A stretch of DNA of 64,000 nt from Bacteroidota bacterium (GTDB lineage Bacteria; Bacteroidota; Bacteroidia; Chitinophagales; Chitinophagaceae): the NCBI GenBank assembly GCA_029561255.1, contig JAKQJH010000134.1:1-64000 (forward strand). The letters are read 5' to 3'. The translations under genes were made by a program, and so were the position numbers. Under the pieces are notes generated by a model that was not told the origin of the DNA, ran no database searches, and was given only the letters and a program-made list of their open reading frames with translations. The number at the start of each line of letters is the position of its first letter. Positions within the stretch are counted from its first letter, which is position 1. Positions 1 through 64,000 of the stretch are shown piece after piece.

Positions 1-71
1 TCGATTTCCTCGAGCAGGTCCTTAATAGGCTTCTCAAAGTCAATATATTGCCGGTTTTTATCGGATGGCAT
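1..71 (-). CDS. accA: N-terminus of acetyl-CoA carboxylase carboxyltransferase alpha subunit (partial, runs off window start)
   Basis: Reverse-strand reading from ATG at 71 gives MPSDKNRQYIDFEKPIKDLLEEI; xxFLDFEKPIxxL is typical of AccA N-termini. Confidence 0.6.
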   Translation of the reverse strand, partial: MPSDKNRQYIDFEKPIKDLLEEI

Positions 72-283
72 AGGCTTATTTATAGGCGGCTAAATTAAGG
101 ATTATCTAATAATAAGCCGCTGATACACAAATAGTGAAATAAAATCACTTTTCCCCAGATTATCAAACAAAGAATAAGATCTTAATCAAAAGGTATTTTT
201 GAAATTCAAACTTTTCATTTTTTTGTATTATACTATTTTTATATATAACTGATACCTTCTATCTCAGGCAACAGGAAATGAAC

Positions 284-1462
284 CTAATCTGTCTTGGTTT
301 TATTCCCGGACACACTCTTCAAATAGAAAAACCCGGCAACGCCGCTGATAACAGAAGCCAGCAGCACGGCTATTTTTGAATTGACGATCAGGAAAGGATC
401 TTTAAAGGCCAGAAGGGTGATAAAAACGGACATGGTGAACCCGATACCTCCCAACATTCCGGCTCCTAAAATCAGTTTCCAGTTTAATTCAGCTGACAAC
501 GAACTTAGCTTCAACTTAACTGCAGCCCAGGCGAACAAAAAGACACCAACCGGTTTACCTGCCAACAAACCCAATAATATACCCAGGCTGTTCTTAGTTG
601 ACATCTGAGAAAACCATCCTTGCGTGAAAACAATACCGGTATTGGCCAGGGCAAACAGCGGTACAATGATAAAGGCAACCGGTTTATGCAAAAAATGTTG
701 CAACCGGTAGGATGGTGTCTTTTCATCGCCATTCCCAAATGGCAGAGCAAAGGCAAGCAATACCCCGCTGATCGTGGCATGCACACCGGACTGTAACATG
801 CAATACCACATTACCACGCCCGGAATCAGATACCACCATAAACTGTAAAACCTTAACCGGTTAAAAACGAGTAATAAACCAAAAATGCTTATTGATATAC
901 CAAAATAAAGAAGCGAGAACGTCTTTGTATAAAATAAGGCGATAATCATGATCGCGCCCAGGTCATCAATAATGGCAAAGGCGGTAAGAAATACTTTGAG
1001 TGAAACGGGCACTTTATTCCCAAGGAGTGAAAGGATGCCAAGTGCAAAAGCAATATCCGTTGCCATTGGAATTCCAAAGCCAACCTGGCTGTCTGTTCCC
1101 TGGTTAAAAAAGAAATGGATTAAGGCAGGTATGGCCATTCCGCCGGCAGCTGCCACAAATGGCAACGCGGCATTTCTTAAACTTGACAATTCACCGCTGT
1201 AGAGCTCCCGTTCAATTTCGAGTCCTACGAGCAGGAAAAAAAAGGCCATCAATCCATCATTGATCCAGTACTCAACAGAATGCCGCAGGTGAATACCACC
1301 AGTATCAAACCCGATGTTGGAATGCCAGAAGTGCAGGTAACTTTCTCCGAAACTGCTGTTCGCTATAATAATTGAAATAAGCGTACAGGTGATGAGAGTG
1401 AATCCTCCTGCTTTTTCGCTATTAAAAAATTCGTTAAATAACCTGGAAACAGTCTGTTTCAT
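284..1462 (-). CDS. nhaA: Na+/H+ antiporter NhaA
   Basis: 392 aa multi-TM protein with FFLLVGLEIERE, PMATDIAFALGILSLLG and FLTAFAIIDDLGAIMIIA motifs typical of NhaA. Confidence 0.95.
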   Translation of the reverse strand: MKQTVSRLFNEFFNSEKAGGFTLITCTLISIIIANSSFGESYLHFWHSNIGFDTGGIHLRHSVEYWINDGLMAFFFLLVGLEIERELYSGELSSLRNAALPFVAAAGGMAIPALIHFFFNQGTDSQVGFGIPMATDIAFALGILSLLGNKVPVSLKVFLTAFAIIDDLGAIMIIALFYTKTFSLLYFGISISIFGLLLVFNRLRFYSLWWYLIPGVVMWYCMLQSGVHATISGVLLAFALPFGNGDEKTPSYRLQHFLHKPVAFIIVPLFALANTGIVFTQGWFSQMSTKNSLGILLGLLAGKPVGVFLFAWAAVKLKLSSLSAELNWKLILGAGMLGGIGFTMSVFITLLAFKDPFLIVNSKIAVLLASVISGVAGFFYLKSVSGNKTKTD

Positions 1463-1665
1463 TCAATTTATTTTAATTTATAAATCCGAAACCCGTTAAG
1501 GTGATAAAACGGCTAATGAAATTTAAACAAGGATCACAGTAAGACCGGATTAGACTTCGCTTTTGTATGCTACCTTCTGCCGAAAATCAAATACAATAAT
1601 AAAACTCTTGATATTGGTCAGATGAAGGGTACCCGGCAAAACGGAAGAATTGTAAAAATAAAAAA

Positions 1666-1692
1666 AGACTGCCTGAATATTCAAACCGTCTT
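1666..1692 (-). terminator. Last terminator-like hairpin of the tRNA-Asp repeat array
   Basis: Minus strand: AAGACGGTTTGAATATTCAGGCAGTCTTTTTTT. Confidence 0.6.
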
Positions 1693-1695
1693 TTT

Positions 1696-1977
1696 CTTGC
1701 GGACCGGATCCCGAATCGGTTCGGGACGACCTCCGCCGTGACAGGTACACGCCATAGACATAAAAAAAGCTCCACATTTTTGTGAAGCTTTTTTCTTGCG
1801 GATCGGATCCCGAATCGTTTCGGGACGACCTCCGCCGTGACAGGTACACGCCATAGACATAAAAAAAGCTTCACATTTTTGTGAAGCTTTTTTCTTGCGG
1901 ACCGGATCCCGAATCGGTTCGGGACGACCTCCGCCGTGACAGGGCACAAAAAAAGCTTCACATTTCTGTGAAGCTTT
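1696..1977 (-). repeat. Tandem array of three tRNA-Asp-3'-derived units (99, 99 and 84 bp: 1696-1794, 1795-1893, 1894-1977)
   Basis: Each unit contains CTTGCGGAYCGGA + TCCCGAATCGKTTCGGGA + CGACCTCCGCCGTGACAG, followed by a terminator-like hairpin AAGCTYCACA-TTTY-TGTGAAGCTT. The unit flanks are identical to tRNA-Asp sequence. Confidence 0.95.
1953..1976 (-). terminator. Rho-independent terminator of tRNA-Asp
   Basis: AAGCTTCACA TTTC TGTGAAGCTT with a T-tract on the minus strand; near-identical copies at 1866-1889 and 1767-1790. Confidence 0.8.
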
Positions 1978-1981
1978 CTTG

Positions 1982-2055
1982 CGGACCGGACGGGACTCGA
2001 ACCCGCGACCTCCGCCGTGACAGGGCGGCATTCTAACCAACTGAACTACCGATCC
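1982..2055 (-). tRNA. tRNA-Asp (GTC)
   Basis: Minus strand GGATCGGTAGTTCAGTTGGTTAGAATGCCGCCCTGTCACGGCGGAGGTCGCGGGTTCGAGTCCCGTCCGGTCCG folds as a cloverleaf with anticodon GTC. Confidence 0.96.
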
Positions 2056-2140
2056 TTCCAACCCTTCCTCTCTTTACCCGCTCTGGTTGCCAGCCTGACA
2101 ACTTATTGTGAGCAAAGCGATTCAGCGATTTTTAGGACGG

Positions 2141-2148
2141 CAAAGATA
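2141..2148 (-). promoter_or_regulatory. Bacteroidota-type -7 element (TATCTTTG) of tRNA-Asp
   Basis: CAAAGATA on + strand = TATCTTTG on minus, upstream of tRNA-Asp, with a TTTGG further upstream for a -33 element. Confidence 0.6.
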
Positions 2149-2325
2149 GGCCTGCCGCCTTTTTTATCCAAAAGTTTTTTCTCAAATTTTGGTCTTTTTT
2201 AACCCCCTGATCAGCTAACTCCCGGTTTTCGATGAAATTTCCCCCATTCCCTCCGCAAAATCCTCCTTTTCACCTGTTTCAACGACCGCATTTTAAGCTA
2301 CCGCGCAATTATTTAGTGCTTAGAA

Positions 2326-2410
2326 GTTCCCCTTAGTAGAGGCTGTTGACTACCGACTCCCGACTGCCGACTACTGACTGCTTACTGCCGACTGCCAACT
2401 GCCGACTGCC
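2326..2410 (-). repeat. Low-complexity (AGTCGGC)n-type tract with tail, abutting a stop codon
   Basis: Minus: GGCAGTCGGCAGTTGGCAGTCGGCAGTAAGCAGTCAGTAGTCGGCAGTCGGGAGTCGGTAGTCAACAGCCTCTACTAAGGGGAACTT. Confidence 0.85.
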
Positions 2411-2845
2411 TCAAATCCCCTCCGTCGACATCACCACAAAATCTCCGGGAAACTGAACGGTGCCATCTTCCTCCGCAGTTATAAATACTTTGTCAGGCTT
2501 TGCGGAAGATACCGTGTGAAAATCGGCGGTCAGCTTTTTGGAAAATTGCTTCGTTGAACTATTGATCAGGCCAACATTCTTCGGATACTCATTGTTTGAA
2601 ACCAGCCAGATCACATATACTTTCTTTCCGGCCTGTAATCTTTCTGCTTCGGCCAGGTTATTGACTTTCACGTCGATTGCGTAATTAGAATTCTTGTCTT
2701 TTTTTACCTTGATAAATCCACGGGCGGCTGGTACTTTAGAAGAAGTATTGAGGGTAATTTTTTTGGCACAGGCACTGAGCAGGAGCACTGCCATTGAAAG
2801 GAAAATTCCTGCTGCAATTGTTCGCTTTAAGGTAACTGAATGCAT
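2411..2845 (-). CDS. Hypothetical lipoprotein
   Basis: 144 aa ORF with N-terminal signal and lipobox (LLLSACAKK). Confidence 0.7.
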   Translation of the reverse strand: MHSVTLKRTIAAGIFLSMAVLLLSACAKKITLNTSSKVPAARGFIKVKKDKNSNYAIDVKVNNLAEAERLQAGKKVYVIWLVSNNEYPKNVGLINSSTKQFSKKLTADFHTVSSAKPDKVFITAEEDGTVQFPGDFVVMSTEGI

Positions 2846-2927
2846 AAATTGTATTTAAAATGAATAAAATTGTTGTTTGATGAATAACATTTGTATGATC
2901 TGTTTCCGACCTGAAAGTAAGAGGACA

Positions 2928-3431
2928 TCACGGCAAAGTAGCAGCCTCGCTACCGGTCTGCTGCCCTTCCTTTCCGGTTGGCACAATTAATACCGGAATA
3001 CGGGTATGATGCAATACATATGTTGTGATGCTACCCAACGGTATCATTTCCAGCCATCGCCGGCTGTGGGATCCCATAATAATCAGGTCCACCTTCATCT
3101 CTTCGGCTGTCGATATAATAATTTTTCCGGGATCACCTTCCTTTACCAGGGTTCTCATCTCCGGATGTCCCAGGTGTTGCCTTGTCTTTTGAAGGTATTT
3201 CTCCGTGCCCCCGAGAATCTGATCAAGTTCCAGAGGTCCGGTTTGTTCCGGATTCATATAGCCGGTAAAGCCCATAATCGGATTGTAACCTTCCGATACA
3301 TAATAGGCCGGACTATCAATAACATGAAGCAACGTCCCCACATCACCGGATTCACTGCACAGCGACACCCCGGTTTCAGCAACTTTTTGTGCACTTGGAT
3401 CATAATCCAACGCGATTAATATTTTTTTCAT
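2928..3431 (-). CDS. Universal stress protein family (UspA) protein
   Basis: MKKILIALDYDPSAQKVAE...; C-terminal DLIIMGSHSRRWLEMIPLGSITTYVLHHTRIPVLIVP, the Usp G-2x-G-9x-G-S/T pattern. Confidence 0.92.
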   Translation of the reverse strand: MKKILIALDYDPSAQKVAETGVSLCSESGDVGTLLHVIDSPAYYVSEGYNPIMGFTGYMNPEQTGPLELDQILGGTEKYLQKTRQHLGHPEMRTLVKEGDPGKIIISTAEEMKVDLIIMGSHSRRWLEMIPLGSITTYVLHHTRIPVLIVPTGKEGQQTGSEAATLP

Positions 3432-3667
3432 GTTAAATTATTTTTTTCAGGCAACGGTTCAGCCTCGTGTTGTGTGGAATAGTTTTCTAACAGCTTCTTT
3501 AATGAATCACGATATTCCTTCAGGCTTTTAATCGTTATTTCCTGATCGCTGTTTACAGGATGGGCAACAGGCATCTCCGGCATAAACTTCGTTAACTCCG
3601 GAAATTGTTCCTGTATCCGCATGGTAGTGCTTAAAATATCCGCCATTATGCTTTTGTAAGTTGCCAT
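3428..3667 (-). CDS. Small hypothetical protein, overlapping the usp gene start
   Basis: 79 aa ORF in the same strand series, with 4 bp overlap with the usp ORF. Confidence 0.65.
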   Translation of the reverse strand: MATYKSIMADILSTTMRIQEQFPELTKFMPEMPVAHPVNSDQEITIKSLKEYRDSLKKLLENYSTQHEAEPLPEKNNLT

Positions 3668-3690
3668 AATTTTTTAATTAATGATACTAT

Positions 3691-4800
3691 TCAGATGCCT
3701 GCCGCAACGGGCTCCTCCTGATGTACCGGATAATCAGTATACCCTTTATCTTCCGCCGTATAAAATAAATCCGTTTTCAACTCTTTTTCCAGGGGCCAAT
3801 GATTGATGAATCTTTCCACGAGGTCAGGGTTATTAATAAACGGCCTCCCAAAAGCCACCAGGTCCGCCATTCCATCTTCAATTACATCCCTCGCCCTTTC
3901 AAGGTCATACCCTCCACAAACGATCAGCGTTTTGGAAAAGTTCTTGCGGATCATCTTTTTAATAAGAAACGGAACTACCGGTGCCCCCATGGAAGTATGA
4001 TCCACCAGGTGGATATAGGAAATACCAATCTTGTTTAATTTCTTTGACAAGTGCTGGTAAGTGGGATCTGTTTCCGGATAGGGTGACATATCACCCGCCA
4101 CTCCATAAGGTGATAAACGGATGCCTGTTTTATCCTTCCCGATCGCAGCAGAAACCGCATCAACCACTTCCAATACAAACCGGCAGCGGTTCGTAATACT
4201 GCCTCCATATCCATCTTCACGGATATTAGTGACCGGTGAGAGAAATTGTTCCAACAAATATCCATTGGCCCCATGAAGCTCCACCCCATCAAATCCGGCG
4301 GCAATAGCCCGCTTGGCGGCAGCCACATATTCAACAATGACTGTTGAAATATCATCCTCAGTCATTACTTCCGGTACAGGATAATCCTGTAACTGCTTTG
4401 CATCGGTCCACATCTTACCCGCGGGTTGTACGGCAGATGGAGCAATAATACGGCTGCCTTCCGGCATATTCAACGGATGACTGATCCGGCCGCAATGCAT
4501 TAACTGAATAATTATCTTTCCTCCATTTCCATGCACGGCCTGGGTAACCTTATTCCAGCCTTCCTCCTGTTGGGAAGTAAAAATCCCCGGTATACGTGCA
4601 TAACCCAGCCCATTTGCAGAAGGTGAAGTGCCCTCAGTGATTATTAAACCGGCTCCTGATCGTTGCCGGTAATATTCAGCCATCATTTTATTGGGAATAT
4701 TACCTGTTGCCCGGCACCGGGTCATAGGAGCCATGACGATCCGGTTATGCAAAGTTCCCTCGCCAATGAATAAGGGATCAAATATGTTTTGCTGTTTCAT
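3691..4800 (-). CDS. Alkene reductase / old yellow enzyme family NADH:flavin oxidoreductase
   Basis: 369 aa; PLFIGEGTLHNRIVMAPMTRCRA, GFDGVELHGANGYLLEQFLSPVTNIREDGYGGSITNRCRF, DLVAFGRPFINNPDLVERF. Confidence 0.95.
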   Translation of the reverse strand: MKQQNIFDPLFIGEGTLHNRIVMAPMTRCRATGNIPNKMMAEYYRQRSGAGLIITEGTSPSANGLGYARIPGIFTSQQEEGWNKVTQAVHGNGGKIIIQLMHCGRISHPLNMPEGSRIIAPSAVQPAGKMWTDAKQLQDYPVPEVMTEDDISTVIVEYVAAAKRAIAAGFDGVELHGANGYLLEQFLSPVTNIREDGYGGSITNRCRFVLEVVDAVSAAIGKDKTGIRLSPYGVAGDMSPYPETDPTYQHLSKKLNKIGISYIHLVDHTSMGAPVVPFLIKKMIRKNFSKTLIVCGGYDLERARDVIEDGMADLVAFGRPFINNPDLVERFINHWPLEKELKTDLFYTAEDKGYTDYPVHQEEPVAAGI

Positions 4801-4811
4801 TCTTCCGTCTT

Positions 4812-5312
4812 TTAATCCAGGTGTGCCCGTAAAAACCAGGCCATCTTCTCATGTACTTCCATAATACCGGTTACAAAATCACTGCTGCCCGCGTCTTTAT
4901 ACTCCTCCGCAAACCGGTGAATATTTTCCCGGCAGCGGATAATGATAGTTTCATGATCCATCAGTAACTCTTTTATAAATCCCTGGCTGTCATTCTTATC
5001 ACCACTCTCGGTCAGCTGGGTTAGTTCCAGGTATAACTTCAGTGAACCCGCCGCATAATGCCCGATCGTACGGATCCGTTCCGCCACTTTATCAATAATG
5101 TCATCAAGTTGAGTAAACTGACCTTCAAAAAAAGTATGCTTCTCAAAAAAGTCAGGCCCTTCCACATTCCAGTGCGCATTCTTTGTTTTGGTATAAAGCA
5201 CATACTCATCTGCCAGGATTACATTTAGTTCATTAGCTACCGCCTTCAGGTTAAGCCCGGTAACTCCAATTTCTGCTTTCATTTTATTTGTTGTTTTAAT
5301 CATTGTAGTCAT
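4812..5312 (-). CDS. dps: Dps family ferritin-like DNA starvation/stationary-phase protein
   Basis: LNVILADEYVLYTKTKNAHWNVEGPDFFEKHTFFEGQFTQLDDIIDKVAERIRTIG is the Dps ferroxidase region. Confidence 0.93.
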   Translation of the reverse strand: MTTMIKTTNKMKAEIGVTGLNLKAVANELNVILADEYVLYTKTKNAHWNVEGPDFFEKHTFFEGQFTQLDDIIDKVAERIRTIGHYAAGSLKLYLELTQLTESGDKNDSQGFIKELLMDHETIIIRCRENIHRFAEEYKDAGSSDFVTGIMEVHEKMAWFLRAHLD

Positions 5313-5543
5313 ACTATAAAGTTCGATCTAAAGCGTTGGTTTCGTATTGTATGGTATTCACAAATAGTATCATCTTTCACAGGTATACCTCTGAGAAGCA
5401 CTTGTTTAAACCGGATGGAAAAAAAATAACCCGGAAATCTGCAACATTCCGGCAAAGTGGTATAAGTATTGGCTGGCTCAGATTGATCAATTTTGCATAG
5501 ATCGATTTCTTTTTCCCGGCAACATCGTTTAAAACAAATTTTT

Positions 5544-6155
5544 ATGAAACCGTTGATCCTTATTTCAGCAGCCACGCTGCTTGTTTTTACTTCCTGTACC
5601 TCTACCAAAATTGTCAGTAGCTGGAGAGAACCTGACAAACAGGTGACCGTTGACAAACTGAATAAAGTACTTGTACTGGCTTTATTCAAGGACGAAACAA
5701 GCCGCTATAAAGCGGAAGACCAGATGGTACAATACCTGGATGGTAAAGGAGTGGCCTCCTATAGTTATCTCAAAACCAGTTTCAATGAAAACAATGAAGA
5801 AGCCCTGCGGAGAAAAATAAAAAACGATGGCTTTGACGGAGCAGTGACGATGCGGCTCGTGGATGTGGACAAGGAAAAAACCTATACGCCCGGCATCGGC
5901 TCTTCCTATCCCAACTACTACCGCAACTTCAGTGGCTACTATTACCGCAGTTGGTCCTATTTTTCCAACCCGGGTTATTACTCCACTACAAAAACTTATA
6001 CCGTTGAAACCAATGTGTATTCCATCAAAGAAGACCGGATTATCTGGACCGGACTTACTGAAACCACTGATCCGGATGGTGTCGATAAAATGACCGCTGA
6101 AATCACCAAAGTGGTTTTTAAAAAAATGATCAAAGAAGGTTTTATCAATAAGTAA
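5544..6155 (+). CDS. Lipoprotein, DUF4136-like
   Basis: From internal ATG at 5544: MKPLILISAATLLVFTSCTSTKIVSSW... (lipobox FTSC). Confidence 0.7.
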   Translation: MKPLILISAATLLVFTSCTSTKIVSSWREPDKQVTVDKLNKVLVLALFKDETSRYKAEDQMVQYLDGKGVASYSYLKTSFNENNEEALRRKIKNDGFDGAVTMRLVDVDKEKTYTPGIGSSYPNYYRNFSGYYYRSWSYFSNPGYYSTTKTYTVETNVYSIKEDRIIWTGLTETTDPDGVDKMTAEITKVVFKKMIKEGFINK

Positions 6156-6345
6156 ACCGGTGATTCAAGTCAATTTTATAAAAATATAACACATAATATA
6201 ATTTTAACATAAAGGGGGGCTTTTATATCCATTATGCGGATAAGTAAGGCCCTTCCCGTTTTCTTGATGCTAAACATCTCCCCTAAGGCAAGAAAGGCCC
6301 TGTTTTTGCGTTAATTGGGCCTTAGGTTTTGATTAATTAGCAGCT

Positions 6346-7098
6346 ATGAAAAATAAGTTCAGGGGCCTCTATCTCTTTATTTCTTCTATTGTCATCAGTG
6401 TCATCCACTTATCATTTGGATTTGCAAAAAACACCGGCCACCTGGCCCGGCAGTTATTCAATTCAGGTGACTCCGTTATTCATACGACCTCCGATTCCCT
6501 CTTTTTCAGCCCTGAAATAAAGTCAGTTTATGACAGTTTGCAACTGAATCTGAAAGGACTTAGCCGGGAAGCCTACGATTATGCAAAAAAAGGACTGGAC
6601 CAGTTGCTGGCACAGGGACGAATCATGAATCAGTCCATTATTTCAATTGTGGATTTTAGTCTGCCCAGTACCGAGAAAAGACTCTTTGTGATTGACCTGA
6701 ATCATTATAAAATTCTATTCAACACGCTGGTGGCCCATGGCCGCAATAGTGGAAAAGAAATGGCTTTCGCCTTTTCCAACCAGCCTTCTTCCTATAAAAG
6801 CAGTCCGGGGTTTTACACCACTTCAGATACGTACATGGGGAAAAACGGCTATTCCCTGCGGCTGGAAGGACTGGAAAACGGGATCAATGACAAAGCCCTG
6901 GAAAGAGGGATTGTGATCCATGGAGCCGGGTATGTAAACCAGTCGTTGGCCAATGAGCAGGGCTATATCGGCCGCAGCCAGGGTTGTCCCGCTGTTCCTG
7001 CCCGGGAAGCCCTGCCGATCATCAACCGGATCAAAAACGGCACCCTGCTTTTTATCTACCACCCTGCTTATATTAAACGGTCCGCCTTGCTTAATTAA
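6346..7098 (+). CDS. Murein L,D-transpeptidase catalytic domain family protein (YkuD_2-like)
   Basis: 250 aa with signal peptide; GIVIHGAGYVNQSLANEQGYIGRSQGCPAVP is the YkuD His/Cys catalytic pattern. Confidence 0.85.
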   Translation: MKNKFRGLYLFISSIVISVIHLSFGFAKNTGHLARQLFNSGDSVIHTTSDSLFFSPEIKSVYDSLQLNLKGLSREAYDYAKKGLDQLLAQGRIMNQSIISIVDFSLPSTEKRLFVIDLNHYKILFNTLVAHGRNSGKEMAFAFSNQPSSYKSSPGFYTTSDTYMGKNGYSLRLEGLENGINDKALERGIVIHGAGYVNQSLANEQGYIGRSQGCPAVPAREALPIINRIKNGTLLFIYHPAYIKRSALLN

Positions 7099-7139
7099 CC
7101 GCTGTTCATAACTCTCCATAGCAGGCTCAACTCATTGTG

Positions 7140-7147
7140 TATCTTTG
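7140..7147 (+). promoter_or_regulatory. TAnnTTTG -7 element (TATCTTTG)
   Basis: Located 13 bp upstream of the Gfo/Idh/MocA ORF. Confidence 0.5.
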
Positions 7148-7159
7148 CACAATTAATAA

Positions 7160-8140
7160 ATGGTTATGCTTAAGATTGGCGTTATTGGCGTAGGTCACCT
7201 GGGAAAATTTCACCTGAATAACTGGAAAGAAATTGCCGGGGTGGACATCGTTGGCTTTTATGATCCCCATGATGAAAATGCAAAAGAAGTAGCCGAAAAA
7301 TACCAGCTCCCCCGCTTCCTGGATGCGGAGGCCCTGATCGAATCCTGCGACGCCGTTGATATCGTGGCGCCCACCAATTTTCACTTTGAATGGTGCGAAA
7401 TGGCCATTAAAAAAGGGAAACACGTATTCGTGGAAAAACCACTGGCTAATACGATGGAGGAAGCCCGGCAGCTGGTGAAACTGGCTGCTGAATCCGGTAT
7501 CAAATTCCAGGTGGGACATGTGGAACGCTTCAACCCCGCCTTCCTTGCCCTGAAGGACATGGACCTGAAACCCATGTTCATCGAAGTTCACCGCCTGGCC
7601 CAGTTTAATCCCCGGGGCACTGAAGTGAGCGTGATCCTCGACCTGATGATCCACGATATCGATATCATCCTGAGTATTGTAAAAAGTGATGTGAAATCCA
7701 TTTCTGCCAGCGGCGTAGCCGTAATGACCGAAACTCCGGATATTGCCAACGTGCGGATCGAATTCCATAATGGATGTGTGGCCAACCTGACCAGCAGCCG
7801 TATCTCCATGAAAAAGATGCGGAAAGTGCGGCTCTTCCAGAAAGACTCCTATATCGGCATCGACTTCCTCAATAAGAAAACAGAAATCATCAAACTCAAG
7901 GAAGAGACCGACCTCAATGTTTTCGCTTTCGATATTGAAACCCCTTCGGGCAAAAAAACGATCGCCATGGCCAATCCGGCTGTACCTGAGGTAAACGCTA
8001 TTAAACTGGAACTGGAAGAATTCAGGGATGCCATTAAAAATAACAGCCGGACCGTAGTAAATGAAATGGATGGACTGATGGCCATGGATGTGGCCCACCA
8101 GATCCTCGAAAAAATCGGCCACAATGTGATCGCCCATTAA
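7160..8140 (+). CDS. Gfo/Idh/MocA family NAD(P)-dependent oxidoreductase
   Basis: KIGVIGVGHLGKFHLNNW; GKHVFVEKPLANTMEEARQLV motif. Confidence 0.93.
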   Translation: MVMLKIGVIGVGHLGKFHLNNWKEIAGVDIVGFYDPHDENAKEVAEKYQLPRFLDAEALIESCDAVDIVAPTNFHFEWCEMAIKKGKHVFVEKPLANTMEEARQLVKLAAESGIKFQVGHVERFNPAFLALKDMDLKPMFIEVHRLAQFNPRGTEVSVILDLMIHDIDIILSIVKSDVKSISASGVAVMTETPDIANVRIEFHNGCVANLTSSRISMKKMRKVRLFQKDSYIGIDFLNKKTEIIKLKEETDLNVFAFDIETPSGKKTIAMANPAVPEVNAIKLELEEFRDAIKNNSRTVVNEMDGLMAMDVAHQILEKIGHNVIAH

Positions 8141-9555
8141 TGCAGTCCGGCAAACAAATATCAGCAGGATGGTATGTGGCAGCCGATTATCTCACTGCCG
8201 CACTTGCCTGGTTTTGTTATTATCACTGGCGTAGCTGGATGCTCAATGATGCCGGAGCTTACCCGATCAGCCAGACGTCCTGGACCCTGATTTTCCTGAT
8301 AGTGCCAGCGGGCTGGCTGATGTTGTATACGCTTGCCGGCACCTATAATCACCTGTATAAAAAATCAAGACTGGCCGAATTCACACTGACCTTTGTCTGC
8401 AGCCTGATCGGTGCCATTGCACTCTTTATCACTTTTGTTTTTAATGATTATGATCCGAAAAACGGGTATACCTATTTCTATTATGCGTTCTTCGTTTTGC
8501 TGGGTATCCATTTCTTCCTGACCTTCATCGGCCGCTGGCTGATCCTTCGGAAAGTAAAACGCCAGCTCCTGAGCGGCAACGTCTTTTTCAATACACTGAT
8601 GATCGGCAGCCAGGAGAGTGCGATCCGGATCTTCCGCGAAACCGAACTGAATCTCCGTGACGGAGGCTACCGCTATACCGGTTATGTTACCCATGACCAT
8701 AACGGGAAAAACGGCATTAGTAAATTGTTACCCAGGCTCGGGGAAATAGAAGAGATCGAACGCATCATCGATAAAGAAGATATAAAACTGGTCGTGCTCG
8801 CCCTCGAAAAGACAGAACAGCCCTTACTGGAAAACCTGATCAACCGGCTCAGTGAAAAAGATGTGGAAGTAAAGATCCAGCCAAGCACCCTCGATATTCT
8901 TTCCGGCTCCGTGAAGACAATGAGTGTAATGGGTGCCGCACTGATCGACCTGCAGACAGGACTCATGCAGCAATGGGAACAAAATATAAAACGCCTGATC
9001 GATGTACTGGCTTCCCTGATCAGCCTGATCCTGCTCTCCCCATTCCTGCTCTATTTAGCACTACGTGTAAAACTTTCTTCGGCAGGTCCCATTTTTTATT
9101 CACAGGAACGAATAGGCTTCAAGGGCAGACCATTCCGGATGTATAAATTCCGCTCGATGGTGAAGGATGCGGAAAAAGATGGCCCGGCCTTGTCTTCTGA
9201 AAATGATTCCCGCATCACCCGCTGGGGCAAAGTCATGCGCAAATGGCGCTTCGACGAATTACCCCAGCTCTGGAATATCCTGATCGGTGAAATGAGTCTT
9301 GTAGGCCCCCGCCCCGAACGCCGCTTCTATATCGACCAGATCATTGCCCGCTATCCCTTCTACAAATACCTGCTCAAAGTAAAACCGGGTCTGACCAGTT
9401 GGGGCATGGTTCAATACGGCTATGCCGAAAATGTGGATCAGATGATCGAACGCAGCAAATTTGATTTACTGTACATCGAAAACATCTCATTGATCCTCGA
9501 TTTCAAGATCATGATCCATACGGTGAGGATTATCTTCAAAGGAAAGGGGAAATAG
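8140..9555 (+). CDS. Polyprenyl glycosylphosphotransferase / sugar transferase (WbaP/PssY-type)
   Basis: TM N-terminus and C-terminal KRLIDVLASLISLILLSPFL...YSQERIGFKGRPFRMYKFRSM...RFDELPQLWNILIGEMSLVGPRPE. Confidence 0.95.
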   Translation: MQSGKQISAGWYVAADYLTAALAWFCYYHWRSWMLNDAGAYPISQTSWTLIFLIVPAGWLMLYTLAGTYNHLYKKSRLAEFTLTFVCSLIGAIALFITFVFNDYDPKNGYTYFYYAFFVLLGIHFFLTFIGRWLILRKVKRQLLSGNVFFNTLMIGSQESAIRIFRETELNLRDGGYRYTGYVTHDHNGKNGISKLLPRLGEIEEIERIIDKEDIKLVVLALEKTEQPLLENLINRLSEKDVEVKIQPSTLDILSGSVKTMSVMGAALIDLQTGLMQQWEQNIKRLIDVLASLISLILLSPFLLYLALRVKLSSAGPIFYSQERIGFKGRPFRMYKFRSMVKDAEKDGPALSSENDSRITRWGKVMRKWRFDELPQLWNILIGEMSLVGPRPERRFYIDQIIARYPFYKYLLKVKPGLTSWGMVQYGYAENVDQMIERSKFDLLYIENISLILDFKIMIHTVRIIFKGKGK

Positions 9556-9598
9556 TCGGGAGTCGGCAGTAGGGAGTAAACAGCCCCTTCTGGGGAAG
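9553..9598 (+). repeat. AGTCGGC-type low-complexity tract with AACAGCCCCTTCTGGGGAA tail, overlapping the stop codon
   Basis: TAGTCGGGAGTCGGCAGTAGGGAGTAAACAGCCCCTTCTGGGGAAG; tail aligns with that of the 2326-2410 element. Confidence 0.8.
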
Positions 9599-9650
9599 AC
9601 TGGTTGAAATATCTACAACTCATAGACTTTCATGTCAACGACAATTTCTT

Positions 9651-9719
9651 AACCCCGTTAGGGGTGTAATTTCATTAGCCCAAGTGCGAAGAAAATGCCC
9701 GGAGCCCCTTTAGGGGTGA
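9651..9719. repeat. Pair of short palindromes (AACCCCGTTAGGGGTG at 9651-9666; AGCCCCTTTAGGGGTGA at 9703-9719)
   Basis: Direct reading; related in form to the 27429-27787 palindromes. Confidence 0.7.
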
Positions 9720-9858
9720 AATATTAATTGCTGCAATAAAACGCCTGATTAGATTTTTCCAGATATACGATTCTCAGTCTTTTTACTTTTAAATTTTGAC
9801 TTTTGACTTCTTGCAATACCCCCAAGAAAGAACTACTTTTGAGAAACTGTCTATCCCA

Positions 9859-12768
9859 TTGAAGAAAATACTTCTCCTGCTTATTCTATCCGGTCTCCTT
9901 ACGAGGTCTTTCTGCCAACTGCAGACCCCTTCCGTTAAAACTTCAGAGGTCAAGGCTGGCGACTGGCGACTGAGCTACTGGCAACAAGAAGTCAACTATA
10001 CTATCGACGTTTCCCTCAACGACGTTGATCACAGCCTCACCGGTTTTGAACAACTCGAATACATCAATAACTCCCCCGACACCCTGCGCTTTATCTGGTT
10101 TCACCTCTGGCCAAATTCTTATAAAAACGACAAGACTGCTTTCAGCGATCATATGCTGGAGAACGGCAGCACAAAATTCTATTTCTCCAATAAAGAAGAA
10201 CGGGGCTATATCAACAAACTGGATTTTAAAGTCGATGGGGTCACGGCACAACTGGAAGATCATCCCCAGCATATCGATATCGCCAAACTGGTATTACCCG
10301 CCCCACTCGCACCCGGACAAAAAATTGCAATCAGTACTCCTTTCCATGTAAAACTGCCGTATAATTTTTCCAGGGGAGGACATGATGGACAAAGCTACCA
10401 GGCTACCCAATGGTATCCCAAGCCGGCGGTATACGACAAAGAAGGCTGGCACCCGATGCCTTACCTGGACCAGGGAGAATTTTACAGTGAATTCGGAAGT
10501 TTTACTGTAAAGATCACGGTGCCCAAAAACTATGTGGTGGCAGCCACCGGTGAATTGCAAAACCAGGATGAAAAAGATTGGCTGAAAACAAGAAGTAGTT
10601 ATACCTGGGAACCCATTAAACAACGAATCAAAACAGCCGGCGGTCAATTCAAGACAACCTACCAGCTTTTTCCGGATTCAGAAAAAGAGATCAAGATCCT
10701 GACTTATAAACAAGACCGGGTCCATGACTTTGCCTGGTTTGCGGATAAACGTTTTATCGTCAACACAGATACTTGTCGCCTGGCAACCGGAAAGATCATT
10801 GACGTGTACAGTTATTACACTCCTGCTGAAAAAGAAACCTGGCAACACAGTGTGGCATTTGCAAAAGCAGCTACCCGTCACTATTCAGATTGGGTGGGAG
10901 AATACCCCTACACCGTGGTCAGCGTGGTACAGGGCCCTGAGAGCTTTGGAGGCGGCATGGAATATCCGACGATTACTGTTCTTTCGCCCTCAGATACCCC
11001 CCGTGACCTGGATTATACCATTGCCCATGAAATTGGCCACAATTGGTTCTATGGTATCCTGGCCAGTAATGAACGTAACTATCCCTGGATGGATGAAGGA
11101 ATTAATTCCTATTACGAATACCGCTACCAGCAAAAAAAGAATGATCATTTCATGCTGATCAATGAACAACGAATGCTGGAAACGCAGGTAGCAGAACTGA
11201 AAGATCAGCCCATAAACACACCGGCACCCGAATTCACAGAAAATAATTACGCCCTGATAGCTTATTATAAAACAGCTAAATGGATGGAATTACTCAGTAA
11301 AGAGCTGGGGGAGGATGTTTTCAACAAAGCAATACAGGCCTATTTCAACCAATGGAAATTCCGTCATCCTGCACCGGCTGATTTTAAAATAGCTCTTGAG
11401 CAGAGCAGTGGCAGACAACTTGATTCTGTTTTCGCTCTCCTGGATAAAAAAGGGAACCTTCCCAATGTTATAAAAAAAGGAATCGCCGTCCAGGATCCCT
11501 TTTCCGCCTTTGGCAATGCGTTATTGGGCGGGATTACAGATAAAAAATCAGTTACCACATTTTATCCTTCATTTGGGCTCAACAACTATGATAAACTGAT
11601 GGTTGGCGTGATGGTCACCAATCTTCGCTTCCCACCCAACAAATTCCAGTTCTTGCTGGTACCACTTTACGGTCTGAACAGTAAAGCACTGAACGGAATC
11701 GGATTTGTCAATTACAGTAGTTATCCCAAATCGGTCTTCCGTAAAGTGGATATTGGCATCAGTGCGGCCAGCTTCAGTGGCGATCGTTTTGTTGACAAGT
11801 CACAGTCCTTTATCAGTGACAACCCGGATCCATTTCTGCGCTTTACCAAATGGGTACCCGGTATCCGGCTCACCCTGGCCGAAAAGAAAGCCCGCTCCAC
11901 ATTCAACCGCTATTTTCAATTTAAAACTTTCCTGATCAATGAAGACCAGTTGCAGTTTTTCCGTGACACAGTAATAGTTGGCATTGACACCACCATACTT
12001 TCCAAATACCGCACCAACCCCGAAAGCCGCGTCCTCAATCAGTTTAAATTCGTGGTGGAAAATAACCGGGTATTGTATCCCTATAGCGGAGAGTTGAAAG
12101 TGGAACAGGGTAAGGATTTTCTCCGTACCGCATTCACCGGGAAATATTTCTTCAATTACGCCAAAGAAGGCGGTCTCAATCTCCGGGTATTTGCCGGTAA
12201 GTTTTTTTATACGGGTGCCAAAACCTTCAGCAAACAATTTGCCACGGACCGGTATCACCTCAACATGACCGGGGCTAATGGTTACGAAGATTACACCTAC
12301 AGTGATTATTTCTTCGGCCGGAATGAATTTGATGGCACCGCAAGCCAGCAGATCATGGAGCGGGACGGGGCCTTCAAGGTAAGAACGGATCTGCTCGCTG
12401 AAAAAGTGGGACGTACCGACAACTGGTTGTTTGCGGCTAATTTCAGTACCACGATCCCTAATTCCATTAATCCGTTGAGTATCCTGCCGGTTAAAATTCC
12501 GTTGAAGTTATTCTTTGATATCGGTACACAGTCTGGTGCCTGGGAAGCTGGTGCCACTACGGATCGTTTCCTCTTTGATGCAGGCTTACAGATTCCGCTG
12601 CTGAAAGAAATCGTGAATATCTATATCCCGCTGCTCTACAGCAATGTCTATAAAGATTATTTTCAGTCCACCATTGCTAAAAAAGACCGGTTCTGGAAAA
12701 AAATCTCCTTCAGTATTGATATCTCTAATTTCAGTTTCCGTAAAATCGACCGCAACCTGGATTTTTGA
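9859..12768 (+). CDS. M1 family metallopeptidase
   Basis: Gluzincin motif HEIGHNWFYG...DEGINSYYE. Probable TTG start at 9859 gives a clean signal peptide MKKILLLLILSGLLTRSFCQ; the ORF track extends to 9796. Confidence 0.92.
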   Translation: MKKILLLLILSGLLTRSFCQLQTPSVKTSEVKAGDWRLSYWQQEVNYTIDVSLNDVDHSLTGFEQLEYINNSPDTLRFIWFHLWPNSYKNDKTAFSDHMLENGSTKFYFSNKEERGYINKLDFKVDGVTAQLEDHPQHIDIAKLVLPAPLAPGQKIAISTPFHVKLPYNFSRGGHDGQSYQATQWYPKPAVYDKEGWHPMPYLDQGEFYSEFGSFTVKITVPKNYVVAATGELQNQDEKDWLKTRSSYTWEPIKQRIKTAGGQFKTTYQLFPDSEKEIKILTYKQDRVHDFAWFADKRFIVNTDTCRLATGKIIDVYSYYTPAEKETWQHSVAFAKAATRHYSDWVGEYPYTVVSVVQGPESFGGGMEYPTITVLSPSDTPRDLDYTIAHEIGHNWFYGILASNERNYPWMDEGINSYYEYRYQQKKNDHFMLINEQRMLETQVAELKDQPINTPAPEFTENNYALIAYYKTAKWMELLSKELGEDVFNKAIQAYFNQWKFRHPAPADFKIALEQSSGRQLDSVFALLDKKGNLPNVIKKGIAVQDPFSAFGNALLGGITDKKSVTTFYPSFGLNNYDKLMVGVMVTNLRFPPNKFQFLLVPLYGLNSKALNGIGFVNYSSYPKSVFRKVDIGISAASFSGDRFVDKSQSFISDNPDPFLRFTKWVPGIRLTLAEKKARSTFNRYFQFKTFLINEDQLQFFRDTVIVGIDTTILSKYRTNPESRVLNQFKFVVENNRVLYPYSGELKVEQGKDFLRTAFTGKYFFNYAKEGGLNLRVFAGKFFYTGAKTFSKQFATDRYHLNMTGANGYEDYTYSDYFFGRNEFDGTASQQIMERDGAFKVRTDLLAEKVGRTDNWLFAANFSTTIPNSINPLSILPVKIPLKLFFDIGTQSGAWEAGATTDRFLFDAGLQIPLLKEIVNIYIPLLYSNVYKDYFQSTIAKKDRFWKKISFSIDISNFSFRKIDRNLDF

Positions 12769-13676
12769 TGACGGACGGTAACACGATACAATACCTGACA
12801 AGGTTACAAATTGATACAGCCAAATGGGATCAGTGCATCAGCCGTGCTTCCAATGGCCGTATCTATGCGTTTGCCGTTTATCTGGATACGATGTCTGCGA
12901 ATTGGGATGCCCTGGTGCTGAACGACTATGAAGCCGTGATGCCACTCACCTGGAACAGCAAATACGGAATCCAGTATCTATACCAGCCCTTCCTGGCTGC
13001 ACAGCTGGGTGTATTTGGCAGTGAAGAGGTAGAGGCATTCATTGAAGCCATACCCGGTCATTTTCGTTACATTGACATTTACCTCAACAGCGCGAATACA
13101 AACGCAGTAAAAGGCGACGATGTTCAGTTACGGGATAATTATGTGCTCGCCCTGCATCATCCCTATGAAAAATTAGTGACTGATTACCGCGAGAATATCC
13201 GACGCAATATTAAAAAGGCAAAGCAGGCCGGCTGCATTGTTGAGAAAGGTTTTGAAGTAGAAACCGTTATTACACTCGCCACTGCACAAATGCAATTGCA
13301 TGATAAAAATGTGGAAGAAAATACCGGTCGTTTCCGGCAGCTCTACCAATTACTGAAAGCGGTGAATAAAGCCACTACTTATGGCATTTCCCTGCATGGT
13401 GAAATGATCGCTTCCTGTGTATTCTTCTTTTCGAATAACAGGGCTTATTATATTCTTGTCGGTAATCATCCAAACGGAAAAACGATCGGGGCCTCGCATG
13501 CTTTGATCGATGCGTTTATTGCGGATCATGCCGGGCAAAACCTGCTCCTTGATTTTGAAGGATCGGATATCCGTAACCTGGCCTTCTTTTACAGCAGCTT
13601 CGGTGCCACACAGGAAATCTATCCGGCATTGAAGATCAACCGGCTTCCCTTTTATCTCAGGTGGTTAAAAAAATAA
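12768..13676 (+). CDS. GNAT/FemAB-like acyltransferase
   Basis: 303 aa; RRNIKKAKQAGCIVEKG...YYILVGNHPNGKTIGASHALIDAFI...LDFEGSDIRNLAFFYSSFGA. ATG overlaps the upstream TGA. Confidence 0.7.
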   Translation: MTDGNTIQYLTRLQIDTAKWDQCISRASNGRIYAFAVYLDTMSANWDALVLNDYEAVMPLTWNSKYGIQYLYQPFLAAQLGVFGSEEVEAFIEAIPGHFRYIDIYLNSANTNAVKGDDVQLRDNYVLALHHPYEKLVTDYRENIRRNIKKAKQAGCIVEKGFEVETVITLATAQMQLHDKNVEENTGRFRQLYQLLKAVNKATTYGISLHGEMIASCVFFFSNNRAYYILVGNHPNGKTIGASHALIDAFIADHAGQNLLLDFEGSDIRNLAFFYSSFGATQEIYPALKINRLPFYLRWLKK

Positions 13677-13677
13677 A

Positions 13678-14352
13678 TCAGGCTTCTCTTTCTGCCAGTA
13701 TCTGCTCTGCCAGCAACAGATCTACCGGGCGGGTGATCTTGATATTCGTTTCCTCGCCTTCCACCAGGGAAACCTTAATACCATATGCTTCGGCTACAGT
13801 GGCTTCATCCGTGAATTTATCTTTGTAATCGATCTGGAAAGCCGGCACAATGATCTTACTATGAAAAGTCTGGGGTGTCTGGATCAGCATCACCCGGTTG
13901 CGGTCAAAAGCGGCATTCCCTTCATCAGTAATCAGGCGTATACTGTCTTTAGATGGAATGGCCGGGATCGCCGTTCCCGTTTCCGCGGCCTGTTTGTAAC
14001 AACGATGAATAAGTTCTTTGGTCAGCAGACAACGGACTCCATCATGTACAAATACCACGGACTCTTCTTCCACCAGGGCCAATCCGTTCTTCACGGACTG
14101 AAAACGGGTATCACCCCCGGCCGTAATCCGGATACGGTCCTTATCAAAAAATGCATCAATGATTTCCTGTCCCATATCGGTATAATCCATGGGCAATACC
14201 AGGATTACCTGCAGGTCCTCGTAGGACTCTATAAATGCTTTGAGTGTATAATAAAGCACCGGCTTATCCCGGAGCAGCATAAACTGCTTGGGAAGATTTC
14301 CTCCCATCCGGATACCTGAACCGCCGGCAACAATGATTGCGTATTTTTTCAT
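13678..14352 (-). CDS. ispD: 2-C-methyl-D-erythritol 4-phosphate cytidylyltransferase
   Basis: KKYAIIVAGGSGIRMGGNLPKQFMLL...VFVHDGVRCLL...FTDEATVAEA. Confidence 0.95.
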   Translation of the reverse strand: MKKYAIIVAGGSGIRMGGNLPKQFMLLRDKPVLYYTLKAFIESYEDLQVILVLPMDYTDMGQEIIDAFFDKDRIRITAGGDTRFQSVKNGLALVEEESVVFVHDGVRCLLTKELIHRCYKQAAETGTAIPAIPSKDSIRLITDEGNAAFDRNRVMLIQTPQTFHSKIIVPAFQIDYKDKFTDEATVAEAYGIKVSLVEGEETNIKITRPVDLLLAEQILAEREA

Positions 14353-14357
14353 GGGCG

Positions 14358-14365
14358 CAAATGTA
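14358..14365 (-). promoter_or_regulatory. TAnnTTTG -7 element (TACATTTG) for ispD
   Basis: CAAATGTA on + strand immediately upstream of ispD. Confidence 0.5.
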
Positions 14366-14382
14366 GGGAAACCGGTGAATTA

Positions 14383-15375
14383 TTATTTATAGATTAATGT
14401 TTCATTCAATCCTTCACTGTCTCTGCGTCCGCGGTACATGCCTTCACTGTTAAACACCATGGCCGTATTGCCGGCCGCGTCCACCCCGATCATGCCTCCT
14501 TCCCCGTCGATCTTCAGTAATTTATCATGTACCACGATATGCATGGCTTCCTGCAGCGAAAGGCCTTTGTATTCCATCAGGCAACTCACATCATAGGCGG
14601 TGACGGCCCGGATAAACGGTTCTCCGTGTCCGGTGCAACTGATGGCACAGGTCATATTATTGGCATACGTACCTGCACCGATGATCGGACTATCCCCCAC
14701 CCGTCCCCATTGTTTATTGGTCATACCGCCTGTACTGGTGGCAGCCGCAATATTGCCATACTGATCCAGCGCCACTGCACCAACGGTTCCGAATTTCTTG
14801 TCCTCCGAAACTTTAGTGAAGGAGGGCTTACCTTCTGCGAAATCGTCAGAGGAAGCCGTTGCCGGTATTGTTACAGAATGATCCAAAGCCATTGCATCCG
14901 TATCCTGCATTTGTTTCCATTGCTGATGGCGGAATTCGGAATAAAAATATTCATCAGGCTCGGTTTTCAAACCATGAATTTTGGCAAACTCCTGTGCCCC
15001 TTTCCCATTGAGCATCACGTGCTGGCTTTTAGTCATCACAACATAAGCCAGTTCCACCGGGTTCCGGATATTCCGTACAGCCGCAACCGCACCGGCCATC
15101 CGGTTTGATCCGTCCATTATGGAGGCATCCATTTCCTGGCTGCCGTCTTTGGCAAATACCGCTCCCCGGCCTGCATTGAATAAAATACAATCCTCCAGTG
15201 ACATCACCGCCGCTTTCACAGCTTCAATGGAAGTACCCCCTGCAGTCAGGCAGCGGAACCCGGCATCCATTGCTTCCTGCAGCGCCGCTTTATAAGACTG
15301 CTCCAATTCAGTGGTCATAGCTGCTGGAAGAATGGTACCTGCTCCTCCATGAATGACAATTGCATAACTGGACAT
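14383..15375 (-). CDS. Isoaspartyl peptidase/L-asparaginase (plant-type, Ntn hydrolase)
   Basis: IVIHGGAGTI...; KFGTVGAVALDQYGNIAAATSTGGMTNKQWGRVGDSPIIGAGTYA (autocleavage GTVGAV, then GRVGDSP). Confidence 0.95.
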   Translation of the reverse strand: MSSYAIVIHGGAGTILPAAMTTELEQSYKAALQEAMDAGFRCLTAGGTSIEAVKAAVMSLEDCILFNAGRGAVFAKDGSQEMDASIMDGSNRMAGAVAAVRNIRNPVELAYVVMTKSQHVMLNGKGAQEFAKIHGLKTEPDEYFYSEFRHQQWKQMQDTDAMALDHSVTIPATASSDDFAEGKPSFTKVSEDKKFGTVGAVALDQYGNIAAATSTGGMTNKQWGRVGDSPIIGAGTYANNMTCAISCTGHGEPFIRAVTAYDVSCLMEYKGLSLQEAMHIVVHDKLLKIDGEGGMIGVDAAGNTAMVFNSEGMYRGRRDSEGLNETLIYK

Positions 15376-15440
15376 ACGTGTTACTGGGTATTTTAATTAC
15401 TGACGAAATTAGGTATTTTGTATCCGAAACACCTGACAAC

Positions 15441-16109
15441 ATGTTCACGAGAAAACTGACTCAATCGGATATTTTTATTATTGCCGCCAACTTATTGCCG
15501 GTATATGGTGTATGGTTCCTGGGCTGGCCGCCGGTGGAAGCCTTTACGGTCTATGCCATGGAAACCATGATTGTGGGTATAATGACGGTGTTAAAACTAC
15601 TGGTATGTACCATCGCCAAAGGAAAGGATGACTGGAGCAATAACGGGACCGTGACAAAAATGAGTGGCTTTTTCTTTATCTTTTTCTTTATCGTGCATTT
15701 TGGCCTTTTTGCCCTGGTCCAGACTTCTATTTTCGCCGAGACGGCTAAAATAGGTCCGCCCGGTAGCGGCATGTTTCATTTCTTCTTTAATTGGTACAAG
15801 TATATTAATACAGAGATCGGCTATATGTTGCTGGCCTTTATCATCGGCTATTTAGCAAAGAGTTTCATCCCCTTTCTGCTCAACGGGGATTATAAAAGAC
15901 AACCAATGATGCTGATTATGTTTATGCCTTACGGAAGAATATTTGTACAACAGTTTACCGTGATCCTTGGCAGTATGTTCCTCAGCCTTGGAGCCGGAAA
16001 AATGTTTATCCTGATATTTGTATTGGCAAAACTCGCCTTTGAATTGCTGATGAACTTTGAGGCTTTACTGAAAAAGACAACGGAAGAAATGAATAAAGAG
16101 AAAAATTAA
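15441..16109 (+). CDS. Integral membrane protein (DUF6498-like)
   Basis: From ATG 15441: MFTRKLTQSDIFIIAANLLPVYGVWFLGWPPVEAFTVYAMETMIVGI..., multi-TM. Confidence 0.7.
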   Translation: MFTRKLTQSDIFIIAANLLPVYGVWFLGWPPVEAFTVYAMETMIVGIMTVLKLLVCTIAKGKDDWSNNGTVTKMSGFFFIFFFIVHFGLFALVQTSIFAETAKIGPPGSGMFHFFFNWYKYINTEIGYMLLAFIIGYLAKSFIPFLLNGDYKRQPMMLIMFMPYGRIFVQQFTVILGSMFLSLGAGKMFILIFVLAKLAFELLMNFEALLKKTTEEMNKEKN

Positions 16110-17095
16110 TTCAGCAGCAATTCACACTCCTGCATTAGTTTTTCACTATTGATCGGTGCAGTTCCCACTTCTTCACATACCAAACCGCCGGCAATATTGG
16201 CAGTTTCCGCCATCAGCTTTACATCCCGGGTAACCGCGTATACCAGCGAAGCCACTGCGATCACCGTGTCACCGGCACCGGACACATCCGCAATGTTCCG
16301 GATGTGGGATGGAATAATATACCCCACATTTCCCTGCTGGTAAAAAACCCCTTTCTCCGACAAAGTGATAAATGAAATATCATGTTGTAACTGACGGTTC
16401 AGTTCCTGGTGAATGGAATGCATGACCGCTTCTCCGGCGCCCTCTGTTGTGATATTCAACGCTTCTTTAACCTCTTTCAGGTTGGGTTTGAATATATCCA
16501 CCCCGGAATAAGAAAAGAAATTACGGCGTTTAGGATCCACCGTGACAATGATTTTTTTCTCTTTACACCAGTCAATCACCTGCCTGATTACCCTGGCCGT
16601 TAGTACGCCCTTATTGTAATCTTCCAGGATGATGACCTGCGGCCTTTCCTTTTCCAGGTATAATGCCACTTGTTCAAGAAAACGGGTCTCTTCACCGGCA
16701 TCCAGGTCATGGGTCACTTCTGCATCCAATCGCATCATCTGCTGGCTGCGGCTGATGATCCGCATTTTATTAGTGGTAATGCGTCCGCTACTGGACAGCA
16801 TATAAGTGGTATTAATTCCATACTGCTCAAAAAGTCCCCTCAGCACCTGCGCATCCGCATCATCACCGGTAACCGTCAGCAGGGTGGCCTGTGCTTCCAA
16901 AGATCGGCAGTTCAGGGCTACATTGCCCGCGCCGCCAATCCGGTATTCCTTATTTTGTAAAGTAACTACGGGCACCGGTGCTTCCGGAGATATCCGGTCA
17001 ACCTTCCCCCACATATAAGTATCCAGCATCACATCGCCGATGATACCCACCCGCAGGGAAGAGAAACCGGCAAAGAGTTTTTTGAAGTCAGTCAT
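16106..17095 (-). CDS. D-glycero-beta-D-manno-heptose-7-phosphate kinase domain protein (PfkB family, monofunctional)
   Basis: RVGIIGDVMLDTYMWGKVDRISPEAPVPVV...ADVSGAGDTVIAVASL; no C-terminal nucleotidyltransferase domain. Confidence 0.9.
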   Translation of the reverse strand: MTDFKKLFAGFSSLRVGIIGDVMLDTYMWGKVDRISPEAPVPVVTLQNKEYRIGGAGNVALNCRSLEAQATLLTVTGDDADAQVLRGLFEQYGINTTYMLSSSGRITTNKMRIISRSQQMMRLDAEVTHDLDAGEETRFLEQVALYLEKERPQVIILEDYNKGVLTARVIRQVIDWCKEKKIIVTVDPKRRNFFSYSGVDIFKPNLKEVKEALNITTEGAGEAVMHSIHQELNRQLQHDISFITLSEKGVFYQQGNVGYIIPSHIRNIADVSGAGDTVIAVASLVYAVTRDVKLMAETANIAGGLVCEEVGTAPINSEKLMQECELLLN

Positions 17096-17164
17096 GGCTC
17101 AAAATAACGCAATATTTCTTTTGAAAAAAAGGACCCGAAAAAGCCCCTTCCGGGGCTCTTTGCT

Positions 17165-17785
17165 TTAGTTCTTTTTTGATTTATAACTGGCATTCAGTCC
17201 CTTTACCACATCCGAAGTGATGTTGTAAGCGGTATCCCGATAATAAAAAAGTCCCTGCTCATACGAAACGATATAGGAATAGTCTTTTGTCTTATTGTAC
17301 TCCTTCAGGAAGGTTTCAATTTTTGTCTTGATTTCATTCTGGCGACGCATTACAAAATCACTGTACTCTGAATCAAGGGCTTGTTTACGGTTCTTGATCT
17401 CATCATCCATATTCTTCATTTCGCGGCTGGCCGCTTCGGACTGTTCCTGGTTGAGGGCTCCCGAAGTAGCCTGCTGCTGATAGTAGTTGAATTTCTGCTG
17501 CAGGTTCTTGGACATCCGTTCCATTTCCCCGTTTATTGATTCTTCCCTTTTCAGCATTTCCGATTTCAGTTCCTTCACCATGTCAAAATTGGCGGCCAGG
17601 GAATCCATTTCAAAATAAGCAATTTTAAAAACACCTTTATCCCCGGCACCAGGCTGACTTTCACCAGCAGCAGCTTTTTTTGCAGCACCCGGATTCTTTC
17701 CGGTGAAATGTGCAAAAAACAAATACCCGCAACCCAGGGTCAGGGCCAGATTCCATATCAGCAAACCATTTTTCATCCAATTCAT
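17165..17785 (-). CDS. OmpH/Skp family periplasmic chaperone
   Basis: N-terminal TM; KIAYFEMDSLAANFDMVKELKSEMLKREESINGEMERMSKNLQQKFNYYQQQ coiled coil. Confidence 0.85.
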   Translation of the reverse strand: MNWMKNGLLIWNLALTLGCGYLFFAHFTGKNPGAAKKAAAGESQPGAGDKGVFKIAYFEMDSLAANFDMVKELKSEMLKREESINGEMERMSKNLQQKFNYYQQQATSGALNQEQSEAASREMKNMDDEIKNRKQALDSEYSDFVMRRQNEIKTKIETFLKEYNKTKDYSYIVSYEQGLFYYRDTAYNITSDVVKGLNASYKSKKN

Positions 17786-17873
17786 TTTACAAAATAACTA
17801 CGAATAAGCGGGCAAATATAAGGAATCGGCTACTTTATGAAAGCCTTAACAGGGCTCCGCTTTTTAAAAAAAA

Positions 17874-17893
17874 GGAGTAAGAAAACTTACTCC
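17874..17893 (-). terminator. Terminator of the rpoBC unit
   Basis: GGAGTAAG AAAA CTTACTCC, with T8 on the minus strand, downstream of the rpoC stop. Confidence 0.85.
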
Positions 17894-17920
17894 TTATAGT
17901 GAATCATTTAACTATTTATC

Positions 17921-20900
17921 TTACTCCTCTTCGTCAAAAGACATGGCTTCGCGGGTGCTCTGGAGCAGTTCATACTCCTCTTTGCTACCTACAATCATGC
18001 TTTCAAATTCGCGGAGACCGGTACCAGCCGGGATCGGATGACCCGTAATGACGTTCTCCTTCAGTCCCAGCATTAAATCGGTTTTACCGTTAATTGCCGC
18101 TGAAGAAAGGACTTTCGTTGTTTCCTGGAAGGAAGCGGCGGAAATCCAGCTCGGTACACCCAGTGAAGCCTTGGTAATTCCCAGCAGCGTCGGTGAAGAC
18201 GTAGCGGGTTTAGCATCCCTGTATTCCACCAGTTTCTTGTCGCTCCGGCGAAGGATGGAGTTTTCTTCCCTCACTTCACGCAGGCTTACGATCTGGCCGG
18301 CACGCAGATGGGCGCTGTCACCGATCTCAGTCACTACTTTCTTATCAAAGATATAATCGTTCTCTTCCACGAAGTCAAACTTGTCGGTCAGGTCATCTTC
18401 CAGGAAGCGGGTATCACCCGGATCCACGATGTTCACCTTACGCATCATCTGACGTACGATTACTTCAATGTGCTTATCATTGATCCGCACACCCTGTAAA
18501 CGATATACTTCCTGGATTTCATTCACTACGTACTCCTGTACAGCGAAAGGACCTTTAATGGAGAGAATATCGAACGGAGCTGTTTGTCCGTCACTCAGTG
18601 AAGCACCGGCTTTTACAAAGTCGCCGTCCTGTGCCAGGATCTGGCGGGTCAACGGTACCAGGTATTTCTTCTGAACACCGTCTTTGGCTTCAATGATGAT
18701 CTCCCGGTTACCACGTTTGATCGCACCCATTACCACTACCCCGTCGATTTCAGATACCACGGCAGGATTACTGGGGTTACGGGCTTCAAACAGTTCAGTT
18801 ACACGGGGCAGACCTCCCGTGATATCCCTCAGCTTGCCGAGGATACGCGGGATCTTCACTATCACCTGTCCGGCTTTCACCTCTTCCGCCTCATCAATGA
18901 TGATATGGCTTCCGGTGGGCAGGTTATATGATTTTTTATCTTTTCCTTCTACAATGATCGAAGGAATCTTTGTTTTATCACGGGTTTCAATAACCACTTT
19001 CTCACGGTGTCCGGTTTGCTCATCCGACTCTTCCCGGTAAGTGATACCATCCAGTACATTTTCAAACTTCACGGTACCGTTGATCTCGGCCATGATCACG
19101 TTGTTAAACGGATCCCATGTGCAGAGAATCGTTCCTTTGTTTACATGCTGGCCATCTTTTACATTCAGGGTAGCACCGTATGGAATATTGTTGGTGATCA
19201 GCAGACGGTCATTCTTCGTATCAATGATACGAACCTCACCGGTACGACCAATTACCACCTGATTTTTGGCTCCTTCATTGTTCTCGACAATTACGGTACG
19301 CAGACCATCAAACTGGATCGTACCATCGAACTTCGCCAATAAAGTAGATTCTACGGAAGCAGATCCGGCCACACCACCCACGTGGAAGGTACGGAGGGTC
19401 AGCTGGGTACCCGGTTCACCGATGGACTGGGCCGCAATGATTCCGACCGCATCACCCTTCTGGGCAATATTTCCGGAAGCCAGGTTCTTACCATAACATT
19501 TCACACACACACCACGCTTGCTTTCGCAGGTCAGTACAGAACGGATCTCAACCGTTTCAATTCCGGCCTCTTCAATTTTGCGGGCAATATCTATGGTGAT
19601 CTCATCACCACCAGAAACAATCAGGCTGTCATTGATCGGATCGTACACATCATGCAATGAGGTACGTCCGGCCAGCCTGTCGCTCAATGGCTCGATCACA
19701 TCTTCATTATCTTTTAAGGCTGAAGTGGCAATACCACGCAGGGTACCACAATCTTCTTCGGTGATCACCACATCCTGGGCCACGTCCACGAGACGACGGG
19801 TCAGGTAACCGGCATCGGCTGTTTTAAGGGCCGTATCCGCCAGACCTTTACGGGCACCGTGGGTGGAGATGAAGTAATCCAATACGTTCAGACCGCCTTT
19901 GAAGTTGGACAGGATCGGGTTCTCGATGATCTCGGAGCCGGTAGAACCAGACTTCCTTGGTTTGGCCATCAGACCCCGGATACCAGCCAGCTGTTTGATC
20001 TGTTGCTTGGAACCACGGGCTCCGGAATCCAGCATCATGTATACAGAGTTGAATCCCTGTTTGTCATTCGCCAGTTCACGGATCAGTGTTTCTGTGATAC
20101 GTGTATCCACACGGCTCCAGATATCCACGATCTGGTTGTATCGTTCGTTGTTGGTGATCAGACCCATGTTGTAGCTGTCCCACACTTCATCTACTTCCCC
20201 TTTCGCGTTATCCAGCATTTCCTCTTTCTCATCCGGAATGATCAGGTCATTGATGTTGAAGGAAAGTCCACCCTGGAAGGCGGTACGGAATCCAAGCTGC
20301 TTGATATCATCCAGGAACTTGGCCGTTTTCGGAACGTTGGTGATCTTGATGATATCACCAATGATCTCGCGCAGGTTCTTCTTCGTCAGCAGGGCATTTA
20401 CAAATCCCACTTCAGCAGGTACGTGCTGGTTAAACAGTACGCGGCCAACAGTAGTTTCAATCAGTTTATGTTCGAGCAGACCATCTGAATTCCGGATATT
20501 GGCTTTCACCTTGATCCAGGCATGCAGGTCTACAACTCTTTCATTGTGTGCAATGATCACTTCTTCCGCCGAGTAGAAAATCTTACCCTGGCCGCGAACG
20601 GTTTCGGTATCAGTGGTTTTCTTTCCTTTTGTGATATAATACAGACCAAGTACCATGTCCTGTGAAGGCAGGGTGATTGGCGTACCATTCTGCGGGTTAA
20701 GGATGTTATGAGAAGCCAGCATCAGCAATTGGGCTTCCAGGATCGCGGCATGGCTCAGGGGCACGTGTACCGCCATCTGGTCACCATCAAAGTCGGCGTT
20801 GAACGCGGACGTTACGAGCGGGTGCAACTGGATCGCTTTACCTTCAATCAGTTTGGGCTGGAAGGCCTGGATAGACAGACGGTGAAGCGTCGGGGCACGG

Positions 20901-22213
20901 TTCAGCATGACAGGGTGACCTTTCAGAATATTTTCCAGGATATCCCATACCACCGCTTCCTTCTTATCCACCAGTTTACGGGCAGACTTCACGGTTTTAA
21001 CGATACCTCTTTCTATCAGTTTACGGATGATAAACGGTTTGAATAATTCAGCCGCCATATCTTTTGGAAGACCGCACTCATGTAATTTCAGTTCGGGACC
21101 TACCACGATAACAGAACGACCGGAATAGTCTACCCGTTTACCGAGCAGGTTCTGACGGAAACGTCCTTGTTTACCTTTCAGCACATCACTCAGTGATTTC
21201 AGGGCACGTCCGCCTTCTGCTTTAACGGCATTGGACTTACGGCTGTTATCAAACAGTGAATCCACGGCTTCCTGCAGCATACGTTTTTCGTTACGCAGGA
21301 TCACCTCAGGAGCTTTAATTTCCAATAACCTTTTCAAACGGTTATTCCGGATGATTACCCGGCGATACAGGTCATTCAGGTCAGAAGAAGCAAAACGGCC
21401 ACCATCCAGGGGAACGAGGGGACGCAGTTCCGGCGGAATCACCGGGATATATTGCATCACCATCCACTCCGGACGGTTGTTGATTCTTGTATTGGCATCA
21501 CGGAAAGCTTCCACCACACTCAGGCGTTTCAGCGCATCGGCCTTACGTTGTTGGGATGTTTCAGTGGCAGCGGCATTCCGCAGGTCAAATGATAACTGAT
21601 CGAGATCGATACGGGCCAGCATATCATGCACGGCTTCCGCACCCATCTTGGCGATAAACTTATTGGGATCATCGTCCGGCAGGTATTGGTTATCCTTCGG
21701 TAAGGTATCCAGGATATCCAGGTATTCCTCTTCAGTAAGGAGGTCACCCATATTCTGGCCCTTGTCAGTACGGATACCCGGCTGAATCACCACAAAACGT
21801 TCGTAGTAAACGATCGTCTCGAGTTTCTTAGAGCTAACCCCCAACAGGTAACCGATTTTATTCGGGAGAGATTTGAAATACCAGATATGCACAACCGGCA
21901 CTACCAGTTTGATATGTCCCATTCTTTCGCGACGTACTTTCTTCTCTGTTACTTCCACTCCGCAACGATCGCAGACGATGCCTTTATAACGGATACGTTT
22001 GTATTTGCCGCAGGCACATTCATAATCTTTAACTGGTCCGAAGATTCTTTCGCAGAACAAACCATCTCTTTCGGGTTTGTACGTACGGTAGTTGATCGTT
22101 TCGGGCTTTAAGATCTCACCATAACTTCTTTCGAGAATGGTATCCGGAGATGCCAGGCCGATGGTGATTTTTGAAAAAGCCGCTTTGGGACGATTTTCTT
22201 TTCTGATAGCCAT
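17921..22213 (-). CDS. rpoC: DNA-directed RNA polymerase subunit beta'
   Basis: 1430 aa; zinc-binding [24 protein letters not shown]; catalytic [15 protein letters not shown]. Confidence 0.99.
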
Positions 22214-22255
22214 AATTTACTTTATAGTTGTTAGACCCTGATTAGTTAATTCAAA

Positions 22256-22353
22256 ATGAAAAAGTCAAAAGTAAAATTCCTTTATTCGAACCTGCCGGAT
22301 AAATGGATTGAATCTTACAGCAGGATTTTTAATTTTTACTTTTGATTTTTTAC
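22256..22353. repeat. rpoB-rpoC spacer with an AT-rich inverted repeat (AAAAGTCAAAAGTAAAAtt / aatTTTTACTTTTGAtTTTTT)
   Basis: Arms near 22259-22276 and 22329-22351 are near-perfect reverse complements. Confidence 0.75.
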
Positions 22354-25300
22354 TTATTCAAATTTGAGATCCAGACCCAGTCCTCTCAGTTCATGCACCA
22401 GTACGTTGAACGATTCTGGTACACCGGCTCTAGGTACGTTCTCCCCTTTCACAATAGACTCGTAAGTCTTCGCACGTCCGATGATATCATCCGATTTGAT
22501 CGTAAGCAGTTCCTGGAGAATATTGGAAGCACCGTAGGCTTCGAGGGCCCACACCTCCATCTCACCGAAACGCTGACCACCGAACTGGGCTTTACCACCC
22601 AACGGCTGCTGGGTAATCAGACTGTACGGTCCGATCGAACGGGCGTGCATTTTATCATCCACCATGTGGTGCAGTTTGATCACATAGATGATACCCACGG
22701 TTGCTTTCTGGTGGAAACGCTCCCCGGTCTCCCCATCATACAGGTAGGTGTGACCATACATCGGGATATTGGCGTCTTTACAGTAAGAAGCGATCTCATC
22801 CACGGAAGCACCATCAAAGATGGGCGTCGCGAATTTCAATCCCAGTTTCTCACCGGTCCAGCCAAGGATCGTTTCATAGATCTGTCCGAGGTTCATACGG
22901 CTTGGTACCCCCAGCGGATTCAATACCACATCCACCGGTGTTCCGTCTTCCAGGAACGGCATGTCTTCGTGACGAACAATCTTGGCCACGATCCCTTTGT
23001 TACCGTGACGGCCCGCCATCTTATCACCCACTTTCAGTTTACGTTTCACCGCGAGGTATACTTTCGCGAGTTTCAGTACACCGGCAGGTAATTCATCCCC
23101 GATACTGATGTTGAACTTCTCCCGCTTGTAACGCCCCAGTTCTTCGTTGAACTTGATATTGTAGTTGTGGAGCAGGGTATTAATCTGATCATCCACTTTT
23201 TTATCACCGGTCCAGCCCAGCGGATTGATGTTTGCGTAATCCAGTCCGCGCAGGTTTTTCTCTGTAAACTTGGCACCTTTACCGATCTGTACTTCACCGA
23301 AGTTGTTGCTCACACTGGCGGATACATGATCCTTCAGCAGGGTGGTCAGTTTTTCCAGCAGTACTTCCATCAGGTCGGTCTCGTTCTTCTCGTGGATCTT
23401 TTCCAGTTTCTCGATTGCAGCCTTCTCACGCACTTTCGCGTTCTTGTCTTTCTTGGCGCGCTGGAAAAGTTTTTTACCAATCACCACCCCTTCTACTCCA
23501 TTCGGTGCTTTCAGGGAAGCATCTTTTGCATCACCGGCTTTATCACCGAAGATGGCGCGAAGCAGTTTCTCTTCCGGAGTTGGATCACTTTCTCCTTTCG
23601 GGGTGATCTTACCGATCAGAATATCACCTTCTTTCACCTGGGCACCGATGCGGATAATACCGTTCTCATCGAGGTCTTTGGTGGCTTCTTCAGAAACGTT
23701 GGGGATATCCGGCGTCAGTTCTTCTTCGCCGAGTTTGGTATCACGTACTTCCAGTTCATATTCAGAAATGTGAACGGAAGTAAACATATCTTCTTTTACG
23801 ACTCTTTCGCTGATTACAATCGCATCCTCGAAGTTGTATCCTTTCCAGGGCATGAAGGCCACTTTCAGGTTTTTACCAAGTGCCAGTTCCCCGTTCTGGG
23901 TGGCATATCCTTCCGTCAGGAAGTCGCCTTTTTTCACCCGCTGACCTTTCTTCACCGCAGGGGAAAGATTGATACAGGTTTCCTGGTTGGTCTTGATAAA
24001 CTTCGTAAGACGATAGATCCGCAGGTCATCTTCAAAACTCACGAGTTTTTCAGAAGCATCCCTTTCATAACGGACGTGGATTTCATTGGCATCCACAAAT
24101 TCAACCACCCCTTCTCCGTCAGAGTGGATCTGGATCCTTGCATCACGGGCTGCTTTTCCTTCAAGACCGGTACCTACAATAGGTACATCCGGACGAAGCA
24201 GGGGCACTGCCTGACGTTGCATGTTTGATCCCATCAGCGCACGGTTGGCATCATCATGTTCCAGGAATGGAATCAGGGAGGCACTCAAACCCACAATCTG
24301 GTTGGGGGCCACGTCCATATATTCCACTTCATTCTTGTCGAGGATCGGGAAGTCCCCGGTTTCACGACTTTGAATTCTTTCATCTTTAAAATTTCCTTTT
24401 TCATCCAGCTGGGTATTGGCCTGGGCGATTTTTGCCAGATCCTCTTCCTCAGCACTCAGGAAATTCAGTTCTTTCATGTTCACTTTACCTTCATGCACTT
24501 TGCGGTATGGGGTTTCAATAAAGCCCATATCATTGATCTTCGCATGTACGCAAAGGGTGGAGATCAGACCGATGTTTGGTCCCTCCGGTGTTTCAATGGT
24601 ACAGAGACGCCCGTAGTGGGAATAGTGTACGTCACGTACCTCGAAACCGGCGCGCTCCCGGCTCAGACCACCGGGCCCGAGTGCGGAAATACGACGTTTG
24701 TGGGTGATCTCGGAAAGCGGGTTGGTCTGATCGAGGAACTGGGACAGCTGTGATGTTCCAAAGAAGGAGTTGATCACAGAAGAAAGGGTCCGGGCATTGA
24801 TCAGGTCAACCGGGGTAAATACTTCATTATCGCGGACGTTCATACGCTCACGGATGGTACGGGCCATACGGGCCAGACCTACACCGAACTGAGCATATAA
24901 TTGTTCACCTACAGTCCTTACACGACGGTTACTCAGGTGATCGATATCATCGATCTCTGCTTTACCGTTGGTCAGACGTACGAGGTATTTAATGATGAGG
25001 ATAATATCATCTTTAGTCAGTGTTTTCTTTTCCAGCGGCAGGTCTACATTCAGTTTGCGGTTGATCTTGTAACGACCTACTTCGCCGAGGTCATAACGTT
25101 TGTCGCTGAAGAATAATTTGTCGATGATACCCCGGGCGGTCTCATTATCGGGTGCATCCGCGCCACGGAGCTGACGGTAGATAAATTGTACCGCTTCCAG
25201 CTCACTGTTGGAAGTATCCTTGTTCAGGGTATTGTAGATGATAGCATAGTCGCCACCCACATCTTCGCGCTGAACAAACACACTGGCCACTTCCATTTCG

Positions 25301-26157
25301 GAAATCGTCTCAATGGCTTCTTCATCCAGCACGGTATCCCTTTCCATTACGATCTCATTCCGCTCAATGGAAACCACTTCACCGGTGTCTTCATCCACAA
25401 AATCCTCTACCCAGGTACGGAGTACACGGGCAGCAAGGCGTTTGCCGACATATTTGCTTAAGGTTTTCTTTTCCGCTTTTATTTCATCGGCCATTCCGAA
25501 TAGTGTCAGAATGTCCTTGTCTGTTTCAAATCCAATTGAACGAAGCAGGGTGGTAACCGGAAATTTCTTCTTCCGGTCAATGTAGGCATACATCACGTTG
25601 TTGATGTCGGTGGCAAACTCCATCCAGGCTCCTTTGAAAGGAATCACACGGGCGGAGTAGATCTTGGTGCCATTCGGGTGAACGGACTGACCAAAGAAAA
25701 CACCCGGTGAACGGTGAAGCTGTGAAACCACTACACGCTCGGCCCCGTTGATCACGAAGGTACCGCGGGGAGTCATGTAGGGAATATTGCCCAGGAACAC
25801 GTCCTGCACGATGGTCTGGAAATCCACGTGCTCTTCATCGTTACAGCTCAGACGCAGTTTCGCTTTCAGCGGCACCGCATAGGTCAGACCTCTTTCCATA
25901 CACTCTTCGATAGTGTACCGGGGCGGATCGATGAAGTAATCCAGGAATTCCAGGACGAAAATATTCCGGGTGTCCGTGATCGGGAAGTTATCCTTGAATA
26001 CACGGAACAAACCTTCGATATTTCGCTTATCCGGGGTTGTTTCTAACTGGAAAAATTCTTTAAACGATTGAATCTGTACTTCAAGCAGATCGGGTGTTTC
26101 AGCCAGGTGCTTGATTTTACCGAAATCCACTCTTGAGTTCACTTTTGTTGAAGACAT
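22354..26157 (-). CDS. rpoB: DNA-directed RNA polymerase subunit beta
   Basis: 1267 aa; [56 protein letters not shown]. Confidence 0.99.
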
Positions 26158-26300
26158 ATGCGTAAAACCGGTTTTTACAACGTTGAGGACACACCAATCA
26201 TGTTCATGCTCTCACTTTAGAAAAAATGAAAGTGCATGAAATTCAGCTACTTACACATGGATTGGGATGTCAAAATATATTTGGCCAAAATAAAGGATTG

Positions 26301-26308
26301 CAAAGGTA
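26301..26308 (-). promoter_or_regulatory. TAnnTTTG -7 element (TACCTTTG) upstream of rpoB
   Basis: CAAAGGTA on + strand, about 144 bp upstream of the rpoB ATG. Confidence 0.6.
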
Positions 26309-26422
26309 GGGATTATATGTTCTCAACCAAGAAAAGTTTGCTCACAATAACCCGGCCAAAAAACCGGTAAATCAGGGGGTTTTACCCCTTCCAAAAACCC
26401 CGTTTCTGGTTAAAATTGGGCC

Positions 26423-27391
26423 ATGAAAATGAAGGAAAAACTGGCGGGTTACCTGACCCTGAGCCGGAAGGAAAGAACCGGGGTTATACTACTCGGGCTG
26501 CTTATTATTTCCCTTTTTTTACTCCCCCCGCTCCTTCCGGTACCGGGCCCTCCCCCGGTCAGTCCGGCCGATACCGCGTGGATCGTGGCGATGAAAAAAC
26601 TGGAACAAAAAGAAGAATCTTATCCACAGGGCGTCCCATCGTCCCGTGAAGACCCGGTCCGCCCCCCAGCCCGAGCCGGGTACGGGTATCCGGCAAGATC
26701 CGGAACACCCTCACTCTTCAACTTCGACCCCAATACGTTGAGAGAAGAGGGGTGGCAGCAACTGGGGTTGCGGGAGAAGACGATTAAGACGATTTTAAAC
26801 TACTTGTCCAAAGGAGGGAAATTCCGTAAGCCGGAGGACCTGCAACGGGTTTATGGCCTGTTTCCGGACGAATACGAGCGTTTGAGACCCTATATCCGTA
26901 TTGGGGAAGTAACCTCTTCCCCATTACCGGCATGGACCAATGAAAAACGGGATTTTGAAAAGCCCGCTAAGGTCACTGCTGATACAAGACGGGTGATCGT
27001 TGAAATTAATACGGCGGATACCAGTGCGTTGATTGCCCTTCCGGGAATTGGGTCAAAACTCGCCCAACGAATCATCAGTTTCCGGGAAAAGCTGGGAGGA
27101 TTTTATTCGGTGAAACAGGTGGCGGAGACTTTTGGATTGGCTGATTCGGTATACCGGAAGATCGAACCCTTATTAAAGCTGGAAGTGAAAACATGGCGGA
27201 AGATCAATATCAATACCGCTACAGCCGAAGAGTTGAAGGTTCATCCATACCTGAAATGGAATGTGATCAATGCCTTACTGGCCTACCGGAAGGAACATGG
27301 TTCATTCCGGAATACAGATGAGCTGAAACAGGTCATGGCGGTGACGGATGAAATATACGGGCGGATCGTACCTTACCTGGTTACAGAATAA
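26423..27391 (+). CDS. ComEA-like helix-hairpin-helix DNA-binding protein with three HhH modules
   Basis: VEINTADTSALIALPGIGSKLAQRIISFREKLGGF; ININTATAEELKVHPYLKWNVINALLAYRKEHGSF. Confidence 0.9.
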   Translation: MKMKEKLAGYLTLSRKERTGVILLGLLIISLFLLPPLLPVPGPPPVSPADTAWIVAMKKLEQKEESYPQGVPSSREDPVRPPARAGYGYPARSGTPSLFNFDPNTLREEGWQQLGLREKTIKTILNYLSKGGKFRKPEDLQRVYGLFPDEYERLRPYIRIGEVTSSPLPAWTNEKRDFEKPAKVTADTRRVIVEINTADTSALIALPGIGSKLAQRIISFREKLGGFYSVKQVAETFGLADSVYRKIEPLLKLEVKTWRKININTATAEELKVHPYLKWNVINALLAYRKEHGSFRNTDELKQVMAVTDEIYGRIVPYLVTE

Positions 27392-27428
27392 AAAATTATA
27401 CTGAACTGCTACAAGCTAAAATTTAGTT

Positions 27429-27513
27429 CAACCCCTTTGGGGTTGTTAGGATCTCTACACAACTTTACCCCGGGTTGCACCCGGGGCTATTAAAAGTTTA
27501 AGCCCTGCGGGCT
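27429..27513. repeat. Palindrome cluster, block 1
   Basis: CAACCCCTTTGGGGTTG (27429-27445), ACCCCGGGTTGCACCCGGGGCT (27467-27488), AGCCCTGCGGGCT (27501-27513). Confidence 0.9.
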
Positions 27514-27701
27514 ATACATTCATTTCCAAAACCCATACCGCTGAAAAAAAAGTATGGATAACCATAGAAGTAATGTTCCTCTTGAAGGAATTACAGAACC
27601 TCTTTGAAGCTGGAAAATAGTATTCAGAAAAGTGAAAAAATCCCATATGGTTTTGTTTGCATCAATCAGACTGATGCACAGTTAAAAGTCAGGTTACTGA
27701 T

Positions 27702-27787
27702 AACCCCGGAGGGGTTGAACAATTCATAGCCCCGGGTGCAACCCGGGGTTAGTTGAAGGTATGATTCTCCCAACCCCAACGGGGTTG
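27702..27787. repeat. Palindrome cluster, block 2 (inverted relative to block 1)
   Basis: AACCCCGGAGGGGTT (27702-27716), CCCCGGGTGCAACCCGGGG (27730-27748), CAACCCCAACGGGGTTG (27771-27787). Its reverse complement aligns end to end with block 1. Confidence 0.9.
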
Positions 27788-27849
27788 AATTAAGCTGGCT
27801 GGCAGTGAAACTGCTGGCCATCCGATAAGCCGAAATCCCGGATAAATAA

Positions 27850-27880
27850 AAAAGGGTGCCGTATCGACACCCCTTTTTTA
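27850..27880 (-). terminator. Terminator downstream of rplL
   Basis: AAAAAGGGTGccgtatcgaCACCCCTTTTTTA; stem 27853-27871. Confidence 0.85.
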
Positions 27881-27894
27881 TCAGTCAGTTGAAA

Positions 27895-28269
27895 TTAAGC
27901 AATTTCAACATCAGCACCTGCTTCTTTCAGTTTAGCGGCGATTTCTTCAGCTTCTGCTTTAGATACACCTTCTTTTACATTCTTCGGAGCGCCATCAACG
28001 AGGTCTTTGGCTTCTTTCAGACCGAGACCAGTCAGATCTTTAACGATCTTAACCACGTTCAGTTTGGAAGCACCACCACTCTTCAGTACTACGTTGAATG
28101 CTGTTTTTTCTTCAGCAGCAGCAGCACCACCACCATCGCCGCTGGCTACAACTACTGCAGCAGCTGCGGGTTCGATACCGTACTCTGTTTTCAGGAAATC
28201 AGCTAATTCCTGTACTTCTTTTACTGTTAAGCCTACCAGGCTTTCTGCTAATGCTTTTACGTCTGCCAT
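27895..28269 (-). CDS. rplL: 50S ribosomal protein L7/L12
   Basis: [25 protein letters not shown]...; C-terminal [56 protein letters not shown]. Confidence 0.99.
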
Positions 28270-28420
28270 TTTGTTTGAATTTTTACCGTCTTCATTTCCA
28301 TAATGGGATCCGACGGCGGTTTTTAAAAAAATTGTTTATATAGTAAAGTGGCGGTAGAACCGGGTGGTCCGGGCTCAGGCCCTCGCCGCTCGCGACTCAT
28401 TGCTCGCCCCTGTATACTCC

Positions 28421-28948
28421 TTACTCTGCAGCAGCAGCCACTTCCGCGCCGCCTGCTTTCTGCTCGTGGTGGTGCAGTAACGCAGCCAGTACACGTTTGG
28501 CAGGTGATTGCAGCAACCCGATAACCTCACCAATGAGTTCATTCTTGGTTTTGATCTGGGTCAGTGCTTTCAGGTTGTTATCGCCCATGTATACATCACC
28601 GTTGATGAAAGCCGCTTTCAGAACGGGTTTATCACCGTTGCTTTCTTTACGGAAAGAACTGATGATCAGCGCCGGTTCCTTGGGGTTCTCAGAGAACATC
28701 AGGGCCGTCACTTTGTGCAGTGAATCATACATACTTGCGTATTTCTCACTGTCCAGTGATTCCAGCGCCTTTTTAATCAGGGTGTTTTTGGCCACTTTCA
28801 TTTCCACCTGTTTGCTGAAACAGGCACGGCGGAGTTTACCCACCTGCGCTACTGAAAGAGATTCAGTATCGGCAATATAGAAGTTGTTGTATTGAGCAAA
28901 CTTGCCTTTCAGCAGTTCAATCACTTCGTTTTTTTGATCTTTAGTCAT
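28421..28948 (-). CDS. rplJ: 50S ribosomal protein L10
   Basis: MTKDQKNEVIELLKGKFAQYNNFYIADTESLSVAQVGKLRRACFSKQVEMKVAKNTLIKKAL, L10 family and synteny. Confidence 0.97.
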   Translation of the reverse strand: MTKDQKNEVIELLKGKFAQYNNFYIADTESLSVAQVGKLRRACFSKQVEMKVAKNTLIKKALESLDSEKYASMYDSLHKVTALMFSENPKEPALIISSFRKESNGDKPVLKAAFINGDVYMGDNNLKALTQIKTKNELIGEVIGLLQSPAKRVLAALLHHHEQKAGGAEVAAAAE

Positions 28949-28966
28949 TTTACTTAAGTTTTTTAT

Positions 28967-29023
28967 CGGTCAGGCCGTTTGGCCCCGTTAAAAATTACCT
29001 GGCCGGATTAAACGGCCAGACCG
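28967..29023 (-). promoter_or_regulatory. Strong hairpin in the rplA-rplJ spacer, candidate r-protein leader
   Basis: CGGTCAGGCCGTTT (28967-28980) and AAACGGCCAGACCG (29010-29023) pair over 14 bp with one mismatch, between the rplA stop and rplJ ATG. Confidence 0.55.
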
Positions 29024-29025
29024 GT

Positions 29026-29721
29026 TTAGTGAACAAATGCTTTGGTGTCAATAGCAATACCAGGACTCATCGTGCTGGCCATGCTGATACCTCTCAGGTA
29101 TGTACCTTTTGCAGAAGAGGGTTTCGCCTTGATGATTGCATTCAGCAGCTCCAGGCTGTTTTCAGCAATTTTCTCAGGAGTGAAACTTACCCGTCCGATA
29201 GAGGCATGGATGATACCTACTTTATCCACTTTGAAAGCGATCTTACCGCCTTTTACATCATTGATAGCGTTTGCCACATCATTGGTAACTGTACCGGTCT
29301 TGGGGTTCGGCATCAGGTTACGGGGGCCCAGTACTTTACCGAGTTTACCAATCTTAGGCATAACAGAAGGAGTAGCGATGATTACATCCACATCTACCCA
29401 TCCGCCTTCAATTTTGGTAACATACTCGTCCAGTCCGACATAATCCGCACCGGCTGCTTTTGCTTCGGCTTCTTTATCCGGGGGACAAAGAACGAGTACT
29501 TTTTTAGTTTTACCAGTACCATGGGGTAAACTTACCGTACCACGGATTGCCTGGTCAGCTTTTTTAGGATCCACACCCAGACGGATGTGCAGGTCCACGG
29601 AAGCATCGAATTTGCAGGTGGAAATTGTTTTCACCAGCGTGGAAGCTTCTTTTAAGGAATATGCTTTGTTTGCGTCAACTTTTGTATCGGCAACTTTTCT
29701 TTTTTTACTAATGAATGCCAT
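29026..29721 (-). CDS. rplA: 50S ribosomal protein L1
   Basis: 231 aa; [18 protein letters not shown]...[21 protein letters not shown]. Confidence 0.99.
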
Positions 29722-29771
29722 TTTAATTTCTTTTAAGGATTTCAGAAAGTCCCCTTCAGGGGGTTAAGGGA

Positions 29772-30215
29772 TTAATTCTCCCAGGGAGCTTTACCTTCCA
29801 CGTTGAGGCCCATGCTGCGGGCGGTACCGGCTACCATTTTCATGGCGCTTTCGATAGTAAAACAGTTGAGGTCAGGCATCTTGTCTTCTGCAATTGCCTT
29901 TACCTGTTCCCAGTTTACTTTACCCACTTTAACACGGTTGCTTTCTTTGGAACCCTTTTGAATTTTTGCGGCTTCCATCAGCTGAATAGCTGCGGGAGGC
30001 GTTTTGATTACAAAGTCAAAACTCTTGTCTGTGTAGACGGTGATTAATACGGGAAGTACTTTTCCCATTTTGTCCTGTGTTCTAGCATTGAACTGCTTAC
30101 AGAATTCCATGATGTTGATACCCTTGGAACCCAGCGCAGGACCGATCGGAGGTGCAGGGTTGGCCTGGCCACCCTTACACTGCAGCTTTACAAAGCCGGA
30201 GATTTCTTTTGCCAT
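29772..30215 (-). CDS. rplK: 50S ribosomal protein L11
   Basis: 147 aa; [38 protein letters not shown]. Confidence 0.99.
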
Positions 30216-30321
30216 TTTCTTTAATTTATTGGTTCTAGCGACCTTTCGATTTGTCTACTTGGTCTCCCAAATTCCTTGTTGTCCCATTTCCGGGATTTCT
30301 CTAAAGAACTAATTGGGGCTG

Positions 30322-30329
30322 CAAAAGTA
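30322..30329 (-). promoter_or_regulatory. TAnnTTTG -7 element (TACTTTTG) upstream of rplK
   Basis: CAAAAGTA on + strand, between the nusG terminator and rplK. Confidence 0.55.
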
Positions 30330-30391
30330 AGCGGAAAAGCTTTACTGGCAAAGGTTTTCACCCTTTTTTTCGATCAACAATGCCAAAAAAA

Positions 30392-30416
30392 AGCCATCCG
30401 TGTGAGGCGGATGGCT
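30392..30416 (-). terminator. Terminator between nusG and rplK
   Basis: AGCCATCCG-TGTGAGG-CGGATGGCT with a T-tract on the minus strand. Confidence 0.88.
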
Positions 30417-30437
30417 TTTACTATTTTATAGTACCGG

Positions 30438-31019
30438 TTAACTGATCTTCTCTACCTGCATGTAGTTGAGTTCCACAGGAGTAGAACGACCGAAAATCTT
30501 CACCGTCACCTTCAGTTTCTTTTTCTCATCATTCACTTCCTCGATCACCCCGTTGAAATCGTTGAATGGCCCTTCAATGATCTTGATGGTTTCGCCTACG
30601 ATAAACGGCTCACTCATGCTCATACCGCCTACTTCTGCCATTTCATCCATTTTACCCAGCATCTTGTTTACTTCGGCTTTACGGAGGGCAATGGGATCTT
30701 CTTTCCCCAGGAAATGGATGACATTGGTCGTATTCTTGATAATGTCTCTCAGGTCGTCGTTTAATTTTCCATCCGCTATCTCAATCATCACATAACCGGG
30801 ATAATAGTTACGTTCCCGCATTACTTTTTTACCACTGGCTACTTTGTACACCTTTTCAACCGGCAGGAAAACCTGCTTCACGATCTCACTCCAGCCACCA
30901 CGGGAGATTTCCTTATCCAGGTATTCCTTCACCTTCTTTTCCTTGCCGCTCACCACACGCAGTACGTACCATTTGGTTTCGGCCTGCTTGACATTCTCGG
31001 TATTCGGTGTTGTTTCCAT
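30438..31019 (-). CDS. nusG: Transcription termination/antitermination protein NusG
   Basis: WYVLRVVSGKEKKVKEYLDKE...NYYPGYVMIE; KOW region GETIKIIEGPFNDFNGVIEEVN. Confidence 0.98.
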   Translation of the reverse strand: METTPNTENVKQAETKWYVLRVVSGKEKKVKEYLDKEISRGGWSEIVKQVFLPVEKVYKVASGKKVMRERNYYPGYVMIEIADGKLNDDLRDIIKNTTNVIHFLGKEDPIALRKAEVNKMLGKMDEMAEVGGMSMSEPFIVGETIKIIEGPFNDFNGVIEEVNDEKKKLKVTVKIFGRSTPVELNYMQVEKIS

Positions 31020-31045
31020 TGAAAAAAGTTTGAATATAAATTAGA

Positions 31046-31246
31046 TCAGGCTTTGTAAAGTTGGTTATAGACAAACTTAAGCCCGTTACCGATGGCAGAA
31101 TCCATTGCCAGTACAATGAAAGTTATAACAATGGTGGCAGCCAGTACAATCATGGTAGATTGCTGTAATTGCTGCCAGGTCGGCCAGGATACTTTCTCCG
31201 TCAGCTCCTTAAAGCTCTCTTTGAAGTAGGTTGTGATTTTATTCAT
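31046..31246 (-). CDS. secE: Preprotein translocase subunit SecE
   Basis: 66 aa; FKESFKELTEKVSWPTWQQLQQSTMIVLAATIVITFIVLAMD, directly upstream of nusG. Confidence 0.95.
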   Translation of the reverse strand: MNKITTYFKESFKELTEKVSWPTWQQLQQSTMIVLAATIVITFIVLAMDSAIGNGLKFVYNQLYKA

Positions 31247-31259
31247 AATACGCTGTTTG

Positions 31260-31330
31260 CACGGGCAGAGAGATTCGAACTCCCATCAACGGTTTTGGAG
31301 ACCGCTATTCTGCCATTGAACTATGCCCGT
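31260..31330 (-). tRNA. tRNA-Trp (CCA)
   Basis: ACGGGCATAGTTCAATGGCAGAATAGCGGTCTCCAAAACCGTTGATGGGAGTTCGAATCTCTCTGCCCGTG; anticodon loop CTCCAAA. Confidence 0.96.
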
Positions 31331-31349
31331 TTTTAATACTTTATTTTAA

Positions 31350-31456
31350 GAACTCCCATCAATCCCGGAGGTCCGGGACTATTCTGCCATTGAATGCTGA
31401 CGAAGCTGCGCTTGTCCGCATCCCGACAGGCTTTGCCTCGTCGGGACTATGCCCGT
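31350..31456 (-). pseudogene. Degenerate tRNA-Trp copy carrying three palindromic cassettes
   Basis: Segments identical to tRNA-Trp (GAACTCCCATCAA, CTATTCTGCCATTGAA, CTATGCCCGT) separated by TCCCGGAGGTCCGGGA (31363-31378), TGCTGACGAAGCTGCGCTTGTCCGCA (31395-31420) and TCCCGACAGGCTTTGCCTCGTCGGGA (31421-31446). Confidence 0.93.
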
Positions 31457-31461
31457 AAGAA

Positions 31462-31510
31462 TCAAAAGTCACCGGTCGTTCGGAAAATCCGGCAGACCAA
31501 TGACTTTTGA
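31462..31510. repeat. Inverted repeat TCAAAAGTCA...TGACTTTTGA downstream of tuf
   Basis: 10-bp perfect arms at 31462-31471 and 31501-31510, with inner GGTC/GACC. Confidence 0.8.
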
Positions 31511-31528
31511 AGTATCAAATATAAAAGA

Positions 31529-32716
31529 TTATTTAATAATCTCAGTAACCTGTCCTGCACCTACTGTACGACCACCTTCGCGGATCGCGAATTTCAGACC
31601 CTTTTCCATCGCGATGGGCTGAATCAGTTTTACATTCAGTGAAGTGTTATCACCAGGCATAACCATTTCAGTTCCAGCGTTCAGTTCAACTTCTCCGGTT
31701 ACGTCAGTAGTACGGAAATAGAACTGGGGACGATATTTCTGGAAGAACGGAGTATGACGTCCACCTTCTTCTTTGCTCAGTACGTAAACCTCAGCTTTGA
31801 AATCAGTGTGGGGAGTGATAGAACCGGGTTTTACGATTACCATACCACGACGGATCTGGGTTTTCTCAATACCACGGAGCAGCAGACCTGCGTTATCACC
31901 GGCTTCACCTTCATCCAGCAGTTTGCGGAACATTTCCACACCTGTACAGGTAGAAGTCAGGGGCTCAGCGATAAGACCAACGATCTCAACAGGCTCACCC
32001 ACTTTAATACGACCTCTTTCGATACGACCTGTGGCAACAGTACCACGACCTGTGATAGAGAATACATCTTCCACAGACATCAGGAACGGTTGGTCAACCG
32101 GGCGGGGAGGCAGGGGAATATATTCGTCAACTGCAGTCATCAGTTCTTCAACCTGCTTAACTGCTTCAGCATCACCTTCCAGGGCTTTGATAGCTGAACC
32201 TTTGATGATCGGTGTGTTAGCACCATCAAAACCGTAGAAAGTCAGGAGGTCACGGATTTCCATTTCCACCAGTTCCAGCAGTTCGGGGTCATCAACCAGG
32301 TCAACTTTATTCATGAATACCACAATCTTAGGTACACCCACCTGGCGGGCCAGCAGGATGTGCTCTTTAGTTTGGGGCATAGGTCCGTCAGTAGCGGCAA
32401 CCACCAGGATCGCACCATCCATCTGGGCAGCACCGGTGATCATGTTTTTAACATAGTCAGCGTGACCGGGACAGTCAACGTGTGCGTAGTGACGGTTAGC
32501 CGTCTGATACTCAACGTGAGCTGTGTTGATGGTGATACCCCTTTCTTTCTCTTCAGGAGCCGCATCAATTTCATCATATTTTTTTGCAGTCGCCATACCC
32601 TTAGAAGCTAAGATGGTGGTAATGGCTGCGGTCAAAGTTGTTTTACCATGGTCAATGTGTCCGATGGTACCAACGTTAACGTGGGGTTTGTCCCTCTTAA
32701 AGGTCTCTTTTGACAT
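31529..32716 (-). CDS. tuf: Elongation factor Tu
   Basis: 395 aa; [51 protein letters not shown]. Confidence 0.99.
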
Positions 32717-32841
32717 TGTTATCGGTTTTAAAGTTGTGTTTTACAATTATTGTTTTTTTATCAGGAAGCCTTCAGTATTGTTACCACCGGCCATCTTTCA
32801 ACACATTGTTTTTCAATTTTTTAACTGCCTCAAAAAAACTG

Positions 32842-32913
<72 letters not shown>

Positions 32914-32933
32914 TTCTTTACACGTTTAGCTGG

Positions 32934-32985
32934 CAGACCTCTTCTCCCGTACCTACGGGATGCTCCACCACTGAGCTACAACGGC
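32934..32985 (-). pseudogene. Degenerate tRNA-Thr 5'-part copy with anticodon arm replaced by a palindrome
   Basis: CAGACCTCTTC + TCCCGTACCTACGGGA (32945-32960) + TGCTCCACCACTGAGCTACAACGGC; flanks match tRNA-Thr(GGT) including the downstream TTCTT. Confidence 0.93.
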
Positions 32986-33002
32986 TTCTTACAGCCGGCA
33001 GC

Positions 33003-33078
33003 CAGCAGTACACAGTATTCAGCCAGCTGAGGCTGACTGCCAACTGCCAACTGCCAACTGAAGGCTGATTACTGACAA
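33003..33078 (-). repeat. Low-complexity (AGTTGGC)n tract downstream of tRNA-Gly
   Basis: Minus: TCAGTAATCAGCCTTCAGTTGGCAGTTGGCAGTTGGCAGTCAGCC. Confidence 0.8.
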
Positions 33079-33079
33079 G

Positions 33080-33152
33080 AGCGGGAGACCGGGCTCGAAC
33101 CGGCCACCTGAAGCTTGGAAGGCTACCGCTCTACCAAATGAGCTACTCCCGC
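33080..33152 (-). tRNA. tRNA-Gly (TCC)
   Basis: GCGGGAGTAGCTCATTTGGTAGAGCGGTAGCCTTCCAAGCTTCAGGTGGCCGGTTCGAGCCCGGTCTCCCGCT. Confidence 0.96.
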
Positions 33153-33157
33153 TTTTA

Positions 33158-33266
33158 CCCACCGAAGCTTTAGCGAAGGTGGGTTTGTTTCTAAGAACTT
33201 TTTATGATGTCCTACTTCACCGAAGCTAGGTAGGACGCTTCCCTCTTTCGCTAAAGCTATAGAGGG
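33158..33266. repeat. Three consecutive hairpins with different stems and a shared core
   Basis: CCCACC-GAAGCTTTAGCGAA-GGTGGG (33158-33183); GTCCTAC-TTCACCGAAGCTAG-GTAGGAC (33209-33236); CCCTCT-TTCGCTAAAGCTAT-AGAGGG (33241-33266). Confidence 0.9.
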
Positions 33267-33271
33267 CACTG

Positions 33272-33354
33272 TGGGCAAGGATGGATTCGAACCACCGAAC
33301 TCCGAAGAGGACAGATTTACAGTCTGTTGCCGTTGGCCACTTGGCTACTTGCCC
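33272..33354 (-). tRNA. tRNA-Tyr (GTA)
   Basis: GGGCAAGTAGCCAAGTGGCCAACGGCAACAGACTGTAAATCTGTCCTCTTCGGAGTTCGGTGGTTCGAATCCATCCTTGCCCA; long variable arm. Confidence 0.96.
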
Positions 33355-33360
33355 GCCCTG

Positions 33361-33433
33361 AGCCACCTGCCAGAATCGAACTGGCGACCTACTGATTACA
33401 AATCAGTTGCTCTACCAGCTGAGCTAAGGTGGC
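33361..33433 (-). tRNA. tRNA-Thr (TGT)
   Basis: GCCACCTTAGCTCAGCTGGTAGAGCAACTGATTTGTAATCAGTAGGTCGCCAGTTCGATTCTGGCAGGTGGCT. Confidence 0.96.
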
Positions 33434-33506
33434 GGTTTTTATTACCGGCGACGCTGGATGATCCGCCGGATCGGGCAATAAAGAACTACCCCATTTTTTG
33501 GGAAGG

Positions 33507-33514
33507 CAAAGGTA
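33507..33514 (-). promoter_or_regulatory. TAnnTTTG -7 element (TACCTTTG) for the tRNA-tuf unit
   Basis: CAAAGGTA on + strand, with CAA (TTG on minus) about 18 bp further upstream at 33532-33534. Confidence 0.6.
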
Positions 33515-33687
33515 AGGGAATTATGATATTGCAAAAATTTTAAAGTGAATTTTTCTGCTGAAAATCAAGAAATAGTTATAAAGCCGGGAAGTCCGGAAAG
33601 ACGGAAAGTCAGAAAGAAGCCATGTCGGAAGTCTGGTCCATTACAACTTCCCGGCATTTCAGACGCCCGGACTTCTTCATAAAAAAA

Positions 33688-33709
33688 GGGCGGATCTTTC
33701 GATCCACCC
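33688..33709 (-). terminator. Terminator of hpf
   Basis: GGGCGGATC-TTTC-GATCCACCC with a T-tract on the minus strand. Confidence 0.8.
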
Positions 33710-33719
33710 TTGTAGCTTT

Positions 33720-34028
33720 TTAAGCGGCTTGTTTTTCTTTTTTTCTTTTTATCTGGCTCACGAGCGAGTCGAAAGCACTGTCGAAAGATTCTTCAAATGA
33801 TTTACTGGTTGATTTTACAAAAAAGTCGTGTCGTGGCACATGGACCCGGATTTCAGCAATTTTGTCTTTAACGGAATGTACCACATTGTCCAATTTCAAA
33901 AACACATGTACCTGGATGATGCGATCGCTAAATACTGTCAGCTTTTCCAGCTTTTTGTTTACATACTCCATCAGCTTGCTGTCAGCATTGAAATGAACAG
34001 TTTGAATTTTTACATTCATGGTCATCAA
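33720..34028 (-). CDS. hpf: Ribosome hibernation-promoting factor / RaiA family (short form)
   Basis: MNVKIQTVHFNADSKLMEYVNKKLEKLTVFSDRIIQVHVFLKLDN...FFVKSTSKSFEESFDSAFDSLVSQIKRKKEK. Confidence 0.93.
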   Translation of the reverse strand: MMTMNVKIQTVHFNADSKLMEYVNKKLEKLTVFSDRIIQVHVFLKLDNVVHSVKDKIAEIRVHVPRHDFFVKSTSKSFEESFDSAFDSLVSQIKRKKEKQAA

Positions 34029-34175
34029 TTTTTAACTGTGAAACAATAAATAAAGAACTTAAACGGAAAGGTTTTTCTTAGGGGTTCGGTTCTTATATCG
34101 TATTCAAGTTACAAAAAAAGGAAACGTATTCCAATAAAATAAACCCTTAAAATTTATTGTGCTGTTTCCGGTAAA

Positions 34176-35078
34176 TCAACCCCGGGGATGCGCCTTTTTA
34201 TGGATGTCTTTCAACTTCCCGATTGTGTTGTGAGTATACACCTGCGTGGCCGCCAGGCTGCTGTGACCCAGCAATTCCTTCACCGCATTCAGGTCAGCCC
34301 CGTGATTCATTAAATGAGTGGCAAAACTATGACGCAACACGTGTGGACTTTTTTTATCAAGCGTACTGGCCTCCCCCAGTGCCTGATTAACCAGCGCCCA
34401 GGCATACCTTGGGTACAGTTTCTTTCCCTTTTCCGTAACCAGCAAGGTCTCCCCGGTTTGTTCAAATTCCTTTCGTTTCAATTGCTGATACTCGCGGATA
34501 GCCGCCATCAGCTCCGGACTTACCGGAATCACCCGCTCTTTATTACCTTTCCCCAGGACCTTGATCTGTCCCCTCGATTCATCCACCTGTGTCTCCTTTA
34601 GGCCTGTAAGCTCGCTCAGCCGCATCCCGGTGGCGTAGAATATCGCCACCAGCATTTTCATATTCAGGCTCTTCCAGTCCTCCGCAGCCCCGCTGAGGGT
34701 CTGTACCAGCTCGCGCACTTCCTCTTCTTTCACAAAAACCGGTAATCTTTTGCTTTTCTTCGGACTGATGACCTGCCCCATGGGCGATTGTTCTACCCCT
34801 CCCGTTTTTAACTGGTATTTGAAAAAGGATTTCAGACTCGAAATTTTCCGGTTCAGCGTGACCGCCCCCAGCCCCTTGTCTTTTAACGACGCCAGCCAGC
34901 TCCGGACAATGCCGGATTGTATCTCCCGGAGTTCCCGGATCCCGTATTGTATTTCAAGAAAATCAAAAAAGTCGGTAAGATCATTCGTATAGGCCAGCAG
35001 GGTATGCGCCGAATACCTTTTTTCAAATTTCAGGTAATCCAGGAAGGTCTGTATGTTGGCACGTTCTTGTACAGGCAT
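34176..35078 (-). CDS. xerC: Tyrosine recombinase XerC-like
   Basis: FLDYLKFEKRYSAHTLLAYTNDL...LFYATGMRLSELTGL...SPHVLRHSFATHLMNHGADLNAVKELLGHSSLAATQVYTH. Confidence 0.93.
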   Translation of the reverse strand: MPVQERANIQTFLDYLKFEKRYSAHTLLAYTNDLTDFFDFLEIQYGIRELREIQSGIVRSWLASLKDKGLGAVTLNRKISSLKSFFKYQLKTGGVEQSPMGQVISPKKSKRLPVFVKEEEVRELVQTLSGAAEDWKSLNMKMLVAIFYATGMRLSELTGLKETQVDESRGQIKVLGKGNKERVIPVSPELMAAIREYQQLKRKEFEQTGETLLVTEKGKKLYPRYAWALVNQALGEASTLDKKSPHVLRHSFATHLMNHGADLNAVKELLGHSSLAATQVYTHNTIGKLKDIHKKAHPRG

Positions 35079-35085
35079 AAAAAAA

Positions 35086-35119
35086 GACAGCTACAAAGCT
35101 ATTAAACTTTGCAGCTATC
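35086..35119 (-). terminator. Terminator of rpsU, just upstream of xerC
   Basis: GATAGCTGCAAAG-tttaata-GCTTTGTAGCTGTC followed by TTTTTTT on minus. Confidence 0.8.
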
Positions 35120-35148
35120 TCAAGAGTATATTATCCGTCAGGGATTAA

Positions 35149-35343
35149 TTAGTCAAACTTACCAGTGGCCAGCTGCTGTTTGTAGATGGCTTTCAGTACT
35201 TGACCCCTGCGCCTTACAGAAGGCTTAATGAAACTCTGGCGCTCACGCAGTTGCAGGAGCACTTTGGACTTTTCGAATTTCTTTTTGTACTTCTTTAAAG
35301 CTTTGTCGATGTTTTCGCAGTCTTTTGAGTCGATGATCAGCAT
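35149..35343 (-). CDS. rpsU: 30S ribosomal protein S21
   Basis: MLIIDSKDCENIDKALKKYKKKFEKSKVLLQLRERQSFIKPSVRRR... Confidence 0.95.
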   Translation of the reverse strand: MLIIDSKDCENIDKALKKYKKKFEKSKVLLQLRERQSFIKPSVRRRGQVLKAIYKQQLATGKFD

Positions 35344-35382
35344 AATTAAATGATACCCCCTTCGGTATTTTTTTAAGGATGG

Positions 35383-35390
35383 CAAAGATA
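35383..35390 (-). promoter_or_regulatory. TAnnTTTG -7 element (TATCTTTG) for rpsU
   Basis: CAAAGATA on + strand upstream of rpsU. Confidence 0.55.
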
Positions 35391-35443
35391 AGTGGGATTA
35401 TTGAAATGAAGAAATGAAAAAAGAAATGATTTAACTTGCCTCC

Positions 35444-36034
35444 ATGTTTACAGGTATTATTGAACACATCGGCGAAGTTAAAGAGGTCATTTCCAATGGT
35501 TCCAACCGTAGTTTCTGGATCGAATCCCCCATTTCAGACCAACTGAAAACTGATCAGAGTGTCAGCCATAGCGGGGTTTGCCTGACCGTGGAAGAGGTAT
35601 CGGGCAACCGGCACCGTGTCACCGCCATCGATGAAACCCTGAATAAAACCAACCTGGGCAGCTGGGGGCCCGGCTCCCTTGTAAACCTTGAACGCTGTCT
35701 GCAGATGAACGGAAGACTGGATGGTCACCTCGTACAGGGACATGTGGATGCCACCGGCACCTGCACCGGTAAAACGGTCAAGGAAGGCAGCTGGGAATTT
35801 GAAATTGCCTTCCCCCGCCCCTTTGCTGAACTGGTGATCGAAAAAGGATCCATCTGCCTGAATGGCATCAGCCTGACCGCTTTTGAGGTAAAAAAGAAAC
35901 ATTTCAAAGTGGCCATTATCCCCTACACATTTGAACATACCAACCTGAAAACACTCGAACCCGGTCAAACCGTTAACCTGGAATTTGATATGATTGGCAA
36001 GTATCTGCTCAGAAGGTTATCTTTGAAAGACTAA
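35444..36034 (+). CDS. ribE: Riboflavin synthase alpha chain
   Basis: MFTGIIEHIGEVKEV...GVCLTVEEV...LVQGHVDATG...GSICLNGISLT. Confidence 0.97.
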   Translation: MFTGIIEHIGEVKEVISNGSNRSFWIESPISDQLKTDQSVSHSGVCLTVEEVSGNRHRVTAIDETLNKTNLGSWGPGSLVNLERCLQMNGRLDGHLVQGHVDATGTCTGKTVKEGSWEFEIAFPRPFAELVIEKGSICLNGISLTAFEVKKKHFKVAIIPYTFEHTNLKTLEPGQTVNLEFDMIGKYLLRRLSLKD

Positions 36035-36054
36035 CACTAACCCCGGTCTTCCTG

Positions 36055-37140
36055 ATGAACCCTGCACCTGCGCACAGGCAATATTACCCTGCACTGGACG
36101 GCCTCCGGGGACTCGCCATTCTGCTGGTGATCGTGTATCACAATTTCGGCTTTATCAATTATTTCTTTTTCGGTTGGCTGGGCGTTGATTTGTTCTTCGT
36201 GCTTTCCGGTTTCCTGATCACGGATATTCTCCTGAATACTGCCGGACAACCGAACTTCCTGAAAAATTTTTATACCCGCAGACTCTTGCGCATTTTCCCA
36301 CTCTATTACCTGGCCTTAATTCTTTTTATTTATATCATCCCCGGGGTGTTCCAAACCTTTCCAACCGGATATTACCGGGAAAACCAGTTCTGGATGTGGA
36401 CCTATCTCCAGAACTGGTTGTATATTTTTAAACCGGCCGGCGAAACCACCGGACTGCATCATCTCTGGTCACTGGCCGTGGAAGAACAATTTTACCTGCT
36501 TTGGCCCCTGATAATACTGCTGCTAAAAAAGCCGGGTCGTTTGCTTCTCTTTATTTCCCTGGTATTATTGGCGGTTATCGGGCTGCGGATTTGGATCTGG
36601 AATTCGCAGGTGGAAAACCTGGCCTATTTCAACCTCTATACTTTTAGCCGGATTGACGGCCTGTGTATTGGCTCCATGGTCGCCCTGCTGCACCGGATCA
36701 ACCCGGGATTTCTATCCAAAAACACGTCTGTCGTGGTCCTGTGTTTTGCCCTGGCTAATTTTGCATTTTATTTTATCAACCAACAATACGCATTCAGTTT
36801 TCCTTACCTGGCCATCGCTGGTTATACCACATTTGCCATGACCTTCGGTCTGCTGGTCAATGAAGCTGTCACCAATGGCACCCGGCTGATCACCACTGTT
36901 TTCAGCTGGCCGGTATTACGGTTCTTCGGTAAAATTTCTTACGGCCTCTATGTTTTTCACTGGCCATTGTACCTGATTCTGAACCCCGTGCTGACCCAGG
37001 TGATCAGTATACCTGGTAACAGCACCCTGACCAGTTTTCTAGGCTCCCTGCTGTCCACGGGTATCGCCATTGGAATCAGCCTGCTGAGCTTTCATTATTT
37101 TGAACAACCTTTCCTGAAACTAAAACAACGGTTCAACTGA
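36055..37140 (+). CDS. Acyltransferase family 3 membrane protein (OafA/YrhL-like)
   Basis: YYPALDGLRGLAILLVIVYH...FFVLSGFLITDIL...HHLWSLAVEEQFYLLWP. Confidence 0.94.
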   Translation: MNPAPAHRQYYPALDGLRGLAILLVIVYHNFGFINYFFFGWLGVDLFFVLSGFLITDILLNTAGQPNFLKNFYTRRLLRIFPLYYLALILFIYIIPGVFQTFPTGYYRENQFWMWTYLQNWLYIFKPAGETTGLHHLWSLAVEEQFYLLWPLIILLLKKPGRLLLFISLVLLAVIGLRIWIWNSQVENLAYFNLYTFSRIDGLCIGSMVALLHRINPGFLSKNTSVVVLCFALANFAFYFINQQYAFSFPYLAIAGYTTFAMTFGLLVNEAVTNGTRLITTVFSWPVLRFFGKISYGLYVFHWPLYLILNPVLTQVISIPGNSTLTSFLGSLLSTGIAIGISLLSFHYFEQPFLKLKQRFN

Positions 37141-37154
37141 ACCTTTCCACCTCC

Positions 37155-37919
37155 ATGGATCTTGTAGAATATAATCTGATAAAAGAAAAGTCGTTCAGGA
37201 GACATCCCTGGGAACAGACCCGTATGCAGTTTCTGTTTTACCTGTTGAATCGTTTACCCAATAAAAATAATTTAGCCGATACCGGAAGTGGTGACGGGTA
37301 TCTCGCATCGGGTATCGCCACCCGGTACCCCGAAGCCAGGGTAACCGCGATCGATATTAATTATACAGATGAATTGCTGGAAGCACTCCATACTGGAAAA
37401 CCGGCCAATCTCAGGTTTACCAGGGATTTACATGTTATCCCCGATGACCCACCCGCCGATGCCATAATCCTGATGGATGTCCTGGAACATATTGAAAAAC
37501 CGGAAGAACTCCTGAAAGAACTGCTGCAGCTGAAAGCGGTGAACAGTGAAACCCGGTTTATCATTACAGTGCCGGCCTTTCAAAAACTCTTTTCCATGCA
37601 CGATAAAAATCTCGGCCACTACCGGCGATATAACCTGAAACAACTGGAAAAATTACTGTCCCCGTTATCGCTGCGGATGGAAAACAGTGGTTATTTCTTT
37701 AACAGCCTGCTGCCGGTCAGGTACCTGCAGAAACTGGTTGAAAAAAATAAACCGGTGAAGGACAAAGACAGTATACACAACTGGAAAGGCGGTCCTCTTA
37801 TCACATGGATACTCCGTACCGGCTTTTGGATTGAATTTAAAATTACTTGGTATCTTGCCCGCCTCGGAATTAAAATACCCGGGCTCACCTGTTATTGTAT
37901 ATGCCGGTACGCTCCATAA
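37155..37919 (+). CDS. Class I SAM-dependent methyltransferase
   Basis: LADTGSGDGYLASGIATRYPEARVTAIDIN...DAIILMDVLEHIEKPEELLKEL. Confidence 0.9.
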   Translation: MDLVEYNLIKEKSFRRHPWEQTRMQFLFYLLNRLPNKNNLADTGSGDGYLASGIATRYPEARVTAIDINYTDELLEALHTGKPANLRFTRDLHVIPDDPPADAIILMDVLEHIEKPEELLKELLQLKAVNSETRFIITVPAFQKLFSMHDKNLGHYRRYNLKQLEKLLSPLSLRMENSGYFFNSLLPVRYLQKLVEKNKPVKDKDSIHNWKGGPLITWILRTGFWIEFKITWYLARLGIKIPGLTCYCICRYAP

Positions 37920-38635
37920 TTATACCCTGTCATAATGAAGCCCTGCGGCTGGAACCCGGAGCCTTTTCCGCTTTCCTCCAACAATCAGCCGGCACTCATT
38001 TACTGTTTGTCAATGATGGCAGCACAGATAATACGCAGCAGGTACTGGAACAGATCCGGAATAATAATCCGGACCAGGTAACAATTCTGTCATTGACCAG
38101 CCAAAGTGGTAAAGGGGAAGCCGTGCGACGCGGCATGATGGAAAGCCTGTCCCTGTTTCCTGCTGTTACGGTTTCCGGTTATATGGATGCGGACTTATCC
38201 GTCAGCCTGGATGAAATGACCCGTCTCTTCGGATGCTTCAGCCATGCAGAGAAACGTTTCATTCTGGGAAGCCGGGTTAAAAAAATCGGTGCACAGATCA
38301 GCCGGAATGAATGGCGGCACTTTTACAGCCGTATTATTGCCACTATTGTGGGTTCCATCATCCGGCTGGATGTATACGATACCCAATGCAGTGCCAAGCT
38401 GTTTCGCCAGGATAGTATTGAAACTGTTTTCAACAAACCATTCAGAACAAAATGGTTGTTTGATGTGGAGATTATCTGCCGTTTGCACAAGGCCTATGGA
38501 CCGTTAAATGATAACGGGCTGGAAGAACCCCTGCTTGAATGGACGGAACGAAAGGGTTCCAAACTCCGCTGGTACAGTATCTTCCGGGTAATCCGTGAAG
38601 TCTTCATTTTAAAGAAATACTATACCGGCAAATGA
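37901..38635 (+). CDS. Glycosyltransferase family 2 (dolichyl-phosphate-sugar synthase type)
   Basis: RSIIIPCHNEALRLE...LLFVNDGSTDNTQQVL...GYMDADLSVSLDEM. Confidence 0.92.
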   Translation: MPVRSIIIPCHNEALRLEPGAFSAFLQQSAGTHLLFVNDGSTDNTQQVLEQIRNNNPDQVTILSLTSQSGKGEAVRRGMMESLSLFPAVTVSGYMDADLSVSLDEMTRLFGCFSHAEKRFILGSRVKKIGAQISRNEWRHFYSRIIATIVGSIIRLDVYDTQCSAKLFRQDSIETVFNKPFRTKWLFDVEIICRLHKAYGPLNDNGLEEPLLEWTERKGSKLRWYSIFRVIREVFILKKYYTGK

Positions 38636-40821
38636 CTGAATCCGGAAATAATAAAAAATACCAGGACTACCTGTTTATTATCGTTCTGGCCCTGTTGGCA
38701 TACTGGCCGGTTTCCTTTATGCTGTTCAGCGTAAAGAACGACGCGATCAATTATTTCCTGGCGATGCGCTACAATACCAGCGAAGCCATTCAATCCGGGC
38801 ATTTCCCTTTATGGTCTCCCTATATTAACCTCGGCTATCCGCTCCATGGCGATATGCAATCCGGCACCTGGAATCCGGTGGTACTGGTGATGAGCCTTGT
38901 CCGTAAGTATGATATATACTGGCTCCAACTGGAAACTATCATCACCATAATTATTTCAGGATGCAGTTTCTATAAGTTGTTATCGCATTTCCAACTCAGC
39001 CGGGTCATCTTATTGGCTGGCAGCGCGGCCTATATGCTCAATGGTTATATAACGGATGCGGGTCAGTTCCTGAACTGGCTCTATGCGGCCGCTTACCTGC
39101 CCCTGGTAGTACTCTATGCTATCCGGAGTTTTGAACAGTTCAGCACCCGGGATGCCTTTTTACTGGGAGTCAGTTTTTCACTGATGTTATTATCTGCTTA
39201 CCCTGCCGATTTTATTTTATTGGGATACTTACTGACGGCCTATTTCCTGTTCTCCGTTTTCCGTTATAAAAAAGATTCGGGCCTGATTAAAAGTTTTACA
39301 CGTTGTTTGAAACCAGCACTGATTGCTGTCGTGAGTTTTGCGTTGATTTGCCTGCCAGCTATTCTCTCCTACCTGCCCTTTCTGGCTTCCATCCGGCGGG
39401 GAAACGGCGTGGAATTGGATGTCGCGTTGTCCAATTCATTTTCGCCCGTCAATTTTATTTCAGTTTTAACCCCCTGGCCCACCCAACGGCTTAACTGGGA
39501 ACAATATACGGATCCGCTGATCCGTAACAGTTACATGGGCCTGATTCCCCTGGTGTTTCTTATTACGTATTTCCGGCAAAAAAGCAAAAAAACATTTGTT
39601 CAGTATTTCTTTACCGGCACCCTGATTTTCTTCCTCCTGTTTAGCCTGGGTAAAGCCGGAGGACTGAGGGTACTCAGTTATTACACATTGCCGCTGTTGG
39701 ATAGTTTCCGTCACCCGGCCAATGCAAAACTCTTCGTTCTCTTTGCCGCCCAGTTATTGTCCTTTCTTACACTTGATAAGTACCTGAAAGAGCCGGGTTC
39801 TTTACAGCCGGCCATCAAGCGGATCGTGAATATTTTACTGGTGATAACCGGTCTCTTACTGATCACCGGACTTTTTAAGACCCGGATATTCCAACTGGCA
39901 GGGAAGCTGAATGTAACACATGGACGTTTAGACCTTAAAACCATATTTGATGCTATTAGCTTTTATGACTTCCTGTTTCTAAACGCAACCCTGGCATTCA
40001 TCATACTCCTTATGCTGCGTTGGACTTTAAAGAAGAACCGTCTGCAGCGATGGTTGTTGCCGGTGCTCTGTGCCGAAATGATACTGGCTGCACAATTCAT
40101 GCTCCCATTGACCTATTTCAGGACTTCTTCACCACAAACGGTACAAAATATACTGAACGCACAACCGAAAGGTTATCCGGCTCCTGACGGGTTTACTTCT
40201 ATACGTGAGATGTCCGCAGATGGAATGAATTATTTTAATGAAATCGGTTGCCTCAACCCGTTTAATAAAAAGCCGGGACGCTCCGATTATATTATCACCC
40301 CGGCCAATCTTTCCTGGCAACTGGATTTCTGGGAGGACACGGCTTTCCGTGAAAAAATAATTGAATACCCTTTCTATTATTTAGCGGATACTATTTACCA
40401 GGTTCCTGATAAAAAAGATTTTATAAGGGATACCCTGTCCCGGAAAGCTGCATTAGCCAATCTGTCTTTATATGCAAAACCGCTGATTCCTGATAACCAG
40501 GATGCCCTATCCGTCATTGAATCATTCGGCCCCGAACATATTCGCTTTAAAGTAAATTCAGCCGGACCAACTTTCCTTGTTTTATTTCAGAATCATTACC
40601 CGAATTGGGCCGTCAGAATAAATGGTCAAAAAACGGATATCATTCCAACCAATCATGCATTTATGGGGGTGGTGGTTCCGGGTGGGGAACAAGTAGTGGA
40701 GTTCCGGTATGAAGCCCCCGGTATTCTATACATGGCCATGGGTTCACTACTCTTTACTCTTGCCGGTTTAGTGTACTTTAGCCGGAAGAAAAAAAATACC
40801 CGTGAACAGAAAGCTGACTAA
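38632..40821 (+). CDS. YfhO-like multi-spanning membrane protein
   Basis: 729 aa, multi-TM; GYPLHGDMQSGTWNPVVLVMSLV, DSFRHPANAKLFVLFAAQLLSFL; C-terminal periplasmic-type domain. Confidence 0.7.
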   Translation: MTESGNNKKYQDYLFIIVLALLAYWPVSFMLFSVKNDAINYFLAMRYNTSEAIQSGHFPLWSPYINLGYPLHGDMQSGTWNPVVLVMSLVRKYDIYWLQLETIITIIISGCSFYKLLSHFQLSRVILLAGSAAYMLNGYITDAGQFLNWLYAAAYLPLVVLYAIRSFEQFSTRDAFLLGVSFSLMLLSAYPADFILLGYLLTAYFLFSVFRYKKDSGLIKSFTRCLKPALIAVVSFALICLPAILSYLPFLASIRRGNGVELDVALSNSFSPVNFISVLTPWPTQRLNWEQYTDPLIRNSYMGLIPLVFLITYFRQKSKKTFVQYFFTGTLIFFLLFSLGKAGGLRVLSYYTLPLLDSFRHPANAKLFVLFAAQLLSFLTLDKYLKEPGSLQPAIKRIVNILLVITGLLLITGLFKTRIFQLAGKLNVTHGRLDLKTIFDAISFYDFLFLNATLAFIILLMLRWTLKKNRLQRWLLPVLCAEMILAAQFMLPLTYFRTSSPQTVQNILNAQPKGYPAPDGFTSIREMSADGMNYFNEIGCLNPFNKKPGRSDYIITPANLSWQLDFWEDTAFREKIIEYPFYYLADTIYQVPDKKDFIRDTLSRKAALANLSLYAKPLIPDNQDALSVIESFGPEHIRFKVNSAGPTFLVLFQNHYPNWAVRINGQKTDIIPTNHAFMGVVVPGGEQVVEFRYEAPGILYMAMGSLLFTLAGLVYFSRKKKNTREQKAD

Positions 40822-41509
40822 TACGATTCGTTTTGTAATGGATGAAGGCCTCCCTGCTTTTATCCGCGACAGCCGCTGGTTCATGTACCCTTTCTTCTGG
40901 TATTGGTTCAAGGGAAAGAACCTGGCTACTTATATGGACTTTAAGAAGATTGCCTGGGGTTTATCAGAAGCCGCTTTCAACCGCGTATACCAGGAACTGG
41001 ATTGCAGGGCCACCGACCGCCCTACCGACCTGAATGAGAAATGTATCCGGCTTATGCTGGAAAAACTTCATCCCGAAGCTAAAACTATGCTGGATGTAGG
41101 TTGCGGAAGAGGACATTGGCTTTCATTAGCCGGCGGGGCCCGGAAAGATCTGCTGCTTACCGGCTGTGATGTATTCGAAGAATCCACCGTTAATAAATCC
41201 TTTACTTTCAAACAGGGTTCAATCTACCAGCTGCCATTTGAGGACCGGTCTTTTGATATTGTCACCTGCCATCATACGATCGAGCATTTGCCCGATATCC
41301 ATAAAGCCATATCAGAATTGAAAAGAGTAACCCGTAAACAACTGATTATTGTTACACCCCGGCAACGTTACTTCTACTATACCCTGGACCTTCACCTGCA
41401 TTTCTTCCCTGAAAAGGAATACCTGCAACAGGTCACCGGCATACCCAACGGTGATTATATGGATTGCGACGGAGACTGGTGCCTGATCGCCAATACCGGT
41501 TCTATTTAA
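40802..41509 (+). CDS. Class I SAM-dependent methyltransferase (GTG start, overlaps upstream gene)
   Basis: [18 protein letters not shown]...[27 protein letters not shown]. Confidence 0.88.
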
Positions 41510-43362
41510 TGTGTTTATCTTTTAAAGCAGCCGCCACGGCCGTATCCATGAGCCTTTCTGCATAGGGTCTTGAAATGTCATTTAATTTTTCGACCCCCGC
41601 CTGTATGGCATCCTTGGTTCCCTGCTCCCGCAGACGGGTCAGCTCTTCCATGGCTTTTTCAGTTTCGGCAAGTTCCATGTCCGTGAGGAAACCGGTATTT
41701 CGCTGAATAAACTGGCGGGTGGTTTCCAGAATCTGCAAGGCTTCTGTCTGTGCTTCCACCAATGCCCGGGTGCGGATATCTTCCTTTGCATTCGTGATAG
41801 AGTCCATCAGCATTTTCTCCACTTCCGCATCTGAAAGTCCATACTGCGGTTTCACGTCAATACTTTGTTCCACCCCACTCCGTAGTTCTTTTGCTTTTAC
41901 AGTCAGAATGCCATCCGCGTTCACCAGGAATGAAACCTCTACTTTAGGTAATCCGGCCGGCATTCCCGGAATGCCCGTCAGGTTAAACTCAGCCAGTTTA
42001 CGGTTGTCTTTGACCAGGTCTCTCTCGCCCTGAAATACACTGATGCGCATACTTCCCTGGCCATCTTTCTGTGTGGTGTATTGCCTTCCGGCTTTGGATG
42101 GTATTTTTGAATTGCGGGGAATCAATACATCCATCAATCCGCCCATGGTCTCGATACCCAGGGAAAGGGGTGTGATATCAAGTAATAACAGGTCTTTATT
42201 ATTTCCGGCCAATACATCGGCCTGTACCGCCGCACCAAGCGCCACCACTTCGTCGGGATTCAAGGTATCATGTACTTTTTTTCCAAAAAAAGCACTGACT
42301 CTTTGTTTCACTAAAGGCACCCGGGTGGAACCGCCCACCATCACCACTTCATCAATATCACTGGTTGCAAGACCGGCATCTTTCATGGCACCGGCACAAC
42401 TGGTAATAGTGCGGTCAATCAATGGCGTAATCAGTTGTTCCAACTGTTCCCTGCTCAGACTGAACTCCTGTTCCGCCACCTCCCCGATATAATTGTCGCT
42501 GCTGCTCAAGGCAATTTTGGCTGTTTCCGCCAGGAGCCGGAGTTCCTGTGAAAGATTTTTATGCATCTTCAGTTCCTCATCAGTAATACCAGCCAAAGAT
42601 GCCCAATACTGTACAATCGCCCGGTCAATATCATCGCCACCCAGGTAAGTATCCCCATTCGTGGAGAGTACTTCGAAAATGCCATTACTGATCCGAAGTA
42701 TGGATATATCAAATGTTCCACCACCCAGGTCATACACGGCAATCGTCTTTATTTCATCCCGACTTAACCCAAGCCCGTAAGCCAGGCTGGCGGCGGTAGG
42801 TTCGTTCACAATACGGAGCACATCCAGACCCGCCAGTTTGCCCGCATCACGGGTTGCCTGCCGCTGGGCATCATTAAAATAAGCCGGCACGGTGATTACG
42901 GCTTTCGTAACCGGTGTTTTCAGTATATGTTCCGCTCTTGCTTTAAGTTCCTTCAGAATCAGGGAAGATAATTCCACAGGCGAGTAGAAGACCTCTCCCA
43001 CCTGAATTTTCACGAGGCTTTCTGTATGGTCATCAATCACTTTATAACTAAAGTAACCGCTGTGTTCCCGGATATCATTGTAAGATTTTCCCATGAGCCG
43101 CTTCACAGAAAAAATGGTGTGCTGAGGCTCGGTGATCAGGAATTTTTTGGCTTCTTCTCCTACAGTCACCTGTCCCGTTTCGCCGAAATGAACAATGGAA
43201 GGAACCAGGGAAACGCCGTCATGTTCTTTTAATACAACCGGTTGCCGGGTATCCGGGTGTATGATCGCGACCAGGCTGTTGGTGGTACCCAGGTCGATTC
43301 CGACAATCATTTCATGCTGTTGCAGACTTCCCGTGGCTATGTTAATTCCTATTTTGGCCATA
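41502..43362 (-). CDS. hscA: Hsp70-family Fe-S assembly chaperone HscA
   Basis: [33 protein letters not shown]; 'INIATGSLQ'-type N-terminus and truncated lid are HscA-like. The ORF track start at 43436 is probably an over-extension. Confidence 0.85.
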
Positions 43363-43462
43363 ATTGATAGTAATTCTTTTGTGATCTTATCGCAGGGCAG
43401 GCCCCTGGCTGGGATAACCATGTATCCAATCTGCAAAATTCGCTTATCCCGGGCGTAAAAAA

Positions 43463-43485
43463 AAGTCCCGCCGGGGCGGGACTTT
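43463..43485 (-). terminator. Terminator downstream of the PorU2-like gene
   Basis: AAGTCCCGCC-GGG-GCGGGACTT flanked by A/T tracts. Confidence 0.85.
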
Positions 43486-43504
43486 TCGTTTTTTGGAATA
43501 TTTT

Positions 43505-46500
43505 CTAACGCATCAGGTACATTTTGCCGTACCCTTTGTTGAAATACTTATTGGTATCATCGCCTTGCGCCTTGTATTTATCAAGGGCTTTGCCATTCAG
43601 GTTGGTAATCACCCGGTAGAGATAGATACCATTTGCCAGTTTCTGGCCATACTGGTCAGTACCATCCCATTTGAACTCTGTGATATTACGTCCAATGCGG
43701 AGTGGCCCAAGTTCGTCCTTGGTGATTTCACGTACAATCTTACCCGTCACTGTCATGATCTCGATTTTGATATTCTGCGGCACTTCATTACCGGTAATGG
43801 TAAATACAAAGGCCGTGGAACTGGTGAACGGATTCGGGTAGTTGAGCATATTGGAGATCATCGGCTTATTGATCACCTCAAATAATACACGGTATTCTAT
43901 GGCACCGGCTTCATTGGCACTCTTATCTTCCCCTGAAACAATCAATTCATATTCCCCATCCTGCTCAAAATAAGGCCGGAAGTTGAGCGTGGCGGTATTG
44001 TCATTGACCGGCACCTGTCCTGCTGGATTAAATTGCAGGGTGTCGTTATTGAAATAGAAGCGGCGCAGGCTGCCATTGGGATAACGTACCTGTAATGTCA
44101 GCAGGCTGGTATCATCCAATGCCATCCATTTAGCTTCATCCTTCAACTTAATAATAATGTCCGGTTTGGAGGATACAATATCGCGGTTCAGGATATGCAT
44201 CCCGTCAAATGTTACATCCAGTAAAGGATTCAGGCTATCTGGTTTTACGTAAAGATTACGGAAAGCAAAATTATTAAAATGATACTGTTCCCACTGGTCA
44301 TTATCCGGGTTAGCTTCCACATATACCGTATTGGCGCCAGGTATGGTTCCGGTGGCCACCACCGCACCGATCTGCAACGTATCATTAATCGGCAGAGGCC
44401 GGGTTCTTGGCTGGGGTATAATATGCGGAATGTTATTTTTATCGGTTATTACCATCTTCACCTTGATACTGTCAAATGGCGCTTCACTCACATTCTTAAA
44501 CCCGACTTTAAACTGGTAAGGTTCACCCACATCCACCGTGTCTTTCACATTCAGGTAAAGATTTGGCGCAATGGCTCCTTCCGGAACGGGTTGATAAGTC
44601 ACTCTCCAATAACGCAGGTTGTATGGGGTGAAATGGATATTGTCTGAACTACGCATCTGGAGTTTCAGGAAGGGATATTCTTCCGCATCTACATCAGACA
44701 GGTCAAAATCCTGCTGCAGGGGTGTCAGTCCGGTATACAATGGCATTTCGTCGCCATCTGCTGTAATCCCAATTACATTTAAAGTGGTGGTATCGCCGGC
44801 CGGTTCAGCGCTTCCTCTCCATTTCAGTTGTTTCCAGGCCTTGGCCGGACCAAATAAAGGGGAAGTGATAAATCCTACGGTATCGACGGTCGGACAATCA
44901 ACAGAAAGAGTTGGATTGTCCACCACACCTGCTCCAAATACCCATTTGGGAGCAAACGACGGGTCATTCTTTTTATAAACTAAACCGAAAGGTCTGGGAC
45001 GATAGAATGAATCAATACCCGACAATCCGGCATTTTTAAGATAATGATAAAGGGAATTTCCCGCACCGTACAGCGATTCATCCGCCGCCCAATCATTCGC
45101 ATAAGCAATTGGGAAATTGGGCGCCCCGCCAAAAGTATTCGGATCCAGGGTGAAGTTTCTGACGACGACATAGTGCCCATCAGGAATAGAGTCTTTCATG
45201 AAATCCATCATGCGCTTCCTGAATTCCGGGGTGGTATAACGGTATTCGAAATTGTATGGAGTAAGTACACCAGAAAGATTCATAGGAGCATGACTTCTGA
45301 AACGCCCGTCACCCAGGTCATTCGGGAAATTAGTAGCTGCCCTGAGAACAACATTCCTCCATGGTCTGAAGCTCACGGGGTCAAAAACATTAAACACCAA
45401 CGACTGGAACCAGGAGGTTAGCCTGATATTGGCAATACCATTTATCGCAACAGAAAAGGCGGCAGCACTGGATGATCCACTGGTCACGTAGGTACCCATT
45501 TTCAGGAAGAGATTCTGGTATACATTCCCGAATTTATAGTCATGGGTGGCAGAATCCAGTTTTATCCTGTTGTAAGTTGATTTGCTCAATTGGTAAAAAT
45601 CAGATTGATTATATCCAAGATCGCTGCTGTTTGGACCCGAGTTGCTGAGATAAACAAAAGATGATTTATTCCAGGAAGGCTGCCCACTGGCAGGCACAGG
45701 CGCCACTCTCCAATGGTATACGGCACTGTCACGCAGGTTCATTCCATGTACAAATTCCATAACCCCACCTGAAGAACTCTGCGTATGGGATACCTTGAGC
45801 GGTGAATTGAAAAACTCAGTGGTGTCCATTTCCATGACATACTGTTTCAATACGCCAAAAGGATTGGCCGTGGATGCCACCAGCTTTAATGCGGGGTTGT
45901 TTACAATGGCATAATTATATGGATATACCGGACGGGCTTCGTCTTCATAGATGTAGATATCCTTGGTGATACAGTTATTGGTTTCATACAATTCATCTAC
46001 TGTATTATCTGCATCCAGGCATATAGAAATACGATTGAGCCCTTTATCCCGGGTTGCCACAATATCGATAGCATAAGACAATGAATCCATGTATCGTACA
46101 CCCGGAATTGTATCCCGGCGGATCACTTCAGTGGTCAGGTTGGGATAGGTCCGCTTCACTTCCACTACAATATTTTTATTCAACGCCTTACCCAGATTGA
46201 CAAATTTCGCATCTACTTTAAAATGTGTTTCTGCTACAGATATAAAACTGGGATTCACTTTTACCAGCGGTTCTTCTATCGCATAATCCGGTTTATCGGT
46301 AGACCCGTCAAAACGAATCGCCGGGTCACCATGCAAAGTGGCCTGTTCGGTATGGAACCGGGCATAATAATCATTTTGGGTAGTGAGGTTGTATACCTGG
46401 GCTACGGATTCACGCATCACTTCTCCCAGTGTCTTTCCATAATGTGAAACCGATGCCGCCCCCATCGTTTTGGTATTCATGATATCGAGATAATGCACAA

Positions 46501-48634
46501 TACCGAAGTGCGTACTGGCAATGAAAGCGATGGATCCCCGCTGGTCCGCCAGTACAAATTTTTCCGAAAGGGTTTCTTTGGTTAAGAAACGAAGTGTGTT
46601 GAAATTATAGAAATTACCGGCATTACAACCCATTACAATGGTAATCGGGTATTTGCCTGCATTATTATACTGATCAGGATTATCAAGGTTGAACTCAAGC
46701 GTGGTGGCGGAAGAGTGACCGAAATAAGTCATCACCCCGATACCCGTTTCAAACAGCTTGTACAGACGTTCACTGCTGGCTTGTTCCACCGGAGCAGAAG
46801 ACACTTTACTGAAGGTATTCACATTTGCACCATAGAAGGTATCGGCAACAATTGACCGGTAACGCTCCATATCTGCTGTAAGGATCGCTCCCAGCGAACC
46901 ATCAGCGGCTCCGATTACATGCACTACATTTTTCTGCCAGGCCCTGTCTGCAATCAGCGGACTGGAGAAAGCCTGAGCCTGTTCATACTGCCTTACTTTA
47001 GCAAGGTAAACCAGTACTTCATCACCTGAAATGGTCGACAGGCGGCCGATCGATACTTTTGGAATACCGTCCCCTCTTGAATCACATGCAAGTAAGTTAT
47101 CGGAAGCAGGAAATCCAAAAGAAGGTATAAACGAAAGTCGCTCCACATCCGGGTTTGATTCATAACTCCGGTACTGTGTATAATTCAGGCCTTTACCGAT
47201 CAATATAATATTCTTCACCGGGGCACTGTAACGGGCACGTGTCCAAAGAATGAAATTCCGGATAGCGGCCGGGCTTTTTTTAACGCCCAGTCCAAACTGG
47301 TCATACAGTTCATCAATCAGGTACACTTTGGCATTATGACTTCCACCGGCGGCAGAACTACGGTAGGTTTTATATTCTTCCACCGGATTGGCCCCTGAGG
47401 TAGAGGACTGCATAACAGGGTGAGTAATGATCAGGTAATTTCCCTGGTTGGCAGCAGTAAGATAATTAACAAAATTCCGGGTTTGCAGGCTGGTCACCTG
47501 GAAAATCGGATAATTAGGATACTGACCAAACATGATCAGTTTCCGCTTTACGGAGGAAGGCTCCAATACTACTTTAATCAGGTTTGGATTGGTGATATCG
47601 GTTACATACCTTTTCCCATTGGTAATGTCATAGATAACAGGACTGACTCCTCCATGGGTGAAATTTACGATCTCTAAATAGTTACCGGCTGGGTTGGCTT
47701 CCAGTTCAAAACGGAAATTACTCCCGCCGCCAAAATTGAACAAGCGGGGATAAACCAGTTCGGTCTGTGCAATCGCCATCCGGTCATTGGAAATACTGGT
47801 TGCATTCTTTACCGCTACTGAAGCTGTGCCTGCACTGATCAGCGAAGCATCAAAAGTGGTTTGAAATTTTTTGTAGTCAAAGAAATCCATGGTCTGGGTG
47901 GCCACCAGGGTATTATTTATCCTGACTTCCACCTGGCGTGGATTGAGTGCATTTCCAGAAGCATTGATCTTTATTAAAGGGGCCGGGGCACCCGCACCAT
48001 TATAGGGGTACAGGTTAGCCATGCTTTCAGTACGTGTTACATTCGTACCAATATCCGGAGAAGCCCATCCTTCACCCTGATCATAGGAAGAAGAATACAC
48101 ATACTCCCCTACAACCGCGGCATATCCATTATTAATCCTGCTCTTATAATAAATTCCCTCTGTATGAAGAAAATATGGCTCCACAGTTAAAGTGGTAGGC
48201 AGCGCATTAGCAGTCGGAACCAGCCGGAGATTGGCACTGGCCGCATTAATAGTCAGAAAGTAGGAAACTGTATCTGTTTCAAGACTCCATTTGTCATTCA
48301 GCTGGTAATCCGCATTCCGGTACAATTCATTATCCGATTTACCATCATTCATTTCTCCCCAGAACTCAAGATAATCACCCGCGCCTAAGGTACCGGTCTG
48401 CACCGTTGTGTACATGGGCACCTGTTCTCCCTTTCTCCATAATTGAAAGTCCTGGGCAGGGGTGTTACCAATACCCAGAGAAGCCAGCACAGGCTGACTG
48501 ATCCGGTAAAGTCCGTTAACACCTACTTTAAATTTATAATAGGTTTTGGAATAGTCAATCCATTCATTATTGTAGGTCTGCGACTGGGCAGCCAGACCGG
48601 AAATAAGAAGTAGCAGAAGTAAAAGTCTTTTCAT
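43505..48634 (-). CDS. Putative type IX secretion system sortase PorU2-like (C25 gingipain-like family)
   Basis: 1709 aa; signal peptide; [12 protein letters not shown] and VMGCNAGNF (His/Cys motifs); C-terminal T9SS sorting domain ([16 protein letters not shown]...NGIYLYRV). Confidence 0.9.
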
Positions 48635-48664
48635 GGATCAATAATTTATCGGGTACTGACAGAT

Positions 48665-49777
48665 TTAATTAGCATCGTTTTTGTTTCCCACCAGGTTGAA
48701 CCGGAGTGAAAAAACATGGGTAAATAACGGATTGGTCTGGTTGGCCAGGTTGGTAAAGGCATAATCAACCGAAAAGTTCTGGATTTTAAAACCAGCTCCG
48801 GCACTCGGCTGGTAAATCCAGACCCGCTTTTGATTCACCGTATCCCCGTCATACAGGGCTTTCTGGAAATTGTTGATACCACCGCGGAGGAAGAAAACAT
48901 TATTGATATTCAGCTCCAGTCCCAGTTTAGGATCAGCACTTACCGGATCGGCACTGATCACCGTATTCCGCTGTCCGTCAAATGTGAGGTCAATATTAGC
49001 TTCTGCCAGTAAACTGGATTTCTGTCCCACTTTAAATTCACGGGCGATACCCAGCACAACCCTGGGTGCCGTTAATTCGGTGGACTTAACCGGTATCTCA
49101 TTATTGGTCAGATAGAGTACTTCTTTTTCTTTTTCTGTAAAGGTGAAAGACCAGGCATTAAATGTGCTGGTAATATCACGGGCCGCTATACCAAAGCGCC
49201 AGTTCTTGCTTTTGATTTGCAGACCGGCATCCAGGCCAAAACCCCAGGCTTTGGCAAACTTGCCCACACTGCGGTGAATCACTTTGGCATTCAGTCCAAA
49301 GTCAATATTCTTATTTGCTTTCTCTTTTAATTTCTGGGCAAAGGAAAAAATAAAGGCATAATCTGCGGAAGAGAAAGACTGGATATTGTTGTAATTAATG
49401 GATCCATCGGGTTCCACCAGGAATAAGGTGTTCATGATATCGTCCACCGCAAAACGTAAACCGGTGATACCGATGGTTCGCTTATTTCCTGAAGTAGGAA
49501 GGGCAATGCTTGCATAATCATACTTACCGATGCCGGCAAAATATTCAGCATGCATGAGGTTTACTTGTGGATGATCTTTGATGTTGACCAGACCGGCGGG
49601 GTTCCAGTAGCCGGCAGTACCATCATTCACGGTGGCGACCTGAGAGCTGCCCATGGCCAACCCTCGTGCACCAGCCCCGATATTCAGGAATTCATTCGAA
49701 TATTTCCTGAATTGAGCATGAGTAACCTGAAACAGCGTGGTGGTAAGCAGTAGCAGGAATAAGCGGTTCGTTTTCAT
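48665..49777 (-). CDS. PorV/PorQ family T9SS outer-membrane protein
   Basis: AQFRKYSNEFLNIGAGARGLAMGSSQVATVNDGTAGYWNPAGLVNI, FadL-like beta-barrel start. Confidence 0.92.
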   Translation of the reverse strand: MKTNRLFLLLLTTTLFQVTHAQFRKYSNEFLNIGAGARGLAMGSSQVATVNDGTAGYWNPAGLVNIKDHPQVNLMHAEYFAGIGKYDYASIALPTSGNKRTIGITGLRFAVDDIMNTLFLVEPDGSINYNNIQSFSSADYAFIFSFAQKLKEKANKNIDFGLNAKVIHRSVGKFAKAWGFGLDAGLQIKSKNWRFGIAARDITSTFNAWSFTFTEKEKEVLYLTNNEIPVKSTELTAPRVVLGIAREFKVGQKSSLLAEANIDLTFDGQRNTVISADPVSADPKLGLELNINNVFFLRGGINNFQKALYDGDTVNQKRVWIYQPSAGAGFKIQNFSVDYAFTNLANQTNPLFTHVFSLRFNLVGNKNDAN

Positions 49778-49960
49778 TCACTGATTTTTCAAAATAAGCA
49801 ATGGATTAAATTACTTGTTTTCGATTAGGTATTGGATAGCTTGTAAAATTAATCTTTACCCTTCTAAAATCATAACATTGTGGAGGGTTTAGACTAATCA
49901 TTGAAAACGAATATTTTACATGAATATTGCCCCGGCAGGGCCTAAATCTGCATTCTGCCT

Positions 49961-49968
49961 TATTTTTG
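49961..49968 (+). promoter_or_regulatory. TAnnTTTG -7 element (TATTTTTG) for tyrS
   Basis: About 58 bp upstream of the tyrS ATG. Confidence 0.5.
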
Positions 49969-50025
49969 CTGGATTATTAGGGGTAATTACATATCCCCCC
50001 ACATTGACAATCAATTAATTAAAAA

Positions 50026-51303
50026 ATGAACCTGATCGAAGAATTACGCTGGAGAGGCATGATTGCGGATATAATGCCCGGTACGGAGGAACAATTAAAC
50101 AAAGAAATGACCACCGGATATATCGGCTTTGACCCAACAGCCGACAGTCTGCATATCGGTAGCCTGGTCCCGATTTTACTGCTCGTTCATTTTCAGAAAG
50201 CCGGCCACAAGCCCATTGCCCTCGTTGGCGGAGCCACCGGAATGGTGGGGGACCCCAGCGGAAAAAGTGAAGAAAGAAACCTGCTCAGCGAAGAAGCCTT
50301 ACAAAAAAATGTGGCGGGCGTAAAAGGCCAGCTGGAAAAATTCCTTGACTTCAACCCGGCCCTGCCCAACGCAGCAGAAATGGCCAATAACTATGACTGG
50401 TTCAAAGGCATCTCCTTTATAGATTTCCTGCGGGATGCGGGCAAACATATCACGGTGAATTATATGATGGCCAAGGATAGTGTGAAGAAGAGAATTGAGG
50501 GCGAAACGGGCATCAGCTATACGGAATTTGCTTACCAACTGATGCAGGGCTATGATTTCTACTGGCTGCACCAGCATAAAAATTGCAAACTGCAGATGGG
50601 TGGCAGCGACCAGTGGGGTAATATGACCACCGGCACCGAACTGATCCGCCGTAAAAGCGGTGGGGAGGCTTTTGTTTTTACCAATCCCCTGATCACGAAA
50701 GCCGATGGCGGCAAATTTGGTAAAACAGAAAGCGGGAATGTATGGCTGGATCCGGTACGCACTACTCCCTACCAGTTCTATCAGTTCTGGCTCAATGCCA
50801 GTGATACCGATGCGGAAAAATGGATCCGCATCTTCACTTTCCTTACCCGGGATACCATTGATATGCTCATCCATGAACACCAAATGAATCCTTCCGCCCG
50901 GGTACTTCAAAAAACACTGGCGCAGGAAATTACCACGTTTGTACATGGAAAAGAAGAGTATGAAAAAGCCGTGGAAACCACCCAAAAACTTTTTGCCAAT
51001 CAAAACGCACCGGCCGAAAGCCTGAGCACCGAAGACCTGGAAGGCATGGAAGGTGTGATCAAAGTGGATTTTGCAAAAGACAAAATCGTGGCAGGCACCG
51101 ATATCGTTTCATTCCTGGCCGAAACAGGTATTCTCTCCAGTAAAGGGGAAGCCCGTAAATTGGTTGAGGGTGGCGGGATCAGTATCAACCGGAAAAAAGC
51201 CGATGGGGTGAAAATGACGATTGACAGCAGCCTGTTACTTCATGACAAATACATCCTGGTACAAAAAGGAAGAAAGAATTACTACCTGGTACAGGCTGTT
51301 TAA
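50026..51303 (+). CDS. tyrS: Tyrosine--tRNA ligase
   Basis: TGYIGFDPTADSLHIGSLVPIL; GGSDQWGNMTTG; KFGKTESGNVWLD; C-terminal S4-like domain. Confidence 0.98.
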   Translation: MNLIEELRWRGMIADIMPGTEEQLNKEMTTGYIGFDPTADSLHIGSLVPILLLVHFQKAGHKPIALVGGATGMVGDPSGKSEERNLLSEEALQKNVAGVKGQLEKFLDFNPALPNAAEMANNYDWFKGISFIDFLRDAGKHITVNYMMAKDSVKKRIEGETGISYTEFAYQLMQGYDFYWLHQHKNCKLQMGGSDQWGNMTTGTELIRRKSGGEAFVFTNPLITKADGGKFGKTESGNVWLDPVRTTPYQFYQFWLNASDTDAEKWIRIFTFLTRDTIDMLIHEHQMNPSARVLQKTLAQEITTFVHGKEEYEKAVETTQKLFANQNAPAESLSTEDLEGMEGVIKVDFAKDKIVAGTDIVSFLAETGILSSKGEARKLVEGGGISINRKKADGVKMTIDSSLLLHDKYILVQKGRKNYYLVQAV

Positions 51304-51311
51304 ATAATAAA

Positions 51312-51953
51312 TTGAAAAAGGTTTATTTTATCAGCGGATTAGGGGCCGACAAAAGGATTTTCTCCTTTCTTGACCTGTCCTTCTGTGAACCGGTTTTTAT
51401 AGACTGGATCACCCCGCTGAAAAATGAAAAGCTGGAAAGTTATGCGCTGCGGCTGCGTCAGCAGATTCCGGAAGAATCACCCTGGATTGTAGGCATATCC
51501 TTTGGCGGAATGCTGACGGTGGAAATAGCCAAGGCCGACCCTGCAGTACACGCCATTATTCTTTCAAGCAATAAAACAAAGAAGGAATTCCCGGTCTATT
51601 TCAGGGCGGGACTTTACCTGCCACTCTATAAATGGAGCCCGGCCCGTTTGTCTAAAAAATTCACATTACGTACAAGCTCCCTATTGGGCGGAACGAATGA
51701 AGCAGAGAAAAAACTGCTGCACCAGATCATCCGGGAAAGTGATATCCATTTTGTACGCTGGGCCATCAGCGCCATTCTGCATTGGAAGAATATGACTGTT
51801 CCGGAAAATATTATTCACATACATGGAACGGCAGACAAACTCCTTCCCTCCCGGTATGTAAAAGCAGATTATTTAATTGCGGGTGGCACCCATGTGATGA
51901 CACTGGATAAACACCCCGAAATCAGCCAGCTGTTACAACAATTAATTCAGTGA
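51312..51953 (+). CDS. Alpha/beta hydrolase
   Basis: YFISGLGADKRIFSFLDL...PWIVGISFGGMLTVEIAK (GxSxG); TTG start. Confidence 0.8.
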   Translation: MKKVYFISGLGADKRIFSFLDLSFCEPVFIDWITPLKNEKLESYALRLRQQIPEESPWIVGISFGGMLTVEIAKADPAVHAIILSSNKTKKEFPVYFRAGLYLPLYKWSPARLSKKFTLRTSSLLGGTNEAEKKLLHQIIRESDIHFVRWAISAILHWKNMTVPENIIHIHGTADKLLPSRYVKADYLIAGGTHVMTLDKHPEISQLLQQLIQ

Positions 51954-52613
51954 TTTTATGGTAGTCCACATCGCGTCGGCGAGAAACTGGTTCCCTTTTG
52001 CATTCATGTGGACCCGGTCGTAGGTCAGGATTTCCTTTTCTTTATTCTCCGGGTTATTGGCCAGTTCATAATCGATAAATTTCTTCCGGAGATCAATTAA
52101 GGGGAGATTGTTTTTCTTCGCGATGTCCCGGATAATATTGCTGTACCGGTTCAGGTCACCATCTAGGGGATTGCTCATATCCGTCTTCTCCCCTACCACA
52201 GCAGGTGTGCAAAGAACGGCTTTGATATTTTTCTCATTCAGTTTTCTAAGTATAGCCGAATAGAATTTTTCAAACTTATCCGGATCCGTACCCGTACCCA
52301 GCAGGGTCTTGTGCCACACATCATTCACCCCCACATAAATCACTACAATATCCGGATTCTTGGCCAATACATCCTCTTCCATACGCAGGTACAAATCATA
52401 CACTTTGTTCCCGCTGACACCTGCTCCGGCAAATTCAAAACTTCCGCCCTTCCCTTCTGCTTTACTCATACTGTCCACCCGGGTAACATACCCACCCGGC
52501 TTAACACCGAGTTCTGTGATGGAATCGCCAAAGAAAATTACTTTGCTCTTCTTTTGCGGAACAAAGGCAAGGCTGGCTATCAGTACTAAAAGTAAAAGGA
52601 TTGTTTTTTTCAT
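51942..52613 (-). CDS. SGNH/GDSL hydrolase
   Basis: KVIFFGDSITELG...IVVIYVGVNDVW...YDRVHMNAKGNQFLAD. Confidence 0.92.
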   Translation of the reverse strand: MKKTILLLLVLIASLAFVPQKKSKVIFFGDSITELGVKPGGYVTRVDSMSKAEGKGGSFEFAGAGVSGNKVYDLYLRMEEDVLAKNPDIVVIYVGVNDVWHKTLLGTGTDPDKFEKFYSAILRKLNEKNIKAVLCTPAVVGEKTDMSNPLDGDLNRYSNIIRDIAKKNNLPLIDLRKKFIDYELANNPENKEKEILTYDRVHMNAKGNQFLADAMWTTIKSLN

Positions 52614-52642
52614 AACTAACGATTAATACTGCAATATAAAAC

Positions 52643-52672
52643 AAAAGCACCCTGTTAGTGCAGGATGCTTTT
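52643..52672 (-). terminator. Terminator of the S9 peptidase gene
   Basis: AAAGCATCCTG-cactaa-CAGGGTGCTTTT on minus. Confidence 0.8.
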
Positions 52673-52694
52673 GGTAGAATTTTAGTTGTATTGT

Positions 52695-54623
52695 CTACTT
52701 TTTTTCAGCTGCAGCAGGGGCAGCCAGGTGTTTGGCAAAAAAACCCTCCATGGCCTTGTAAAAATCAATCTGGTTTTTCTCATTGGCAAAACCATGACCT
52801 TCATCATCTTTTACCATATATTCCACTTCAACACCCCGCTTCTTCAATGCTTCTACCATCTGGTCACTTTCGGCTTTATTGACCCGTGGATCATTGGCTC
52901 CCTGGGCGATAAACAACGGAACTTTGATCCGTTCTGCATGTAAAGCAGGCGATACTTCTGCCAGCAATAAACTGTCCTTCACGGGATCACCCACCAGTTC
53001 CTGGAACATAGCTTTATAGGGTTCCCAATAAGGCGGAATGGTTTTCATAAATGTAAACATGTTCGATACGCCAACATAATCCACGGCACAGGCATACAGG
53101 TCGGGTGTGAAGGTCACCCCGGCGAGAGTGGCATATCCTCCATAACTGGCACCATAGATTGCCACTCTTTTGGGATCTGCTATCCCTTCTTTAATCAGCC
53201 ACTGCACGCCATCCGTTATATCATCCTGCATGGTTTTCCCCCACTGTTTGGCTCCTTTCAACCAGAATTCTTTGCCATACCCGGTGGAACCCCGGAAATT
53301 CATTTGTAAAACAGCATACCCGCGGTTGGCCAGGAATTGTATTTCCCCGTTATACCCCCAGTTGTCCCTGGCCCAGGGTCCCCCATGTGGATTGATGACC
53401 ACGGGCAGGTTTTCAGGATCCATTCCTTTGGGCAAGGTCAGGTAACCATGGATAGTCAGCCCGTCCCTTGATTGATAAGTAATGGCTTTCCTCGCGGCCA
53501 TATCGCCTTCTTTTAACCAGGGAAAAGCATCTGCCAGGAATTTGGTTTCCCCTGATTTTTTATCATAGAAATAATATTTAGCCGCCAGTTTATCATTCCC
53601 GGTCCATACTACAAATTTGTCTTCGGCATCATTATTCCCGTAAAGTCCCACTTCATATCCGCTGAATTTTTCCTTCATCTTCGTATACTCCGCTTCAGCT
53701 TCCTTATCCAGGAAATGATGTTCGCCTTTCCACGAAGTGAAGTTGACGGACTCGAGTACTTTTCTTTTGGCAGACCAGGAAAGCCCGTCTACATCATAAT
53801 CTGTATTGGTATATAATTCTTTTACTTCCTTTCTGGCCGCAAGGTCATACTCGATCACGGCTGTTTTATCCCGGCCGATATTGGATGTCGCGTACAGGTT
53901 TTTGTTATCAAAAGTAAAAAGCTGGATACCGAAATTGTCTTTATACGTAGTGGTCAGTAGAGAATCGAAAGGAGTTGTTTCCGTGGCCCGGTGATAATAA
54001 GTCGTATTCACCCCATCTGTTTTACTGGCGATCCGGATCAGCCCGGTATGATCGGTGTACCAACCATCAAAGTTTTTATCATTCTGATAAAGCACTTTCA
54101 TTTCCCCGGTTTCAATATTGATACTGTAGGGATCCATAAAGCGGGGATCCCGTTTATTTAGCTGGACAATGACTTCTTTTTCTTTACCAGGTACATACCG
54201 GAGGTCATCAAGTATTCCTGTCCTTACTTTAGGGAAAGGGGTTAGTGCTTTGGTATCCTTGCCATCCATACCCACAGAAAACAATTGGAAGTTTTCATCC
54301 CCACCCACATCCTGCAGGAATAATATCCGGCTGCCTTTCCAGCGGTAGTCATAAATATTACGGGTGGAATCATGGGTTACCGGCACACCGGTAGTATCGG
54401 TAATCTTCCGGACAAAAACATTGGTATGACCCATATGGGGTGACAGGTAAGAAATGTATGCTCCATCCGGTGAAAGCTGCCAGCCAAAATTTTCCGGATT
54501 CTTAAAGAAATTCTCCACCGGAATGACCGGGGGCTTTTCTTCTTTGGCCTTTGTGTTACAGGCGGCTGTTAACAGGAAAACAAATGCTGATAAGACCAGC
54601 ATCGTCTTTTGAAATAATTTCAT
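52695..54623 (-). CDS. S9 family prolyl oligopeptidase-like peptidase (lipoprotein)
   Basis: Lipobox LLTAACNTK; VAIYGASYGGYATLAGVTF; FIAQGANDPRVNKAESDQMV; DDEGHGFANEKN. Confidence 0.95.
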   Translation of the reverse strand: MKLFQKTMLVLSAFVFLLTAACNTKAKEEKPPVIPVENFFKNPENFGWQLSPDGAYISYLSPHMGHTNVFVRKITDTTGVPVTHDSTRNIYDYRWKGSRILFLQDVGGDENFQLFSVGMDGKDTKALTPFPKVRTGILDDLRYVPGKEKEVIVQLNKRDPRFMDPYSINIETGEMKVLYQNDKNFDGWYTDHTGLIRIASKTDGVNTTYYHRATETTPFDSLLTTTYKDNFGIQLFTFDNKNLYATSNIGRDKTAVIEYDLAARKEVKELYTNTDYDVDGLSWSAKRKVLESVNFTSWKGEHHFLDKEAEAEYTKMKEKFSGYEVGLYGNNDAEDKFVVWTGNDKLAAKYYFYDKKSGETKFLADAFPWLKEGDMAARKAITYQSRDGLTIHGYLTLPKGMDPENLPVVINPHGGPWARDNWGYNGEIQFLANRGYAVLQMNFRGSTGYGKEFWLKGAKQWGKTMQDDITDGVQWLIKEGIADPKRVAIYGASYGGYATLAGVTFTPDLYACAVDYVGVSNMFTFMKTIPPYWEPYKAMFQELVGDPVKDSLLLAEVSPALHAERIKVPLFIAQGANDPRVNKAESDQMVEALKKRGVEVEYMVKDDEGHGFANEKNQIDFYKAMEGFFAKHLAAPAAAEKK

Positions 54624-54717
54624 TGTATTTTTTTAATGGTTAAGAAAGGCGGGGGCGGGTTTATCAGTTCTGAAAGGGTGGGTATAATGTCAAGTTACGA
54701 TAATCCGGATAAAAAAA

Positions 54718-54738
54718 GCATCCCGTATACCGGAATGC
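54718..54738 (-). terminator. Hairpin/terminator downstream of cyanophycinase
   Basis: GCATTCCGGTATACGGGATGC followed by TTTTTTT on minus. Confidence 0.75.
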
Positions 54739-54782
54739 CTTTCCTATTTCCCATTTTCTATTTACTATTTACTATTCCCTAA

Positions 54783-55679
54783 TTACTCCACATCCACCTG
54801 TTTCCGGATCACGGATCCATCGCTGGCTTCCGGCAGGTACTCCCGCTCTTTGATCAGGTAACCATTGCCTTTCTCGCAGAAATGGACTTTCATATTTTCA
54901 ATACTGATCGGATTTCCATCCGGGATATCCGCAATATTACTGTGCCTGATTTCGTGACCATCCACAATCACCACCAGTCCGCTGCCAATAGCTTCCATCC
55001 GGTTGCCCCCTGTTACCAGCATGCCGGTATCCTCCCCAAGCCCGATACCGATACAACCGGGATTTCCAGCCACAGCCTGTGCCAGCCGGCCAAACCGGCC
55101 TCGTTTTTCAAAATGCGAATCAATAATAACATTACTCATAAATCCCAGTCCGGTAGTGATCTTCACTTCGCCTTTCAGGTGAGCACGGGTCGCATTCCCT
55201 TCATAGATCATCGTACTGCTCATGGCCATCGCACCGGCTGAGGTACCGGCAATCACAAAACGCTCTTCTTCCTGGTATCTTTTCTTAAGGATATTGAGAA
55301 ACTCTGTACCTCCGTCCGTTACACTCAGTCTTAACTGGTTGCCTCCGGAAAACATCACCGCATCACAAACCCGGATCCGCTCCAGGTATTCCTCAATCTG
55401 CGTATCCTGCCGGTTGCGGATATGCAACAACCCGATATTGGTACAGCCGATTTTTCCAAATGCATTCAGGTAGTTTTCCCCCACTTCGTAAGGAATGGTG
55501 GAAGCAGTAGTGATCACTTCGATCCGGGAATTGACACCCCCGGCCTCTTCCACTACACGACGGAGAATACCCAACTCGAAGAAATTGAGGTTATTGCGGC
55601 GGAATTCACCATTTTCCAGGTCCGTGCCCTTATCCTCGGCACCTCCAATGGCGATCAGTTTTCCTTTAGGATGACTCAT
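54783..55679 (-). CDS. cphB: Cyanophycinase (S51 family)
   Basis: GKLIAIGGAEDKG...AVMFSGGNQLRLS...FVIAGTSAGAMAMSSTMIYEG...GIGLGEDTGMLV. Confidence 0.95.
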   Translation of the reverse strand: MSHPKGKLIAIGGAEDKGTDLENGEFRRNNLNFFELGILRRVVEEAGGVNSRIEVITTASTIPYEVGENYLNAFGKIGCTNIGLLHIRNRQDTQIEEYLERIRVCDAVMFSGGNQLRLSVTDGGTEFLNILKKRYQEEERFVIAGTSAGAMAMSSTMIYEGNATRAHLKGEVKITTGLGFMSNVIIDSHFEKRGRFGRLAQAVAGNPGCIGIGLGEDTGMLVTGGNRMEAIGSGLVVIVDGHEIRHSNIADIPDGNPISIENMKVHFCEKGNGYLIKEREYLPEASDGSVIRKQVDVE

Positions 55680-55699
55680 TCATCGGGATTTGATTCGGA

Positions 55700-55707
55700 C
55701 AAATGTA
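55700..55707 (-). promoter_or_regulatory. TAnnTTTG -7 element (TACATTTG) for cyanophycinase
   Basis: CAAATGTA on + strand, about 20 bp upstream of the ATG. Confidence 0.5.
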
Positions 55708-55963
55708 GAAAGAAAAATGTTTAGAAAGTACTATAGCAGAAAGAGGCTGTAAGAAGGGTTTATTGTGTCTTAAAGTAGATAGTGGTTTAGATTAGGGTTT
55801 AGAAGGTTTATAAAGGCATTAGCATTAACACGCCCTCTTTTATCCTCCGAAGCAATTGAGAGGAGGGTTTCTCTCTTTTTCTCTTTTGACCTCTTTAGTG
55901 CCGCCCGCAGGGCCTAGAAAAGTTAGTAGTTAACAGTTCGTTGTTAGAAGTCAACAGACCTTA

Positions 55964-57268
55964 TTAAGAAGATTTAGCAGTTAAGAACGCAGTAATCCCC
56001 TCCACTAAGACATCCAGCTGCTTCGTCGTAGTATACACATTCGGCGTTACCCTCACCCCTTTAATATTCTCCCATTCAATAGCCACGGTATGCACTTTGT
56101 ATTTGTCCATCAGAAAGGAGTCGAGCTCCCCGGGTTTGCGCCCTTCTACTCCCACATTACCGATAGCACAGCCCCATTTCGGATGAAGAGAAGTATTGAG
56201 CTTGACTCCCGGCAAGCCTTTTACTTTTTCCATCCAGTAATTCTTCAGGTAATGCAGCCGCTTCTCTTTCCGCTCCGCCCCTATCATTTCATGAAATTCA
56301 ATGGCTTTACCAATAGCCTGTTCAATAAAAAAAGGACGGGTGCCCAGGGCTTCAAATTTTCGGATATCATCCTTCAGCGGATTATCCACGGCAAACATCG
56401 GGTAGATGTTTTTTATTTTCTCCTTCCGTACATAAAGTACTCCACTGCCAATCGGTGCATAAAGCCACTTATGCAGACTGCCGGCATAATAATCCGCATC
56501 CAGCTCCGGTACTTTAAAGTCAAAATGAGCAAAACTATGCGCCCCGTCCACCACTACCTCAATCCCCCGCTTATGGGCTTCCTGCGCAATTTTCTTCACC
56601 GGCAATATCTGCCCATTCCAGTTGATGATATGGGTGATGTGGACCACTTTTGTTTTTGAGGTAAACGCGTTAACGAACTGGCTCACCAGGTAATTTTCAT
56701 CCTCACTGGGCAATTCCAGGTTGATCCATACCATTTTGATCCCGTCCCGTAACTCCCGTTGCTTATAGGCATTGATCATGTTGGGATAATCCTGTTTTGC
56801 AGCTACCACTTCATCACCGGCTTTCAGTTGCAAACCAAAGATCACCGTCTCCAGTCCTTCGGAAGAATTGCGGTTAATGGCTATTTCCTCGGGAGAACAA
56901 CCCGCCAGCTTCGCCAGGTTCTTACGCAAGGGTTCCCTTCCCTGGTCCAGCACCCGCCACATATAATAACTCGGGGCTTCATTGCTCAGGTCATAATACC
57001 GTTTCATGGCATCTTGCACTGTTTTTGGCGCCGGAGAAACCCCGCCATTATTGAGGTTGATCAAGGAAGGAGAGACCGTAAAGGATTGCTGGATATAATA
57101 CCAGAAGTCTTCATCGGTGGCAAGTTCTTCCGGTGATATGCCGGCCGACTGACTCAAGGCCTGATCCAGGTTACGGCTCCAGGCTGGTTTGGCCAATGAA
57201 GTAAGGAAGGCGGTGGCGGAAAATACTCCGGCCCGTTGCAGGAAACGACGACGGCTGTTGAGCGACAT
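55964..57268 (-). CDS. Aminotransferase class V-fold protein with Tat-like signal (isopenicillin-N epimerase-like)
   Basis: MSLNSRRRFLQRAGVFSATAFLTSLAKPAWS; EVVVDGAHSFAHFDFKVPELDADYYAGSLHKWLYAPIGSGVLYVRKEKI (PLP Lys region). Confidence 0.9.
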   Translation of the reverse strand: MSLNSRRRFLQRAGVFSATAFLTSLAKPAWSRNLDQALSQSAGISPEELATDEDFWYYIQQSFTVSPSLINLNNGGVSPAPKTVQDAMKRYYDLSNEAPSYYMWRVLDQGREPLRKNLAKLAGCSPEEIAINRNSSEGLETVIFGLQLKAGDEVVAAKQDYPNMINAYKQRELRDGIKMVWINLELPSEDENYLVSQFVNAFTSKTKVVHITHIINWNGQILPVKKIAQEAHKRGIEVVVDGAHSFAHFDFKVPELDADYYAGSLHKWLYAPIGSGVLYVRKEKIKNIYPMFAVDNPLKDDIRKFEALGTRPFFIEQAIGKAIEFHEMIGAERKEKRLHYLKNYWMEKVKGLPGVKLNTSLHPKWGCAIGNVGVEGRKPGELDSFLMDKYKVHTVAIEWENIKGVRVTPNVYTTTKQLDVLVEGITAFLTAKSS

Positions 57269-57371
57269 ACGGTTGTTTTAGGTTCCTAAATGTACTGAAA
57301 AAGCAATGACCGGAACAAGGGTTGGTTACCTAACTAAAATCACTTAAATTGACGATTCAACCTGACTGTAT

Positions 57372-60008
57372 ATGACAATACTTGAAATTAAAGTACTGAA
57401 AGGACCGAATTACTGGAGTGTGCGGCGTACCAAACTGATCCAGATGAAACTGGACCTCGAAGAGAAAGAGAATATGCCCACCAATAAAATCCCCGGCTTC
57501 CGGGAACGATTGGAACAATTATTACCCAGCCTTATTGAGCACCGTTGCAGTGTGGGGACCCCCGGTGGATTTTTCCAACGGGTGGATGAAGGTACCTGGA
57601 TGGGCCATGTGGTGGAACATATCGCACTCGAAATACAAACCCTGGCGGGCATGGATACCGGCTTCGGCCGTACCCGTACACCAGAAGGCGAAAAAGAAGG
57701 CATTTATTATGTCGTCTTCAGTTATATGGAAGAAGATGCCGGCGTATATGCAGCCAAAGCAGCGGTACGTATTGCCCAGGCATTGATCGAAGGTTCCGAT
57801 TATGACCTGGCAGAGGATATTCAGCAAATGAGAGTGATCCGGGAAGACACACGCTTAGGTCCTTCCACCGGTTGTATTGTGGAAGAAGCCGCTAAAAGAG
57901 GGATTCCCTTTATACGACTCAATAAACAAAGTCTGGTTCAACTGGGCTATGGAGTCAATCAGAAACGTATCCGCGCCACGATTGCTTCCACCACGTCGAA
58001 TATTGCAGTGGATATTGCCTGCGATAAAGAAGAGACCAAGATGCTGCTCGAAGCTGCGGAAATTCCTGTCCCCAGAGGTACAGTGGTAAGAACCGAAGAA
58101 GGACTGGATGCGGCCATTGAAAAATTCGGCTACCCATTGGTGATAAAACCCATTGATGGCAATCATGGCAAAGGCAATACCACCAATATCACCAACCGCG
58201 AACAGGCCATCAAAGCCTTTGAAGCGGCCAAACATTACAGCCGCAGCGTGATCGTGGAGCGCTTTATCACCGGCTTCGATTTCCGGTGCCTGGTGATCAA
58301 TTATAAATTTATCTGTGCCGCCTTGCGTACCCCCGCTTCCGTAATTGGTGATGGCGTACATGACCTGCAATGGCTGATCGAAGAAACCAATAAAGATCCG
58401 CGCCGGGGATATGGACATGAAAAAGTGCTGACGCAGATCACCATTGACCAGTTTACCCAGAAAATGCTGGACGATGCCGGGGTGACCCTGCAACACGTTC
58501 CGGCAAAAGGCGAACTCTTTTTGTTAAAACCTACGGCCAATCTCTCTACCGGGGGAACCTCCTCGGATGTAACCGATGAAGTGCACCCGGCCAATGTCTT
58601 TATGTTTGAACGGATCGCTAAAATCATTGGTCTTGATATCTGCGGGATTGACGTAATGGCGATGGACCTTCGTACCCCCGTTTCAGAAAACGGTGGGGCG
58701 ATACTGGAAGTGAATGCCGCCCCTGGTTTCCGGATGCATATCGAACCCGCCGAAGGACTGCCCCGCAATGTGGCCGAACCGGTGGTGGATATGCTATTCC
58801 CCAAAGGAAGTGCCGGACGGATTCCCATTATTGCGGTGACCGGCACCAATGGCAAAACCACGACCACCCGGTTGATTGCCCATATCGCTAAAACTGCCGG
58901 AAAGAAAACGGGATACACCACCAGTGATGGCGTGTATATCCAGAACCAGCTGATGATGAAAGGCGATTGCACCGGACCGATCTCTTCGCAGTTTGTATTA
59001 AAAGATCCTACAGTAGATTTTGCCGTACTGGAATGTGCAAGGGGTGGTATCCTGAAAGCCGGACTGGCTTTTCAAAATTGTGAAGTTGCCGTGGTAACCA
59101 ATGTAGCCGCAGATCATATCGGGTTGGGCGGTATTAATTCCGTTGAACAAATGGCCAAGGTAAAAGCCGTAGTGGCAGAGACCGTATTCCCGCATGGGTA
59201 TTCGGTACTGAATGCCGATGATGACCTGGTCTATAAAATGAAGAACGACCTGAAATGCAATATTGCTCTGTTCAGTATGGATGAAAACAATCCGCGGATC
59301 AAGGCACATTGTGCCAACCATGGTCTGGCCTGTGTATATGAAAACGGCTATGTCACCATTATGAAAGGCACCTGGAAGATCCGGGTTTTACCGGCCCGTG
59401 ATATTCCCCTGACTTTTGAAGGAAAGGCAGTTCATAATATCAACAATTGCCTTCCGGCGGTATTGGCCGCTTATTTATACCGCGATATCAATATCGACGA
59501 TATCCGGACCGGTTTGCAAACCTTTATACCGAGCGAGAGCCTGACTCCGGGCCGGCTGAATTTTTTCCACTTTAAGCATTTCACGATGCTGGCCGATTTT
59601 GCCCATAATCCACATGGATTACGCCTGCTCTGTGATTTTATCAGTAAACTGGATTACCCGGCCAAAATCGGGGTCATTAGTGGTACCGGCGACCGCCGCG
59701 ACGAGGATATCCGGGAACTGGGAGAAATCTCAGCTGCCTATTTTGATGAAATTATCATCCGTTGTGATAAAAACCTTCGTGGGCGTACGGCCGATGAGAT
59801 TATTGACCTGCTGAAAGAGGGGATTCATAGTGTAAATCCGGATATCCCGGTACTTACGATCCCCAATGAGGACCAGGCACTGGACTATATCTATGAGAAC
59901 GCCAAACCGGGTGCTTTATACACAATTATGTGCGATGTGGTGGCCAGGGCGCTGGATAAGATTAAAGAACTGAAAGTGAGGGAGGAAAAAGAAAGCAGGC
60001 CCGCCTGA
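57372..60008 (+). CDS. cphA: Cyanophycin synthetase (CphA1-type)
   Basis: 878 aa; N domain, ATP-grasp region (VIKPIDGNHGKGNTTNI) and intact Mur-ligase P-loop (VTGTNGKTTTTRLIAH). Confidence 0.96.
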   Translation: MTILEIKVLKGPNYWSVRRTKLIQMKLDLEEKENMPTNKIPGFRERLEQLLPSLIEHRCSVGTPGGFFQRVDEGTWMGHVVEHIALEIQTLAGMDTGFGRTRTPEGEKEGIYYVVFSYMEEDAGVYAAKAAVRIAQALIEGSDYDLAEDIQQMRVIREDTRLGPSTGCIVEEAAKRGIPFIRLNKQSLVQLGYGVNQKRIRATIASTTSNIAVDIACDKEETKMLLEAAEIPVPRGTVVRTEEGLDAAIEKFGYPLVIKPIDGNHGKGNTTNITNREQAIKAFEAAKHYSRSVIVERFITGFDFRCLVINYKFICAALRTPASVIGDGVHDLQWLIEETNKDPRRGYGHEKVLTQITIDQFTQKMLDDAGVTLQHVPAKGELFLLKPTANLSTGGTSSDVTDEVHPANVFMFERIAKIIGLDICGIDVMAMDLRTPVSENGGAILEVNAAPGFRMHIEPAEGLPRNVAEPVVDMLFPKGSAGRIPIIAVTGTNGKTTTTRLIAHIAKTAGKKTGYTTSDGVYIQNQLMMKGDCTGPISSQFVLKDPTVDFAVLECARGGILKAGLAFQNCEVAVVTNVAADHIGLGGINSVEQMAKVKAVVAETVFPHGYSVLNADDDLVYKMKNDLKCNIALFSMDENNPRIKAHCANHGLACVYENGYVTIMKGTWKIRVLPARDIPLTFEGKAVHNINNCLPAVLAAYLYRDINIDDIRTGLQTFIPSESLTPGRLNFFHFKHFTMLADFAHNPHGLRLLCDFISKLDYPAKIGVISGTGDRRDEDIRELGEISAAYFDEIIIRCDKNLRGRTADEIIDLLKEGIHSVNPDIPVLTIPNEDQALDYIYENAKPGALYTIMCDVVARALDKIKELKVREEKESRPA

Positions 60009-60059
60009 ATATTTGTATAATTTCTTCAAATTCCATTTGGGAAAAAAGGCAGATAGCCC

Positions 60060-60067
60060 TATTTTTG
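60060..60067 (+). promoter_or_regulatory. TAnnTTTG -7 element (TATTTTTG) for tRNA-Gln
   Basis: 30 bp upstream of the tRNA-Gln 5' end. Confidence 0.55.
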
Positions 60068-60096
60068 CACTCCCAAAAGCAATTTTGGTTACGGAT

Positions 60097-60167
60097 TGAC
60101 CCATGGTGTAATGGTAACACTACTGATTTTGGTTCAGTCATTTAAGGTTCGAATCCTTATGGGTCAA
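60097..60167 (+). tRNA. tRNA-Gln (TTG)
   Basis: TGACCCATGGTGTAATGGTAACACTACTGATTTTGGTTCAGTCATTTAAGGTTCGAATCCTTATGGGTCAA. Confidence 0.95.
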
Positions 60168-60169
60168 CA

Positions 60170-60196
60170 AAAAACCCCGCATCCGCGGGGTTTTTT
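60170..60196 (+). terminator. Terminator of tRNA-Gln
   Basis: AAAAACCCCGCATCCGCGGGGTTTTTT. Confidence 0.9.
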
Positions 60197-60217
60197 GCAT
60201 TTATAGGTTGTTGATTA

Positions 60218-62695
60218 CTACCGGATCAGCATAATACTTCCCTTCTTAAAAATCACTTTTCCCGTATAATCAGTGCCCTGCACCATATACACGTAGTTAT
60301 TTGTATCCTGGATCAGGCCTTGAATACGGCCATCCCAACCCTCCCCGATCCGGCTGGTCTGAAACACCAGTTGGCCCCAGCGGTTAAAGACCCGGAAATA
60401 TTCCAGCCGGGCTATACCCACACAGATCGGGAATACCTTATCATTCCTGCCGTCATTATTGGGGGTAAAACCAGTGGGAACAAAAATATCCGGACCGGTT
60501 TTGAAAATAGTCACCCGGATATTATCCTCTCCATAACAACCTTCGGGATTGGTGGCTCGAACGATATAAGTGATATAATCCCCCATTTCGGGTCCCAGGG
60601 TCGCCACCGGGTTGTAAATATTGGTAGCACTGAGTCCAGTTGGCGGTGTCCAGTTATAATTCGTAGCCGTGGGATCACTGACCGTAGCTTCCAGTTGCAG
60701 GGGCTGATTGGCCACAATCGACGTGTCATTCCCGGCAAATACAACAATAGGAGGCCTGACCACTACCTTGAAAGTATCCCGGAAAATATTGGGACATCCG
60801 GCATTGGTCACACTGAAAACATAATCCGTATTCGAGCGTGGACTGGCCTGGGCATTGATCTGTTGGGGAATAGTAGTGACCGATCCCGATCCCTGGTTAG
60901 ACAATGTACTGGCATTGGACCAGGTATAACTTGTACCTGTCGTAATGGTGGCATTCAGATTGGCAGACCGGCCATAGCAGATCGTTGCAGAATCCGGATT
61001 GATAATGGCAGCCGGATAAGGAACGTTTATAAAGTTAATCGTGGCAATGGTACTGGTGTCTGCCGGACAAACTCCGCTCTTCACCACCGCCCTGTAATAT
61101 TGTGTGGTATTGACACCCAGCACCGGATGAACCGCACTGGGATTGACCGGCACCACTCCTGCCCAGTTAGTATTATCAAATGACCGTTGCCAGTTTTGAA
61201 CGGCGCCGGTATGTCCGTTTAAGGTAAGCAGGTTATCGGCATTTTGTCCAAGACAGATGGTGGTAGTGACCGGACTCACCGTACCTGCTACTGTTCGCGG
61301 ATCCACTGTGATAATGGCCGCGGCACTGGTATCGATCCTGCAGGCAGCACCATTCTGCACAAGGGCCCTGTACTGTGTGGTGCTGGTCAGATTTTGTGCT
61401 GTATAACTGGTGGTTTGGTTTCCAATAATGTTCCAGCTCAATCCATCAGTGGATGATATCCAGTTGATCACCGTTCCCCGTTCGCCGGTTAGATTAAGCA
61501 AGGTATTATTCGTACCTGAACAGACACTGTTATTGCTGTTGACCAGTCCGGGAATAGTTGCCAGTGTGGTAGTGACATCAAGGGTGTCCCGCAGATCCGC
61601 GCAACCATTAATCTCGTGGGCAATGATTTGTCCCCCGCCGGTACCGGCAATCACGTTCAGGATATTGGAATTGGCACCAGAGACAATGGTCCAGCCAGCT
61701 GGAACCGTCCAGTTATAAATCGCCCCTGCCAATGCAGGAATGGAATAGGTCATATTGGAATTGGCACAGGCCACCGGGCTGCCGCTGATTTCCAGTCCGG
61801 CACAGGTATTCCGCACCGCCACATAGGCATAAGCAAAGTGACCTCCTGGCGTACAGTTAACAGATTCAAAAGTCAGCATTACCTGCCGTCCTCGGTAAGC
61901 AGAAAGGTCAAAGGTTACTTCCGTCCATCCCTTGGTCCACACATCAAACAAAAGGGTGCCGGCATTATTGTTATTGCCGGTATGCGTTAAAAAAGGGGTC
62001 GGACTCAATGAAAAGCCATTGGCCAATGCCGATGCTGTATCTAATGTAGCCCCGGTAGAGCCGCCTCCACCACCTGCATCATTGAAAGTAGGCAGGTAAT
62101 ACTGTGGAGAAGCACAGGTTACGATACTGTCTTCGGTTGATAATGTGGCTTTGAATAGAGGTTGCTGGTTGGAATTATGGGTGCCATTTTCCAGTACCAT
62201 GGCATATGCATACGTCATGGTAAACGGAATAGCGGGTGAACCGGCCGGTACATTTATCGTATACGTTATGGCGCGCGTAAAGCCCCCAGGATTGGAGGTT
62301 GCATTTCCATTAGCAGAACGATAATCCCATGAAGTGGCCGTTGATCCCATTTTTACGGAATGACCATAAGCATAGCCGTTAATCGTTGGAATCAGTTGAA
62401 AACTACCAAAAGGATCAGTGCCCTGGGTGCTGATCACTTCGACCCCTGTGCCGGTTATGGTATATTCGGGTATGGTTCGGATACCGGAATTGGGTATGGG
62501 ATACAACTGGAATCCGCCATTGACCAGTCCGGTCCGGGCTGCCCAAAAACTGATATCTCCGGAAGCGAAATTGATATTCGAAGGACAATTCTGTAACTGG
62601 CCTGCAGCCGGAAGTACGACAATAAGCAACCCGGTAAAAGACAGGAGTCTTTTCACTGTTTTAAGAAGGGTTGCTATTTGGCAAACTGCTTTCAT
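60218..62695 (-). CDS. T9SS type B sorting domain (gliding motility-associated C-terminal) protein
   Basis: C-terminal DIFVPTGFTPNNDGRNDKVFPICVGIARLEYFRVFNRWGQLVFQTSRIGEGWDGR...YVYMVQGTDYTGKVIFKKGSIMLIR; PKD/Ig-like repeats upstream. Confidence 0.92.
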   Translation of the reverse strand: MKAVCQIATLLKTVKRLLSFTGLLIVVLPAAGQLQNCPSNINFASGDISFWAARTGLVNGGFQLYPIPNSGIRTIPEYTITGTGVEVISTQGTDPFGSFQLIPTINGYAYGHSVKMGSTATSWDYRSANGNATSNPGGFTRAITYTINVPAGSPAIPFTMTYAYAMVLENGTHNSNQQPLFKATLSTEDSIVTCASPQYYLPTFNDAGGGGGSTGATLDTASALANGFSLSPTPFLTHTGNNNNAGTLLFDVWTKGWTEVTFDLSAYRGRQVMLTFESVNCTPGGHFAYAYVAVRNTCAGLEISGSPVACANSNMTYSIPALAGAIYNWTVPAGWTIVSGANSNILNVIAGTGGGQIIAHEINGCADLRDTLDVTTTLATIPGLVNSNNSVCSGTNNTLLNLTGERGTVINWISSTDGLSWNIIGNQTTSYTAQNLTSTTQYRALVQNGAACRIDTSAAAIITVDPRTVAGTVSPVTTTICLGQNADNLLTLNGHTGAVQNWQRSFDNTNWAGVVPVNPSAVHPVLGVNTTQYYRAVVKSGVCPADTSTIATINFINVPYPAAIINPDSATICYGRSANLNATITTGTSYTWSNASTLSNQGSGSVTTIPQQINAQASPRSNTDYVFSVTNAGCPNIFRDTFKVVVRPPIVVFAGNDTSIVANQPLQLEATVSDPTATNYNWTPPTGLSATNIYNPVATLGPEMGDYITYIVRATNPEGCYGEDNIRVTIFKTGPDIFVPTGFTPNNDGRNDKVFPICVGIARLEYFRVFNRWGQLVFQTSRIGEGWDGRIQGLIQDTNNYVYMVQGTDYTGKVIFKKGSIMLIR

Positions 62696-62987
62696 CTGGA
62701 ATCCGGCCTTTTTGAAATTCGTAAAAAAGTGAAACGCTTTTATTAGATTATTGTTTTCCCCAAACCTTCAGGTTTAGAGACATTTCTAACAAATGTATTA
62801 TTTCCGGGCGGTCAGAAAGATGACTCTCGTTAACCGGCTGGATTGAATCGGAAAGTTCGTCCAAAAGGTTCCCTTCCATGCTGAATTTCAGCTGAATCAA
62901 ATGGGAAAAATACGAGAAATCTCCACTTCTACAGGGGGTGAATCGCAGATCGGAAGAATGGATAACAGCATTAACCAGAGTAAAAAT

Positions 62988-63848
62988 CTATACCTTTTGT
63001 AAACATACCTGCAGGCTGTCTTTCCAGTTTTTGGGAGTGCATCCGAAGGTGGAAAAAATTGTAGCAGTATCCATCACCGAATAAGCCGGTCTTTTTGCCG
63101 GGGTGGGATATTGTGAACTGGGGATCGGGTGTACCCGGCAAGTCAAACCACTGAGCTCCTTAATGGCCACGGCAAAATCATACCAGCTGATTACGCCGGT
63201 ATTGCTGAAATGATACATGCCCGGTACCCATTTATCCCCGGCAATGATCTGCATGATCACTTCGGCCAGGTCAGCTGCATAAGTAGGAGACCCAACCTGG
63301 TCATTCACCACATTCAGGTCTTCGCGTTCACTCATCAGCTTCCGCATGGTCTTCACAAAATTTTTCCCGAATGTTGAATAAACCCAGGACGTCCGGATGA
63401 TAATGGAGTCCGGATTAAATTGCATAGCTTCCTGTTCCCCTTTCAGTTTGGAGGCGCCATATACGCTTTGTGGATTTGTTGCCGCATCCGTTTTATACGG
63501 GACCGTCCCGTTTCCATCGAACACATAGTCCGTGGATATATGCAAAAACTTTGTTCCGTACTCTTTACATACCGCAGCCAGTACCCCAACTGCTTCCCCG
63601 TTTACCTGGAAAGCCAGGTCTTTTTCCGTTTCTGCTTTATCCACCGCTGTATAGGCGGCGCAGTTGACCAGGTATTGAGGTTTATATCCTTTGAAAAAAT
63701 TCCTGACCAGCTCAAAATGATGAATGGGCAGGTCTTCGCGGGATAAAAAGATAAACCGGAATCCGGGATAAGCGGATTCCAGTTCTTTCATTTCTTTGCC
63801 GAGCTGACCGTTGGCACCGGTCACCAGTATAGTAGGTAATTCAGCCAT
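62988..63848 (-). CDS. rfbD: dTDP-4-dehydrorhamnose reductase
   Basis: ILVTGANGQLGKEMKEL...LVNCAAYTAVDKAE...HISTDYVFDG...YGASKLKGE. Confidence 0.96.
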   Translation of the reverse strand: MAELPTILVTGANGQLGKEMKELESAYPGFRFIFLSREDLPIHHFELVRNFFKGYKPQYLVNCAAYTAVDKAETEKDLAFQVNGEAVGVLAAVCKEYGTKFLHISTDYVFDGNGTVPYKTDAATNPQSVYGASKLKGEQEAMQFNPDSIIIRTSWVYSTFGKNFVKTMRKLMSEREDLNVVNDQVGSPTYAADLAEVIMQIIAGDKWVPGMYHFSNTGVISWYDFAVAIKELSGLTCRVHPIPSSQYPTPAKRPAYSVMDTATIFSTFGCTPKNWKDSLQVCLQKV

Positions 63849-64000
63849 TATGCGTCAAATTCAAAAGTATTGCTGCAATTGGCCAGCGTGGGTAATACCA
63901 TGTCTTTTTCTGAAATGATGGCTTTATCCGCCGGCACCTGCCAGTTGATATTCAGTTCGGGATCATTATAAATAATACCGCCTTCGCTTTCTTTGGCATA
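63848..64000 (-). CDS. rfbC: dTDP-4-dehydrorhamnose 3,5-epimerase, C-terminal part (runs off window end)
   Basis: Minus reading YAKESEGGIIYNDPELNINWQVPADKAIISEKDMVLPTLANCSNTFEFDA*; stop overlaps rfbD ATG. Confidence 0.88.
   Translation of the reverse strand, partial: YAKESEGGIIYNDPELNINWQVPADKAIISEKDMVLPTLANCSNTFEFDA

Follow-up and report, generated by a model that had tools for sequence, protein, structure and literature searches.

tRNA genes serve as targets for integrases and for genomic islands, which insert there, restore the tRNA and leave a fragment of it behind. In T-even phages, the free-standing GIY-YIG enzyme SegB is encoded among tRNA genes, has homology between the 3′ terminus of its gene and a tRNA 5′ end, and drives the tandem amplification of the nuclease-tRNA segment (PMC13096335). 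Back-to-back hairpins are described as small dispersed elements in mitochondria, namely the double-hairpin or repetitive hairpin-forming elements (PMC2800124). Here we set beside these systems a broken tRNA-Trp copy from the window, i.e., the whole 64,000-nt stretch of a Chitinophagaceae contig (JAKQJH010000134.1) that was analysed, along with related structures from across its phylum. On balance, we favor reading this locus as an ORF-less derivative of a class of tRNA-embedded, homing-type GIY-YIG elements widespread in Bacteroidota. More tentatively, we propose that these constitute apparently undescribed, phylum-wide selfish elements, in which a minimal, isotype-specialized nuclease of 80 aa would home into tRNA genes, rebuild a working tRNA and leave a half that is disabled by hairpins from small mobile palindrome families. 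The part of the literature that we covered (on GIY-YIG nucleases and Bacteroidetes tRNA genes, on UPF0213 and on truncated or partial tRNAs) yielded no description of such elements.

The broken tRNA-Trp copy lies directly upstream, in the sense of transcription, of the intact gene and ends within the T arm. The features of the locus are as follows:

31259..31330, minus strand: intact tRNA-Trp (CCA), the regenerated functional copy (ARAGORN; Rfam RF00005, 66.4 bits)
31331..31349, minus strand: 19-nt A/T-rich spacer TTAAAATAAAGTATTAAAA, the boundary between leftover and intact tRNA-Trp (by alignment to empty-site relatives)
31350..31362, minus strand: leftover copy, tRNA-Trp positions 42-54 (TTGATGGGAGTTC); the remaining T arm and the acceptor are missing
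31363..31378, minus strand: third hairpin, TCCCGGACCTCCGGGA, substituted for the 15-nt anticodon arm
31379..31394, minus strand: leftover copy, tRNA-Trp positions 11-26, beginning TTCAATGGCAG
31395..31420, minus strand: hairpin H2, TGCGGACAAGCGCAGCTTCGTCAGCA
31421..31446, minus strand: hairpin H1, TCCCGACGAGGCAAAGCCTGTCGGGA
31447..31456, minus strand: leftover copy, tRNA-Trp positions 1-10, ACGGGCATAG
31331..31456, minus strand: the whole 126-nt insertion relative to the empty-site loci L017 and L018 (by alignment)

A sequence-only reading of this locus had proposed that two self-contained hairpins with 7-bp stems, the second with one mismatch, are inserted back to back at a single point of a tRNA-Trp copy. 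Indeed, the order on the minus strand is ACGGGCATAG, TCCCGACGAGGCAAAGCCTGTCGGGA, TGCGGACAAGCGCAGCTTCGTCAGCA, TTCAATGGCAG, with the junction between tRNA-Trp positions 10 and 11 of the broken copy, and both hairpins fold as 7 bp, a 1-nt bulge, 4 bp and a 3-nt loop, with the one mismatch in H2. H2 and the reverse complement of H1 both conform to the design stem-AxGC-NNN-GCxT-C-GTC-stem; hence, they form an inverted pair from one family. The hairpins are real, but the overall event is a partial duplication of the tRNA rather than the dropping of hairpins into a normal copy. Likewise, the claim that no target duplication is visible stands for the hairpin junction inside the copy and fails for the entire 31331-31456 stretch, which duplicates part of the tRNA. 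The third hairpin TCCCGGACCTCCGGGA, the common architecture of H1 and H2, the unity of the 126-nt insertion and the homologous twins of two relatives described below all go beyond that reading.

Our comparison set for the region comprised 80 named nusG-region loci, mostly from Chitinophagaceae, and the gene order tRNA-Thr-Tyr-Gly-Thr-tuf-Trp-secE-nusG is common to the close relatives. The empty-site alleles that the earlier reading had suggested looking for in the tuf/tRNA-Trp/secE spacer were found in the nearest relatives L017 and L018 (NusG 95 and 94% identical), where the second tRNA-Trp copy is absent and TGACTTTTGATTCTT leads directly into the intact tRNA-Trp; hence, the window holds one 126-nt insertion. 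The site is also filled in L019 and the congener G018, whose tRNA-Trp leftovers are shorter and hold, at the same position of the tRNA, twin hairpins that are homologous but diverged. At the tRNA-Ala site of this genome the spacing is 374 nt, as against 141-171 nt in relatives. In L019 (7600-7779) the leftover Trp half has ACGGGCATA and the intact tRNA ACGGGTATA, i.e., two different tRNA-Trp alleles, and the tRNA-Ala(GGC) of this genome is unlike that of most syntenic congeners and the same as that of more distant ones (L407-L416, L421-L424, L405). At most, these differences suggest that an element-borne allele has replaced the host tRNA, at Ala here and at Trp in L019. Separately, the leader of rplK, the probable gene after nusG, has a hairpin whose sequence varies by species while keeping its TCCCG..CGGGA ends (L041, L054, L057, L062, L094, L017), and a conserved hairpin of the tuf-Trp spacer likewise has a variable tip.

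The earlier reading had also suggested a search of the genome for both hairpins in other contexts. H1 itself occurs once in the genome, and the window has no further match to H1 or H2 with up to 3 mismatches (0 expected by chance); related twins, however, are dispersed at five non-tRNA sites of the congener G001 (L425, L429, L431, L432, L433). The G001 repeat consists of identical twins, TCCCGACGAAGCGAAGCTTGTCGGGA and TGCTGACCAAAGCGTCAGCA, within conserved flanks (gacgatgaagag ... tgcgacgcaac), with imperfect direct repeats such as GACGATGA on either side. No GIY-YIG ORF was found within about 1.5 kb of these dispersed twins; hence, the spread of the hairpins is possibly a process of its own, and their mobility may be a second process, separate from the GIY-YIG element. 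A link between the two is the locus L335, in which a tRNA-Leu is followed by a terminator, an intact GIY-YIG ORF and then a 3′ leftover carrying a twin hairpin that enters the T loop of the tRNA-Leu copy cleanly, at CAGG^TTCGATTCC. The first member of this twin and H1 have an 18-nt core, GACGAGGCAAAGCCTGTC, in common, while their outer stems differ by paired changes. The twins of the window, L335 and G001 have the core and the architecture in common, and twins from five genomes preserve their pairing by two-sided changes (CCC/GGG vs GCT/AGC). On grounds of anatomy and of this sequence match, the Trp locus is tied to the GIY-YIG class.

Partial copies of the same anatomy accompany five other tRNAs of this genome, Thr and Asp within the window and Ala, Arg and Asn elsewhere; those in the window are:

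32934..32985, minus strand: tRNA-Thr(GGT) 5′ half, with hairpin TCCCGTAGGTACGGGA (32945-32960) substituting for the greater part of the anticodon arm, followed by GAAGAGGTCTG; also present in L018
1700..1945, minus strand: three tandem 3′-half copies of tRNA-Asp, with stretches of a hairpin plus a T run between the copies
1907-1924, 1808-1825 and 1709-1726, minus strand: T arm of tRNA-Asp replaced by TCCCGAACCGATTCGGGA or TCCCGAAACGATTCGGGA

A second hairpin family is seen in the tRNA-Tyr/Gly spacer (33160-33265, minus strand), where three hairpins have a core like TAGCTTYRGYGAA and differing stems. Outside the window, the genome has a GIY-YIG ORF, with a stop, at its tRNA-Ala, and another that adjoins the tRNA-Asn copy at a contig end.

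Thus, the phenomenon is real and larger than two hairpins at a tRNA-Trp. The typical change turns GAGCN-[anticodon arm]-AGGT into GAGCN-TCCCG...CGGGA-AGGT. Sampling within the phylum Bacteroidota, we recovered this pattern at 75 places in 42 of 396 genomes and 36 of 171 genera, with a single match for the reversed control. Systematic comparison revealed 230 partial copies next to intact tRNAs, and in 170 of them a stretch of 9 nt or more is inserted. These counts, and those of the inserts below, describe the class and not genome-wide rates since the loci were partly chosen by pattern or ORF match. Among the nusG loci, which were picked irrespective of any ORF, such a copy is found at only 12 of 348 tRNAs. 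There are 160 distinct inserts of 10-60 nt, and for 123 of them no more than 2% of shuffled versions of the same insert fold equally well; 91 are situated in the anticodon arm, mostly as replacements, 40 in the T arm and 23 in the D arm, and 41 are clean insertions that cost the tRNA no more than 1 nt. The arm ends TCCCG..CGGGA recur in 62 of these inserts (of about 150 hairpins), and about two thirds of the perfect TCCCG hairpins in 1.08 Mb of Chitinophagaceae loci are in or near partial tRNA copies. The partial copies display an asymmetry: the 5′ end of the tRNA is kept in the upstream ones (78:1) and the 3′ end in the downstream ones (104:5), with a Fisher p of 1e-45 that is nominal, as related loci and tandem copies were counted separately. 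This argues for insertion into a tRNA gene with one tRNA being rebuilt, and not for the decay of tandem duplicates. The pattern of a tRNA with a hairpin in the anticodon arm is also seen in 66 viral contigs (L339-L404), mostly without a GIY-YIG ORF.

A small ORF (about 80-90 aa) coding for a GIY-YIG protein often separates the intact tRNA from the leftover half, with L217 (Ala), L241 (Val) and L335 (Leu) among the examples. A partial tRNA copy is found at 89 of the 105 loci with a tRNA-adjacent ORF, and an inserted stretch at 77, as against the 12 of 348 tRNAs in the nusG loci. For the family represented in this genome, which is present in 71 of 118 genomes, a tRNA on the same strand adjoins the ORF in 63 of 70 fetched loci and one on the opposite strand in none. 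In several loci of the upstream type, the end of the ORF overlaps the 5′ end of the tRNA by about 10 or 23 nt, such that its stop codon lies inside the tRNA. The proteins of this class match PF01541 with E-values of 1e-15 to 1e-17, and Y5, Y16, G18, R26, H30, E62 and K66 are invariant among 20 diverse members. The catalytic domain occupies about residues 1-72 of these 80-90 aa proteins, leaving little beyond it and no separate DNA-binding region for site recognition. With a median pairwise dN/dS of 0.11 (21 pairs, many of them non-independent tandem copies from few loci), the ORF is under purifying selection. A tree of the nucleases groups them by tRNA isotype, with 20 changes as against 27.7 for shuffled labels (0 of 200 shuffles as low). 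The same tree sets the tRNA-associated side (80-86 aa) apart from a UPF0213-like side (92-111 aa), of whose members 2 of 42 are beside tRNAs, the root split being weakly supported. In a sample of 61 genomes, all 7 with the hairpin pattern have at least 7 GIY-YIG genes (p = 7e-5, with kinship ignored); the present genome, which has the pattern, five GIY-YIG matches and an incomplete assembly, was excluded from this test. Plasmids and annotated phages have practically no copies of the nuclease. The Trp copy of the window has no GIY-YIG ORF, and none was seen beside any tRNA-Trp that we met. In L214 of genome G091, from a species with 25 GIY-YIG matches, eight tandem GIY-YIG ORFs are spaced by ~364 nt, and no tRNA was detected in the part that was fetched.

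What we observe is the anatomy of the loci, their empty sites, the asymmetric ends, the strand bias of the ORF and the purifying selection on it, the tracking of isotypes and the dispersed twin; the cleavage, the homing and the role and acquisition of the hairpins are inferred, along the following lines. In its full form the element is a free-standing GIY-YIG gene on the strand of the tRNA, flanked by the intact tRNA and the leftover tRNA half. The nuclease would cut a tRNA gene, whereupon repair would use an element-bearing copy as its template, with the shared tRNA halves serving as the homology, and would so insert the element. One intact tRNA would always be rebuilt, with the other half staying behind, and repeated rounds could give rise to tandem arrays. 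Hairpins, which belong to small recurrent families, of which the twin is also a dispersed repeat outside tRNA genes, replace or enter the arms of the leftover half and break it up, thereby probably blocking its folding as a tRNA, its processing or its re-cutting. The ORF-less Trp copy of the window would formerly have had a nuclease. By analogy with SegB of the T-even phages, a homing-type process is the most likely one. Several observations count against this reading: the regenerated tRNA has an ordinary anticodon arm, so that self-cleavage of the donor would be expected; the Trp locus of the window has no ORF and none was seen beside any tRNA-Trp; the C-terminal DNA-binding region is absent; and the G001 twins have no ORF nearby.

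One alternative is close to the sequence-only reading, wherein a stand-alone palindromic unit inserts cleanly by a single-strand mechanism that favors tRNA-like or hairpin-rich DNA, with the GIY-YIG ORF being an independent passenger. The recurrence of clean insertions at several tRNA positions (41/160), the five G001 twins outside tRNA genes and the core and architecture that these have in common with L335 and the window are all in keeping with it, and to this extent the suggestion of a hairpin-mediated insertion endures. However, it leaves the asymmetry of the ends unexplained, most inserts are replacements, above all in the anticodon arm (91/160), and the concentration of about two thirds of the perfect TCCCG hairpins near partial tRNA copies is not random; we hence consider it unlikely. 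The other half of that suggestion, single-strand transposition, is without support because the Y1/RAYT transposase is absent from several genomes with the same structures and two RAYT loci of this genome have different hairpins. A mobilization of REP elements by this transposase, with H1 and H2 as a REPIN-like inverted pair, would account for the bulged inverted-pair architecture, and this genome has six PF01797 matches. The Bacteroidetes RAYT subclass 2.6 is reportedly flanked by atypical structures (PMC6006769), which would also be in line with it. Nevertheless, PF01797 is missing from G067 and G039, each of which has 3 hairpin tRNA copies, and from the congener G008, which also has the structures; the hairpins that flank two of the RAYT loci here are different ones, CCCCGGGTTGGCACCCGGGG or CCCCTGGTTTCACCAGGGG, and the RAYT loci examined yielded neither the H1/H2-type repeat nor the G001 twin repeat. 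RAYT/Y1 as a necessary cause is largely ruled out by these PF01797-free genomes and the differing hairpins, and we give this explanation very little credence. In one of the RAYT loci (L434, on contig C121 of this genome), two tandem RAYT genes are flanked by repeated CCCCGGGTTGGCACCCGGGG hairpins.

It is also conceivable that tRNA genes were duplicated in tandem in the ordinary way and then decayed neutrally, the hairpins being products of chance or of palindrome-correcting mutation. Tandem arrays do exist, with eight copies in L038, and leftover halves often match the intact gene exactly, as after a recent duplication. Such decay is quite improbable in the face of the 78:1 and 104:5 asymmetry of the ends, the same TCCCG..CGGGA arm ends across the phylum and the strand-locked GIY-YIG ORF. 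Snap-back synthesis was set aside because the hairpin arms do not appear to be copied from the flanking tRNA sequence, and a tyrosine-recombinase integrative element does not fit, as the units contain a GIY-YIG ORF or no ORF and both 5′ and 3′ fragments occur. Lastly, the leftover copy might be a selected RNA structure of the tRNA transcript, functioning as a signal for processing or termination. The two-sided changes that keep the pairing of the twins in five genomes would fit such a function, as would the fact that hairpin tips vary also in the conserved tuf-Trp spacer hairpin and the rplK leader; yet the closest relatives L017 and L018 entirely lack the copy, and it occurs at only 12 of the 348 tRNAs of nusG loci, leaving this a very unlikely explanation.

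If the homing-type reading is true, hundreds of annotated "GIY-YIG nuclease family proteins" of Bacteroidota would gain a role as parasites of tRNA genes, and the partial tRNA copies of these genomes would be insertion scars. The elements would moreover offer a test system for how a homing enzyme with only a catalytic domain locates tRNA genes while its host survives, and the swap of a tRNA arm for a hairpin is an odd mutational pattern needing a mechanism of its own. These elements apparently inhabit tRNA genes without destroying them and are seemingly of an undescribed kind.

Among known systems, the parallels to SegB are that at several loci the ORF runs into the 5′ end of the tRNA and that tandem arrays occur; the differences are the residence in bacterial chromosomes, the proteins with hardly more than a catalytic domain, the hairpin-bearing tRNA halves and the many isotypes involved. 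Known GIY-YIG homing enzymes have a C-terminal DNA-binding region, unlike the tRNA-associated proteins described here; with this recognition domain missing and the nuclease activity only predicted, we do not class them as free-standing GIY-YIG homing elements despite the like parts. By sequence, their closest solved structures are those of the UPF0213/YhbQ and SLX1 proteins, namely UPF0213 BH0048 (1zg2, E 1e-8), 1ywl and then SLX1 (7cq2), but UPF0213-like nucleases (92-111 aa) are rarely beside tRNAs, unlike the 80-86 aa side. REPINs and BIMEs resemble the twins in being short intergenic inverted pairs of bulged hairpins, whereas the hairpins here sit in tRNA copies and do not require a RAYT. 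The mitochondrial double-hairpin elements likewise have hairpins back to back, and differ from the present ones, which are bacterial and linked to partial tRNA copies and a nuclease. In comparison to the tRNA-targeting islands, there is no tyrosine recombinase here, the unit is only about 70-400 bp and the fragment left behind carries hairpins.
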